DNA of 41,405 nt. Source: Candidatus Eisenbacteria bacterium (GTDB lineage: Bacteria; Eisenbacteria; RBG-16-71-46; JASEGR01). Shown piece by piece: positions 1 through 41,405 of the stretch. Both the position numbers and the translations under genes were made by a program. A model generated the notes under the pieces. That model ran no database searches. It was not told the DNA's origin and saw only the letters and a list, made by a program, of their open reading frames with translations. Numbering within the stretch: the stretch's first letter is position 1; every line of letters starts with the position of its first letter. The stretch spans positions 1-41,405 of the forward strand of contig JASEGR010000018.1 of NCBI GenBank assembly GCA_030017955.1, in the 5' to 3' direction.

Positions 1-290
1 CGCTCAACCGTCCAAGTCCCCGATCCTCCTGTCGTCGCCTTGTAAATCCTCCCCCCATCTCCGTAGGCCCAGAGGTTTGTATCGTGAGGCGTCCCCATGA
101 CCATCCATTTGACAAGATCAACCACCACCGTCCCACTCACCTTCGCTGTTGTTGGCTGGATAGTCACCTGGCCAGGATCACCAAAGATATTGAGCTTCTC
201 TAAGAATGAGGAAGCTCCTCTCAAGCCTTCCTTCTCAGCTTCAGAAATGCCCCCGAAAAAGCTACGTTGTCGAAGAATCTTACGCGCCAT
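1..290 (-). CDS. Virion/fibre protein, N-terminal part (continues at 41350)
   Basis: This is the first 97 codons of a gene that reads off the left edge and continues in frame at 41350-40183, giving 485 aa. The start is ATG at 288-290 (MARKILRQRS). There is no stop between 290 and the junction. The sequence is beta-rich, and a segment with the pattern NLWAYGDGGRIYKAT then GTWTVERT resembles a blade of a WD/YCF48-like beta-propeller. The gene follows the ACG-started structural gene by 14 bases and is co-directional with the late genes. Role inferred: virion or tail-appendage protein; no enzyme motif was seen. Confidence 0.75.
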   Translation of the reverse strand, partial: MARKILRQRSFFGGISEAEKEGLRGASSFLEKLNIFGDPGQVTIQPTTAKVSGTVVVDLVKWMVMGTPHDTNLWAYGDGGRIYKATTGGSGTWTVE

Positions 291-304
291 AGGATCACCG
301 AAGC

Positions 305-1210
305 TTAGGTTGCACTCGTTGGGAAGTACCCTGGGGTTGCTCGCTTGAACCGACTGAATCGGTTGCGTGGTCTGGCCACTGATCCAGAGGTCTTGGTTGC
401 GTGACGAATCTTGCCTAGTTCGAGCTGCTTCATAAAGAGGTCTTCATATTCCTTCTTCGCCCGCTCATCTCGCTTAGAGCTAAAGTAATGCCAGACAGCG
501 TAGTAGACAGGGAGAATCTGGAGATCCTCGGGTAGTCCAAAGGCTTCAGCAATGGTGTAGGCTGCTCCCGTTGCCGTTGCTCCCTCGTAGACGTTCTCAA
601 GCACGACGACAGTTGTTGAAGTGAATGAAGCAATCCGGTACCAAGTTGGCTCGGTGTTGACCTTGAAGTATCGCCCAACCATCGCGGCTGTGAAGGTTGT
701 TCCTGTCCCAGTTACTGTCGCTGATCCATTCGTAACCAATACCGTTCCCGTCGTGTAGGCATCAATCGACATATCCTTGTCGTTGGCGGCATAGGCAATC
801 GTAATTGTGCGATTGTTCGATGTCGGCGTCGGATAGAATCCAATTTCAGCTCCTGAAACGCCGAATCCAGGACGGATGAAGAAGCCATCGGGATACTCAG
901 AGGTTTGACTCGTTGTGCTATTGAGGATGTCCCAGGTCTCTTGATCCTCAATCTCTGGGACAGGGTAGGCAATGCCTCCAACGGTAATCGTGACCGAGCG
1001 AAGGTAGAGATAGTCTGGTGGAAGTTGGTAGTACTGCCGAGATGCGACGGTGTTAGCAGTTCGAGTCAGTTCAATAACCGGACGGTCTAACTCGGTTAGA
1101 ACGTAATGATAGCCGACGTTTCCTAATCTCTTGAAGAACGTTAAGGAACCCGACGAAGCATCATTCGTAAGGTCTTGGCAGGTTGTCTGAAAATCATCAA
1201 AGGTTAGCGT
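305..1210 (-). CDS. Structural protein, adaptor-like, with ACG in the start position
   Basis: This is an open frame of 301 codons directly after the fibre gene that stops at 1220. A perfect AGGAGG (1214-1219) sits four bases before ACG (1208-1210), giving M-L-T-F-D-D-F-Q. The next canonical start in frame is the ATG at 772, 146 codons in. The skipped 146 codons are clearly coding: they contain no stop and read sensibly (for example TELDRPVIEL, YYQLPPDYLYLRS). The protein has a helical/beta N-terminal half, then a Gly/Thr-rich beta region, and a basic C-terminus (RPRNRFSRFKRATPGYF). The type resembles head-tail adaptor or neck proteins of podoviruses. The function is inferred from position and style only. 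Alternatives to an ACG start are readthrough of the upstream TGA or an ATG-to-ACG variant. Confidence 0.7.
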   Translation of the reverse strand, partial: TLTFDDFQTTCQDLTNDASSGSLTFFKRLGNVGYHYVLTELDRPVIELTRTANTVASRQYYQLPPDYLYLRSVTITVGGIAYPVPEIEDQETWDILNSTTSQTSEYPDGFFIRPGFGVSGAEIGFYPTPTSNNRTITIAYAANDKDMSIDAYTTGTVLVTNGSATVTGTGTTFTAAMVGRYFKVNTEPTWYRIASFTSTTVVVLENVYEGATATGAAYTIAEAFGLPEDLQILPVYYAVWHYFSSKRDERAKKEYEDLFMKQLELGKIRHATKTSGSVARPRNRFSRFKRATPGYFPTSAT

Positions 1211-1213
1211 ATA

Positions 1214-1219
1214 ACCTCC
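1214..1219 (-). promoter_or_regulatory. Strong Shine-Dalgarno before ACG
   Basis: AGGAGG lies across and just after the TGA stop of the preceding gene (1220-1222) and four bases before ACG. It is the main evidence for where translation of the structural gene starts. Confidence 0.7.
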
Positions 1220-2083
1220 TCAGTTTAGCTGGCCGATGGCAACCCACTGATAAGCATATTGGATACTCGCTTGGAGATTGGTTGCGTCACCTCTCTGAAC
1301 TGTAGCAACAAATGATGTGGTTCCGATACTACTGGCTGTCGCAAAGACATTCTCAGTATACGCTGTTGCGGGAGTTGCAGTTGAGGATCGTCCACCAGTA
1401 GCACTAATAACCACGAATGGTGTGGTTGAGAATGTGATACCAAAGGTAACTGTTTCTGACATGAACACTGCGGGGCTGCCCGGAGTATCGACCCGGCCCC
1501 ATCCTGTCAGAATGACTGTGTTACTCTGATAGCTCGTTGCGGTGTTCTCATCAATGAGAGCGGCAATCTTCACAAAACTACTCGCCCCTGGTGTCAACGT
1601 GATATGGCTAGTGTTTGTAATCGAGGCGATGACGGGAGCAGTGAGCGTTTTGTTCGTGAGTGTCTGTGTAGCAGCAAGGGTTACAACCGTCCCCGTCGTT
1701 GATGGGAAGGTGAAAGTTGTCCCATCCGTACCATCAAAAGTCAGAGTATTACTGACTGAGAGTGTCTTCGAGTTCGTGAGCGTGAGTGTCCCCGTTGTCG
1801 TTGTAATAGTCAGGCCATCATAGGTTTTCCCACTAATCGCCGTCGGTAGATCGGCATTGGTAATTGCTCCAAAGGCTGAGGCACCGGCACCAGTTCCTCG
1901 AAGCACAGTCCCAGAGATTGCCGTGGATGATCCAGTCCCAAGTTTTGTCTCAATCGCCTCAACGGCATCATTGAGATTCGTCATCACCGCAGCCACACCA
2001 ATCCCACCAGCTGCGGTACCAAGTACGTCAGCAGCAGCTGGATCAGCGAGAGCATCGAGTGCGCCAGGGTAAAGTGTGGACAA
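1220..2083 (-). CDS. Tail fibre-like protein with H-type-lectin-like C-terminus
   Basis: This encodes 287 aa from TTG at 2081-2083, chosen because AAAGGAG stands at the right distance upstream; a GTG at 2110 would give 296 aa but lacks an SD. The middle is Thr/Ser/Gly-rich and repetitive (repeated TLT/TNK motifs), as in phage fibres; TLAATQTLTNKTLTAP is a stretch common in fibre proteins. The last ~110 residues fit the H-type lectin pattern: VTFGITFSTTPFVVISATGG, then TTSFVATVQRG, ending YQWVAIGQLN. Likely role: host receptor or glycan binding at the tail tip. The family assignment comes from motif reading, not a search. Confidence 0.7.
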   Translation of the reverse strand: MSTLYPGALDALADPAAADVLGTAAGGIGVAAVMTNLNDAVEAIETKLGTGSSTAISGTVLRGTGAGASAFGAITNADLPTAISGKTYDGLTITTTTGTLTLTNSKTLSVSNTLTFDGTDGTTFTFPSTTGTVVTLAATQTLTNKTLTAPVIASITNTSHITLTPGASSFVKIAALIDENTATSYQSNTVILTGWGRVDTPGSPAVFMSETVTFGITFSTTPFVVISATGGRSSTATPATAYTENVFATASSIGTTSFVATVQRGDATNLQASIQYAYQWVAIGQLN

Positions 2084-2156
2084 GTTGACTCCTTTGAACT
2101 TATGATACACTATCTTTCTTTGACGATTGTCGTGACCGCAAACACGCTAGTCGCCT

Positions 2157-2184
2157 ATACCCATCTTTTTGCGGAGATGGGTAT
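2157..2184 (+). promoter_or_regulatory. Hairpin upstream of the HNH gene
   Basis: A perfect 10-bp inverted repeat (2157-2166 with 2175-2184, 8-nt loop) lies just before the HNH reading frame. A second copy of the right arm (2190-2199) could pair with the left arm instead. Such hairpins upstream of phage homing endonucleases (for example T4 I-TevI) can hide the ribosome site in readthrough transcripts. Confidence 0.55.
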
Positions 2185-2202
2185 TTGGGAGATGGGTATT
2201 TG
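2173..2202 (+). repeat. 15-bp perfect tandem duplication in HNH start region
   Basis: The unit GGAGATGGGTATTTG occurs twice back to back (2173-2187 and 2188-2202). Each copy holds an SD-like GGAG and an in-frame ATG, so three in-frame ATG codons (2177, 2192, 2204) are available to the HNH gene. Confidence 0.85.
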
Positions 2203-2203
2203 T

Positions 2204-2662
2204 ATGAAGAGAATCCTACTTACCAGAGATCAGTTCTCTCTTGTTGATGGTGAGGATTTTGAGTGGTTAAGCCAATGGAAGTGGCATTACAGCCAATGTG
2301 GCTATGCGGTAAGAAGTGTCTATAAGGGGAATCCAGCAACAATTCCCATGCATCGAATGATATTACAGACACCACGAGGTCACGATACTGACCATGTTAA
2401 TGGCAACAAGCTCGATAATCAACGCAGGAATCTACGGGTTGCTACTCGTTCTCAGAATATGATGAACGCTAAGAAACGAGCTGACAATACCTCTGGCTAT
2501 AAAGGAGTTTCTTGGTTTAGAGAAACAAGAAAGTGGTGTGCAAAGATACAGATTGATGGACGAAGTTATAATCTTGGATATGCCGATACACGAGAAGAGG
2601 CATTTTTGATCTACTCGAGAAGAGCAAAAGAGTTATTTGGAGAATTCTCTAGGCTAAATTAA
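2204..2662 (+). CDS. HNH homing endonuclease with AP2-type DNA-binding domain
   Basis: This is 152 aa from ATG 2204 (MKRILLTRDQFSLVDGEDF), a start supported by the paralogue at 39656-40135, which begins MKKIMLTQQ. Residues ~45-75 hold the HNH motif: MHRMILQ, then DTDHVNGNKLDNQRRNLR. The C-terminal ~50 residues match an AP2 domain (GYKGVSWFRETRKWCAKIQ ... RAKELFGEFSRLN). It is a free-standing homing endonuclease: plus strand amid minus-strand fibre genes, more A+T-rich than its neighbours, preceded by a hairpin and overlapping the next minus gene by 9 bases tail to tail. Expected role: cleavage of phage DNA lacking the element, driving its own spread. Confidence 0.9.
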   Translation: MKRILLTRDQFSLVDGEDFEWLSQWKWHYSQCGYAVRSVYKGNPATIPMHRMILQTPRGHDTDHVNGNKLDNQRRNLRVATRSQNMMNAKKRADNTSGYKGVSWFRETRKWCAKIQIDGRSYNLGYADTREEAFLIYSRRAKELFGEFSRLN

Positions 2663-2881
2663 AGTCCAATCAGTCGCAGATTTTGTGATTAGTGTATAGT
2701 CCGTTACATTCTTGCTAGGTACCGAATAGTCCGTTTCGTTCTTCGAATCAAAGAAATGAGTTCCAGCAGCATACCCGATCAATGTTACTGTCGTAGAATT
2801 GAGCGCAACTGTCGTCGAATTAAGCCTCGTAGCGGCATCGTAGGTGTCATTCCCAATCCAGTGGGTAGTGCTCTTGGCCAC
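2654..2881 (-). CDS. Small virion-associated protein of unknown function
   Basis: This encodes 75 aa from GTG 2881 with a good SD (GAGGAG). It lies 9 bases after the fibre gene that stops at 2891. It is Thr/Ser/Asn-rich, with internal NSTTV repeats and three related ~10-residue blocks at the C-terminus (KNETDYSV, KNVTDYTLI, KSATDWTLI). This suggests a small beta-structured virion component. I do not recognise the family. Confidence 0.6.
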   Translation of the reverse strand: MAKSTTHWIGNDTYDAATRLNSTTVALNSTTVTLIGYAAGTHFFDSKNETDYSVPSKNVTDYTLITKSATDWTLI

Positions 2882-2890
2882 TACTTCTCC

Positions 2891-4834
2891 TCAGCCTGCG
2901 TAATACGAGCAGGCGATCTTACCTTGCTTATCATTCAATGATTGTCGAGCCTTTCCTAAAACCACCCGCATATCGTTGCCGTCATACCGCATTGCATAAC
3001 CTGGGGTATTGGAAGTACAGAGGAAATCTCCAATCGAGATTGGCCCGCCCTCATTCGTCACAAGCACAATCCCTGAACCAAGTGAGAGCACAAGGATGTC
3101 GCCATCACGATCATGTCCGCCAAAAACACCGTAGACCGCTTTATCTTCCTTCTTCGATGAGATGGCACACTTCGGGAGATGATTAGTTACTTCATCTGGC
3201 CAGCTTGCCATTTCATCAGTGGAAACAAGAACAGTTCCAGGTTCCAAGGTACTTGTGTAGACCTTAACTGGCGTCTCAACGATGAACTCCCGATCCTCTC
3301 GTTCACCTGAGCCGTCTTCTTTGTCTACCCGTCTCGTAACAGTCTTCCGTGAGACAGTCTCAATCTGCGTTTTTTGAATGGCATCGCACTGGCTCCAGTG
3401 GGAACCCGTGAAGGTGTTGTAAGCAAGGACTCCCAGAACAGCCGTTCCCGCGATTGATCCTTCCGATCCAGTGGAACTTTGAAAGTCAATAAAGACATCA
3501 GCAGCCGTGATATTCGCTTGAGCGGTGTTGATTTTAACAATGCCAACGGTGGCGTTATCACCGGCCTGGAAATGGAATACGTTAGACGGTGAAGCCCCGA
3601 CGCCGAAGTTCCCATCAAAGAAGACTGTACCGACTGATTCAAGTCGGAGGGTATCTGCTGCACTTCGATAGAGGATGAACTCATCAGCAACACTATTTGG
3701 ATCAGTTGACCAGCCGATGCCAAATGAATCGTCACAACGTAGGGTCTGAGCTGGACCGAAAGCTGAGTTTGCTGCCGCCGTCCAACGCAATAATCCATCA
3801 CTGGAGAAAGAACAAGTACCTGCCACAACTTGCCAAAAGCCGGTATTGGTATCACCTGCGAATGTTAGACTGGGTGTCGTCAAAGCTCCGACGGCATGAG
3901 CCAGTTGCCCAGTCATCGTGAGGACGCCAGACGAATGAGTCAGGGTGAGATTGCTATTGGCAAAATTGATCACTCCACCAGAAGCGAGGAACAGATCGGA
4001 CCATTCAGCAGTTGAAGCAACACCGAGAGCAAAGCCATCATTTGTCGAAGGTGAAGCTCGCCCTGCAAAGAACACATCATCGCCAGAAGGGTCTATCGTC
4101 AAATCACCAGATGAGGATGTAGTCAAATCGGCATAGTTGACTGCACTTCCGTCACTATCGTTGTAAGTGAGCCGAAGGTTAAGGCCGGTCGCATGATTGA
4201 TTTCGAGAGCACGGTCAGGGGCAGTAGTCATAATCCCTACGAGACCAGTCCCTATTACTCTCATCTGCTCAGTGATCCCAGCTCCAGAAAAATTACCAAA
4301 TCTCAATGAGTAATTATTGTCAGTACCGCGAACGTTAGAAACTCTTGCAGTTGGAGTTGCTCCTGAATCGAACGAATTGAAGACGATAGCGGTCCCCGAT
4401 CCGTTGGTACTACCCCCAACATTGACGAGAGAAATATCATCAATCACTGATCCGGCGGTTGTCGAGGTAATCTCCAATGGGATACTTGCATCAGCAGCCG
4501 CTCCTAAACCAAGTCTTCCGAATTGAGGAGTAGCTGCTGTGTGGATGTCCTGTGGCGTTGAGAGCACAACCGTCGAATTGGCCCCGTTGTCGGTGACGGT
4601 AACTTGATTCGCAGTACCAGTTAATGCCCGCTCAGCGGAGAGACCAGCTGTATTGCCTATTGTCACGAACGGTTCTGTCGTTGCAACGCCAGTTCCAGTC
4701 GCAGCAATGGCAATATCCTGACCGGTTTGGGTCAGAGTTATGTTGGTCCCCTCGGAAATTGTAACGTCACCAGAGAGACCGGTTGAACCGTTCTTGGCAA
4801 AAGTCTTAACTCGTTTAGGAAAAACTACACTCAT
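2891..4834 (-). CDS. Tail fibre/spike protein with C-terminal beta domain
   Basis: This encodes 647 aa from ATG 4832-4834 (MSVVFPKRVKTFAKNGSTG); GGAG six bases upstream fixes the start. The start overlaps the HNH stop as ATGA. The N-terminal ~480 residues are Gly/Ala/Thr/Ser-rich, with fibre-like TITQTG and GLSAERALTGTANQ stretches. The last ~170 residues form a distinct domain (GTVLVSTDEMASWPDEV, ISIGDFLCTSNTPGYAM, VVLGKARQSL, ending IACSYYAG). That domain resembles C-terminal chaperone or peptidase_G2-type modules of phage fibres; this match is tentative. Likely a receptor-binding or adhesion fibre. Confidence 0.75.
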   Translation of the reverse strand: MSVVFPKRVKTFAKNGSTGLSGDVTISEGTNITLTQTGQDIAIAATGTGVATTEPFVTIGNTAGLSAERALTGTANQVTVTDNGANSTVVLSTPQDIHTAATPQFGRLGLGAAADASIPLEITSTTAGSVIDDISLVNVGGSTNGSGTAIVFNSFDSGATPTARVSNVRGTDNNYSLRFGNFSGAGITEQMRVIGTGLVGIMTTAPDRALEINHATGLNLRLTYNDSDGSAVNYADLTTSSSGDLTIDPSGDDVFFAGRASPSTNDGFALGVASTAEWSDLFLASGGVINFANSNLTLTHSSGVLTMTGQLAHAVGALTTPSLTFAGDTNTGFWQVVAGTCSFSSDGLLRWTAAANSAFGPAQTLRCDDSFGIGWSTDPNSVADEFILYRSAADTLRLESVGTVFFDGNFGVGASPSNVFHFQAGDNATVGIVKINTAQANITAADVFIDFQSSTGSEGSIAGTAVLGVLAYNTFTGSHWSQCDAIQKTQIETVSRKTVTRRVDKEDGSGEREDREFIVETPVKVYTSTLEPGTVLVSTDEMASWPDEVTNHLPKCAISSKKEDKAVYGVFGGHDRDGDILVLSLGSGIVLVTNEGGPISIGDFLCTSNTPGYAMRYDGNDMRVVLGKARQSLNDKQGKIACSYYAG

Positions 4835-5343
4835 ACAAAGCTCCAACTTCGGCCGACCCTAATCTTACTGATCGCCGAAGGTTGAACGCCAAACCTTTTG
4901 GCTAATTCTCTTCCGGCAATTCCCGAGAATAATCCCTGACGAATTGATCTTACGTCGGATTCTCGCATTTTCGCATTGGGATGTTTCTCTCCCTTCAATG
5001 AATGTCCATGATGAACCATATCAAGGGAATTCTCTTTCGGCATTCCCCAGCGAAGATTCTCTACTCTATTATCGAATGGGTCTCCGTTGATGTGACAGAC
5101 GTAGGGAAGATTCTGAGGATTCTCTATAAAGGTCATCGCTACTAAGCGATGCACTGGGATATTGTGTCTTTTCCCACTTCTCATCAAAAGGACCCTGTGG
5201 TACCTATGAGCACTCGGACGAAGTTGACGTTTCTCACTTACTATGAATGGTGCTCTACCGTTGAGAGAACGTGAAGAAAAAACCTTACCATCGGTAGTAA
5301 CGAAATATCCTGGGAAATCAATTAGTGGTTTAATCTGATACAT
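4831..5343 (-). CDS. NUMOD4-HNH homing endonuclease
   Basis: This encodes 170 aa from ATG 5341-5343 (MYQIKPLIDFPGYFVTTDGKVFS, a NUMOD4 opening), with GAGG just upstream. The HNH core is VHRLVAMTFIENP then YVCHINGDPFDNRVENLRWG. The C-terminal ~45 residues (GEKHPNAKMRESDVRSIRQG ... AKRFGVQPSAISKIRVGRSW) are a NUMOD/HTH-type DNA-reading module. It sits between two structural genes, 7 bases after one and overlapping the next as ATGA, so its end supplies the SD of the fibre gene. Role: homing endonuclease. Confidence 0.9.
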   Translation of the reverse strand: MYQIKPLIDFPGYFVTTDGKVFSSRSLNGRAPFIVSEKRQLRPSAHRYHRVLLMRSGKRHNIPVHRLVAMTFIENPQNLPYVCHINGDPFDNRVENLRWGMPKENSLDMVHHGHSLKGEKHPNAKMRESDVRSIRQGLFSGIAGRELAKRFGVQPSAISKIRVGRSWSFV

Positions 5344-5350
5344 AATTGCC

Positions 5351-6415
5351 TCATTTGAACATGATAACGGTGGACTGTTCTGATGCTGTGGCAGCCGTAA
5401 AACTGTCCTTGACGGTTGACACCCCGAAGGCAATACCCGTCGAGAAATTCGCACCAGCTGGGCCAAAGAAGTCAGTCCCGATCACGATCTGATCCCCGCC
5501 TGAGATAAGGAAAGTATAAAGAGGCGTCGCTCCGCCTGCCGGCGTAGTTGCCGTATTGTGCAGTTGGATAAACCTGTCAGCGGTGTTTTCATTCTGGCAC
5601 CACAGGGAAAAAACATTGCCGGCGGAACTTTTCACATTCGCTGTGGCATTGGCTCCGAGATCGGCAAATCTGGTGTAGGCATAGGTTGAAGCAGATGGGA
5701 CAGTCTGGATCACCTTAATAGCGTCTAAGGTATCGTCCATAACGGAATCGGCATTGGAAGTTTCCAGGGCTGCGAGGATTGCCCGTTTCTCTGTCATGGC
5801 AAATGCGCCAGCATCATTATCGTCAACCGCGTCTCGGACAGTTCGATAGGTTCCAGCAGCCGGAGTAATACCGGTCGTTCCGACCGTGAAGCCGGAATCA
5901 TCGGTCATGGAGGTACCACCACCTCCAACAGCGCCAGCTACTGCTTTCGTCGTTGGGCCACCCGCAATATCAGAGTGAAGACTGATGGTAGCCGTCCCAC
6001 TGGTGAAAGCACTCGCCCGAACCCGAATCGACTGAATACCGCCGACATGGCCATGAAATTGACCATTTGAAGTAGTCGATTGGACCGATGTAGCGCCATT
6101 CGTCGGGAAGACATCGAGCGCCTGATAATTCGTGCCGTCAATGGTACATTCAAAGGCCAATGTTGCGACCCACGTCCCCGTCACCTGAATACCGACTGCA
6201 CCATATCCACCAGTATTGAGTGTGACCGCACCATCAAGAGCAGTAATCGTGCCGCTACCAGTCAACTCAGTAACCGCTGAAATGGTGCCGGTACTACTTA
6301 CAAGAAGACGACTTGTCGTCGGATCAACAACAAGATTAGTCGGAGTTAGGTTGGCGTCATTGGTGACTGCCAACAGGGTTGTAACGTAATTGCTATCGCG
6401 TCTTGCCTGGGCCAC
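5351..6415 (-). CDS. Beta-rich virion protein (MAQARRDSNYVTTL type)
   Basis: This encodes 354 aa from GTG 6415 with AGGAG upstream. It opens MAQARRDSNYVTTLLAVTN and soon has DPTTSRLLVS, a beginning seen in structural proteins of uncultured phages. It is Thr/Gly/Ala-rich. A hinge GAVGGGGTSMTDDSG near residue 165 divides two domains, and the second half contains a short helical stretch (EKRAILAALETSNADSVMDD). No enzyme motif. Likely a fibre or head-surface component. The leader holds a terminator-like hairpin (6431-6459) whose U-tract touches the SD region. Confidence 0.7.
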   Translation of the reverse strand: MAQARRDSNYVTTLLAVTNDANLTPTNLVVDPTTSRLLVSSTGTISAVTELTGSGTITALDGAVTLNTGGYGAVGIQVTGTWVATLAFECTIDGTNYQALDVFPTNGATSVQSTTSNGQFHGHVGGIQSIRVRASAFTSGTATISLHSDIAGGPTTKAVAGAVGGGGTSMTDDSGFTVGTTGITPAAGTYRTVRDAVDDNDAGAFAMTEKRAILAALETSNADSVMDDTLDAIKVIQTVPSASTYAYTRFADLGANATANVKSSAGNVFSLWCQNENTADRFIQLHNTATTPAGGATPLYTFLISGGDQIVIGTDFFGPAGANFSTGIAFGVSTVKDSFTAATASEQSTVIMFK

Positions 6416-6430
6416 GATCTATCTCCTGTC

Positions 6431-6459
6431 AAAAAGGCTCACGAATAGTTCGGGAGCCT
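6431..6459 (-). terminator. Intra-operon rho-independent terminator
   Basis: On the minus strand, AGGCTC and GAGCCT flank an inner CGAA/TTCG stem with a 3-nt loop, followed directly by five T. It lies between the coiled-coil gene (stop 6488) and the gene starting at 6415, so it probably lowers rather than ends late transcription. Confidence 0.75.
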
Positions 6460-6487
6460 CTATGGACTTCTTACTAAGAGTATATCA

Positions 6488-8128
6488 CTACAATAGGTTT
6501 TTTTGACGAGCCTCAGCGAATGCTTGCTTGAGGGTTTGTTCACGATCAGCGAGACGCTTCTCACGAAGATCGAGTGTGAGTTTCCGAATGTCAGTGGCCC
6601 GCCGCCTTGCCTCGACCTCCCTTTCTCGTTGACCAATCTCATGGACCAGAAGACGATGATCCTCAATGACAGAAGCACTCCGAGCTAAGAGCTTGCGACG
6701 ATCATCCTTGAGCCCTGCATGTTCTTGAGTCATGGCATCAACGAGTGCTTTCCTCGTTTGTTCAAGTTCCTCAACCGATGACTTCTTCGATGAAAGAGCT
6801 GCCAACGTCGAATCGACATCCTGGAGGCGGCGGGCAAGAAGCGTTTGTTTGCCCTCAACATCCTTCGATGACTGTTCGTAGAATGCACGTTGATCCTTGA
6901 GCAGTATTTGTTCTTCTACCACTATCGTTCTCTCATCATCCACCGCTCTGGCTGCCTGATCGGCATACAGACGCTTCTCGGCTACCTGGATTTCCTGATT
7001 CCTCAGCTTCTCCCAGTCAGCCTCGATCTTGCCCCGTTCCTTGATTAGTCGGTCATAAATAACTCCAGAAGCATCTGCTCTCGTCTTTCGAGATGCCTTC
7101 TCCTTGATGCGCATCTCACGTTCGAGCTTCTTGGCAGCGACTAATCTCTGTTCTGACTCCAGCAAGAGGACAGCGTATTCCTTGCGAATCTTGAGGAGTT
7201 CTTGCGCTATAGCTTGGTCTACCCGATGATTTTTCTCCTGGTACTGCTGTCGTTGTCCGTGCGCTTCCTGCTCAATGATCTTCGCTGAGGCGAAGGCTGC
7301 CATTGCTTCTTGGTAGAGTCGTTTCGCATCACCCAAGGAACCTTGCCCACTCTGGCGGATCATCTTCGCCGAAGTCAGCGTATCAGTGACAGAGTTCTTA
7401 AGCTTGAGTACCAAAGATTGATACCGATTGTGTGCGGCAACTGCCGCTTGTTCCTTCTGTTGAGATGACGCAAAGAGGCGTTGGGCCTCAATCGAGGATG
7501 CTTCGGCTTTCGCAGTCAATTCAGCAATCGTTGATGCTTTCCTTGCCAATTCCTTCTCTATCTCCTGCAAGGACTGTTCCCGTTCCTCAATCTCATGCGA
7601 CTGCTGCAGTGCATCAATGAAGGATCGTGAGACCTCATCACGCTCTGCTTCCAGGAGAGATAGTTGACTAAAGAGATTCTGGCGCTCTTCCTCCACTGAC
7701 TGTTCCCGAATCATCAGGGCTTGATCTCTCTTGGATGTCACCTCTTCTGATTGAGATCGTTCTGCCCGTACTTTCTCTAATTCAGCCTGGGCAAACTGAC
7801 TGAGTGATTGACGAGTCTCCTTGGACAGTTGGTGTGCGGCAGTTGCCTCTTTGAGAGCTTCCCGCTGAATCTCGACGAAGGTTTTGGCTGATCGAGAGGC
7901 CTCTCTCGTTGCCCGTTCCTGCTTAGAAAGTAGATACTGCTCATCAACAAGACGCTGATCTAACAGCGTCTTGCGTGATTCAAGGGCAGCAACCTCATCT
8001 GTCAGTGACCGCTTCCTCTGACTCAGATCAGCGATCTCCTTGCTCAGATGCTGGCGGCGGGTGAGTAACTCTTGCGTAACCGATCGAAGTGCCGCGAGTG
8101 GTATCTCAGTTGGTTTCGGGCTCTCCAT
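6488..8128 (-). CDS. Long coiled-coil protein
   Basis: This encodes 546 aa from ATG 8128. Almost the whole length is charged, Gln/Glu/Arg/Lys-rich alpha-helix with heptad pattern (from about residue 15, LTRRQHLSKEIADLSQRKR, to the C-terminal LREKRLADREQTLKQAFAE). There is no Cys and no recognisable domain. It overlaps the upstream gene by 23 bases and lies among head/fibre genes, so a virion, scaffold-like or ejected rod protein is plausible; function unknown. The stop is TAG followed at once by TGA. Confidence 0.7.
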   Translation of the reverse strand: MESPKPTEIPLAALRSVTQELLTRRQHLSKEIADLSQRKRSLTDEVAALESRKTLLDQRLVDEQYLLSKQERATREASRSAKTFVEIQREALKEATAAHQLSKETRQSLSQFAQAELEKVRAERSQSEEVTSKRDQALMIREQSVEEERQNLFSQLSLLEAERDEVSRSFIDALQQSHEIEEREQSLQEIEKELARKASTIAELTAKAEASSIEAQRLFASSQQKEQAAVAAHNRYQSLVLKLKNSVTDTLTSAKMIRQSGQGSLGDAKRLYQEAMAAFASAKIIEQEAHGQRQQYQEKNHRVDQAIAQELLKIRKEYAVLLLESEQRLVAAKKLEREMRIKEKASRKTRADASGVIYDRLIKERGKIEADWEKLRNQEIQVAEKRLYADQAARAVDDERTIVVEEQILLKDQRAFYEQSSKDVEGKQTLLARRLQDVDSTLAALSSKKSSVEELEQTRKALVDAMTQEHAGLKDDRRKLLARSASVIEDHRLLVHEIGQREREVEARRRATDIRKLTLDLREKRLADREQTLKQAFAEARQKNLL

Positions 8129-8396
8129 CCGTAGCTACCTCTGGAGATTCTGCCGATGGTTCTTCTGTCTTCGTTTCTTCCGCTGGCTTATCGTCTACCG
8201 TCAGTTCATTCTTAGCGATGTTGTATGAAAGGTTGCTCTTCTCCATATCAATCCCAAGCCTGGGGATAACTTTTTGCACGATGTAACTTTGGATCACATC
8301 ATTCAGTGCCTGTGATTGAACCGCCAGCAACTCATTCGCTGCATTGCGAATGCTGAGAAATTCCTGCTCTTCCTTAGAGAATGTAAACTTCGTCAT
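8106..8396 (-). CDS. Small acidic-tailed protein of the late operon
   Basis: This encodes 96 aa from ATG 8396 with GGAGG upstream, overlapping the stop region of the preceding gene. Residues 5-70 are helical (FSKEEQEFLSIRNAANELLAVQ, then a KVIPRLGIDMEKSN segment). The last ~25 residues are Glu/Pro/Thr-rich and disordered (KPAEETKTEEPSAESPE). Unknown function; likely a structural or assembly partner of its neighbours. Confidence 0.7.
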   Translation of the reverse strand: MTKFTFSKEEQEFLSIRNAANELLAVQSQALNDVIQSYIVQKVIPRLGIDMEKSNLSYNIAKNELTVDDKPAEETKTEEPSAESPEVATDGEPETN

Positions 8397-8923
8397 TAGA
8401 CCTCCTGGATGATGGCAGCAAGCTCTTTCTTCGTCTCGCCGCCGGTTAACTTTAGTCCTTTACCTTTCGCAATCTTGAAGAGTTCATTCCGCTTGTATCG
8501 TAACTCAAGTGGCATTGAATTCAAGTCATCTCCGCTCGGAAGCCCTGGGTTGAGCTTATTGACTGTCTGGGATGCCTTATCTGCATCAGAGCGGAGATCT
8601 TCCATAAAATGGTCTTCTACTCGTAGAAGAATCTCCCCCATCACTCGATCTCGCTCACGATCATCCCGGATCACAAAGTCATTCTTTTCTTTTATCCCTT
8701 TAATGGAAAGGATATGGTCTGTGAGGTGTTTCGCGTAGTGATTGGCAACAAACCGAGGTAGTCGCCGTGTCTCGCCAGGTTTAATCCGGTAAGGATTCTT
8801 CTCGTACCGAACCTCGAAGTAATCCTTGTGGTTGTACCCCATCTCTGGGTCTATGATCTCACAGTCCAAGTCAATGTTCGCTACGACAATGGTATCGAGC
8901 TGATGGCCATCAGATTGTTCCAT
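8396..8923 (-). CDS. Conserved-type late protein with C-terminal LEM/SAP-like helix pair
   Basis: This encodes 175 aa from ATG 8923 with GAAGGAGG upstream. The middle part (YEKNPYRIKPGETRRLPRFV, ANHYAKHLTDHIL) looks like a globular structural domain. The last ~40 residues (LRYKRNELFKIAKGKGLKLTG, TKKELAAIIQEV) have the helix-extended-loop-helix pattern of SAP, Rho-N or LEM domains, often nucleic-acid binding. It lies between capsid-associated genes, so a head-completion role is possible, but I do not recognise the family. Confidence 0.65.
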   Translation of the reverse strand: MEQSDGHQLDTIVVANIDLDCEIIDPEMGYNHKDYFEVRYEKNPYRIKPGETRRLPRFVANHYAKHLTDHILSIKGIKEKNDFVIRDDRERDRVMGEILLRVEDHFMEDLRSDADKASQTVNKLNPGLPSGDDLNSMPLELRYKRNELFKIAKGKGLKLTGGETKKELAAIIQEV

Positions 8924-8953
8924 TGGGCCTCCTTCGGGCCTCTCAAATACTGG

Positions 8954-9427
8954 TTATACATTGACCACATTACCATCACCTGAAAGAGCACGCCAGAGGC
9001 AAATGTAGTAAATCTGTCCGGCGGTAATATCTGCCGTCCCAACAGTTTCGATAATGTCTGCGCCGTTCACGATGATGAATGACCCCGGAAGGTTGGCGAG
9101 CGTATCACCGACACTCGGCGTTGCATCAAACCAGATTTCTCCGGCATCAATATCGGTTGCGGTCGTTAAAGCAATCAAGATAGCGGTGTTATTGGCAATG
9201 CCGACTGAGAGCGTCCCGGCGCCAGCCGAGACAAGATCGGTTGTGCACACGCCAAAAATACGGACCAATACCTCGCCTGTGACCGTAAAGAGCGTTAGAG
9301 GATCACTCGTTCCACCATCATCACCCCGAGCATTGGCCGTACCCCCATTGAACACAGCGGGAGTTGCCTTGGCAACACTGAAGGAATCAAGAGCGGTGTA
9401 TGGATGGAAGTTTGGGTCACGAAGCAT
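8954..9427 (-). CDS. Minor virion protein
   Basis: This encodes 157 aa from ATG 9427. The sequence is beta-rich (LTLFTVTGEVLVRIFGVCTT, AGTLSVGIANNTAILIALTT), with very few charged residues and no catalytic motif. This is the usual look of small capsid-decoration or fibre-base proteins. The SD is weak; a stable stem-loop lies 35-80 bases upstream. Confidence 0.65.
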   Translation of the reverse strand: MLRDPNFHPYTALDSFSVAKATPAVFNGGTANARGDDGGTSDPLTLFTVTGEVLVRIFGVCTTDLVSAGAGTLSVGIANNTAILIALTTATDIDAGEIWFDATPSVGDTLANLPGSFIIVNGADIIETVGTADITAGQIYYICLWRALSGDGNVVNV

Positions 9428-9461
9428 GATGGTTCCACTGTAGCTTACTCAGGTGGTAAGT

Positions 9462-9509
9462 GCTAGGCACCCGGTAGAAGCAAAGCTCGTTGCTCTGTGG
9501 ATGCCTAGC
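9462..9509 (-). other. 48-nt structured RNA element in the intergenic leader
   Basis: The ends of this element form an 11-bp stem (one G-U pair) on the minus strand, closing a 26-nt loop that itself holds a 5-bp AGCAA/TTGCT hairpin. No U-tract follows, so it is not a simple terminator. It lies in the only sizeable gap between the 1320-aa repeat protein gene and the next gene. Confidence 0.55.
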
Positions 9510-9532
9510 TGCTCACATCCCGAAGTACAGAT

Positions 9533-12500
9533 TTACGCTACAACCAGATACCGCCAGCTTGGTGTCGCCGCATACGTACCACCCCCTGCGACAGTAATAG
9601 TAAATGTCGTTGCCGATGTCGCACTGACGTAGAATGCGGTATTTGGCATGGAAGCCGCAGCATTCGTCGGCATCAGAATTACAGCTTTTGGCGCAGTCGT
9701 GTATGTCTTATTGAATGTCACATCAAGGACTGTTGCACCCGTCGAAGTACCTGTTGTCGTAATCACCCCACAAGTATCCGATCCACCCGCGGTAATAGCG
9801 GCCGCGGTAATACCGTTAGCAGTCGTAACTGCGATCGTCGGAGCAGTTGCTCCGACCGTTGAGTGAATGTGGCCATTCGCGCCGACGCCGAAAACTTCAC
9901 CGGCTGCGTCATGCGCCGAGTAGTAGCGACCCGTGGTTAGAGTAGCGGCTGTTGCCCGAGCTTCATTAACAACACCGGTCACAGTTGCCAAGCCACTCGC
10001 TTGAGAGACAATGCCTGTAATCGCTCCAGAAGCTGTTGCCTTAAAGACAACTGCTCCGTCTGCAGAAGCTGAGGCAACTTCGGCAATAATACCTGTCGGT
10101 GAAGTAACACCCGTGTGATCAACCCGTAAGAGCCGACCGGCACCGGTGATAGCGGTTGCAGAAGAAGAAATAACTACCCCGATACCCGAGGTCAAACCGT
10201 TGCCATTGACTCTCAGTAACCCAGCCGCTGTTGTTGCGCTATTCGCAGTTAGGGTGAGTAGATTACCAGTCGTGGCCATAACACCAGTTCCAGAAATAAG
10301 CATACCGGTACCAGTTGTCAGAATGTTGTCGAGACGAACAAGTGTTCCAGCCGTTGAACCGCTTGATCGAAGGTCAAGGAGGACACCATTTGTGGCTCCA
10401 CCAGTATCTACCGAAGACGAAGTAACCCGAACTAGAGAGCCACCATCGGCAATAACCGAGGTGGTATGCGCCATATTGAGGCCAATGCCTGTTGTCAGTC
10501 CAGCAGTCGTACCAAAGTCCAAAACCGTACCAGTCGAAAGAGCGGCAGCAGTCAGACCAAGAAGTACCGTCTCGTCGTTAGCCGAAGTCGCAAATTCATT
10601 AAGTGTCCCCGAGGTAGTAGTTAGACCAGTATGATTGCTGTATAGTAAGCGTCCTGCACCAGTTATCGCGGTTGCAGTGGAGGCAAGATGAACGCCGATA
10701 CCAGTTGTAAGCGCATTCAGGTCGCTCGCATCAACAGCTTTCCCAGTCGTCAGAGCTGTTCCAACAAGGTCAAGAGCGATTGCGCCAACTGCGTTCTGGG
10801 TAATCTCGATGCCATCACCTGTCCCATCCACATCCATGACCACTTCGATACCAATCGCTGTATCGGTAAGCGTACCGGCTGTCTGCGTCGCAACATTCTC
10901 AATCCGCAGGACAGAACCCGTCGAGGTTGTTGTACCACCAGCGCCATTCTGGACCGAAGTCCGAATGAGCGAGAGCATATCGTAGTCGTGAGCTGTCGTA
11001 CCGGCCACTCGAGTATCAGTTAGACTGACAGCTACTGAGGCGGCATTGCCAGTTTTGGCACCAATCGAAGAACCAGAAGCGGTGAAGTCAACGTTGAGCA
11101 GCTCACCGGAAGTAAGGGCTGTGCCGGTTCCTGAGATAGCGACCGCATTACCAGTGGTCAAACCATTCTGACCAGTTACGTCGAGCACCGTTCCAGTTGT
11201 AAGAGCCGCCGCTGTCAATTTAAGGACGACCGTCTCATCATTGGCCGATGAAGCGAACTCGTTTAGTGTGCCGGAAGTGGTTGTCAGACCCGTGTGATTC
11301 GAATAGAGGAGTCTCCCTGCTCCCGTAATAGCAGTTGCCGTCGAAGCCAGATGGACACCGATACCGCTCGTCAAAGCGTTCAGGTCTGAAAGATCAACAC
11401 CTTTACCTGTGGTCGTCGCCGTTCCAACAATATCAATCGCTGTCGCACCCACAGCATTGTGGGTCAGTTCAATCCCTGCGGCAGTCCCATCAACATCCAT
11501 GACGATCTCAATACCTTTGACAGTATCGGTCAGCGTCCCAGCCGTCTGGGTGGCAACATTTTCAATCTTCAGGATTGCACCAGCGGCGGTCATCGTGCCA
11601 CCGGCACCAGTTGTTACATTCGTTCGTTTTAGGGAAAGCACATCGTAGTCATCAGCAGTCGTACCTGCAAGTCGAGATTCAGTCCGTGAAGAAGCGATCT
11701 CAACCAATTCTGCGCTGCGATTTCCTAAGATATTCGCACTTTCTGTGGTTGTCACTTCAAGAAGATTAGCAGAAGTAATTGCCGATGAGGTTGAGGCAAG
11801 AGAAAGACCCTTCCCGGTTGTTAGAGCATTCAGATCACTCGCATCAATCGCGGTTCCTGTCGTCATTGCCACGCCGGAAACATCGAGGACAACTCCCGCT
11901 GCCAATAAACCAGTTCCATTTACACGCAAAACGACCGTTTCATCACTCGCGTTCGAGACAAACTCGCTTAATACGCCCGATGTTGATGTAGAGCCACTAT
12001 GGTTGACATAGAGCATTCTCCCAGCACCAGTAATCGCTGTTGCACCCGAAGAAAGACTGACACCAACACCGGTTGTTAAGCCATCAAAGCCAGTTGCATC
12101 CAGTCCAATCCCAGAGGTGAGAGAGGTCGCGCTCAGCTTCAGCAAAACCGTTTCATCATTCGCAGAAGTTCTAAACTCATTGAGCGTGCCAGAGGTGGTC
12201 GTTGCTCCCGTGTGATCCGAGTAGAAGATTCGACCTGCTCCAGTAATGACTGTCCCTGCCGAGTCCAAGTGAACAAGAACACCCGACGTGTGCGTGATGC
12301 CTGTGGCATCCACATGGATCGCCTTTCCGGTGGTAATGGCATCCAGATCGGACATATCAATGCCCTTACCCGTTGTCATGGCTACTGCTGAAATGTCAAG
12401 AGCAACACCGGAAGCTAACAGATCAGAAGCTGTAACCTTAAAGATCGTTGTTTCATCATTCGCCGCCGAGGCGATCTCAGCAATAATTCCAGAAGTGCTC

Positions 12501-13495
12501 GTTACACCAGTGTGATCGACTCGGAGTAAACGGCCCGCGCCAGTGATTGCCGTCGCTGAAGAACTAATCACCGCACCGATACCTGAAGTGAGACCATTGG
12601 CGTTGACACGAAGTAGACCAGCGGCGGTGGTGGCACTATTTCCCGTCAGAGTCAGAAGATTTCCTGTCGTGGTCATAATGCCAGTACCAATAATGCTCAT
12701 AGCCGTCCCAGTCGTCAGGATGTTTCCCATCCGTACAACTGTCCCAGCTAACTGACCAGTTGAGCCAATATCCAAGATCGTTCCGTTCGTCGCACCACCC
12801 GTGTCAACCGAAGACGAAGAGAGGCGAACAAGCGATCCTGTATCAGCGATCACCGAAGTCGTGTGGGCCATCCTGAGCCCAACACCAGTCGTCAGCCCCT
12901 CAACCGCACCAAAGTCCAAAGCCGTTCCCGTCGTGAGTGAAGCCGCTGTCAGGGCGAGAAGAATACTCTCATCGTTGGCAGCTGTCTTAAATTCGTTGAG
13001 AGTTCCAGATGTCGTGGTTACGCCCGTGTGATCAGAGAGAAAGACACGACCCGCACCAGTGATGACTGTTCCAGCTGAGTCGAGGTGAACGAGAATACCA
13101 CTTGTATGGGTTATCCCAGTCGCATCGACGTGAATCGCTTTCCCAGTCGTCACTGCATCAAGGTCAGATAAGTCAATGCCCTTGCCAGTGGTGAGGGCCG
13201 TACTGACAATATCGAGAGAATTACCAGTCGTCGCACCTGAAAGAATCCGCAGAGCTCCCGTCCCTTTCGGGTCGAGATCAAGACCAACATTCGTGTCATC
13301 GCCTTGAGCCGAAAGAATGACTGGATCGCCAGTCGCCGAGTTAGTCAAGCGAAGATAGTTGACCGCTGAAGCCGTCCCATCCCATTCAATGAGTTCGTTA
13401 CCATTCTGATCGACCATGTCGGTCAGATCGACCACTATATCAAGACTGGCCCCTTGCTTAACGGCCGGATCGTAGTCAGAGAGTTTTAATACCAT
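9533..13495 (-). CDS. Giant repetitive beta-solenoid-like virion protein
   Basis: This encodes 1320 aa from ATG 13495. Nearly all of it is built of short repeats with the core TTGxGxxL or TSGxxL every 12-25 residues, for example LTTGKGIDLSDLDA, TTGKAIHVDATGI, ITGAGRLLRVDHTG, SGTLNEFATSANDETVL. This points to a long stack of beta turns, that is a fibre or a surface solenoid. Long blocks recur: residues matching 10081-10640 and 12480-12980 are nearly identical in protein but differ at many third codon positions. Lys, Trp and Cys are rare. The last ~110 residues (GVGANGHIHSTVG ... PSWRYLVVA) form a separate non-repeat cap. Likely host-binding or head fibre. Confidence 0.8.
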   Translation of the reverse strand: MVLKLSDYDPAVKQGASLDIVVDLTDMVDQNGNELIEWDGTASAVNYLRLTNSATGDPVILSAQGDDTNVGLDLDPKGTGALRILSGATTGNSLDIVSTALTTGKGIDLSDLDAVTTGKAIHVDATGITHTSGILVHLDSAGTVITGAGRVFLSDHTGVTTTSGTLNEFKTAANDESILLALTAASLTTGTALDFGAVEGLTTGVGLRMAHTTSVIADTGSLVRLSSSSVDTGGATNGTILDIGSTGQLAGTVVRMGNILTTGTAMSIIGTGIMTTTGNLLTLTGNSATTAAGLLRVNANGLTSGIGAVISSSATAITGAGRLLRVDHTGVTSTSGIIAEIASAANDETTIFKVTASDLLASGVALDISAVAMTTGKGIDMSDLDAITTGKAIHVDATGITHTSGVLVHLDSAGTVITGAGRIFYSDHTGATTTSGTLNEFRTSANDETVLLKLSATSLTSGIGLDATGFDGLTTGVGVSLSSGATAITGAGRMLYVNHSGSTSTSGVLSEFVSNASDETVVLRVNGTGLLAAGVVLDVSGVAMTTGTAIDASDLNALTTGKGLSLASTSSAITSANLLEVTTTESANILGNRSAELVEIASSRTESRLAGTTADDYDVLSLKRTNVTTGAGGTMTAAGAILKIENVATQTAGTLTDTVKGIEIVMDVDGTAAGIELTHNAVGATAIDIVGTATTTGKGVDLSDLNALTSGIGVHLASTATAITGAGRLLYSNHTGLTTTSGTLNEFASSANDETVVLKLTAAALTTGTVLDVTGQNGLTTGNAVAISGTGTALTSGELLNVDFTASGSSIGAKTGNAASVAVSLTDTRVAGTTAHDYDMLSLIRTSVQNGAGGTTTSTGSVLRIENVATQTAGTLTDTAIGIEVVMDVDGTGDGIEITQNAVGAIALDLVGTALTTGKAVDASDLNALTTGIGVHLASTATAITGAGRLLYSNHTGLTTTSGTLNEFATSANDETVLLGLTAAALSTGTVLDFGTTAGLTTGIGLNMAHTTSVIADGGSLVRVTSSSVDTGGATNGVLLDLRSSGSTAGTLVRLDNILTTGTGMLISGTGVMATTGNLLTLTANSATTAAGLLRVNGNGLTSGIGVVISSSATAITGAGRLLRVDHTGVTSPTGIIAEVASASADGAVVFKATASGAITGIVSQASGLATVTGVVNEARATAATLTTGRYYSAHDAAGEVFGVGANGHIHSTVGATAPTIAVTTANGITAAAITAGGSDTCGVITTTGTSTGATVLDVTFNKTYTTAPKAVILMPTNAAASMPNTAFYVSATSATTFTITVAGGGTYAATPSWRYLVVA

Positions 13496-13525
13496 AATAT
13501 CTGCCTTTCATTGATTACGACGGAA

Positions 13526-14254
13526 TTAGGCGATGTCGAGATAGACGGGTCGGTATTCAGTATCCACACCATTGATAAGTGCTCGACCAACCCAATACTG
13601 AGTAATCGGAGCAGTTACATCGGTCTGATCCGTCACTGATCCAGCGACTGAACCAGCCATGAGCGGTGCAGCCTGTGAAGTCGTCCCCTGAGAAAGAACC
13701 GATGCGATACCTTTTGTCTGAACCCATCCAAAGTCACCAATGGCGATCGCAATGAGTGGAACACCAGCAGGTTTCACTGTAGTGCTAACACCCTCTACAA
13801 CCCCGTTGTAGCTGTTGTGAACCAGAGTCGCTTCAGAGTTTGCCGTCAGTGCCGTCGCAATCGGATCAAAGAGTGTCACTGTGAAAGCCACTGAAGCGGT
13901 AATCGCTGGGTGACTCTTGATCTTGTACGTCTGACCTTCGCCATCAACATCATTGATGCAGAGATACCCTTCCGCATAGATGTTCGCCGCGCCACCAGTT
14001 GCACCTGGAGTCACGGTGACTAGAAACGTACCGGCCGTAGCCGCCGCACAGGCCATGTTGACATGGTTAGCAATCGGGACTGGAGCAGTTGACAGTTTGC
14101 CCGCTGCAAGAGCAGCTGCACCTGCCTTAACGTACCGAAACTCTCGTCCATCGGCCAGACGGACCGTTTCACCAAAATTGTGCGTCGGTTCGGCCTCAGT
14201 CCGAGTGTAGAATGCGTCACCATCCATGATGACTGCAGTTGATTCCAGTTTCAT
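13526..14254 (-). CDS. Head decoration-like structural protein
   Basis: This encodes 242 aa from ATG 14254 with a GGAGG-type SD, immediately after the capsid gene. It begins MKLESTAVIMDGDAFYTRTEAEPTHNFG and has GETVRLADGREFRYVKAGAA. Parts such as VEGVSTTVKPAGVPLIAIA and GDFGWVQTKG give a mixed beta profile typical of capsid-stabilising or decoration proteins. The position directly behind the major capsid gene supports this. The exact family is not recognised. Confidence 0.7.
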   Translation of the reverse strand: MKLESTAVIMDGDAFYTRTEAEPTHNFGETVRLADGREFRYVKAGAAALAAGKLSTAPVPIANHVNMACAAATAGTFLVTVTPGATGGAANIYAEGYLCINDVDGEGQTYKIKSHPAITASVAFTVTLFDPIATALTANSEATLVHNSYNGVVEGVSTTVKPAGVPLIAIAIGDFGWVQTKGIASVLSQGTTSQAAPLMAGSVAGSVTDQTDVTAPITQYWVGRALINGVDTEYRPVYLDIA

Positions 14255-14295
14255 TGAAGCCTCCTAATAGGGCTAGTTAGTAAAGTAAGCAGTAG

Positions 14296-15375
14296 TTACA
14301 CAGTGGTTACACCAGTCAACCGGCCATGTCGTCGTGGTTGACCAGAAACGATATTGCCCATGAGAATCAGATCGCCGATTCCACCAAACTGATTGGTCGG
14401 GGCTCGGAAACCACTCCATCCAAAGCCACTGAAGTTGTCCATTGGAGCCTTATCATAGACACCATCGATGGTCCCGCTTGAGAGAGAGACTGAGTTGTAG
14501 CCAAAGGTTCCCTTCACATCAACACCGTACCAGTGCAGATAGTTCTCATTGAGCATCCAAACTGTCTGAGCCGTTGACTTCTCATCTCGAACCCATGGGA
14601 TACCCTTGTACGAAAGAGCCACAAAACCATGCTTCCCAACCAGACCTTCTCGGGTCGTGAGGCCACCCTTCATACCGACGAGTGGCATACCAGTCTCCTG
14701 GTAGCTGTGTCGGAGGGTTGGAGTCAGAAGCTGCTCATAAAGATCAAAGACCGTCTCATTCGAGATGATAATCGTTGGAGTCGTCCCACTCATGCTCCCG
14801 CTGGAAACTGCCGAGTAGAGCGTTGCAAGTCGAGCCAACGTCAATGTTCCACCAGAGGCAGTTCGAGTTGCATTCAGCACGGGAAAGGTTGTTCGTGAGA
14901 GACCACCATAGGTAACAACATCCGTGCCATCATCGACAGCCGCTCCAAGACCAAGCAGGTCTTTATTCGTGTTCCCCGTTCCATCGCCGTAGACCTGATC
15001 GCCGATTTCATCAATCAGCTCTTGCTGTCCTTCCTCAAAGGCTTCCTTCACCATGTCAATCACCTGAGATTCAGTGATCTTGTTCACCGCGACTTCCATA
15101 CCAGAGAGAGCGATTGGTTGGCGCACACCACGCACGTCAAACGAGAGCCGCTGCTTGGTATCAAAGACCGCAGCAGTGAACGTATCCAGACCAGCGAATG
15201 AACTTGCTGTCCCAGAGTTTGAGACCTTCACCGGGATGCGAAGTGTCTCACCCTTCCATTTCTTCGCATTTCCCATCAACCGAGCCACCAGTACATTCGA
15301 TCCAAGCACAGAATCCACAACCTTCGGCAAGATCACATCCTGAGTGAGTGCCGTTACCCGAGCACTGAATGTCAT
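14296..15375 (-). CDS. Major capsid protein (HK97 fold, inferred)
   Basis: This encodes 359 aa from ATG 15373-15375 (MTFSARVTALTQDVILPKVV), with GGAGG four bases upstream; a longer frame to 15450 has no SD and reads through the leader hairpin. Features of phage coat proteins: an N-terminal arm, RLSFDVRGVRQPIALSGMEV, a long helix (QVIDMVKEAFEEGQQELID, the expected spine helix), and a C-terminal P-domain-like strand region with GIPWVRDEKS and ENYLHWYGVDVKGTFGYN. Order scaffold, capsid, decoration is standard. Expression is likely set by its own promoter and leader terminator. Confidence 0.88.
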   Translation of the reverse strand: MTFSARVTALTQDVILPKVVDSVLGSNVLVARLMGNAKKWKGETLRIPVKVSNSGTASSFAGLDTFTAAVFDTKQRLSFDVRGVRQPIALSGMEVAVNKITESQVIDMVKEAFEEGQQELIDEIGDQVYGDGTGNTNKDLLGLGAAVDDGTDVVTYGGLSRTTFPVLNATRTASGGTLTLARLATLYSAVSSGSMSGTTPTIIISNETVFDLYEQLLTPTLRHSYQETGMPLVGMKGGLTTREGLVGKHGFVALSYKGIPWVRDEKSTAQTVWMLNENYLHWYGVDVKGTFGYNSVSLSSGTIDGVYDKAPMDNFSGFGWSGFRAPTNQFGGIGDLILMGNIVSGQPRRHGRLTGVTTV

Positions 15376-15403
15376 ACTACCTCCAACTTTATGATGAATG
15401 AAT

Positions 15404-15437
15404 AAAAAACACGAGAAGCCACAACGGACTTCTCGTG
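15404..15437 (-). terminator. Terminator/attenuator in the capsid leader
   Basis: A 9-bp perfect stem (15429-15437 with 15410-15418, 10-nt loop) is followed on the minus strand by six T (15404-15409). It lies only 10-20 bases after the predicted start point of the promoter at 15455-15482, so it can act both as terminator of the upstream operon and as a 5'-UTR attenuator. Confidence 0.8.
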
Positions 15438-15454
15438 AGTCTCTGTACACATTG

Positions 15455-15482
15455 AGTGTAAATCAACTTTTCTGGTTGTCAA
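15455..15482 (-). promoter_or_regulatory. Sigma70-like promoter for the capsid gene
   Basis: TTGACA (15477-15482), a 16-bp spacer and TACACT (15455-15460) read leftward in the gap between the scaffold stop and the capsid gene. The -35 is a full consensus match. Confidence 0.65.
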
Positions 15483-15488
15483 ATCTAC

Positions 15489-16268
15489 TCAGCGATAGTC
15501 TTCGATAAGCTGATCGAGATTCTTTTCATGTAACTCTGTATATGATGGACCGCTTCGACCTCGATTGCCAATCATCCCTTGGTTCACAGGAGCTGAGGCT
15601 CCTTCATGCTCGGCATCAGATTTGACCCACTTCCGACCAACGTAGTCCCAGTCGTAGCCAGCTTCTTTTGTTCGGTTGAATGAATCAGCCACAGCCACAA
15701 GATTGGATGTTTCAAGTGAGAGTGCATAGGTGAGAAGTTTTCGACGAGTAACCCGACCAGCATCATCAGCAGCATCAGAGACAACCTTGGGAATAATTCC
15801 TGATGACTCTAACTGAGAAAGTTGAGAGTCGAGATGGTCATCAACCTGCTTTTGAACCGCCTTCTGTTCTTTCTCGGACTGTTCTTTGACGGTAAACTCT
15901 TGATGACGAAGTTCCTCGTACTGCTTAGATGCCAACTTTTTTGTTCGTTCATCTAACTCTTCCCACGTCTTCGGAATATCAGTTGTGTCAACTGGCGTGT
16001 CAACTGGCGTGTCAACTGGTAATGTCTCATCCGGCTGAGAGAATTTTTCACTGAAGGTAGAGAACTGTTCGGACTGACTTTTCACTAATTCTTGCAGCTC
16101 AGATAGAGTTTTTTCCATCTTGGCATAACGATCGTCAGACTCATCCTTTGGCTGTTCATCAACAGCCGGCTGTGTTTCTGTCTGTTCCTCATCCATTGGT
16201 TTTTCCACAACCCCAAAATCTACCACCGATGGATCATCCACTGGTTGAGCACCTTTACCTTTCGCCAT
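15489..16268 (-). CDS. Scaffolding-like protein
   Basis: This encodes 259 aa from ATG 16268. It is acidic and highly charged, with a disordered N-terminus (DEEQTETQPAVDEQPKDESD), a coiled-coil (YAKMEKTLSELQELVKSQSE), a short VDTP repeat, a second helical part (EQSEKEQKAVQKQVDDHLDS) and a basic-aromatic C-terminus ending NLDQLIEDYR. Length, composition and the place directly before the capsid gene fit a capsid scaffolding protein. Confidence 0.8.
   Translation of the reverse strand: MAKGKGAQPVDDPSVVDFGVVEKPMDEEQTETQPAVDEQPKDESDDRYAKMEKTLSELQELVKSQSEQFSTFSEKFSQPDETLPVDTPVDTPVDTTDIPKTWEELDERTKKLASKQYEELRHQEFTVKEQSEKEQKAVQKQVDDHLDSQLSQLESSGIIPKVVSDAADDAGRVTRRKLLTYALSLETSNLVAVADSFNRTKEAGYDWDYVGRKWVKSDAEHEGASAPVNQGMIGNRGRSGPSYTELHEKNLDQLIEDYR
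15985..16019 (-). repeat. 12-bp triple tandem repeat in the scaffold gene
   Basis: The plus-strand unit GTGTCAACTGGC is repeated two full times and once partially, encoding VDTPVDTPVDT. It lies in the linker of the scaffold protein and probably arose by slippage. Confidence 0.9.
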
Positions 16269-16289
16269 AAGAACTCCTCTTTGGGATTA

Positions 16290-16481
16290 CTATTCGTGAG
16301 ATCGTTCTTCCATCCGTTTTCTCATCATTGACTTCATATCTGGCCGTGGAGGAATCCGGGCTCCAGCCTTCCGAGCTTGTGATAACGAGATGGCCACCTT
16401 CTGCTTGCGAGACATTCCCGGCTTCTCTTTCTTCAAAACTCGCATCGTCTTCCCTATATTCTTAGTATACGGCAGTGGCAT
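16290..16481 (-). CDS. Small basic phage protein (DUF6496-like)
   Basis: This encodes 63 aa from ATG 16481 with GGAGG five bases upstream, overlapping the portal stop by 20 bases. MPLPYTKNIGKTMRVLKKEK then SRKQKVAISLSQARKAGA is the pattern of a widespread small phage family (KQ-A-A-SQARKAG). It is strongly basic, with a Met/Arg-rich tail. Function unknown. The stop is TAG followed directly by TAA. Confidence 0.75.
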   Translation of the reverse strand: MPLPYTKNIGKTMRVLKKEKPGMSRKQKVAISLSQARKAGARIPPRPDMKSMMRKRMEERSHE

Positions 16482-18468
16482 TCTGACCTCCTTGCTGTGG
16501 TGCACCAAGATTGATTCTCGAAGCAACATCTCTCAATCCGGCAATATACGATTGAACAGCCTGCTTCATTTCCGGCGGTTGCTGGTCAAAGGCCGGTGAA
16601 TTAACGAATCGGAAGAAAGTCTGGAGATACTCTTCATCGACTCTTTTCGGTGTCGGAATCTGACCAGTCACCGTAATCGTTTGAATATCTTTCTCAGCTG
16701 TCTGTGTCCCATCAGTATCAGTCAGCTCCAATGAGGCTTCGTAAGACTGGAATTGATCGAGTTCACCCCTTTTGAAGGCAAGGAGACGACGAGCGCGTTC
16801 TTTAGGGTTATCCACACCCATTTCTTCGTAGAGAGTAAATGGATCAATGATCTGTGCATTGGCCATCTGAAGTGCGTCAGAACGTCGGGTCTGCTTGTCA
16901 GTCGAAGAAGCATCTACCGTCACTATGAGTCCATCTTCTATCATGTCTCGCTGCATCTCCACGTCAATAATTTCACCTTCTTTGCCCAGTTCACGAACGT
17001 AGTGAGCCTTCTTATAGTTGAGTTTCATCAACTGGGTCGCCCAGTTTGCCATCTCTCTGACAACTCGATCAACAACCGTGGCAGAAATATCGTCAGCCAT
17101 CGTCAGATCGCCTTCACGAGTGACTTGTTTGCTAACACCACTACTCTCAGCTCGAACCTCACCACGAGTTGTCCCATGAGTCGCAAACTTTGAGTCAATT
17201 TGGCCTCGATTTCCAATTAAATCTTGAAAAAGAATCGGGTTTGGTGGTTGCCCAACAATTTGCGTGACAGCATCACCAACTTTTTCAGCAGTTTTAAGCC
17301 AAATATACTCTTTTGGATCACTAGAAAGACGAGTCACTTCAGATTTTTCAATGTAACGACCAGAGAAGATCAACCTCGGTACAGCATAGTCGGCAATTTC
17401 AGTAATCTGCATCCCACGACGATTCACAGCCTTCTGGAGTGGGATTGACTGCTCAACAGGGCTTGTGGCGTCGATTGGTCCATTCCCAAGCGTGACATGA
17501 GAGAAGAAAATGTATGGTTTTCGCGGTCTCTCAAAGTGATTTCGATAAAAAGGTTCAATGGCAGTTTGCTCTCCCATTTCATTGACCGTTGGGACATCCA
17601 GAACGCGGGTTGCCCCTTCCCAATCATAATAAGGGTTCTTCATCTTATCTAAGATGATATTTTGGTACTTCCAGGACACCCCTTCAATCAATTTCCCATC
17701 GCGGCCGTAGAAACTGAACCAAACTTCCTGGTAGCGAATCTTCGAGGCCAAATCAGTCGGATTTTGACCATTCTTCTTTGCTTGACCGAGGATTTCATTC
17801 CGTTTCCCAGGAAACTTCTTCAAAACGACTGCTAACGGTTCATCGCACCACTCAATGATGAACTCCATCTCATCGGCAGTGAAACCAGTTTCAGGAATGA
17901 CGGCGGTTGGATCAACCAACATCCGGTAGGGATGAACGATCTTGAAGCCAAAGTCTCCATGCTCTCCCCGATTCTTGTCCCAGAAGGCTTTGACCGCTCC
18001 CTGGAAGTACAGATGGTTGTGGCGGAGTCCATGCTTCACCAAACGACGAATTTCATCGTTTTTGAGCTTGGTATTGAGGACTTTCTGGACTTTCCGAGCA
18101 TTTTCTCGACTTTTTAATGATTCTGAGGTCGTTCCAGTCAAAATATCCGGGACTCTGCCCGATGCAATCGAAATTCTGGTCTCAGTATCCTGAAAAATAA
18201 TGTTATCCACATAGGCTAATTCATGATCCTCAAGATCGCCTTCGTTGATTTGATCGCCACGCCAAAATTCTTCATTGATCTTGCGTCTCTCAACCAATTT
18301 GAGCTTCTTAATGTGACGATCGGCCTCAGCAGTCTTCCCATTAATAAGTCGAACGAGATCATCGTCCTCGATGGGAATAGCAAATGATCCCGCATCGGAG
18401 ACAAGCTGCTCCTTCTGCTCTTCTTCTGCATCCATGGGCTGAGGAATGATACCAAGCGTGTCTTCCAT
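16462..18468 (-). CDS. Portal protein
   Basis: This encodes 668 aa from ATG 18468 with an SD (AAGGA). Length and order (terL, small gene, portal, scaffold, capsid) match P22-type portals. N-terminal part: KKLKLVERRKINEEFWRGDQ, then a stem/wing region (FGFKIVHPYRMLVDPTAV, IRYQEVWFSFYGRDGKLIEG). The central region VEQSIPLQKAVNRRGMQITEI and the C-terminal SDALQMANAQIIDPFTLYEE are typical of the portal crown of podoviruses. It forms the dodecameric ring at the packaging vertex. The tail LGAPQQGGQNATAVY is flexible. Confidence 0.87.
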   Translation of the reverse strand: MEDTLGIIPQPMDAEEEQKEQLVSDAGSFAIPIEDDDLVRLINGKTAEADRHIKKLKLVERRKINEEFWRGDQINEGDLEDHELAYVDNIIFQDTETRISIASGRVPDILTGTTSESLKSRENARKVQKVLNTKLKNDEIRRLVKHGLRHNHLYFQGAVKAFWDKNRGEHGDFGFKIVHPYRMLVDPTAVIPETGFTADEMEFIIEWCDEPLAVVLKKFPGKRNEILGQAKKNGQNPTDLASKIRYQEVWFSFYGRDGKLIEGVSWKYQNIILDKMKNPYYDWEGATRVLDVPTVNEMGEQTAIEPFYRNHFERPRKPYIFFSHVTLGNGPIDATSPVEQSIPLQKAVNRRGMQITEIADYAVPRLIFSGRYIEKSEVTRLSSDPKEYIWLKTAEKVGDAVTQIVGQPPNPILFQDLIGNRGQIDSKFATHGTTRGEVRAESSGVSKQVTREGDLTMADDISATVVDRVVREMANWATQLMKLNYKKAHYVRELGKEGEIIDVEMQRDMIEDGLIVTVDASSTDKQTRRSDALQMANAQIIDPFTLYEEMGVDNPKERARRLLAFKRGELDQFQSYEASLELTDTDGTQTAEKDIQTITVTGQIPTPKRVDEEYLQTFFRFVNSPAFDQQPPEMKQAVQSYIAGLRDVASRINLGAPQQGGQNATAVY

Positions 18469-18492
18469 ACCGTCCTTCTATAGAGAGAGAGC

Positions 18493-18795
18493 TTACCTCA
18501 CGTAGTAACGAGCCTGACAAATACCAATCTTGTCAATGATAGGTCGCCCAAAGTGATCCATCCCCCGTTTCTGGGTAATCACTCCCTTGCATTGGATGAC
18601 AATCGGGAGTTCTGCTGAAGCTGAAATGGTGGTGTTTTCTCCAGGTAACATAACCCGGATGTCATCGTAGTATTCAAACACAGTCTTTCCACATAAGGAA
18701 CAGTGGAACCGCTTCAACTGAGGCTCCTCAATTCGAGTGAGCCATATAGAGATTGGCGGTTTATGAACAGGAATTGAGGTTGTCATCATGCTCAT
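18493..18795 (-). CDS. Small protein with a CxxC pair
   Basis: This encodes 100 aa from ATG 18795 (MSMMTTSIPVHKPP), six bases after terL. A CSLCG motif at ~residue 33 and a later QCKG and CQAR suggest a single zinc-binding site. The rest is beta-like (DIRVMLPGENTTISASAELP). Unknown function; it lies between terminase and portal. Confidence 0.6.
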   Translation of the reverse strand: MSMMTTSIPVHKPPISIWLTRIEEPQLKRFHCSLCGKTVFEYYDDIRVMLPGENTTISASAELPIVIQCKGVITQKRGMDHFGRPIIDKIGICQARYYVR

Positions 18796-18801
18796 AGCAT
18801 A

Positions 18802-21318
18802 TCACTTATTTTGAATATCACGTCTATTCCGAATAGCACGTCGGACCGAAGCATCAACAAACTGAGCAATGCTGGGAAAGAGCGGATCACCATCCTCATT
18901 GATTGACCAAGTTGGATTGAGTGGAACTCCTTGATGACGAATTGAAATACCAGTTGATCCAGACGGATCTTGCTGACCAAAGGAAACGAGGGCAAGGGTT
19001 AAAGCATCGTAGAAGTGATCTTCTCCAGAGGAATCCAAATCTTCGAGATCAGTCTCACTATATATTAAGGAAGGGATGGTACGAGCACCATTACGAATCT
19101 CTTTACTGAAGAGAAGGTACGGACTCTCGTCAGCATGATTGGCTAGGTACCGATGGAGAATGGCTTTACGCTGGTGGCGCATTCCCCGAGAGAGCGTATT
19201 ACCACGGACTAAGGGCCGAATGTTAAAACGTTGGAATGTTTCAGCCACAGAATCCCAGCCTCCCTGCTTTGAGTAACAGTCATGAGGGAGAACGAAACCT
19301 TGAACGGATTCATGTTCTAAGATCCGAGCTAACTCTCTTGCCCACTCTTCAGGATCTTTCTTGGATTGGTAAAGTTCCCGGTAGACGAAAGCATGGCCGG
19401 TTGGAGCGAAAGCAACCCAAACGGCACAACCAGGATCGTTGTATCCCCAGTCGAAACCAACGACTCGACGACATTGGTCAATGGGGTAGTCGAAGCTATC
19501 AACAATGTAGCGTTCCCCCATGCCCCACTCGGGGAATGCCTGACCTTCAAAGATATTCCAGTCACCGTCAAGGAAGGCCTTGCGTTGCTGTTCGGGGAGA
19601 TCCTCAAGGATTTTTACATATTCTGGGTTCGCCTGCATGATGACCGGGTTGTCGTAGACCTTGGCTGGGACAAATCGGTGGTCCTCCTTGGCTTGGTCAA
19701 TGAACTCCCCCTTCACCCACATATGACCAACACCCCCAGGGTTTGCCCCTAAGAACATCTGGGTTTTCACCTTGGGGTTGATAGTTCGGATACAAGAGCG
19801 AAGAATGTCAAACTGAAACCGAGTATTTCCTGTAACGAATACGCGACCCTTGTACCGAGCGAAGAATGCGTGGTGAGGCTCAACGACAATACACCAAACC
19901 GATCCTCGGTATGGAACGTGGCGAATATCAGAACGTCGTACTTCAACAGATAGACGACTTCGGCGGCTCACGCTCAGTCGATATACTGGGTACTTACCAT
20001 TGGCGAGGGCATAACCAGCAGTTGCTACGTATCCAAGATGAATGGCAATGATTTGTAGATCATCACGCAGTCCCTCATTTGCAAGACCAATAGACCAACC
20101 ACCACTCCTCGTCCGATACCCATCTCCGGCCATGAACGCATCCCAGAATATCTTGAGCTGACGACGGCTGAGGCCAAATATCCATCGAGGAATACGTTTC
20201 TGGTACGTATCACCCATAGGTTTCAGTTCTTCGTAGAGTTGACGACTGTAAATAAGATACGAGCCTTCAGTTCGGTACGACCATCGCCAAGGCAATCGCT
20301 CAAAGAGCGATCTCAATGAGGGCTGATCCTTTGTTTGTCGAATCGAAATACGCCCTGACGATCCATTCGTTCGAGTAAATGCACAGCCCTCCGATAGATA
20401 CCATCCCAAGAACTCAAGCCAATCATCGACTGGGATTGACTGAATGCTATTCTGATTTTCCCCGATCCCTCTCCCTGATACTGGAGAAAAATCATACGAA
20501 TCGTGCTCTACCCCCTCCCAGACTCCGCTTCGGACGTGCCACGAAAACGAGGAAAGTGAATCAGCCCGACAGAACGACCACTCACCACCTTTCTGTTTTT
20601 CAATCACCATCCGGTGATTTGGTGTGACAGAAAAGGCAATCCCTTTGCGTTGGTACAGCTCAAAGAGACCACTTCGAGAAGGAAAGTCGTGAACCTCAGA
20701 GATCGGATGGTACTCAATTTGGTATGACGGTGAGAGCGTTGCAGTCTTTATACCTGATTTAAGCGTACTAATTTTCTGCCATCCGTGTTCAGTGAGAACT
20801 TCAGTATTAGGGTGAAGACAAAACTGCGTTGCTTCGTCAATGGCAATATCATCGTACTCAGTTCCAGCGTACGAGTAAGCATCAGATTCGTACTGACAGG
20901 CGCCAAGTTCTAAGACAGATCCATTCGGAAAGTTGAAGGTATTTTCCTGACGAGCAAATCGGACACCCCAAGATTTCGGGATTTCCTGAAGAAGTTTATC
21001 GATATGCGTTCTTCGTAACTCTGGGTGAGTTCGACGAAGGAGAAGTCCTCGGGACTTTGCGTGTTTCAAGCGGCGGAGAATCTGCTTCCAACGTAAGCTC
21101 CATGACTTCCCACCCCCCTTGGCCTAAGCGCCCCCGTAGAGTACGAATCTTTCCGTTGCACCGAAAAACTCAAGTTGACGTTCACTCGGCTTCAACTCAA
21201 ACTTCGGGGTTTTCTTATGTATTCGATCGAGAGGACTCTGCGAGGGCATTGGGCAATCACCTACTTTCGAGGGATATGTACGAAGTTCACTTGAACATAC
21301 AACACAGAATTTCGTCAT
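18802..21318 (-). CDS. terL: Terminase large subunit, intein-containing, with an in-frame amber codon
   Basis: This is an 839-codon frame from ATG 21316-21318, overlapping the terS stop as ATGA. The N-terminal part runs KPSERQLEFFGATERFVLYGGA. Then TAG (21124-21126) interrupts, followed in the same frame by GCC and KGGGKSWSLRWKQILRR. Walker B is DDIAIDEATQF, and a 332-aa intein is inserted right after that F. The C-terminal nuclease domain shows VVGFDWGYNDPG (first acidic residue) and EDHFYDALTLALVS (last). Without TAG-GCC the P-loop would be the usual GGAKGGGKS. Options are amber readthrough, ribosomal hopping, a dead allele or an assembly error. A truncated start at ATG 21069 would lack the ATPase P-loop. 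Confidence 0.85.
19825..20820 (-). mobile_element. Intein with LAGLIDADG (DOD) endonuclease in terL
   Basis: 332 aa, from Cys1 (CLHPNTEVLTEHGWQKI) to Asn332 (RVFVTGN), with Thr as the +1 residue. Block B is GIAFSVTPNHRMVI. The two DOD helices are FLGWYLSEGCAF and FWDAFMAGDGYR. Block F/G is VVEPHHAFFARYKGR. The penultimate residue is Gly instead of the common His, as in several terminase inteins. Splicing would join DEATQF to TRFQFDILRS, right beside the Walker B/motif III region, a typical intein site. The splicing and endonuclease residues look intact. Confidence 0.92.
21121..21126 (-). other. Amber codon and second Ala codon in the terminase P-loop
   Basis: The minus strand reads GGC GCT TAG GCC AAG GGG. 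The six bases TAG GCC are extra compared with the P-loop consensus GGA-x-GGGKS. GCT before the stop and GCC after it are both Ala codons readable by one tRNA, so skipping them would give GGAKGGGKS. Confidence 0.8.
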
Positions 21319-21734
21319 GTCCACGATTCCCAAGACTTAGAATCAACACCGGCAATGTTAATCTGGATCGCATTGATGGTCTTCTCCTCATCACCCTCAA
21401 CGAGTTTCCCAAGCCGGTCGATGTACTTGACGGTCTCTAAGCGAATCTTGTGGTCGGGAACGTAGTCCTCCCCCTCTAGTTTCGTTGCCGCCACCGCTTC
21501 GGCCAATACCTTCGCTCGGTGACGCAAGTCAACTCCCTCAGACTGCTCGATTTGAGCCAAGTAGGCCGTCCGTCGCTCCTGGACTTCATGGAAGTAGTCT
21601 CTCACCCATCGAGAAGCCGTTCCACGATCCTTCACGGTCGTTCCCTTGATTGCTTCCTTGAGAGACTTCCCTTCAGCGACTCGTTGCAGCACGGTCGCTC
21701 GTGTCCGAGTGTATCGCTTGGCTACTGCGCCCAT
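21315..21734 (-). CDS. terS: Terminase small subunit
   Basis: This encodes 139 aa from ATG 21734 with AGGAGG three bases upstream. Its N-terminal helix-turn-helix (LQRVAEGKSLKEAIKGTTVK, DRGTASRWVRDYFHEV) fits pac/cos DNA recognition. The central helical oligomerisation part (RTAYLAQIEQSEGVDLRHRA, VKYIDRLGKLVEGDEEKT) and the C-terminal tail follow. The ATGA overlap with terL, and the order, support the call. It forms the ring that recognises the viral DNA and stimulates TerL. Confidence 0.85.
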   Translation of the reverse strand: MGAVAKRYTRTRATVLQRVAEGKSLKEAIKGTTVKDRGTASRWVRDYFHEVQERRTAYLAQIEQSEGVDLRHRAKVLAEAVAATKLEGEDYVPDHKIRLETVKYIDRLGKLVEGDEEKTINAIQINIAGVDSKSWESWT

Positions 21735-22012
21735 GGGCCTCCTAATCCGTAGAGAATCTCGGGTTTGGCTGTAAACATCGTGAAGAGACGGTGGAACTCA
21801 GACAAGGAGTGGAACTCAAACTCATTCTTCACATCATGCTGGAACTCGATCGTACAGAGACCGCTACATCGTGGTTTCTCCTTAAGAAACCCCCTCACCT
21901 TCTTGAGAAAGGTCGTCTTCTTCATTCTCCCACCAAAGCGAACTCCCTCGATCCTGGCCTGGAAGTTCAGCGAGTAGATCTTACTTCCCCGTATCTTACC
22001 CAGTTTGGTCAT
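21722..22012 (-). CDS. Small basic protein upstream of terS
   Basis: This encodes 96 aa from ATG 22012 with an SD-like GAGGAC. The frame shows TKLGKIRGSKIYSLNFQARI and RMKKTTFLKKVRGFLKEKPR, then CSGLCTIEFQHDVKNEFEFH. It is basic in the first half and aromatic/acidic in the second. It overlaps terS by 13 bases. Unknown function; it may be a DNA-binding or packaging accessory. Confidence 0.6.
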   Translation of the reverse strand: MTKLGKIRGSKIYSLNFQARIEGVRFGGRMKKTTFLKKVRGFLKEKPRCSGLCTIEFQHDVKNEFEFHSLSEFHRLFTMFTAKPEILYGLGGPWAQ

Positions 22013-22376
22013 GCGTCCTCGCTGCGGCTACCCGACACTTTGAAGAACAGAATCGAGCCGTCTTCCGTTGAGCAATGAAGGAAGCACTACACTCTAAGCA
22101 GGTACTCATTGGCTCCTGATCCTTAAGCTGTTCCTTCAGCTTCTCGTGTTCGACCCATACCACCCCTTTCTCCTCATCTGGCCAGAGTACCCAGGTTTCT
22201 TCCGTCTCTTTCGGAATCGTTCCAAACGTATGGTAACAGTCATTGCACTTAAAGGTACTCTTCCGAAAGTCCTCCTCATTCTGCCATAAACGAGGATGCT
22301 TACAGGACGCACACCGACTACAGATTCCCTTCTCTGCTACTACGTTCTTTGGATGGATGTAACAGACCATTGCCAC
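21996..22376 (-). CDS. Two-site zinc-binding protein
   Basis: This encodes 126 aa from GTG 22374-22376 (or ATG 22370); GGAGGA lies six bases before the GTG. The N-terminal zinc ribbon has CSRCASCKH and CNDC. The C-terminal finger CLECSASFIAQRKTARFCSS plus KCRVAAAR is typical of MYM/zf-type fingers that recognise nucleic acid or peptide. It is the first gene of the leftward late block, next to the motif-rich control region, so a regulatory role is possible. Confidence 0.7.
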   Translation of the reverse strand: MAMVCYIHPKNVVAEKGICSRCASCKHPRLWQNEEDFRKSTFKCNDCYHTFGTIPKETEETWVLWPDEEKGVVWVEHEKLKEQLKDQEPMSTCLECSASFIAQRKTARFCSSKCRVAAARTHDQTG

Positions 22377-22405
22377 AGGGACTCCTCCCACTATTGAATA
22401 GTTAC

Positions 22406-22700
22406 TTAGCGTAACAAACTCTATCCACTACGTCCAGTGACTACGTCCAGTGACCTTAGCTTCAGCTGACGTTTAGCGTAACAACAGTGCTAAAATTAGC
22501 GTAACAGTGCCCTATAACCCCCGCCTAGTCCCCTTAGCGTAACACGATAAAATTATAGGAGAATGAACCGAGAATCGCAGTAGCTAACTTCTTCTTGGTA
22601 CCCCCATCCCCACCCTTTGACTATCCCCCGTGTTACGCTAAGGATTTTACAGGTTCAAACACGCTACAATGCGTCAGGATGCATTCTACTGTTACGCTAA
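22406..22700. repeat. Six copies of TTAGCGTAACA (iteron/operator array)
   Basis: Exact 11-bp copies lie at 22406-22416, 22473-22483, 22496-22506 and 22534-22544 on the plus strand, and at 22631-22641 and 22690-22700 inverted. The first copy is preceded by GTTAC, making a palindrome GTTAC-ttagc-GTAAC. The spacing is irregular (67, 23 and 38 bases between the direct copies). Confidence 0.9.
22428..22453 (+). repeat. 13-bp perfect tandem repeat
   Basis: CTACGTCCAGTGA is present twice in direct succession between the first and second 11-bp motif copies. Confidence 0.9.
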
Positions 22701-22879
22701 GGACTTTGGTACCAATTGGATATATATTCACTCCTGTTAGAAGACGTGGGACTGCCCCAAGAGCCTCCCTGGTTGCGTCTCTGACGCTTTCGACTGATGG
22801 TGTGTTTTGTTCTCTTTTGTCTTCTTTCCCTCCTTGCCTCCAAGAGGTGCACAACCGTCTACCTCTGCGGAGCTATCGG

Positions 22880-23161
22880 CTACGAGAAAAACAAGCTCGG
22901 AGGCGGGGGGGAATCGTCGTCTTCCAACCACTTCCGCGCCGCTCTTGCCTCAGGTGTCAGCCATTGTCGCTCGGTTCGGCTCAGTCGTCGGCGACCGACA
23001 GACTCAAGAGGCTCGGGCTTCTGTTCTGGTTCCTCTTTTTTCGTCTCTTGCGGCGGGATCGTCTGAGGTTGAGGGATGGGCGAGGTGTCCGGCCGCAAGC
23101 GGTGGAGCGCGTAGAGATAGCCCAGAGTTGTCCCCAGAAGGAATGAGAGCAAGGCAATCAT
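22880..23161 (-). CDS. Small membrane-anchored protein, Pro/Glu-rich
   Basis: This encodes 93 aa from ATG 23161. The N-terminal segment IALLSFLLGTTLGYLYAL is a membrane anchor or uncleaved signal. It is followed by a basic spot, a Pro/Glu/Lys-rich linker (PQETKKEEPEQKPEPLESV) and a charged C-terminus. There is no real SD, but a -10-like TAGAAT ends seven bases before the ATG, so the mRNA may be leaderless. A phage membrane regulator or spanin-like role is possible; function unknown. The stop is TAG. Confidence 0.6.
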   Translation of the reverse strand: MIALLSFLLGTTLGYLYALHRLRPDTSPIPQPQTIPPQETKKEEPEQKPEPLESVGRRRLSRTERQWLTPEARAARKWLEDDDSPPPPSLFFS

Positions 23162-23167
23162 GCTTCC

Positions 23168-23197
23168 ATTCTACAGGTTGGGAGTGGGTATTGACAA
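23168..23197 (-). promoter_or_regulatory. Leftward promoter sharing its -35 with the rightward one
   Basis: On the minus strand, TTGTCA (23192-23197), an 18-bp spacer and TAGAAT (23168-23173) are each one mismatch from consensus. The predicted start falls at or within a base or two of the ATG at 23161. The -35 overlaps five bases of the rightward TTGACA. Confidence 0.55.
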
Positions 23198-23219
23198 GCT
23201 GTATCCCATCTGCTACAAT
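23191..23219 (+). promoter_or_regulatory. Strong sigma70-like promoter of the plus-strand operon
   Basis: TTGACA (23191-23196), a 17-bp spacer and TACAAT (23214-23219). It should start transcription near 23226, leaving a leader of about 138 bases before the first gene. Confidence 0.85.
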
Positions 23220-23225
23220 GTATTT

Positions 23226-23363
23226 ACCACTGAGGACGTCGTCTACGATTCGCTCGGTGGGTAATACAAATAGGAGGCTTGGCGGGAACTGTTACGGGGT
23301 GGCTCATGTACCACCGCCGGCACGCTTCACCGCCAAGCTCTCCGCCTCAAAAGGAAGGACACC
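23226..23363 (+). ncRNA. Structured 5' leader of the plus-strand operon
   Basis: The leader has a 9-bp stem (23277-23285 with 23330-23338) enclosing a smaller GGTGG/CCACC hairpin (23298-23302 with 23311-23315), and an unused AGGAGG (23272-23277). A control role is inferred; no known riboswitch class was recognised. Confidence 0.4.
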
Positions 23364-23579
23364 ATGGAATACCAAGGACTAGCGCGTATAGCCTTCGCAA
23401 ATCTCACAGATTCAACACCACGACAGGTAGACTTGGAACTGATGAGAATGTGGGGAAGCTATACCGACGACAACGGCCATAACTTCGAGATATGGCAAAC
23501 AGACCAATCATTCATGTTCAACCTAGGCGATAGGATCATGCCAACGAGCAATATCCGCATCGAGAGGCGGGCACAATGA
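23364..23579 (+). CDS. Small hypothetical protein, first gene of plus operon
   Basis: This encodes 71 aa from ATG 23364 with GGAAGG upstream (MEYQGLARIAFANLTDSTPR ... NIRIERRAQ). It is a mixed soluble protein with an aromatic centre (MRMWGSYTDDNGHNFEIWQT). It overlaps the next gene by four bases (ATGA). The family is not recognised. Confidence 0.7.
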   Translation: MEYQGLARIAFANLTDSTPRQVDLELMRMWGSYTDDNGHNFEIWQTDQSFMFNLGDRIMPTSNIRIERRAQ

Positions 23580-23983
23580 CCAACGACACGGCCAAAGAAC
23601 AGGCACAAGTACAACTCGAAGCAATCCAGGGATTACTAGCAGCCTACGATCAGGCCAAGGAATCAGGAACGGTTGACCATGACGGGGAAACCTTGACCGT
23701 CGACCAATTCGAGGAGCGAGTCCACGAAACACCCCTATGCGTCGAAGTCCGCGGCGGGTGGCATATTCCAGGAGCAGAAAACAAGGACAGTGAGTACACG
23801 ATTCTACTCTGTACCGGCGGACCGGCGGTTCGGATCATCGGAGACTTGAGCGACGAACCGGAAACTGCGAGGCTTGAGTATCAGGACTGGGGCACGGAGT
23901 GGACTGACTACCACCTGACCAAAGAGCAAGAGGAGCAGGTGATAGACTACGCTCGCTTTTTCAATTACGAGGACACGCAATGA
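23576..23983 (+). CDS. Conserved phage/plasmid-type protein (EVR-GW / LLCTGGPAV motif)
   Basis: This encodes 135 aa from ATG 23576. The segments PLCVEVRGGWHIPG, YTILLCTGGPAVRIIGDL, ARLEYQDWGTEWTDY and VIDYARFFNYED form a pattern I know from a conserved uncharacterised protein of phages and plasmids of many bacteria. The first ~40 residues are a helical, Gln/Ala-rich extension. It is translationally coupled on both sides (ATGA). Function unknown. Confidence 0.8.
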   Translation: MTNDTAKEQAQVQLEAIQGLLAAYDQAKESGTVDHDGETLTVDQFEERVHETPLCVEVRGGWHIPGAENKDSEYTILLCTGGPAVRIIGDLSDEPETARLEYQDWGTEWTDYHLTKEQEEQVIDYARFFNYEDTQ

Positions 23984-24126
23984 TCAAAGAGGTACAGAAC
24001 GAACTCGACGACAGCGCACACGTCCAGTGTGGCACCTGTGGCAAACTCGGTCTACGCTTGGAGTGGGCAAGTATAGACGGCGTGTACTATTGCTCCGAGG
24101 ATATAGTGGGAAAAATACCAGTCTAG
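23980..24126 (+). CDS. 48-aa zinc-finger-like protein
   Basis: This is a short frame from ATG 23980 overlapping the previous stop (ATGA): MIKEVQNELDDSAHVQCGTC ... DGVYYCSEDIVGKIPV, ending TAG. The CGTCG knuckle and a later Cys suggest metal binding. The overlap and coupling make it likely to be real in spite of its size. A hairpin (24137-24157) follows. Confidence 0.65.
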   Translation: MIKEVQNELDDSAHVQCGTCGKLGLRLEWASIDGVYYCSEDIVGKIPV

Positions 24127-24136
24127 CAAACCTGGG

Positions 24137-24157
24137 AGCCGTCACTATTTGACGGCT
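24137..24157 (+). other. 8-bp hairpin between plus-strand genes
   Basis: AGCCGTCA (24137-24144) and TGACGGCT (24150-24157) form a stem with a 5-nt loop. There is no U-tract. It lies just before the SD of the next gene and may affect mRNA stability or translation. Confidence 0.55.
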
Positions 24158-24173
24158 ACAGAAGGAGTCACTC

Positions 24174-24413
24174 ATGGAACAGAGAGTCATGGAGGAGGCG
24201 GAAGCGCTACGGGTACGGTTGGGGTTCGAAAATGTCGAAGTGTCGGAAAACGTAGGGACGATCACAACACCACTACAATCGACCTATGGAATGAGGACAA
24301 TTCGGGTGCGTAGCACGGCTCGGCTCCTACGGGATAGCCGGCACCCCTACGCAGCAGATACCCTGGGGCGGCGAGGCAATGAACCAGCCGCCCCTTTACC
24401 AAGTCAAAATTAG
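24174..24413 (+). CDS. Hypothetical small protein
   Basis: This encodes 79 aa from ATG 24174 with GAAGGAG upstream: MEQRVMEEAEALRVRLGFEN, VEVSENVGTITTPLQSTYGM, then an Arg-rich part (RVRSTARLLRDSRHPYAADT). Eight bases separate its stop from the next start. Unknown function. Confidence 0.65.
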   Translation: MEQRVMEEAEALRVRLGFENVEVSENVGTITTPLQSTYGMRTIRVRSTARLLRDSRHPYAADTLGRRGNEPAAPLPSQN

Positions 24414-24420
24414 GAGGTCT

Positions 24421-24654
24421 ATGAAAAAAAAGAAACCAGCCCGCACCATGAGCCGACGGGTCCGCGTGGTCTTACGAGATGAAGTCGTGAGCGCGAGGGA
24501 ATACGCAGCCATGCACGGAGTCCATAAAATCACGGTCAGAAAGTGGATCGAACGGGGCAAGCTCGAAGCGATCAAACGTGATTCGATGCTCCTACTGCAA
24601 CGGAATACGCCGCCGCCGCGCAGTAGCAGCCCGATCAGCAGTCATCAGGCGTGA
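24421..24654 (+). CDS. MerR/excisionase-type HTH DNA-binding protein
   Basis: This encodes 77 aa from ATG 24421 with AGGAGG upstream (MKKKKPARTMSRRVRVVLRD). The core EVVSAREYAAMHGVHKITVR then KWIERGKLEAIKRDSMLL is a winged-helix HTH of the excisionase/MerR/AlpA class. The N-terminus is basic. It is the last gene of the plus operon, so it may control the divergent promoter pair or the repeats nearby. Its end overlaps the opposing gene by 63 bases. No integrase was found beside it, so a regulator is more likely than a recombination factor. Confidence 0.8.
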   Translation: MKKKKPARTMSRRVRVVLRDEVVSAREYAAMHGVHKITVRKWIERGKLEAIKRDSMLLLQRNTPPPRSSSPISSHQA

Positions 24655-25053
24655 CTGTTTGGTGAGGAGTTTTTCGACGTGCTCAGCCAAGTCACGCTTA
24701 CCCGCTTTTCGTAGTTGCTCACCATTATAGTGGAGGTGTACCTTTTCAGGATACGCACTCACAAAGTCGTCATTGACTGTCAAGTGTCCGCGCCGATCCG
24801 CGACGTATGGCTGGATCAGGTCTTGGGCGTGTGTCCGGCGATCCTTGCGCCTGGCGTTGTCGAACGCCGGATACCGACCGATCGGGTGTGCGTCCAACCA
24901 GGCACGATCAGCTGCCAGACAGTCCGCGCCGCGCATCACGCCATATACTCGATCGAGCGTGGCCGGCTCCTTACGACAATTTGGACACACCACCACGCCG
25001 GCGACGATCAGGTCAGGGGATGGTGAACCCCAGGGGAACTTTTGAATTGGCAT
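24592..25053 (-). CDS. Zn-knuckle hypothetical protein
   Basis: This encodes 153 aa from ATG 25053, the last gene of the leftward early block, convergent with the HTH gene. A motif VVVCPNCRKEPATLDRVYGV with a later ADCLAADRAW suggests one zinc site. The second half is basic and helical (GEQLRKAGKRDLAEHVEKLL, ATARRRRIPLQ). It is locally G+C-rich. Unknown function. Confidence 0.65.
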   Translation of the reverse strand: MPIQKFPWGSPSPDLIVAGVVVCPNCRKEPATLDRVYGVMRGADCLAADRAWLDAHPIGRYPAFDNARRKDRRTHAQDLIQPYVADRRGHLTVNDDFVSAYPEKVHLHYNGEQLRKAGKRDLAEHVEKLLTKQSRLMTADRAATARRRRIPLQ

Positions 25054-25076
25054 AGTATCGAAACCATGAATGTCGA

Positions 25077-25427
25077 TCAGATATTCTCAAGGTACAGTTC
25101 AAGGGCTGCATAGTCTATTGGTGACTTGTCGATATACTGTGCTTGTAGTCGTAGCTTATCCAGACGTTCCTTTGGAACGACAGTCTGCAACCACTCGTGC
25201 GCTTCTATGGGATTCTTGTGCCACCAGAAAATATGGCAACCAGCACAGAGCAGCTTCACATTGTCCAACTCAAACTCCATACGTCGGTATTTGCCCTTTG
25301 GATAGATATGTGAGAGGTGAAGTATCTGTGTTTTGCCACATTTCTGGCATATCTCACCATCACGCCGAATCACTGCTTTTCGTAGCAGTGTGTAGAGTCT
25401 CGCCTTTTGTGTCTTTGTTGGCTTCAT
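25077..25427 (-). CDS. HNH nuclease
   Basis: This encodes 116 aa from ATG 25427 (MKPTKTQKARLYTLLRKAVI). The fold is of the CxxC-HNH type: GEICQKCGKTQILHLSHIYP, a loop, then LDNVKLLCAGCHIFWWHKNP, so both zinc pairs and the catalytic His are present. A C-terminal helix (KERLDKLRLQAQYID) follows. It may be a phage recombination or restriction-type nuclease or a homing enzyme; it sits in line with the early genes and has the same orientation. Confidence 0.85.
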   Translation of the reverse strand: MKPTKTQKARLYTLLRKAVIRRDGEICQKCGKTQILHLSHIYPKGKYRRMEFELDNVKLLCAGCHIFWWHKNPIEAHEWLQTVVPKERLDKLRLQAQYIDKSPIDYAALELYLENI

Positions 25428-25562
25428 AGTGTCAACTTATGGTGTCAACTTACATAAAATGAAGGGGAGATGATGAGTCTCCCCCGAGATAGAGGGGTAG
25501 TCAGTGATCCAAGTCGGTCCCTTGGTAGGAATCGACGAGGATAGTTCCTCACCGGAGGAACC

Positions 25563-25649
25563 TTACTTTTTCTTCCGCTTGATGGGTGCTCGCTTGATCG
25601 GAGTCGGAGCGAGCCTTCGTACTCTCGCCTTACTATTCTTACGAGGCAT
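25563..25649 (-). CDS. 28-aa very basic peptide
   Basis: The ATG at 25647-25649 follows the upstream stop by one base, with AGGAG at ideal distance: MPRKNSKARVRRLAPTPIKR APIKRKKK. About half the residues are Lys or Arg. It could bind nucleic acid. Support is the SD and the tight spacing. Confidence 0.55.
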   Translation of the reverse strand: MPRKNSKARVRRLAPTPIKRAPIKRKKK

Positions 25650-25650
25650 A

Positions 25651-26082
25651 TCACTCTCCTGCATCCTGTTGTCCTTTGAAATACAGATCGATACCGTTGA
25701 TCCGCTTCTCTAGGATGGCTCTCAGGTACCCGACCACGACCTTCGCCGTCATCAGGAAGTGACAGGCATGAGCGCTGAACTGTTCAGCACGGAGCTGGCG
25801 GTCAATGTTCTCCTGGATATGATCGAGAAGCTCGATCCATCCGACGTACATCGACCGATCCCGCAGTTTGAGTTCAGCGATCTGAGGTTTCTGCTTGGGC
25901 GTTGGAGCTCGGAAGCTCATGCGTCCACGTTTGACTTCACACCCGATGACAGTCTCCTCGAACACGAGGCCACAAGCCAGACAAGCATCGTGATCGTAGA
26001 TGATACCACCACTGACTACCGTATCGCCAGCGATGAGGTCGTGTGAACTGTTGCATTGAAGACAGACCTTTACGTTCCACAT
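25651..26082 (-). CDS. Zn-binding hypothetical protein
   Basis: This encodes 143 aa from ATG 26082 (GGAAGCG upstream). The first part has two Cys pairs (VCLQCNSSHD and DACLACGLVF), a zinc ribbon. The second part is helical (MYVGWIELLDHIQENIDRQL, FLMTAKVVVGYLRAILEKRI). Unknown; perhaps a phage regulator that contacts nucleic acid or RNA polymerase. Confidence 0.7.
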   Translation of the reverse strand: MWNVKVCLQCNSSHDLIAGDTVVSGGIIYDHDACLACGLVFEETVIGCEVKRGRMSFRAPTPKQKPQIAELKLRDRSMYVGWIELLDHIQENIDRQLRAEQFSAHACHFLMTAKVVVGYLRAILEKRINGIDLYFKGQQDAGE

Positions 26083-26116
26083 CGCTTCCGATGCTTTCTC
26101 CGCTTGTTATAGCGCA

Positions 26117-26314
26117 TCAGGTGCCACCTCCTTCCGGCCGTTCGATGATTACCCTGCCATCTTTCTTGCAGAACCACGCGAAGTAGCGAAAGGTAGTGTT
26201 GACCCCGTCCACCAGCAGCTCGCTCCGTTGCATGACTCTGCCACACTGACAGTTCATACTCCGGTGAAGCCGTCTGGGGCGGATGGAGACGATGATCTTC
26301 CGTTCCTTTGCCAA
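26117..26314 (-). CDS. Small basic Cys-containing protein
   Basis: This encodes 65 aa from TTG 26314 (AAGGAG nine bases upstream), overlapping the RsbW-like gene by 61 bases. It reads MAKERKIIVSIRPRRLHRSM, then NCQCGRV and AWFCKKDGRVII. It has a partial zinc-ribbon pattern with three Cys. Unknown function. Confidence 0.55.
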   Translation of the reverse strand: MAKERKIIVSIRPRRLHRSMNCQCGRVMQRSELLVDGVNTTFRYFAWFCKKDGRVIIERPEGGGT

Positions 26315-26733
26315 GTGAGCACTCTCCTTACTCCATGGTGCTCGAATCGTACCTCGTCGCAGAGAAGCACCATCATCAGATGGCCCCTGCCCCGTTCAGC
26401 GAGCGATCCAAGAAGTTGTTGCATCCGCTCAGCGGCGTCAGGGATTTCGAGAATCCCGTCAGACCGCCAGGGCGGACCGGAGTCGTGGACGATGATCTGA
26501 ACGAAGTCAGGTGTCACCGTCGCCTGTAGAAAGATCGAGCGTCGCAAGTCCATACCCAACTGAAACTCTCGAATGTTCGAAAGCGTCTCCTTCAGGACCA
26601 AGGCGATGCGTTCTGCAAGCTCATTCTCGATCTGGGCTTCCACGATGGAAAACCACTGATCAAACGACCGATAGTCATAGGCTGGCCTAGAGATGCTGAA
26701 CTGCGTTGGACTCACTCCCTTCGATACCGCCAA
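26254..26733 (-). CDS. GHKL ATPase-like protein, RsbW/SpoIIAB anti-sigma type
   Basis: This encodes 159 aa if started at TTG 26733; a GTG at 26715 would give 153. The ATP-lid fold motifs are in order: N-box LVLKETLSNIREF (Glu and Asn present), G1 VQIIVHDSGPPW (D-x-G-x-P), G2 ERGRGHLMMVLLCDEVRFEH. The size and single domain match anti-sigma serine kinases of the RsbW family (HATPase_c_2). In bacteria these bind a sigma factor or phosphorylate an anti-anti-sigma. In a phage the protein could redirect host transcription. No partner gene is evident. There is no good SD, so the start is uncertain. Confidence 0.75.
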   Translation of the reverse strand: MAVSKGVSPTQFSISRPAYDYRSFDQWFSIVEAQIENELAERIALVLKETLSNIREFQLGMDLRRSIFLQATVTPDFVQIIVHDSGPPWRSDGILEIPDAAERMQQLLGSLAERGRGHLMMVLLCDEVRFEHHGVRRVLTWQRNGRSSSPSAPDGFTGV

Positions 26734-26912
26734 CGAATGTCGTCAAATTACTACCCCTGTTGTAAAGTAGTGCCTAGAGTACCTGTCGCTCTAAGCACGT
26801 GTCCCACCAGAGATGGGGAAAGCTCTGGGGGGACACCTACCGACGACGTTTGGATAGTTTTCTCAATGTTGTATATATTTGTCTGCACCAACTGTTTAGA
26901 AACTGTACAGTA

Positions 26913-27068
26913 CTACCAAGGAGCATCGACAAGAATATCACTACTGGTAGGCCGCAAACCACGAATAAGATTCCCAGCCATATCTCTACCCACATCTGTC
27001 CTCCCAAAAAAATATAGCAACCCCAGAGCCATAAGGCCCAGCGGGATTGCTACTGCGATTCGTTCCAT
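26913..27068 (-). CDS. 51-aa single-span membrane protein
   Basis: This runs from ATG 27066-27068 with an AGGGGA SD-like site: MERIAVAIPLGLMALGLLYF FGR..., one strong membrane span followed by a mixed charged tail ending SSDILVDAPW; the stop is TAG. It lies 30 bases after the SLT transglycosylase, so it may help its export or act as a second holin-like factor. Confidence 0.6.
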   Translation of the reverse strand: MERIAVAIPLGLMALGLLYFFGRTDVGRDMAGNLIRGLRPTSSDILVDAPW

Positions 27069-27098
27069 AGTGTTCCCCTACAGACACAGTATACCACG

Positions 27099-27566
27099 TC
27101 ACTTGCACTCCCAAGCACCGTATCCGTGATTCTGTATGTACTTCATTCCAACGATGATCTGTGCAGATGGGTCCCCACGGAACGAGTCGGGGTCAATCCC
27201 GACCTCTCTGGCGGCGACTGCCCACGTACTCGAAAGGAACTGAAAGATTCCTCGGGCCGAACTGTGTTTGTTCTGTGCTCGATAGTTATAGCCGCTCTCG
27301 CAGGCAGCAATACGAAGCATTCGTGCTTCTTCGAGACCAAGTGTACGGGCTGCAAGAGAGAGGGTAACCTTGATTTCTTCTCGACTCGGGTCATCTGACA
27401 AACTGAAGAGAAGCTCAGAGTCTGGTTGAGGTTCAGTGACGGTGTGTATCGGAGGATCGTCAGAACCTGGTTGTGCGCCACCCTCTCCTCCCGCTGGACT
27501 GGGTGCGAAGAGAGTTACCGCGAGGGCTGCTACCATAGCGATGCGCCCTACCTGACGTAGCGTCAT
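27099..27566 (-). CDS. Secreted lytic transglycosylase (SLT/lysozyme fold)
   Basis: This encodes 155 aa from ATG 27566. The N-terminal signal RIAMVAALAVTLFAPSPAGG is followed by an acidic linker. The SLT domain is RMLRIAACESGYNYRAQN (catalytic Glu in ACES), then SARGIFQFLSSTWAVAAREV and GDPSAQIIVGMKYIQNHGYG. It cleaves peptidoglycan glycan strands. It is placed in the early block, away from the late lysis genes, so it may act during entry, as a virion enzyme, or in release. There is no SD; TATAAT ends nine bases before the ATG. Confidence 0.87.
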   Translation of the reverse strand: MTLRQVGRIAMVAALAVTLFAPSPAGGEGGAQPGSDDPPIHTVTEPQPDSELLFSLSDDPSREEIKVTLSLAARTLGLEEARMLRIAACESGYNYRAQNKHSSARGIFQFLSSTWAVAAREVGIDPDSFRGDPSAQIIVGMKYIQNHGYGAWECK

Positions 27567-27574
27567 GTACTTTG

Positions 27575-27580
27575 ATTATA
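27575..27580 (-). promoter_or_regulatory. Consensus -10 box right before the SLT gene
   Basis: A perfect TATAAT reads leftward. The start point would be at about 27568, two bases before the ATG, implying a leaderless or nearly leaderless mRNA. No good -35 was found at 16-18 bp. Confidence 0.5.
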
Positions 27581-27765
27581 CTACAAATCTCCATTTCCAT
27601 AGCTCAAAGTAAGTGGCGACCAGTTCCCGTGAGTCGATCCAAATGAATGGGTTCTGCCCCCACACCTATAATCCAATCATAGTTGTGTTTTACGCCTCGC
27701 TCACGGCCGTAAAGGGTGGGTCTTCAGTCGAGTCACACACCTACTGTGAACTGAGGATTGTAAAC

Positions 27766-28098
27766 CTATTGTAAACTATCCTTCTCAATTCTCTCCCGCT
27801 CAGCAGCAATCTTTCTCTTAGCCCAATGCAATTCCTTGATTCTTGCTCCAATAGTCTTGCCATTTTCATGCTGGTTACCAGATGCCATAACTAACTTATG
27901 CTCCTTTTCTGAAATCAAACCTTCTAATCGGTCTAGCAGCTCTACCTGAGCGACTTTGACCTTGGATTCAATAAACTTCCGAATTGCTCGAAGCACCTCA
28001 GGGTTATGATCCACATTCACCGTGATGAAGTCCCAGTCTTCCTCGATCTCTTGATCTTCAAGTCGCAACGTCTCTGTCTGTGGGTTAGGTTTACTCAT
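27766..28098 (-). CDS. Hypothetical helical protein
   Basis: This encodes 110 aa from ATG 28098 (MSKPNPQTETLRLEDQEIEE) with GGAGCAGG upstream, overlapping the previous gene by 8 bases. It is acidic at the N-terminus and helical and charged later (IRKFIESKVKVAQVELLDRL, RKIAAERERIEKDSLQ). The stop is TAG. No family recognised. About 200 bases without a gene separate it from the SLT gene. Confidence 0.65.
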   Translation of the reverse strand: MSKPNPQTETLRLEDQEIEEDWDFITVNVDHNPEVLRAIRKFIESKVKVAQVELLDRLEGLISEKEHKLVMASGNQHENGKTIGARIKELHWAKRKIAAERERIEKDSLQ

Positions 28099-28267
28099 CC
28101 TGCTCCTTCCCCACCTTGATGGAACTAAGCAACAAACTATCAGGAGTCTTCTGAACATTCGATTGGAACGGTGACTCAATGTAGATGTCTAGACTTTCAT
28201 TGTTTGGGACGTTGAGTACCTTACGAATAAGTTGATCCAACTCATACTTGGTGAACGAAACCTTCAT
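28091..28267 (-). CDS. 58-aa hypothetical protein
   Basis: This runs from ATG 28265-28267 overlapping the upstream stop as ATGA: MKVSFTKYELDQLIRKVLNV PNNESLDIYIESPFQSN..., ending KVGKEQDE. The coupling to both neighbours argues that it is real. Unknown function. Confidence 0.6.
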   Translation of the reverse strand: MKVSFTKYELDQLIRKVLNVPNNESLDIYIESPFQSNVQKTPDSLLLSSIKVGKEQDE

Positions 28268-28401
28268 TTGTCCTCACTTTCCTTGTTCGCTAACTGTCTA
28301 GCTAGTGCTTCAAAGCCATTCTCTTTGAGCCACTGGAGTTTCTTCTGCTCCTCACTTTGCTTGATGCCAAGGATACCCATGAGGTCGTCTACACTAGTCA
28401 T
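28264..28401 (-). CDS. 45-aa hypothetical protein
   Basis: The ATG at 28399-28401 overlaps the upstream stop (ATGA). It reads MTSVDDLMGILGIKQSEEQK, then KLQWLKENGFEALARQLANK. It is a charged helical peptide. Tight ATGA links on both sides are the support. Confidence 0.6.
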   Translation of the reverse strand: MTSVDDLMGILGIKQSEEQKKLQWLKENGFEALARQLANKESEDK

Positions 28402-28685
28402 ACTTGTCCTTTCTCCAGCTCGGCCTCGATCAATACCCGCCAGTCATTACTGTAGGCTAGTTCGTCGGCGAATTGTTTGCGGGATCGCTCCTCTGCCTCT
28501 TTGATCCGCTCCTCTTCTCCGTGAAGCATGTAGGTGTTGGCTGCTCTCGCGTACCCTCGCTGCTCGGCGGCTTGGATCAGCTCTACAACGTCATCAACCC
28601 GTGTTCTCCAAGCTCTGCACCCACAACACTGAGCTGTTATTCTCAACACTTTACTGACTTGTTCCCGCAGCTCTTCATCGGTCAT
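28398..28685 (-). CDS. Hypothetical charged helical protein
   Basis: This encodes 95 aa from ATG 28685 (MTDEELREQVSKVLRITAQC). A Cys cluster AQCCGCRAW near residue 20 is followed by long charged helices (EEERIKEAEERSRKQFADEL). Possibly metal-binding; unknown function. Confidence 0.6.
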   Translation of the reverse strand: MTDEELREQVSKVLRITAQCCGCRAWRTRVDDVVELIQAAEQRGYARAANTYMLHGEEERIKEAEERSRKQFADELAYSNDWRVLIEAELEKGQV

Positions 28686-28688
28686 AGC

Positions 28689-28844
28689 TCATCCTTTGAG
28701 TGCAATCATAACTTCAAGAACTGTCCCGATTTTTCTTACCTCTTCGAGCGACAAGTCAGTTGGATAGTCCAAGACTATTGCCCTCCCATTTGCAAGTGGG
28801 ATTCTCTGTCTCTCCGTGATCGGTTCTTCATAGACATCAGTCAT
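28689..28844 (-). CDS. 51-aa hypothetical protein
   Basis: The ATG at 28842-28844 overlaps the YopX-like gene stop (ATGA): MTDVYEEPITERQRIPLANG RAIVLDYPTDLSLEEVRKIG... The Leu-Ser-Leu-Glu-Glu run into a helix looks like a small folded domain. Unknown function. Confidence 0.6.
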   Translation of the reverse strand: MTDVYEEPITERQRIPLANGRAIVLDYPTDLSLEEVRKIGTVLEVMIALKG

Positions 28845-29194
28845 TTGGCCTCCAAGAGGTCTGGGTTCTCGTAGATGTTCCCGATGACTTCTACTCCCAT
28901 ATCAACTAAATCATTAAAACAGCCACATCGGCATTCTTGATCCAAGAGACAATACCGTGCCAGCTCCTGACCCCAGATGACTTCGCTACTGTACTCTTGG
29001 TTATCCTGCCCAGCATTGTGGTTGTCTGCTCGAACTATGTCCCCTTCATAAATCTCTTTCCCGTGACGATCAACTAAACCTGTAAACTGCATTAGTTCCA
29101 ATAGTTCGGGATGTCGTCCTGGAACCTCGACCTGACTCGGATAAAGCATTTCCTTTCGATCAAAAGACCAGACTCTAAACCTCAATGGTCGCAT
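28841..29194 (-). CDS. YopX-family protein
   Basis: This encodes 117 aa from ATG 29194 (MRPLRFRVWSFDRKEMLYPS). QFTGLVDRHGKEIYEGDIVR and later VEVIGNIYENPDLLEAK are the hallmark segments of the YopX family found in many Gram-positive phages. Between them is a Cys-containing insert (QECRCGCFND). The function of YopX is unknown; it is often in early gene clusters, as here. Confidence 0.85.
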   Translation of the reverse strand: MRPLRFRVWSFDRKEMLYPSQVEVPGRHPELLELMQFTGLVDRHGKEIYEGDIVRADNHNAGQDNQEYSSEVIWGQELARYCLLDQECRCGCFNDLVDMGVEVIGNIYENPDLLEAK

Positions 29195-29202
29195 AGTGTT
29201 TC

Positions 29203-29340
29203 TCAATATTCTCGTAGAATAGACTTGGCAAACGTTATCTTGTCTTCTACTCGCTGAGCCGCTGGCTGAATTGTTGTCCAAAGTTCAAGGTTCTCTAACC
29301 GATTATCCTGACGATCCCCGTTCTTGGCGAGAATCTGGAA
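29203..29340 (-). pseudogene. HNH endonuclease C-terminal relic
   Basis: This 45-residue frame reads KNGDRQDNRLENLELWTTIQ, then PAAQRVEDKITFAKSILREY, exactly the end of a phage HNH protein. The upstream half with the catalytic His residues is absent; the frame upstream turns into another gene read in a different phase. It is a decayed homing gene, or the end of a frameshifted fusion with the 29303 gene. Confidence 0.65.
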
Positions 29341-29650
29341 ACTTTTTCGTCCAAGCAGGACGAGAGCCACAATCGCATTCGCACTCCTCCTCTTTCTGAG
29401 ATGTTTCGTCGGGAACACGCTCTACTGGTTGCGTTGTTGAGGCGGTAGTAATCTGGCAGCCCACACAAGGCACTTGGCGGCCAGTTCCAATCTCGGTGTG
29501 AAAATGAACTGATCTTGTTTGTTTATTTGTAATCTGTCCGAAAAATCCTGACAGATCATTCATCGCATCGACCAACGTATTGATCTTCTGCACGATAGTC
29601 TTCTGAGAGTGACCGCACTCATCGCCTTGCAGTCTCTTGATTACTTTCAT
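29303..29650 (-). CDS. Hypothetical Cys-rich protein
   Basis: This encodes 115 aa from ATG 29650 with GGAGG upstream: MKVIKRLQGDECGHSQKTIV, INTLVDAMNDLSGFFGQITN. Later Cys groups (VPCVGCQI, EECECDCGS) suggest metal binding. The end overlaps the HNH relic in another frame, so the final ~15 residues may be non-native. Confidence 0.6.
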   Translation of the reverse strand: MKVIKRLQGDECGHSQKTIVQKINTLVDAMNDLSGFFGQITNKQTRSVHFHTEIGTGRQVPCVGCQITTASTTQPVERVPDETSQKEEECECDCGSRPAWTKKFPDSRQERGSSG

Positions 29651-29716
29651 TCTTCCTCCAATATCTGGTACAACGTATTTCTTTCATCATTCCTCCTATG
29701 AAACGATTCCATGCGT

Positions 29717-29917
29717 TCATACCTTCAATCTCAAATCCAGTGTCCCATGAAGTGACTTCGCTAGTTCCTCAAGTATCCCTATCGAGGGATTTCGTTTTCC
29801 CCGTTCAAGATCAGATAGATAGCTTCGGCTAATCCTAGAAAGTAGCGCGAGTTCTGCCTGACTCAGACCACGAGCTTCCCGCGATGCCCTCAATTCTTGT
29901 GCAATATGTAGTGTCAT
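29717..29917 (-). CDS. XRE/Cro-type HTH regulator
   Basis: This encodes 66 aa from ATG 29917 with AAGGA upstream. LRASREARGLSQAELALLSR then ISRSYLSDLERGKRNPSIGI is a textbook HTH_3 domain, ending LHGTLDLRLKV. It is Cro-sized, without an oligomerisation domain. It is a candidate regulator of the early promoter or the divergent pair. It is coupled to the 48-aa gene by ATGA. Confidence 0.9.
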   Translation of the reverse strand: MTLHIAQELRASREARGLSQAELALLSRISRSYLSDLERGKRNPSIGILEELAKSLHGTLDLRLKV

Positions 29918-30060
29918 CGTTCCTTCTTTAGTCGTCGTCGTACTTCTCTCTCTATCCTTCGTTCCTTGTTTTTCTTCCACCGTTCCTCCTCAAAGTACCG
30001 CTGCATCGCTGGGGAACGACTACCCTTGCCTTTGCCTGGTATCGCTGATTGCCACTTCAT
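29914..30060 (-). CDS. 48-aa basic helical protein
   Basis: The ATG at 30058-30060 overlaps the upstream stop (ATGA), and its own stop overlaps the XRE start. It reads MKWQSAIPGKGKGSRSPAMQ, then EERWKKNKERRIEREVRRRL. Likely nucleic-acid binding by charge. The coupling supports it. Confidence 0.6.
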   Translation of the reverse strand: MKWQSAIPGKGKGSRSPAMQRYFEEERWKKNKERRIEREVRRRLKKER

Positions 30061-30392
30061 CGCAACCCTTTCTCTCGCGCTTTTTTACGCCACTCATTCT
30101 TCCAGCGCTTGAATGTGACATTGTCTGGCCACCCAGGACGCTTGTTTTGCCTTTCCTCTAATTGCGGTACATCGGTAGCTTTTTCAGCACTCACGAGCTT
30201 ATGATCTAACGTGTGTCCATCCCGACCTCTGCGATCCAAAATTTCGTACTTTGTTCCTTCAAGTTGCTTACGAATCGCTGAGAGACGGGCTCGGAAATCG
30301 GTTCCAGCAATTGCTCTCATTTCAAGGTGAGTGTGCCAATTCCCGTCTTTGAGAAGGCCGAAGAGCTTCTGAGCGTTGGTTTTCTCTGCCAT
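30057..30392 (-). CDS. Winged-helix-like hypothetical protein
   Basis: This encodes 111 aa from ATG 30392 (AAAGGA eight bases upstream); an ATG at 30401 is too close to the SD. Segments AQKLFGLLKDGNWHTHLEMR, FRARLSAIRKQLEGTKYEIL and RRGRDGHTLDHKLV look like a small winged-helix domain with a basic tail (KRWKNEWRKKAREKGLR). It could be a DNA-binding accessory of the replication cluster. Confidence 0.65.
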   Translation of the reverse strand: MAEKTNAQKLFGLLKDGNWHTHLEMRAIAGTDFRARLSAIRKQLEGTKYEILDRRGRDGHTLDHKLVSAEKATDVPQLEERQNKRPGWPDNVTFKRWKNEWRKKAREKGLR

Positions 30393-30520
30393 CGCTGCCA
30401 TCCTTTCTTGAAATTTCTCCGCATTCGTACTTCATCCTTTCTCAAAGAAAGCCAGTTACCTACGAAAATAATTAACAATAGACAGAGCGAAACTATTAGT
30501 ATCGTAAATATGGGTTCCAT
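30317..30520 (-). CDS. Small membrane protein
   Basis: This encodes 67 aa from ATG 30520 with GGAGGAG at ideal distance. MEPIFTILIVSLCLLLIIFV is one membrane span, followed by a basic cytoplasmic part (KDEVRMRRNFKKGWQRWQRK). It overlaps the next gene by 76 bases in another frame, so the C-terminus is less certain. Confidence 0.6.
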   Translation of the reverse strand: MEPIFTILIVSLCLLLIIFVGNWLSLRKDEVRMRRNFKKGWQRWQRKPTLRSSSAFSKTGIGTLTLK

Positions 30521-30528
30521 ATCTCCTC

Positions 30529-31128
30529 CTAACCGAATGGGACATCATCAACGTTTATTTCGTCACTTTGTTCACTCTGCTCTTCATTCTGCTGCGCTTT
30601 CTTAGCAAATGGGTCTCCTCCATCATAGAGCGCCTCAAGATTGATTGTGGTGGATTCCAGAGCCTTCTGAACCTCTTCTGACAGCTCTTCCTTTGGGTCA
30701 GGGGTCACATTGTACTTTGTTTCCTTCCTCTCACCCTCACGGGTTACTACGAGATCGTAGCCTAATGGTGATCCCCACTTTGGGTTCCTCGCCAGAGAGG
30801 TAATCGTGTCAATGATCGTTCGTTGGGTAATCTCAAGAATCTGTACCTGCCGGTCATTGTAGTTCCAGACGATCATCGCCCAAAAATGTTTTGGCGGCTG
30901 ATCCCCAATCTCAGATATGCTAATGTCTTCACCAGGACGGACTCGTACTGGTTTCCGCGTCTCTGTCCCATCCTGCCCAACGATCGTCTTCCAGTACTCC
31001 ATCCCCATGATTGGCTTAGAGAGGAACCGGAAGGTATTTACTCCCTGTACGAATTTCATATAATTGCCGCCACCTTTTGGTGGTGTGTAGTTTCCAGGTA
31101 GAAAGTCACCAACTCGTTCAAGTGTCAT
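30529..31128 (-). CDS. ssb: Single-stranded DNA-binding-type protein
   Basis: This encodes 199 aa from ATG 31128 (MTLERVGDFLPGNYTPPKGG). It has a phage OB-like pattern (NTFRFLSKPIMGMEYWKTIV, KHFWAMIVWNYNDRQVQILE, YDLVVTREGERKETKYNV). The acidic Gln-rich C-terminus ends DEINVDDVPFG, the acidic-tip-plus-Phe signature of SSB and T7 gp2.5-like proteins. It directly follows the nuclease gene. Role: binding ssDNA in replication and recombination. Confidence 0.82.
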   Translation of the reverse strand: MTLERVGDFLPGNYTPPKGGGNYMKFVQGVNTFRFLSKPIMGMEYWKTIVGQDGTETRKPVRVRPGEDISISEIGDQPPKHFWAMIVWNYNDRQVQILEITQRTIIDTITSLARNPKWGSPLGYDLVVTREGERKETKYNVTPDPKEELSEEVQKALESTTINLEALYDGGDPFAKKAQQNEEQSEQSDEINVDDVPFG

Positions 31129-31742
31129 TGTTGCTCCTTTTGCTTCCTTCTAGCTCCATATTTGTCATAGTATCCCTGCTTAGAGAAGAATTCATGGATT
31201 TCATAGGCTAGTCCTTCAGCCCACTCAACTGCCTTACCCATTCGATCCGGTGTCATGTGACAGAATGATACGTCAATTTCTATTCCATCGGTTTCTCCTT
31301 TCGTTGTATCCATTCTCCAAACCTCAGCTCTCCTGATAGGTACCCCAGCCATTTTAAGGAGGTATCCATACAGACCAATCTGATGCGTATCAATGTAGGT
31401 CGAAGCCGTTGTCTTTCCAGTCTTCCATTCAAACAGGATATCTTCATCATGGCAGTCGATCACTCCGGCCAAGGAAAGCCAGGGAAAGCGTGAGGCTTCG
31501 TAGCGTTTTTCGACCACTGGATGAGTCAAGACACGTCCAGCGAGTAAATCGCACGTTTTGGTCTTAAGCAACTGGGTAGCCCAGTGAGCATGATAGTTCT
31601 TCCCATTCTCCATTGCCTCTGAAGATGGACGATCAAAGCGAAAGTACATTTTGACTGCATCATCGCTTTTGCCAAGCTCCCAGGCCCGGAGTAGTGAGTA
31701 GCTGGCAGTCAACGTATGCGATAGGTCAGTTAGAGCCGGCAT
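31125..31742 (-). CDS. PD-(D/E)XK nuclease (RecB/Cas4-like)
   Basis: This encodes 205 aa from ATG 31742. The core motif LSLAGVIDCHDEDILFEWKT followed by GK gives D...E-x-K, and QIGLYGYLLKMAGVPIRRAE is the motif QxxxY common in the RecB/PD-DEXK group. An N-terminal helical part (SYSLLRAWELGKSDDAVKMY) precedes it. It is the likely exonuclease of the phage replication/recombination set, with the SSB-like gene as partner (4-base overlap). Confidence 0.85.
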   Translation of the reverse strand: MPALTDLSHTLTASYSLLRAWELGKSDDAVKMYFRFDRPSSEAMENGKNYHAHWATQLLKTKTCDLLAGRVLTHPVVEKRYEASRFPWLSLAGVIDCHDEDILFEWKTGKTTASTYIDTHQIGLYGYLLKMAGVPIRRAEVWRMDTTKGETDGIEIDVSFCHMTPDRMGKAVEWAEGLAYEIHEFFSKQGYYDKYGARRKQKEQQ

Positions 31743-32142
31743 CGATCCTCCGAATCACTATCTGCTGTTCACGTTGGAGCGGAACAATACCCTTCGGGAT
31801 TTTCCCGGCTGCTTCCACTGCCTGACTCATCACGTCGTACCGAACTGAGCGGCGAACATAACCCTGGTCAACCAATGGCTCTGGGTCTCCCTTGAAGGCA
31901 TACTTCGATCCATAGTACCGTAGCGAAACTTTCACTCTATCTCCTGAGACTGCTGTCAGGTTCGGATGTATCTCGTGCATCTTTTCTGCAAGAACTGTTT
32001 TTACTTGTTCAAGAGCTGCATCAACCTGCTCTTTCATCGTCAGAATCGTTACCAAAATATCCTCAGCCTTCTGGTTAGAGAGAAACTGATTCGATCCCTC
32101 AATGAGGGCTGGTAGTTTTTCGGTATCAAGACTGAGCTTCAT
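31726..32142 (-). CDS. Hypothetical protein upstream of the nuclease
   Basis: This encodes 138 aa from ATG 32142 with GGAGG upstream (MKLSLDTEKLPALIEGSNQF). Helical N-half (AALEQVKTVLAEKMHEIHPN), then a beta-rich half (RVKVSLRYYGSKYAF, IPLQREQQIVIRRI-like pattern). It overlaps the nuclease start by 17 bases. Possibly a recombination partner. Unknown family. Confidence 0.65.
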   Translation of the reverse strand: MKLSLDTEKLPALIEGSNQFLSNQKAEDILVTILTMKEQVDAALEQVKTVLAEKMHEIHPNLTAVSGDRVKVSLRYYGSKYAFKGDPEPLVDQGYVRRSVRYDVMSQAVEAAGKIPKGIVPLQREQQIVIRRIDAGSN

Positions 32143-32368
32143 GGTCCTCCTTTCTCTTATCATCACCCATCGCCTTGAGCTGATGTCGTTTCACGATGAA
32201 CTCTTTAATATCAGAGCTATCAAACTCTGCCCGGATACGCTGAAAATCAGTGGGCTGAATCGAGAAGGTATAGTGATAGAAACGATCGTTGATTACTCTC
32301 ACGCTCACTGGTTCATATCCTTGCATGGCTAGAAAGGTAGCTAGATCAAGTTTGGGAGTTTCGATCAT
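32126..32368 (-). CDS. DUF5659-like small protein
   Basis: This encodes 80 aa from ATG 32368. The opening TPKLDLATFLAMQGYEPVSV, then FYHYTFSIQPTDFQRIRAEF and IKEFIVKRHQLKAMGDD, fits a small family of phage proteins that start with a DLA-FL--G motif. It is charged at the end. Function unknown. It overlaps its neighbours on both sides. Confidence 0.65.
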   Translation of the reverse strand: MIETPKLDLATFLAMQGYEPVSVRVINDRFYHYTFSIQPTDFQRIRAEFDSSDIKEFIVKRHQLKAMGDDKRKEDHEAQS

Positions 32369-32556
32369 TGTATGCTGCTTTCTGACTCTTCACACCGAAG
32401 ACATATCCCCTCGAAGAAATTGTGGTGACAGTACACTACTCTCATTCCTTCATCGATCATCTTTTCCTCTGCATCAACCCAGCTAATCTGGCCCGTCATA
32501 TATCGTGTAGTAATTTCTTTGAGTATTTCATCGCTTCTGGTGAGCGTTTTCATCAT
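32365..32556 (-). CDS. 63-aa hypothetical protein
   Basis: This runs from ATG 32556 (AGGAG upstream): MMKTLTRSDEILKEITTRYM, SWVDAEEKMIDEGMRVVYCH. Late HHNFFEGICLRCEES has a Cys/His set that could hold zinc. ATGA coupling to the next gene. Unknown function. Confidence 0.6.
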   Translation of the reverse strand: MMKTLTRSDEILKEITTRYMTGQISWVDAEEKMIDEGMRVVYCHHNFFEGICLRCEESESSIQ

Positions 32557-32562
32557 TGACTC

Positions 32563-32706
32563 CTAATAGAATAAGCTCATTAACCAGTTGATAACCCCGA
32601 TAGTCCAGGAACCTACAACCGGGAAGAGAACGATCAGGAGGATGAGACAGCAACAAGCATTACCAGACCCATCTGTCTTATTCTCATTTGTATCATTCTC
32701 ACTCAT
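32563..32706 (-). CDS. 47-aa membrane protein
   Basis: This runs from ATG 32704-32706, overlapping the previous stop (ATGA): MSENDTNENKTDGSGNACCC LILLIVLFPVVGSWTIGVIN... A polar N-terminus precedes one hydrophobic span with a CCC cluster. The stop is TAG. Role unknown. Confidence 0.6.
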   Translation of the reverse strand: MSENDTNENKTDGSGNACCCLILLIVLFPVVGSWTIGVINWLMSLFY

Positions 32707-32882
32707 TGGGGAACTCTTTCTGCCAATTCATCACGATAGACATCAACTGCAAGATCTATAGCATCCCCTTCAGCAGACTCAAATGCTTCATCAATCTCTT
32801 CCTGGGTGGCTAATCGACCGTGTTCCTCCCAGAACCTGTCGCTGAAGGCTTCTACCCAATTTTCGGTGTCTACTCTGCTCAT
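32703..32882 (-). CDS. 59-aa acidic hypothetical protein
   Basis: This runs from ATG 32880-32882 with AAGGA upstream: MSRVDTENWVEAFSDRFWEE, ATQEEIDEAFESAEGDAIDL. It is strongly acidic and helical. It is coupled to the membrane protein genes on either side. DNA mimicry is possible but unproven. Confidence 0.6.
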   Translation of the reverse strand: MSRVDTENWVEAFSDRFWEEHGRLATQEEIDEAFESAEGDAIDLAVDVYRDELAERVPQ

Positions 32883-33073
32883 TAATCCTTCTTTCGACCC
32901 ATGTTTGACGGAGAAACTCTCCTCGAATCCATCTTCTGACGAGCAGCAAGCTGTACAACTCCTCTAATGTCATCATGTAACCCCCCTATAAAATTGATAA
33001 TTCGATAGAGAAAATATAAGAAAACTATGTCAAAGAAGAGTAGTATCCCGATCATTATCCAAATAAAATCCAC
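32882..33073 (-). CDS. 63-aa membrane protein
   Basis: This runs from GTG 33073 (GGAGG four bases upstream). FIWIMIGILLFFDIVFLYFL is a strong membrane segment; the rest is a basic cytoplasmic tail (VVQLAARQKMDSRRVSPSNM). Unknown role. Confidence 0.65.
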   Translation of the reverse strand: MDFIWIMIGILLFFDIVFLYFLYRIINFIGGLHDDIRGVVQLAARQKMDSRRVSPSNMGRKKD

Positions 33074-33097
33074 GATACCTCCATTCTTTATTTGTAT

Positions 33098-33139
33098 TCA
33101 GTGCCGGTCTGCCCATTCATCCTGCTCTCGTTCTATCAT
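33098..33139 (-). CDS. Possible 13-aa micro-ORF
   Basis: ATG 33139 with AGGAG at good distance reads MIEREQDEWADRH then TGA. It sits in the short gap after the initiator gene. It may be a leader peptide or chance. Confidence 0.25.
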   Translation of the reverse strand: MIEREQDEWADRH

Positions 33140-33158
33140 TAATTGACTCCTATAGTAG

Positions 33159-33656
33159 TCACTTTTTAAAAATTCTTTGTATCCATGTCTCAAAGCTAAT
33201 GCCCTCTAACTTTCCGCTAAAACACCATTCTCTATAAAGAGGGTTGGTCCCGTTTTCTAAAAAATCCTCTTTTCTTTTCTTCTTTACTTCTTTACTTCTT
33301 ATAAGAGTTTGCGTGGAAGTTTGCGTCTGCGTTGCGTCAGGATTGCGTGAACCGTTGCGTTGGTCGTTGCTTGAAGCTTGGTATTCTGGCCATTTACAGA
33401 TACGAATTGTGGTATATCCACGTTGCACCAACCGTTGCACCACCCGTTGCGTCTCGAGCCTTTTTACTGCTCTATATGCTGTAGTTGGCGTTGCGTAACC
33501 GAGAGAATTTGCGAGCTGGAACGTCCCACCAGACCATTCTCCTGTGGAAAAATCAACGAGTAAAAGTAGCTTTACAAATACATCGAAGGCCGTTCGATCG
33601 TGCATGAGGAAGTTATTGTCTAATATCTTGCGGTGTAGCTTAACCCAACCAGACAT
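33159..33656 (-). CDS. Replication initiator-like winged-helix protein
   Basis: This encodes 165 aa from ATG 33654-33656 (MSGWVKLHRKILDNNFLMHD), with AAGGG upstream. The N-terminal ~100 residues resemble phage replisome-organiser/DnaD N-terminal domains (FDVFVKLLLLVDFSTGEWSG, PTTAYRAVKRLETQRVVQRL). A Thr/Gln-rich linker (NPDATQTQTSTQTLIRSKEV) is followed by a basic patch, and a C-terminal segment ENGTNPLYREWCFSGKLEGI. It is the first gene of the early operon. The linker region of the DNA carries phased repeats, as in lambda O-type origins. Confidence 0.72.
   Translation of the reverse strand: MSGWVKLHRKILDNNFLMHDRTAFDVFVKLLLLVDFSTGEWSGGTFQLANSLGYATPTTAYRAVKRLETQRVVQRLVQRGYTTIRICKWPEYQASSNDQRNGSRNPDATQTQTSTQTLIRSKEVKKKRKEDFLENGTNPLYREWCFSGKLEGISFETWIQRIFKK
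33255..33305 (-). other. A+T-rich tract next to the phased repeats
   Basis: A roughly 50-bp tract with long pyrimidine runs on the plus strand (TTTACTTC repeated) adjoins the ACGCAA array. It would melt easily and could be the DNA-unwinding element of an origin. Confidence 0.5.
33309..33360 (-). repeat. Five phased ACGCAA motifs in the initiator gene (candidate origin)
   Basis: TTGCGT (minus ACGCAA) starts at 33309, 33321, 33332, 33343 and 33355: steps of 12, 11, 11 and 12 bases, close to one DNA turn. Further copies or variants lie at 33423, 33435, 33447 and 33491. They are inside the initiator-like gene and adjoin an A+T-rich tract. Confidence 0.65.
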
Positions 33657-33670
33657 AATACCCTTCATAC

Positions 33671-33722
33671 AAAAGCACCGGAGCAAGCATGTCATTCAGG
33701 GAAGAATGGACGGCTCCGGTGC
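33671..33722 (-). terminator. Leader attenuator hairpin before the initiator gene
   Basis: A perfect 10-bp stem (33713-33722 with 33675-33684), with an inner CATTC/GAATG stem in the loop, is followed by four T (33671-33674). It lies between the promoter and the initiator start. Its loop can also pair with the 5' end of the same transcript. Confidence 0.75.
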
Positions 33723-33775
33723 AGGTACCTAGTTGTACGAAAATGACACGCACGTCCGACTTCCCTGATATATTC

Positions 33776-33804
33776 AATATACAAATCCCCCGACAAGTTG
33801 TCAA
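33776..33804 (-). promoter_or_regulatory. Strong sigma70-like early promoter
   Basis: TTGACA (33799-33804), 17-bp spacer, TATATT (33776-33781), reading leftward into the replication genes. Transcription should start near 33769. Confidence 0.85.
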
Positions 33805-33813
33805 GGGGCATAC

Positions 33814-33845
33814 AAAAGACCGAACCGCTTTACACAGTCCGGTCT
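33814..33845 (-). terminator. Terminator-like hairpin upstream of the early promoter
   Basis: On the minus strand AGACCG pairs with CGGTCT, and TTTTG follows. It would keep stray late transcription out of the early operon. Confidence 0.5.
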
Positions 33846-33998
33846 CAGTTCTCAGTACTGATGTGGCGGTCGTCACGGCTTTTAGTGTGGAAGCAACCGA
33901 GTTGTCCCGCCTATCGCATCCCAGGCACCACACATCGTGATGCGAAACTCATTCCCCATGCATAGGGCATCAGTAGAAAGAGTATATCAAATATAAAC

Positions 33999-34025
33999 CA
34001 CAAAGGCGCCTGTAGGCGCCCTGTG
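33999..34025 (-). terminator. Terminator of the late operon
   Basis: A G+C-rich stem (GGCGCC/GGCGCC with CACA flanks, 4-nt loop) is followed by a T-rich stretch on the minus strand. It is the last of three hairpins downstream of the holin-like gene; the others are at 34036-34052 (CCTGGG/CCCAGG) and 34066-34093 (7-bp stem). Confidence 0.65.
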
Positions 34026-34099
34026 GATGTATTCACCCTGGGAGCTACCCAGGAAAAGGAATGGGTGTCTCGAAAGGAGGATCAAACGAGACAAATTCA

Positions 34100-34288
34100 C
34101 TATAGCGTAACTGGTGCTTTCGTCAAGAATCGCATGACGACATCCAGTAGTGATTTTAAGATCATCAATCCACCCAATTCTGGATTATCTGCCGGTAGAG
34201 CAACCAGCACACCGGCAACCGCTTGGAGTACTGCTACCCAAAAAGTCTTACTGGTCCAGAATACTTTGACTACTTTTGATTGTGCCAT
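34100..34288 (-). CDS. Holin-like membrane protein
   Basis: This encodes 62 aa from ATG 34288 (GGAG upstream). KVFWTSKTFWVAVLQAVAGV LVAL is a membrane segment. The end ILKSLLDVVMRFLTKAPVTL fits a common small phage protein with the W-SKTFW opening, often beside endolysins. It is located right after the M23 peptidase. Likely part of the lysis cassette; topology not proven. Confidence 0.65.
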   Translation of the reverse strand: MAQSKVVKVFWTSKTFWVAVLQAVAGVLVALPADNPELGGLMILKSLLDVVMRFLTKAPVTL

Positions 34289-34289
34289 C

Positions 34290-34892
34290 TTAGTCTCCTC
34301 TCAACCACTTATCCACATAGCTATTGAACGCATAGATCTCGCCATCGAACCTACGGCGAGCAGCATCCCGACAGTCATTCTTCAGGCTCTCTTCGTTAGG
34401 AGTCTTTCCAGGATGGCCATGCTTCCATAGGTTCCCGGCTAATTCATAGTACGTCTGCGCGTATTGGTCTTCTGTCACTTTACCTCCTTCTATTATCAAC
34501 GATAGTGGATCAATGAAATTTGCGAAATTGATGGTAGTGCCATTTCTACGAACATCCCAATGACAATGAGGTTTCGATGATTTTCCGGTATTTCCAGATT
34601 TACCAAGGGTTTCACCTTCACTGACTTTCCCACTATTCCCTGGATATTCTAAATGCATGAGACGATGGGTATATGTTCCGATCAGTTCAACGACATTGCC
34701 ACCATCAGTATTCCATAAGGCACGAGCAACACCGCTCTCAGGTGCCTTTATTGTGGTACCTATCGGGCAGATGATGTCAATGCCCAGGTGTGGCTTCCCG
34801 GATAAGCCATTTTTTCTAAAGAAAGAATTGTTTGGATAAGGCTCACCGAATTTGAACCCAATAGGCTCCATTTTGTCGATCGGGAATTTCAT
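34290..34892 (-). CDS. M23 (LytM) metallopeptidase endolysin
   Basis: This encodes 200 aa from ATG 34892. The catalytic zinc motif HLGIDIICPIGTTIKAPESG (H-x3-D) and the second motif KPHCHWDVRRNG (HxH) are intact, with VAR...GGNVVELIG between. The C-terminal ~70 residues (YAQTYYELAGNLWKHGHPGK, DAARRRFDGEIYAFNSYVDK) may bind the wall. It cleaves peptidoglycan cross-links. There is no signal peptide, so release depends on the nearby holin-like proteins. Confidence 0.9.
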   Translation of the reverse strand: MKFPIDKMEPIGFKFGEPYPNNSFFRKNGLSGKPHLGIDIICPIGTTIKAPESGVARALWNTDGGNVVELIGTYTHRLMHLEYPGNSGKVSEGETLGKSGNTGKSSKPHCHWDVRRNGTTINFANFIDPLSLIIEGGKVTEDQYAQTYYELAGNLWKHGHPGKTPNEESLKNDCRDAARRRFDGEIYAFNSYVDKWLRGD

Positions 34893-35125
34893 AGCTTTTT
34901 GAAGGCGAATTGAATAATAAGCTGCATCACAAAGAATGCTACACCTAATCCACCAAGCCAGCGAGCCCGATCAATGTCTTGCTTATGGAGATGTGCGCTG
35001 AGCATTTCTAGGCCCTCTCTAAGATGGACGAGATGATTCGTCTTAATATCCTCTATGTCTTCCTTGATGTCATCAATACTGACTTCAAGGCGTGTGATTC
35101 GCTCTTTGTCTGATCCATTAGCCAT
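34889..35125 (-). CDS. XhlA-like protein (holin/haemolysin family)
   Basis: This encodes 78 aa from ATG 35125. A coiled-coil (RITRLEVSIDDIKEDIEDIK) is followed by a C-terminal membrane span (RWLGGLGVAFFVMQLIIQFA). This is the XhlA layout. It overlaps the peptidase gene by four bases. Role: part of the membrane step of lysis. Confidence 0.8.
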   Translation of the reverse strand: MANGSDKERITRLEVSIDDIKEDIEDIKTNHLVHLREGLEMLSAHLHKQDIDRARWLGGLGVAFFVMQLIIQFAFKKL

Positions 35126-35132
35126 AGAACCT

Positions 35133-35465
35133 CTAAAGAAAACGAGCTAGTGTGGAGAGTAAGCCCTTCACCAGTTGGGGGTTCGTTCCCTGAATTGGTG
35201 GTTGAGCAGCAGGAGGCAATCCCTCAGTCTGTGAACCTGAAGCCTGCGCCAGTTGTCGTCCGAAGCTCGTCACAGTGGTCGGAGAGGGGCTAAGACTCGG
35301 CGGCGCAACCTGCTGCGTCGGTGCTCCTGTCGGATTTGAACCCTGCACGGCCGAGACCTGAGCCCCCACCGGCAGGGTTGTCTGGGGTGTCAAGCCACCC
35401 GTCGCACTGGCTCGACGTTCCAATGCCTCTCGAATCAATGGGCTGATTTGTTGTACATCTGCCAT
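35133..35465 (-). CDS. Pro/Gln/Ser-rich small late protein
   Basis: This encodes 110 aa from ATG 35465 (MADVQQISPLIREALERRAS). The centre is low-complexity (NPTGAPTQQVAPPSLSPSPT) and the end helical (NPQLVKGLLSTLARFL). It lies between the putative ejection proteins and the lysis genes. A virion linker or ejected peptide is possible. Confidence 0.55.
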   Translation of the reverse strand: MADVQQISPLIREALERRASATGGLTPQTTLPVGAQVSAVQGSNPTGAPTQQVAPPSLSPSPTTVTSFGRQLAQASGSQTEGLPPAAQPPIQGTNPQLVKGLLSTLARFL

Positions 35466-35467
35466 GA

Positions 35468-37477
35468 TTACTCCTCGTATGCGGTACCGATGAGTGGTTC
35501 AGGTACTTCTGTTTTTCCTCCCAGTTTTGATGACTCAATGATATTGTCAACTTCTTGATCGAAAATACTATTAATGGTAGCGAGTTTCACTTCAATCTCT
35601 CCCATTGTACTCCCAAAACCAGGGAGCAGTGCTTCGGCAGTCTTGATGTCAAACTTGGCGAGCTGCCCTGCCTCACCCATTGCCTTAATCAGTGTGATGG
35701 CGAGAGGAGTTCTCATCTCGTTATAGGCTTGAACAACCTTATTTTCACCGACCGCTCCTTGGATATTCAAACCGACACCTTTTATTCTCTGTCCGATGCC
35801 AGATTGAGCAGGATTCATTGAACTGACCAAGTTGGCAGCAGACTTCAATACTGATCGAGCAGTCTGAATCTTGGCAATATCTCTCTGTTGGTTGACAGAG
35901 AGATCAATCCCACCGGCTTTCTTTTTGTTGGCAGTCTCGTAGATCGTCTTGAGTTCATTGATGTGCTTCCCACCCGTTTCTTTTAGATCAAGAAGCATGG
36001 CAGCCGTAATTTCCTCTTGAGAGATGAGTGGCTCTTCTGTCTTCGTGCCAGCCAGACCACCCTCAAGTCCACTCCCAAAGATTTGTGATTCGAGGCCACT
36101 GACCGGCTGTGACAAACTAGGCTGTTGTCCTAGTTGTTTCATGGAAGAGAAGACCTTCGTTAGGTTTGTATCAAACTCCTTGTCACCAGTGGCACCGATG
36201 ATCGGTGCGGTGGTTGTTGCAAGAGAAGAGCCGGACGGGAAGAAGAGCGCTGCTCCACCACGAACGCCTAGTTGTTCGACTAATCGGTTGAGTCCCTCCC
36301 GAGCCAGGGGTATATCCTCAAGCGTGATTTTCTCAAGTGTGCCACGGATCAGCTCACCGATTTGCTGGACTCCTCGCTTGATGGGGAGGTTAGTCCCAAG
36401 AAGGGGGATCGTTCCTGTTGCCGATGTCTCAAGTCCCTCAGCGGCATCAAATAGCAGTGACTGGAGCTTTGTTCTCTGGGCCACTTGCGGGTTAGCCTTG
36501 CCAACTGCCTCGGCGATCGTATCCCGAATAATCACCAGCGCATTCTTCTTATCTGGGATTGCTCCGCCTTTCTCAAGTGAGGTGTAAATCTTCGACATCT
36601 GTTCGCCAACCTCTTGACCGATCGGGAAAAGTGTAGCGCTGGAGATTCTGCCATTCTTGGCTGCTCTCTGAATTTTCTCTCCAACTTTATAGATCACTTC
36701 ATCAACCCCCTCAGCATTGCCGGTGATATGGAGACTCTGCCCAATCCGATCAATAAAGTTGCTGATAACCCCACCTTCGCCATAGATGGGGATGTCTCGT
36801 GGGTTCCCGGCTAGTTCCTCTTTGATTTGAACACCAAGTGCTTTCATAATTCTAGCGTTCTGATCCTGACGCTGGGCTGCCGCGCCACCGACCTTGATCC
36901 CTGCCAGCCTGCCTGCTTCATCAATCCCATCAACGATCTGCTTACGATTCCAGGAGGCAAAGACGCTGGTCGGAGCCACCTTCGGATTGACCACGCCTGC
37001 CTTCATTGATTGGCTGAAACTTTGGATAAATGGCTGAGTGATCCCTGCCTTAGCTGCTGTAGCGGCCTTGAGACCACGGAAGGCACCTCCAAGCAGAGGC
37101 CCAGCCGCTCCAAAGGCAGCCTCTCCGACAACTCTCCCTGGCTCACGCTTCCTTTCGCGTTTCTGGAGAAATGCCTCAGTCGCAGCCCCACCAAGCGCTG
37201 AACCAGCAGCAGCGCCGGCAACTGTTCCTACTCCTGGGACAACTGAACCGGCTAACCCTCCAAGAGCGCCCGTCAGAGTCCCCACCGCTGCCGGAGCAAT
37301 TTCACGAGCGAAGCTCCGTGGCTGCTCACGTGGTTGTTCCGGTGCTGGCTGTTCTGGAGCTAGACCCCCTTCCTGAGTGAGTGTCTGCTGTGAGGCACGC
37401 TGAATCCGAGCATCGTCCCAGCCTTGACGACGAGCCTCTTCCATCCTGCGTTTGAGTTCAGACTGCGTAATCGACAT
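35468..37477 (-). CDS. Large internal/ejection-type virion protein
   Basis: This encodes 669 aa from ATG 37477 (MSITQSELKRRMEEARRQGW). Helical N-terminus, then a Gly/Ala-rich amphipathic segment (VGTLTGALGGLAGSVVPGVG, AGAAAGSALGGAATEAF) that could insert in membranes. A long alpha-helical body follows. Such proteins, next to coiled-coil partners, are typical of podoviral ejection proteins that form a trans-envelope channel. No enzyme motif seen. Confidence 0.7.
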   Translation of the reverse strand: MSITQSELKRRMEEARRQGWDDARIQRASQQTLTQEGGLAPEQPAPEQPREQPRSFAREIAPAAVGTLTGALGGLAGSVVPGVGTVAGAAAGSALGGAATEAFLQKRERKREPGRVVGEAAFGAAGPLLGGAFRGLKAATAAKAGITQPFIQSFSQSMKAGVVNPKVAPTSVFASWNRKQIVDGIDEAGRLAGIKVGGAAAQRQDQNARIMKALGVQIKEELAGNPRDIPIYGEGGVISNFIDRIGQSLHITGNAEGVDEVIYKVGEKIQRAAKNGRISSATLFPIGQEVGEQMSKIYTSLEKGGAIPDKKNALVIIRDTIAEAVGKANPQVAQRTKLQSLLFDAAEGLETSATGTIPLLGTNLPIKRGVQQIGELIRGTLEKITLEDIPLAREGLNRLVEQLGVRGGAALFFPSGSSLATTTAPIIGATGDKEFDTNLTKVFSSMKQLGQQPSLSQPVSGLESQIFGSGLEGGLAGTKTEEPLISQEEITAAMLLDLKETGGKHINELKTIYETANKKKAGGIDLSVNQQRDIAKIQTARSVLKSAANLVSSMNPAQSGIGQRIKGVGLNIQGAVGENKVVQAYNEMRTPLAITLIKAMGEAGQLAKFDIKTAEALLPGFGSTMGEIEVKLATINSIFDQEVDNIIESSKLGGKTEVPEPLIGTAYEE

Positions 37478-37479
37478 AG

Positions 37480-38871
37480 CTATCTCACTATTCCGAGAAT
37501 CCTCGTTGCACTATCGAGCAATGATCCACCTTGCGAACTAGGAAGAAAACCAGCAAAGGCATTCCGCATGATCTCCTGTCGTCCCTTAGCCTGCGTGCTC
37601 GCTGGTCTTGAGCCAGCCACTTGTAGCTGAGCCCCTTGCGCCGGTGTTCCAGCTCCTTGGATAGTGTCCGTACTACTCTGGAGAGTTTGGAACATTGATC
37701 TCTGTCCGAGAGGAATACCCTGTAGGTTGCTGACTGAACCAAAACCAGACGGAAGAGCTTCGCCACCTACCACTGGCAAGCCTGGTTCTTCTCGACCGCC
37801 ATCTTTGCCCAGGAGCTTGTTCAGCACGGAATCAAGTGCTGTGCCTCCAGTGCCACTGCCTGATCCTGGTACCTTACCTTTTGGCTCATAGCGAAGAATG
37901 TTGCCCTGCTTATCCGTAATGGCGACCCGATTCCCAAGATCAATCTTTTCGTAGCCAAGGAGTGCCTGCTTCTCTTGATGAGCGAACTGCTGTTCCAAGA
38001 GCTGCTTCTGCTGGGCAAACTCTCGCTCAGCTGCGGCTAGTTGATTGGCTTGTTGCCATTCAAGTTGAGAGAGCTGACGATCGCTCTGCATCTTGTCGAG
38101 CAAGAGGGTCAGTTGTGTTTGCTTGTCTTGGGTAAAGCCAGTCATCTCACGGCTAAAGCGGTCAGACATCCGATCAATCCTGAGGAGGACTGGTTGGAGT
38201 TCACGCTGCTGTTCAGCCGTCAGAAGCTGAAGTTGTTGAACAACATTTGATTCACCCTTTGAGATCGCTTCAAGGATTGGTTCGGCGGCCATACCAAGAC
38301 GGCCCAGCGTCTTCTGGAGCGGTTCTTCCTCAGCCGCGATCTGCCTGCGCCGTTGGGCCTCATTCGTCAACGTTCCCTGCGTTCGTGTCGTGACATCTTC
38401 ATCGAGACGATCCAGCAGGTTCTTAATACTGCGTGACTCACCCTTGAAAATGTTGAGCTGTTCTTCTAACTGTGGAATACGCTGCTCGCCACGGAGACGC
38501 TGCATCGCTGTTGGGAGTTTTTCTTGAGCACCAGAAAGCCGCTCGAACTCTCTAAACAATCCTTCCTCCTCAGCTCGTTGCCGACCCTGAAGTGCCTCTC
38601 GCTCTTGAGTTTGGCGGCGAGCGAAGGCTTCTTGTTGGGTAGCCTGTTCTCGTGATTGGAAACCGAGGGGATCAACGAGTCTCTCTCGAATACGCCCTAC
38701 ATCACCTTCTCCGGCAGCTAACGCCTCTGCTTCACCACCACGAGCTTCTCGTCCAAGAAGACTTTGAATAGATTGGCGAACATTCTGCGTATGCGCCTTC
38801 GACCAATCTTCAAAGGATTGGCTAGTCGCTCCTCGTGCGACTTCTTTCGCATATTGGTCGGTGAGTGCCAT
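37480..38871 (-). CDS. Coiled-coil virion protein, ejection-partner-like
   Basis: This encodes 463 aa from ATG 38871 (MALTDQYAKEVARGATSQSF); a TTG at 38883 is possible. Gln/Glu/Arg-rich coiled-coil over most of the length (QEREALQGRQRAEEEGLFRE, EREFAQQKQLLEQQFAHQEK), then a Gly/Ser linker (GKVPGSGSGTGG) and a C-terminal GGSLLDSATRILGIVR. Partner of the 669-aa protein (2-base gap). No SD is evident. A strong hairpin stands 32 bases upstream. Confidence 0.7.
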   Translation of the reverse strand: MALTDQYAKEVARGATSQSFEDWSKAHTQNVRQSIQSLLGREARGGEAEALAAGEGDVGRIRERLVDPLGFQSREQATQQEAFARRQTQEREALQGRQRAEEEGLFREFERLSGAQEKLPTAMQRLRGEQRIPQLEEQLNIFKGESRSIKNLLDRLDEDVTTRTQGTLTNEAQRRRQIAAEEEPLQKTLGRLGMAAEPILEAISKGESNVVQQLQLLTAEQQRELQPVLLRIDRMSDRFSREMTGFTQDKQTQLTLLLDKMQSDRQLSQLEWQQANQLAAAEREFAQQKQLLEQQFAHQEKQALLGYEKIDLGNRVAITDKQGNILRYEPKGKVPGSGSGTGGTALDSVLNKLLGKDGGREEPGLPVVGGEALPSGFGSVSNLQGIPLGQRSMFQTLQSSTDTIQGAGTPAQGAQLQVAGSRPASTQAKGRQEIMRNAFAGFLPSSQGGSLLDSATRILGIVR

Positions 38872-38902
38872 AGTCTGTACCAAACGTCAGTTGAAACTTA
38901 TG

Positions 38903-38927
38903 AGCCCAAGACAAAATGTCTTGGGCT
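38903..38927 (-). other. Perfect 11-bp hairpin in intergenic gap
   Basis: AGCCCAAGACA and TGTCTTGGGCT flank a 3-nt loop. There is no U-tract on either side, so it may be a processing or stabilising element ahead of the coiled-coil gene rather than a terminator. Confidence 0.6.
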
Positions 38928-38962
38928 TCTGGGAGCCTCTTTAAGCAAATACTATCACACAC

Positions 38963-39646
38963 TTAGTCAATGGTGTATTCAATCTGGAAAACGCCAGTCG
39001 GGACAACAACGCCACCAGCCGTCTTTGTAATCTCAAAAGATACCATTTCTCCGGCTGCGACAGCAGTAACCGAAAGCGTCCCGAGTGTTACTCCATCAAA
39101 AGCCGTCCAGTTACCGCTGCCTGTGATCTGAGTCGTCCGGGAAGCAATGGTTGTCTGAGTACCACCAGTTGTACTGCGTCGATAACACAGCAACGTCGCG
39201 TAGTTTGTGTTATCCGCAATCAAAGCTGCGCCTGGCAGGAAGAAAGTGCCAGTGATAGTGACTGCATCAACCGCCTGGAAGACTGGAATCTCGGCTGTCG
39301 CAGTACCAGCAGCAGCGTCAGCTGAGGCTTTTACATAGACTGACAGTCGTCGTTTATGTGCCGTTGGGATTTGGCTTGAAGCGATACTCCCAGAAAGATC
39401 AGAAAAGGCATGGGCACTAGCAATAGCTCCCAGAGAGCCATGTTGAGCAGCAGATAACCCACCAGTATGAGCAGCGCCAGAAAGAGTATGTGCTACAACG
39501 GCTCCTGTTGCTAGCAGGCGATCAGTCACCTGCTGCGGGATAACATCTATCTCGCTCACTCGTTGACGATTATCCGCTAAGAAGGTGGGGTCGATGGGAT
39601 CAACCTCTGGGAAGTACTCATTCTTGATCTTTGGATCACGAGGCAT
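38963..39646 (-). CDS. Fibre-like virion protein
   Basis: This encodes 227 aa from ATG 39646 (MPRDPKIKNEYFPEVDPIDP). A central Gly/Ala/Ser stretch (SGAAHTGGLSAAQHGSLGAI) is followed by a C-terminal beta-sandwich-like domain (RRLSVYVKASADAAAGTATA, VSFEITKTAGGVVVPTGVFQ). Likely a fibre or head-appendage protein. It directly follows the HNH gene by 9 bases. Confidence 0.65.
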   Translation of the reverse strand: MPRDPKIKNEYFPEVDPIDPTFLADNRQRVSEIDVIPQQVTDRLLATGAVVAHTLSGAAHTGGLSAAQHGSLGAIASAHAFSDLSGSIASSQIPTAHKRRLSVYVKASADAAAGTATAEIPVFQAVDAVTITGTFFLPGAALIADNTNYATLLCYRRSTTGGTQTTIASRTTQITGSGNWTAFDGVTLGTLSVTAVAAGEMVSFEITKTAGGVVVPTGVFQIEYTID

Positions 39647-39655
39647 TTAGTATCC

Positions 39656-40135
39656 TTACTCTGGTGGCATGTTTAGTCGAGCAAACTTACCGTGCAACTT
39701 TCGTGCTGCCTTATCATACGCTCTTGCAGCTTCAATCTCATTATCAAAGCGACCAACAAGTATGTTTTTGTAATGATAACCAATCATTGCACGCCACGTA
39801 CCCTGGGTGAATGAAACACCCCGATATTTTGAAGTAGTAGGAGCACCTCTGAACGTACGCTTTTTCTGATTAAACATATTGTTTGCATGAGTAACCCTAC
39901 GAAGATTTGAACGACGGTTATCTAATTCGTTTCCATTTATATGGTCAATCTCAAATCCCTTTCGAGGCTTTAGAATGACCTGGTGCATTGAAAGGGATTT
40001 GCGTTTCTTGTAACCTACTTGGATATTCCGTACTGCATAACCGTGATGGTTATACCATTTGAACGGTGCCAGTCTTTTGTAATCCTCATCGTTAACAATA
40101 GTAAATGTCTGTTGGGTAAGCATGATTTTCTTCAT
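39656..40135 (-). CDS. HNH homing endonuclease with AP2-type domain
   Basis: This encodes 159 aa from ATG 40135. The HNH core is MHQVILKPRKGFEIDHINGN then ELDNRRSNLRRVTHANNM. The AP2-like C-terminus is SKYRGVSFTQGTWRAMIGYH ... RAYDKAARKLHGKFARLN. It is a paralogue of the 2204-2662 gene (same domain order) but lies on the minus strand in line with the late genes. A+T-rich against its neighbours. A two-part hairpin (40148-40176) lies just upstream. Confidence 0.92.
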   Translation of the reverse strand: MKKIMLTQQTFTIVNDEDYKRLAPFKWYNHHGYAVRNIQVGYKKRKSLSMHQVILKPRKGFEIDHINGNELDNRRSNLRRVTHANNMFNQKKRTFRGAPTTSKYRGVSFTQGTWRAMIGYHYKNILVGRFDNEIEAARAYDKAARKLHGKFARLNMPPE

Positions 40136-40147
40136 ACAGCTACCCTA

Positions 40148-40176
40148 GCAGTTTATAGCCAAAATGGCTAGACTGC
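40148..40176 (-). promoter_or_regulatory. Hairpin upstream of the second HNH gene
   Basis: Inner stem TAGCCA/TGGCTA (40165-40170 with 40156-40161, 3-nt loop) and outer stem GCAGT/ACTGC form an interrupted hairpin 12 bases before the HNH start codon. It could mask translation in late readthrough mRNA. Confidence 0.5.
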
Positions 40177-40182
40177 CCCTTC

Positions 40183-41405
40183 TCAGTACTCGCCTTCGCT
40201 GCCTACATTGTCTTCATAAAGAAGAGATAGCGAGGTAAGTGTCGGAGAAGTAGCACCAGTCGTTGCCAGAATCGCTTCATACTGAAGTTCATTGAAGCGT
40301 CGATCAGCGTTCGGAATTGGCAATCGAGTCGTAATCGAACCAACTGTTGCGTTGGCAGTCCCAGTTGTATAGGCCGCTGCTCGATCTATCTTGTATCCAA
40401 GCTGGACGCTTTCACCGCTCACAAGTGCCTTGTGGGTTGCCTTCAGAACAAGGGCTGTCTTGTCCATCTCTGCTCGTTGGTCATCGAAGATGAGTCCCTC
40501 AATGGTTCCATTCGCATAGGGGGAAGCGGTCTGGATCACCCGATCAACCCCGTAGGTGGTGTTGTCTCGCCAGCCGATGTAGAGCTCATCACCAATCCCT
40601 TCAAGGGCACCAATACGCAGGGTAGTCCCAGTCGTTGTTCCTGTTGAAATCGTGTACGGGTAGTTCAATGCTTCTGCGTACTTTGAGGAGACAGAACCCC
40701 ACTGGTAGACACCACCCTTCACAGAGGAGCTATCGAGGTTGCCAGAAACACCAATGTGGACTAAGCCTTTCCAGTTGGTAATCGCTCCTGGGAAGATGTC
40801 GAGGTACCGGGCAAACTCGAGCTTTGGGATCTTGTGAACCTTACGGAATGGCTGGAAGCCAAGGTAGAGTTCGCCAGAAGAACCAATAGAGGAGAAGAGG
40901 CGATTCTGGGTATTCACCATGGCATTGACTGATCCGTACGGGACTTCGACAAAAAAGTTGAACGTCGTCGCTGAGCCATCCCAGAAGAAGATCAGTCCCT
41001 GCTCAGAGTCAGTCACTGAGTTGCCACGCCAGGCACCAATCGCTAGGAACTCATCAATGACTTCAAGGGTTCGGATATTGAAGCCTATTGGGAGCACAAC
41101 CTTATTCTGCGTCCAGGTAGTTCCATCGTACCAGCCGAGATCATTCCCCTGACCAACGGCAATTCCTTCCTTGAAGGCTTTGATGGGCGCAAATCCAGAC
41201 GCAGAGGTGTCATTCAAGCCAGTCTGGAAACTATCATCAAAAGTAGGGGAACCAGAGAGCAGGCCATATCGTCCCAGTGTAGTATTCCGAGTGTAGTAGA
41301 GGTAATCATTATGCACCTCCATCCCTTGACCCACTGAGCTGGTAACGGTGCGCTCAACCGTCCAAGTCCCCGATCCTCCTGTCGTCGCCTTGTAAATCCT
41401 CCCCC
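40183..41405 (-). CDS. Virion/fibre protein, C-terminal part (starts at 290)
   Basis: This continues the gene started at 290 and ends at 40183; the full protein is 485 aa. Bases 41351-41405 repeat 1-55. The region has repeated short beta motifs with Trp and Gly (GLGWYDGTTWTQ-like, EQGLIFFWDGSATTFNF, ITNWKGLVHIGVSG, YIGWRDNTTYGVDRVIQ), consistent with a beta-propeller. The last ~90 residues (MDKTALVLKATHKALVSGES, NADRRFNELQYEAILATTGA) form a beta-sandwich-like end. A virion structural role is inferred. Confidence 0.75.
   Translation of the reverse strand, partial: GRIYKATTGGSGTWTVERTVTSSVGQGMEVHNDYLYYTRNTTLGRYGLLSGSPTFDDSFQTGLNDTSASGFAPIKAFKEGIAVGQGNDLGWYDGTTWTQNKVVLPIGFNIRTLEVIDEFLAIGAWRGNSVTDSEQGLIFFWDGSATTFNFFVEVPYGSVNAMVNTQNRLFSSIGSSGELYLGFQPFRKVHKIPKLEFARYLDIFPGAITNWKGLVHIGVSGNLDSSSVKGGVYQWGSVSSKYAEALNYPYTISTGTTTGTTLRIGALEGIGDELYIGWRDNTTYGVDRVIQTASPYANGTIEGLIFDDQRAEMDKTALVLKATHKALVSGESVQLGYKIDRAAAYTTGTANATVGSITTRLPIPNADRRFNELQYEAILATTGATSPTLTSLSLLYEDNVGSEGEY
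41351..41405. repeat. 55-bp terminal direct repeat
   Basis: Identical to bases 1-55. The length equals a common assembler k-mer and an intact gene crosses the join, so it marks circular closure rather than a biological repeat. Confidence 0.95.

Follow-up and report, generated by a model that had tools for sequence, protein, structure and literature searches.

A stop-containing insert in the P-loop of phage terminase genes: a probable minimal translational bypass associated with HNH homing endonucleases

The window, that is, the whole 41,405-nucleotide stretch analyzed here, carries on its minus strand a gene for the terminase large subunit (terL) whose P-loop is split by an amber codon, which raises the question of how an intact packaging ATPase could be made from it. 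The strand reads TAC GGG GGC GCT TAG GCC AAG GGG GGT GGG AAG TCA from 21138 to 21103. The break GCT-TAG-GCC-AAG at 21129-21118 was found as given in the preliminary description, and the terL frame was otherwise intact. Downstream of the TAG, 773 open codons reached 18802; upstream of the take-off codon the frame was open for about 69 codons, rather than the 65 counted earlier, with 40 of them between the likely start ATG at 21249, which has AGGTGATTGCCCA just before it, and the take-off codon. The features of the region are listed in Table 1.

Table 1. Features in and around the interrupted terL gene of the window.
Feature	Position	Strand	Remark
terL, terminase large subunit, P-loop interrupted, with intein	18802..21249	-	
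Intein, 332 aa, after Walker B, CLHPNTEV...FVTGN	19825..20820	-	weak match to an intein-bearing PHROG
P-loop region, YGGA-[TAG GCC]-KGGGKS	21103..21138	-	in terL
AAG where translation would resume	21118..21120	-	
Landing codon GCC (Ala)	21121..21123	-	synonymous with take-off codon
Stop codon TAG, which would stand in the A site	21124..21126	-	within the putatively bypassed gap
Take-off codon GCT (Ala)	21127..21129	-	codon 41 from the likely start
3' arm CGGGGGC of possible stem abutting the take-off codon	21130..21136	-	
Possible 5' arm GCCCTCG	21241..21247	-	from the last base of the terL start codon
terL ribosome-binding site and start, GTAGGTGATTGCCCAATG	21247..21264	-	extended Shine-Dalgarno GGTGAT
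HNH homing endonuclease N-terminal remnant, 19 codons, MTKFCVVCSSELRTYPSKV	21262..21318	-	ATG overlaps the terS stop codon
terS, terminase small subunit	21315..21734	-	phrog_1482, E 8e-5

The product was compared with TerL profiles and is TerL, with Walker A, Walker B and nuclease regions: it matched phrog_979 before the intein (E 2e-40) and phrog_2 after it (E 4e-21), and its Pfam Terminase_3 match fell slightly under the cut-off. The intein is a second selfish element within this terL. The genome contained no second copy of this terL. The contig ends, 1-55 and 41351-41405, were identical over exactly 55 bp, which fits a complete phage genome of 41,350 bp that is circular or permuted, so the P-loop break does not lie at a contig edge. 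Terminase matches were present on three contigs of the MAG bin (C18, C24 and C26), and the MAG therefore contains, or was binned with, several phages; the other terminase on C24 has an uninterrupted P-loop, YGGAAGGGKS.

To find other terminases with a longer P-loop, IMG/VR was scanned with the pattern YGGA-xxx-GGGK[ST], a P-loop longer by two codons, in which no stop was demanded. This gave 13 stretches. In all 11 that were terminases the extra codons included TAG or TGA; the two stop-free stretches were non-terminases. Scans with variable gaps yielded 53 stretches, many of them known already, from which nine non-terminase matches were removed. The final set comprised 45 loci including the window (hop loci), 35 of them distinct at the 80% level and 33 standard, meaning that the take-off codon stands directly before the stop. 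Beyond the window, 44 terminases (34 distinct) thus had a P-loop split by an insert with a stop, usually 5-10 nt long and in rare cases 13-26 nt. Insert lengths in the 33 standard loci were 5 nt (17 loci), 6 nt (8), 7 nt (2), 8 nt (2), 9 nt (1), 10 nt (2) and 26 nt (1), and the stops were TAG in 22, TGA in 10 and TAA in one. When the insert was skipped, the frame and a normal P-loop were restored in 33/33 standard loci, window included, and skipping the gap joined one open reading frame in the window and 34 other distinct loci; the earlier suggestion that a hop would repair both frame and P-loop thus extends to unrelated terminases with inserts at the same place. This recurrence in unrelated terminases excludes chance. 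The hop position lay about 26-41 codons from the start in most loci, the N termini of the proteins were diverse, and the loci derived from many independent metagenomes.

Neither simple nonsense codons nor inserts of 0-4 nt were found in any terminase at the P-loop site, though the pattern allowed such lengths; this absence disfavors nonsense mutation, small indels and sequencing error. In bacterial genomes, each searched with one of the two Tyr-codon forms of the pattern, there were no hits in 47 genomes of the window's phylum or in 394 of an order (TAT form), nor in a further 14. The element was found in no cultured phage: when four hop terminases, joined across the insert, were used as tblastn queries, nothing exceeded 60% identity, and among the matches listed the alignments were in one piece; no DNA relative of the window terL was found in cultured phages.

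Several loci deviated from the standard form. Two distinct loci outside the standard set, L070:34-80 and L084:7073-7114 (also L089), had inserts of 18 and 13 nt with a sense codon (TTT, or CGG) before the stop and apparently Gly as the take-off codon; slow decoding of the sense codon may trigger a hop there, or a different mechanism may act. A 26-nt insert on the minus strand of L057 (5243-5297) forms a perfect hairpin, TGACCC-TTTG-GGGTCA, with the stop codon within the stem; of all the inserts it most resembles the T4 take-off stem-loop. Broader patterns without TAY returned mostly chance matches, plus L045 (GCC-TAA-TTC-GCA) and L050 (GGC-TAG-CTA-GGC), which fit a 9-nt hop in GGGA-type P-loops and were left out of the statistics. 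The sole product of a TAG-restricted scan of the collection, L030, was rejected as a chance match.

The codon at which decoding would resume is defined by the protein, and the triplet before it is free of protein constraint. In 26/33 loci this triplet agreed with the take-off codon at its first two bases, compared to at most 7/33 in any other register (5 expected; P about 5e-18); the window pair, with the stop directly after take-off, is GCT/GCC. Five of the seven non-matching loci went from GCN to GTT, at which tRNA-Ala could pair by G-U wobble; the other two, with TCC (L036) and ACA (L067), have no such explanation. The third base of the take-off codon was a pyrimidine in 30/33 hop loci vs. 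32/80 P-loop Ala codons of uninterrupted controls (p 3e-7). In the commonest form, for example GCT-TA-GCT, the G of TAG is shared by the landing codon.

Downstream of the stop, close pairs of hop terminases had dN/dS values of 0.05-0.10, and on this comparison the predicted proteins are under purifying selection. One family with 74-76% identity contained CTT-TGA-CTT, CTC-TGA-CTT, CTC-TGAC-CTT and CTC-TGAAAAA-CTT; ordinary decoding cannot account for it, because the gap changes in length while the protein frame is kept. The layout of the prfB +1 frameshift is a Shine-Dalgarno sequence followed by CUU UGA C. The sequence GGG GCA CTT TGA C of L039 has this layout, but a prfB-like +1 shift would leave the TerL frame, whereas a hop of six restores it.

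The preliminary description had held that a bypass would be refuted if relatives all had an uninterrupted GGAKGGGKS. Taken literally, this is what was observed: the nearest relative (L002, 52% identical) has GGAKGGGKS without interruption, and the P-loops of six further viral relatives were uninterrupted as well. The objection was set aside because the hop state is patchy, being gained and lost over the TerL tree. In a FastTree tree of 104 TerL sequences, it requires at least 24 changes, 17 of them forced by well-supported branches, a count that pools gain, loss and transfer. Judged from this tree, hop terminases are scattered, and the state appears and disappears repeatedly.

RNA folding was compared between hop loci and controls using dinucleotide shuffles. 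In the 90 nt upstream of the take-off codon, the z score was -2.19 for hop loci and -0.33 for controls (p 5e-8); windows of 45 and 60 nt showed no difference between the groups, which was confined to 75-90 nt, where a distant arm is included. The cause appears to be pairing of the P-loop bases that abut the take-off codon with an arm about 60-120 nt upstream. A stem abutting the take-off codon separated the hop class from the control class with p 4e-10; the window by itself was not significant (p 0.15), and its minimum-energy fold preferred another 5' partner for the same P-loop bases. The paired arms were, for example, TCCACCATAA and TTATGGTGGA in L033, GCCCCCATA and TATGGGGGC in L076, and CTTGGTCCCGT and GTGGGGCCAAG in L056. 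The upstream arm often lies just past the terL start, and L033, L036, L038, L069, L086 and L088 have the 5' arm placed as in the window, just after the start codon. Neither the strength of an internal Shine-Dalgarno sequence before the take-off codon nor downstream RNA folding differed significantly between hop loci and controls. The ribosome-binding site GGTGAT was enriched (17/33 hop loci vs. 4/80 controls). A start region like AGGTGATGCC(N)ATG is common to the distant loci L059, L060, L065, L067, L069, L086 and L088 and to the window (21247-21264); homing of the endonuclease may have brought it along.

The same profile searches were applied to the neighborhoods of hop and control loci. An HNH gene lay directly 5' of terL on the same strand in 17/36 hop loci and in 0/72 controls (p 3e-10), or in 14/27 when distinct loci only were counted (p 5e-10). 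HNH_3, NUMOD4 and I-HmuI-like domains were conspicuous among the neighbors of hop terL genes and not around controls. Phage Corndog has also been described with an HNH gene 5' of its terminase (PMC4351075). The window itself keeps only a remnant at this position. Of its 19 residues, 11 are identical to those at the N terminus of the intact endonuclease that L051 encodes 5' of terL (E 7e-6; 0/2000 shuffles scored as well), and L051 is also a tree neighbor of the window TerL. Most simply read, these sequences point to a former endonuclease gene between terS and terL that has since disappeared, leaving the bypass behind. Such loss after insertion would explain the hop loci without an endonuclease. 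The related loci L034, L033 and L037 (about 86% identity) all have the hop, and L034 has no endonuclease upstream; the bypass can therefore exist without the endonuclease gene.

The comparative evidence makes it very probable that the window TerL is produced by a minimal programmed translational bypass. The ribosome would translate about 41 codons as far as GCT, bringing UAG into the A site; peptidyl-tRNA-Ala would then release, the mRNA would slip six bases forward, and the tRNA would re-pair at GCC, so that decoding restarts at AAG and YGGAKGGGKS is made. Ribosomes that do not hop would yield a peptide of about 41 residues. Synthetic short hops are generally inefficient, and a further stimulator may therefore be needed. 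We infer that the upstream stem may drive the ribosome forward by refolding in its wake, as has been proposed for the 5' stem-loop of T4 gene 60 (PMC5009743). As to why the insert is kept, the linkage and the T4 precedent favor, with moderate confidence, the destruction of an endonuclease site: a free-standing HNH homing endonuclease, its gene lying between terS and terL, would have a cleavage site that the insert splits, allowing the element to persist, and the phage of the window would since have lost most of the endonuclease gene.

The preliminary description had instead proposed that a minimal bypass controls or limits synthesis of the packaging ATPase. Recurrence and codon matching bear out the bypass; control is probably not its purpose, given the association with endonucleases. 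A genuine bypass that serves mainly to regulate or limit TerL, the linkage to endonucleases being secondary, is nevertheless a possibility of some weight, if a minority one. A hop after about 26-41 codons would determine how much TerL is made, the start codon often has the 5' arm next to it, and ribosomes are offered an unusually strong binding site. In roughly half of the hop loci, moreover, no endonuclease was detected directly upstream. Against this role stand the patchy distribution of the hop state and the strength of the endonuclease link, with later loss covering the loci that have no such gene. Regulation of TerL dose may thus be an additional or alternative role.

Readthrough, in which a near-cognate or suppressor tRNA decodes the TAG and the P-loop becomes two residues longer, is very unlikely. 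It would give a full-length protein at the +6 loci, including the window, where the downstream and upstream frames are the same, but it would run out of frame in 24/33 standard loci (inserts of 5, 7, 8, 10 or 26 nt), and even the +6 product would have its first Walker A glycine displaced. A landing codon that matches the take-off codon would be needless, and TAG, TGA and TAA all occur at the site. Reassignment of TAG or a suppressor tRNA was rejected as a candidate: TAG ends other long open reading frames of the window, which has no tRNA gene, and no other comparable in-frame TAG was found on the minus strand.

Equally improbable are inactive alleles, decaying phages, or sequencing or assembly error, which the preliminary description had offered as plainer options. 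The window is a metagenome assembly and its nearest relative is uninterrupted; yet the simple nonsense codons and 1-4 nt indels that one would expect more often in dead genes did not occur once at the site in terminases, and the recurrence in many independent metagenomes, the ever-restored frame, the matched landing codons and the low dN/dS do not fit decay or error. The shared 55-bp ends further suggest an assembly with k=55, in which the k-mers spanning the insert would come from reads. Least probable of all are insertion or excision footprints of a mobile element, with the codon repeats as target-site duplications of no translational function: the take-off and landing triplets do resemble short direct repeats flanking the insert, but they are in codon phase with a stop directly after, are often synonymous rather than identical, and are preserved by selection even as the intervening gap alters in length, and a mere footprint would leave the packaging motor TerL unmade.

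The best analogue of the proposed terL bypass is T4 gene 60, in which the take-off codon is followed by UAG, the landing codon is matched, a stem-loop lies upstream, and the HNH gene mobA, described as apparently defective, is nearby (PMC5009743, PMC3014915, PMC2988022). In both cases the gene concerned is a split or interrupted essential one; take-off is near codon 46 in gene 60 and would be at codon 41 in the window, and the defective mobA has its counterpart in the endonuclease remnant. The interrupted gene is a topoisomerase gene in T4 and terL here, and the T4 insert is 50 nt long compared to 5-10 nt in 32/33 standard terL loci. A nascent-peptide signal such as KKYK is a further mark of bypassing of the gene 60 kind. 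Unlike gene 60, the terL hops have many apparently independent origins, and their landing codons are often synonymous, not identical.

Synthetic +5 and +6 stop-hops in E. coli (Weiss et al. 1987, as cited in PMC5009743) are reported there with the same geometry of matched codons around a stop, and these are the two commonest terL lengths; those were constructs, whereas the terL inserts are natural. No natural in-frame stop-hop was known as of a 2016 review (PMC5009743). The terminase of Streptomyces phage Hau3, as cited in that review, is a proposed bypass candidate that involves a UUA codon rare in its host, in contrast to the stop codon in the P-loop here. The byp elements of Magnusiomyces mitochondria are many short inserts that are bypassed, with landing codons sometimes imperfect (PMC5009743); they concern organellar ribosomes and many genes per genome, whereas the terL hop occupies a single codon-exact site in a single phage gene. 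A literature search, with most subscription journals and bioRxiv outside its reach, returned no report of a stop-hop element in terL.

We somewhat favor the view that the minimal bypass is a widespread and repeatedly evolved phage defense, directed at homing endonucleases whose cutting site lies where terL is most conserved. If so, a few inserted bases would ruin the DNA site, and a short, stem-aided stop-hop would hide them from the protein, suggesting an escape route by which an essential gene evades a selfish nuclease that targets the site conserved best in it. The cassette logic of T4 mobA and gene 60, so far the only well-established programmed bypass of a phage, would then have arisen many times, and natural stop-hops would be common rather than a T4 curiosity. 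Comparison across dozens of natural short hops, which differ in gap, stop and codon pair, would allow the rules governing take-off and landing to be tested. A further consequence is that the packaging ATPase will be truncated or overlooked when phage genomes of this kind are annotated automatically.

Two more HNH endonuclease genes are present in the window, at 2102-2662 (plus strand) and 4831-5466 (minus strand). The latter overlaps both of its neighbors, 5351-6415 and 2891-4846 (the second with a TTG start only), and may have been inserted between or into tail-region genes. A possible unusual start was noted at 305-1222 on the minus strand. The open frame there, of 304 codons, comes immediately after the TGA of gene 1220-2110, with which it is in frame, and contains no ATG, GTG or TTG for about 148 codons. 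The sequence TGAGGAGGTTATACGCTA suggests initiation at ACG or another unusual codon, similar to the tmp gene of Corndog, where the choice between an ACG start and a bypass poses a puzzle next to an HNH gene (PMC4351075).
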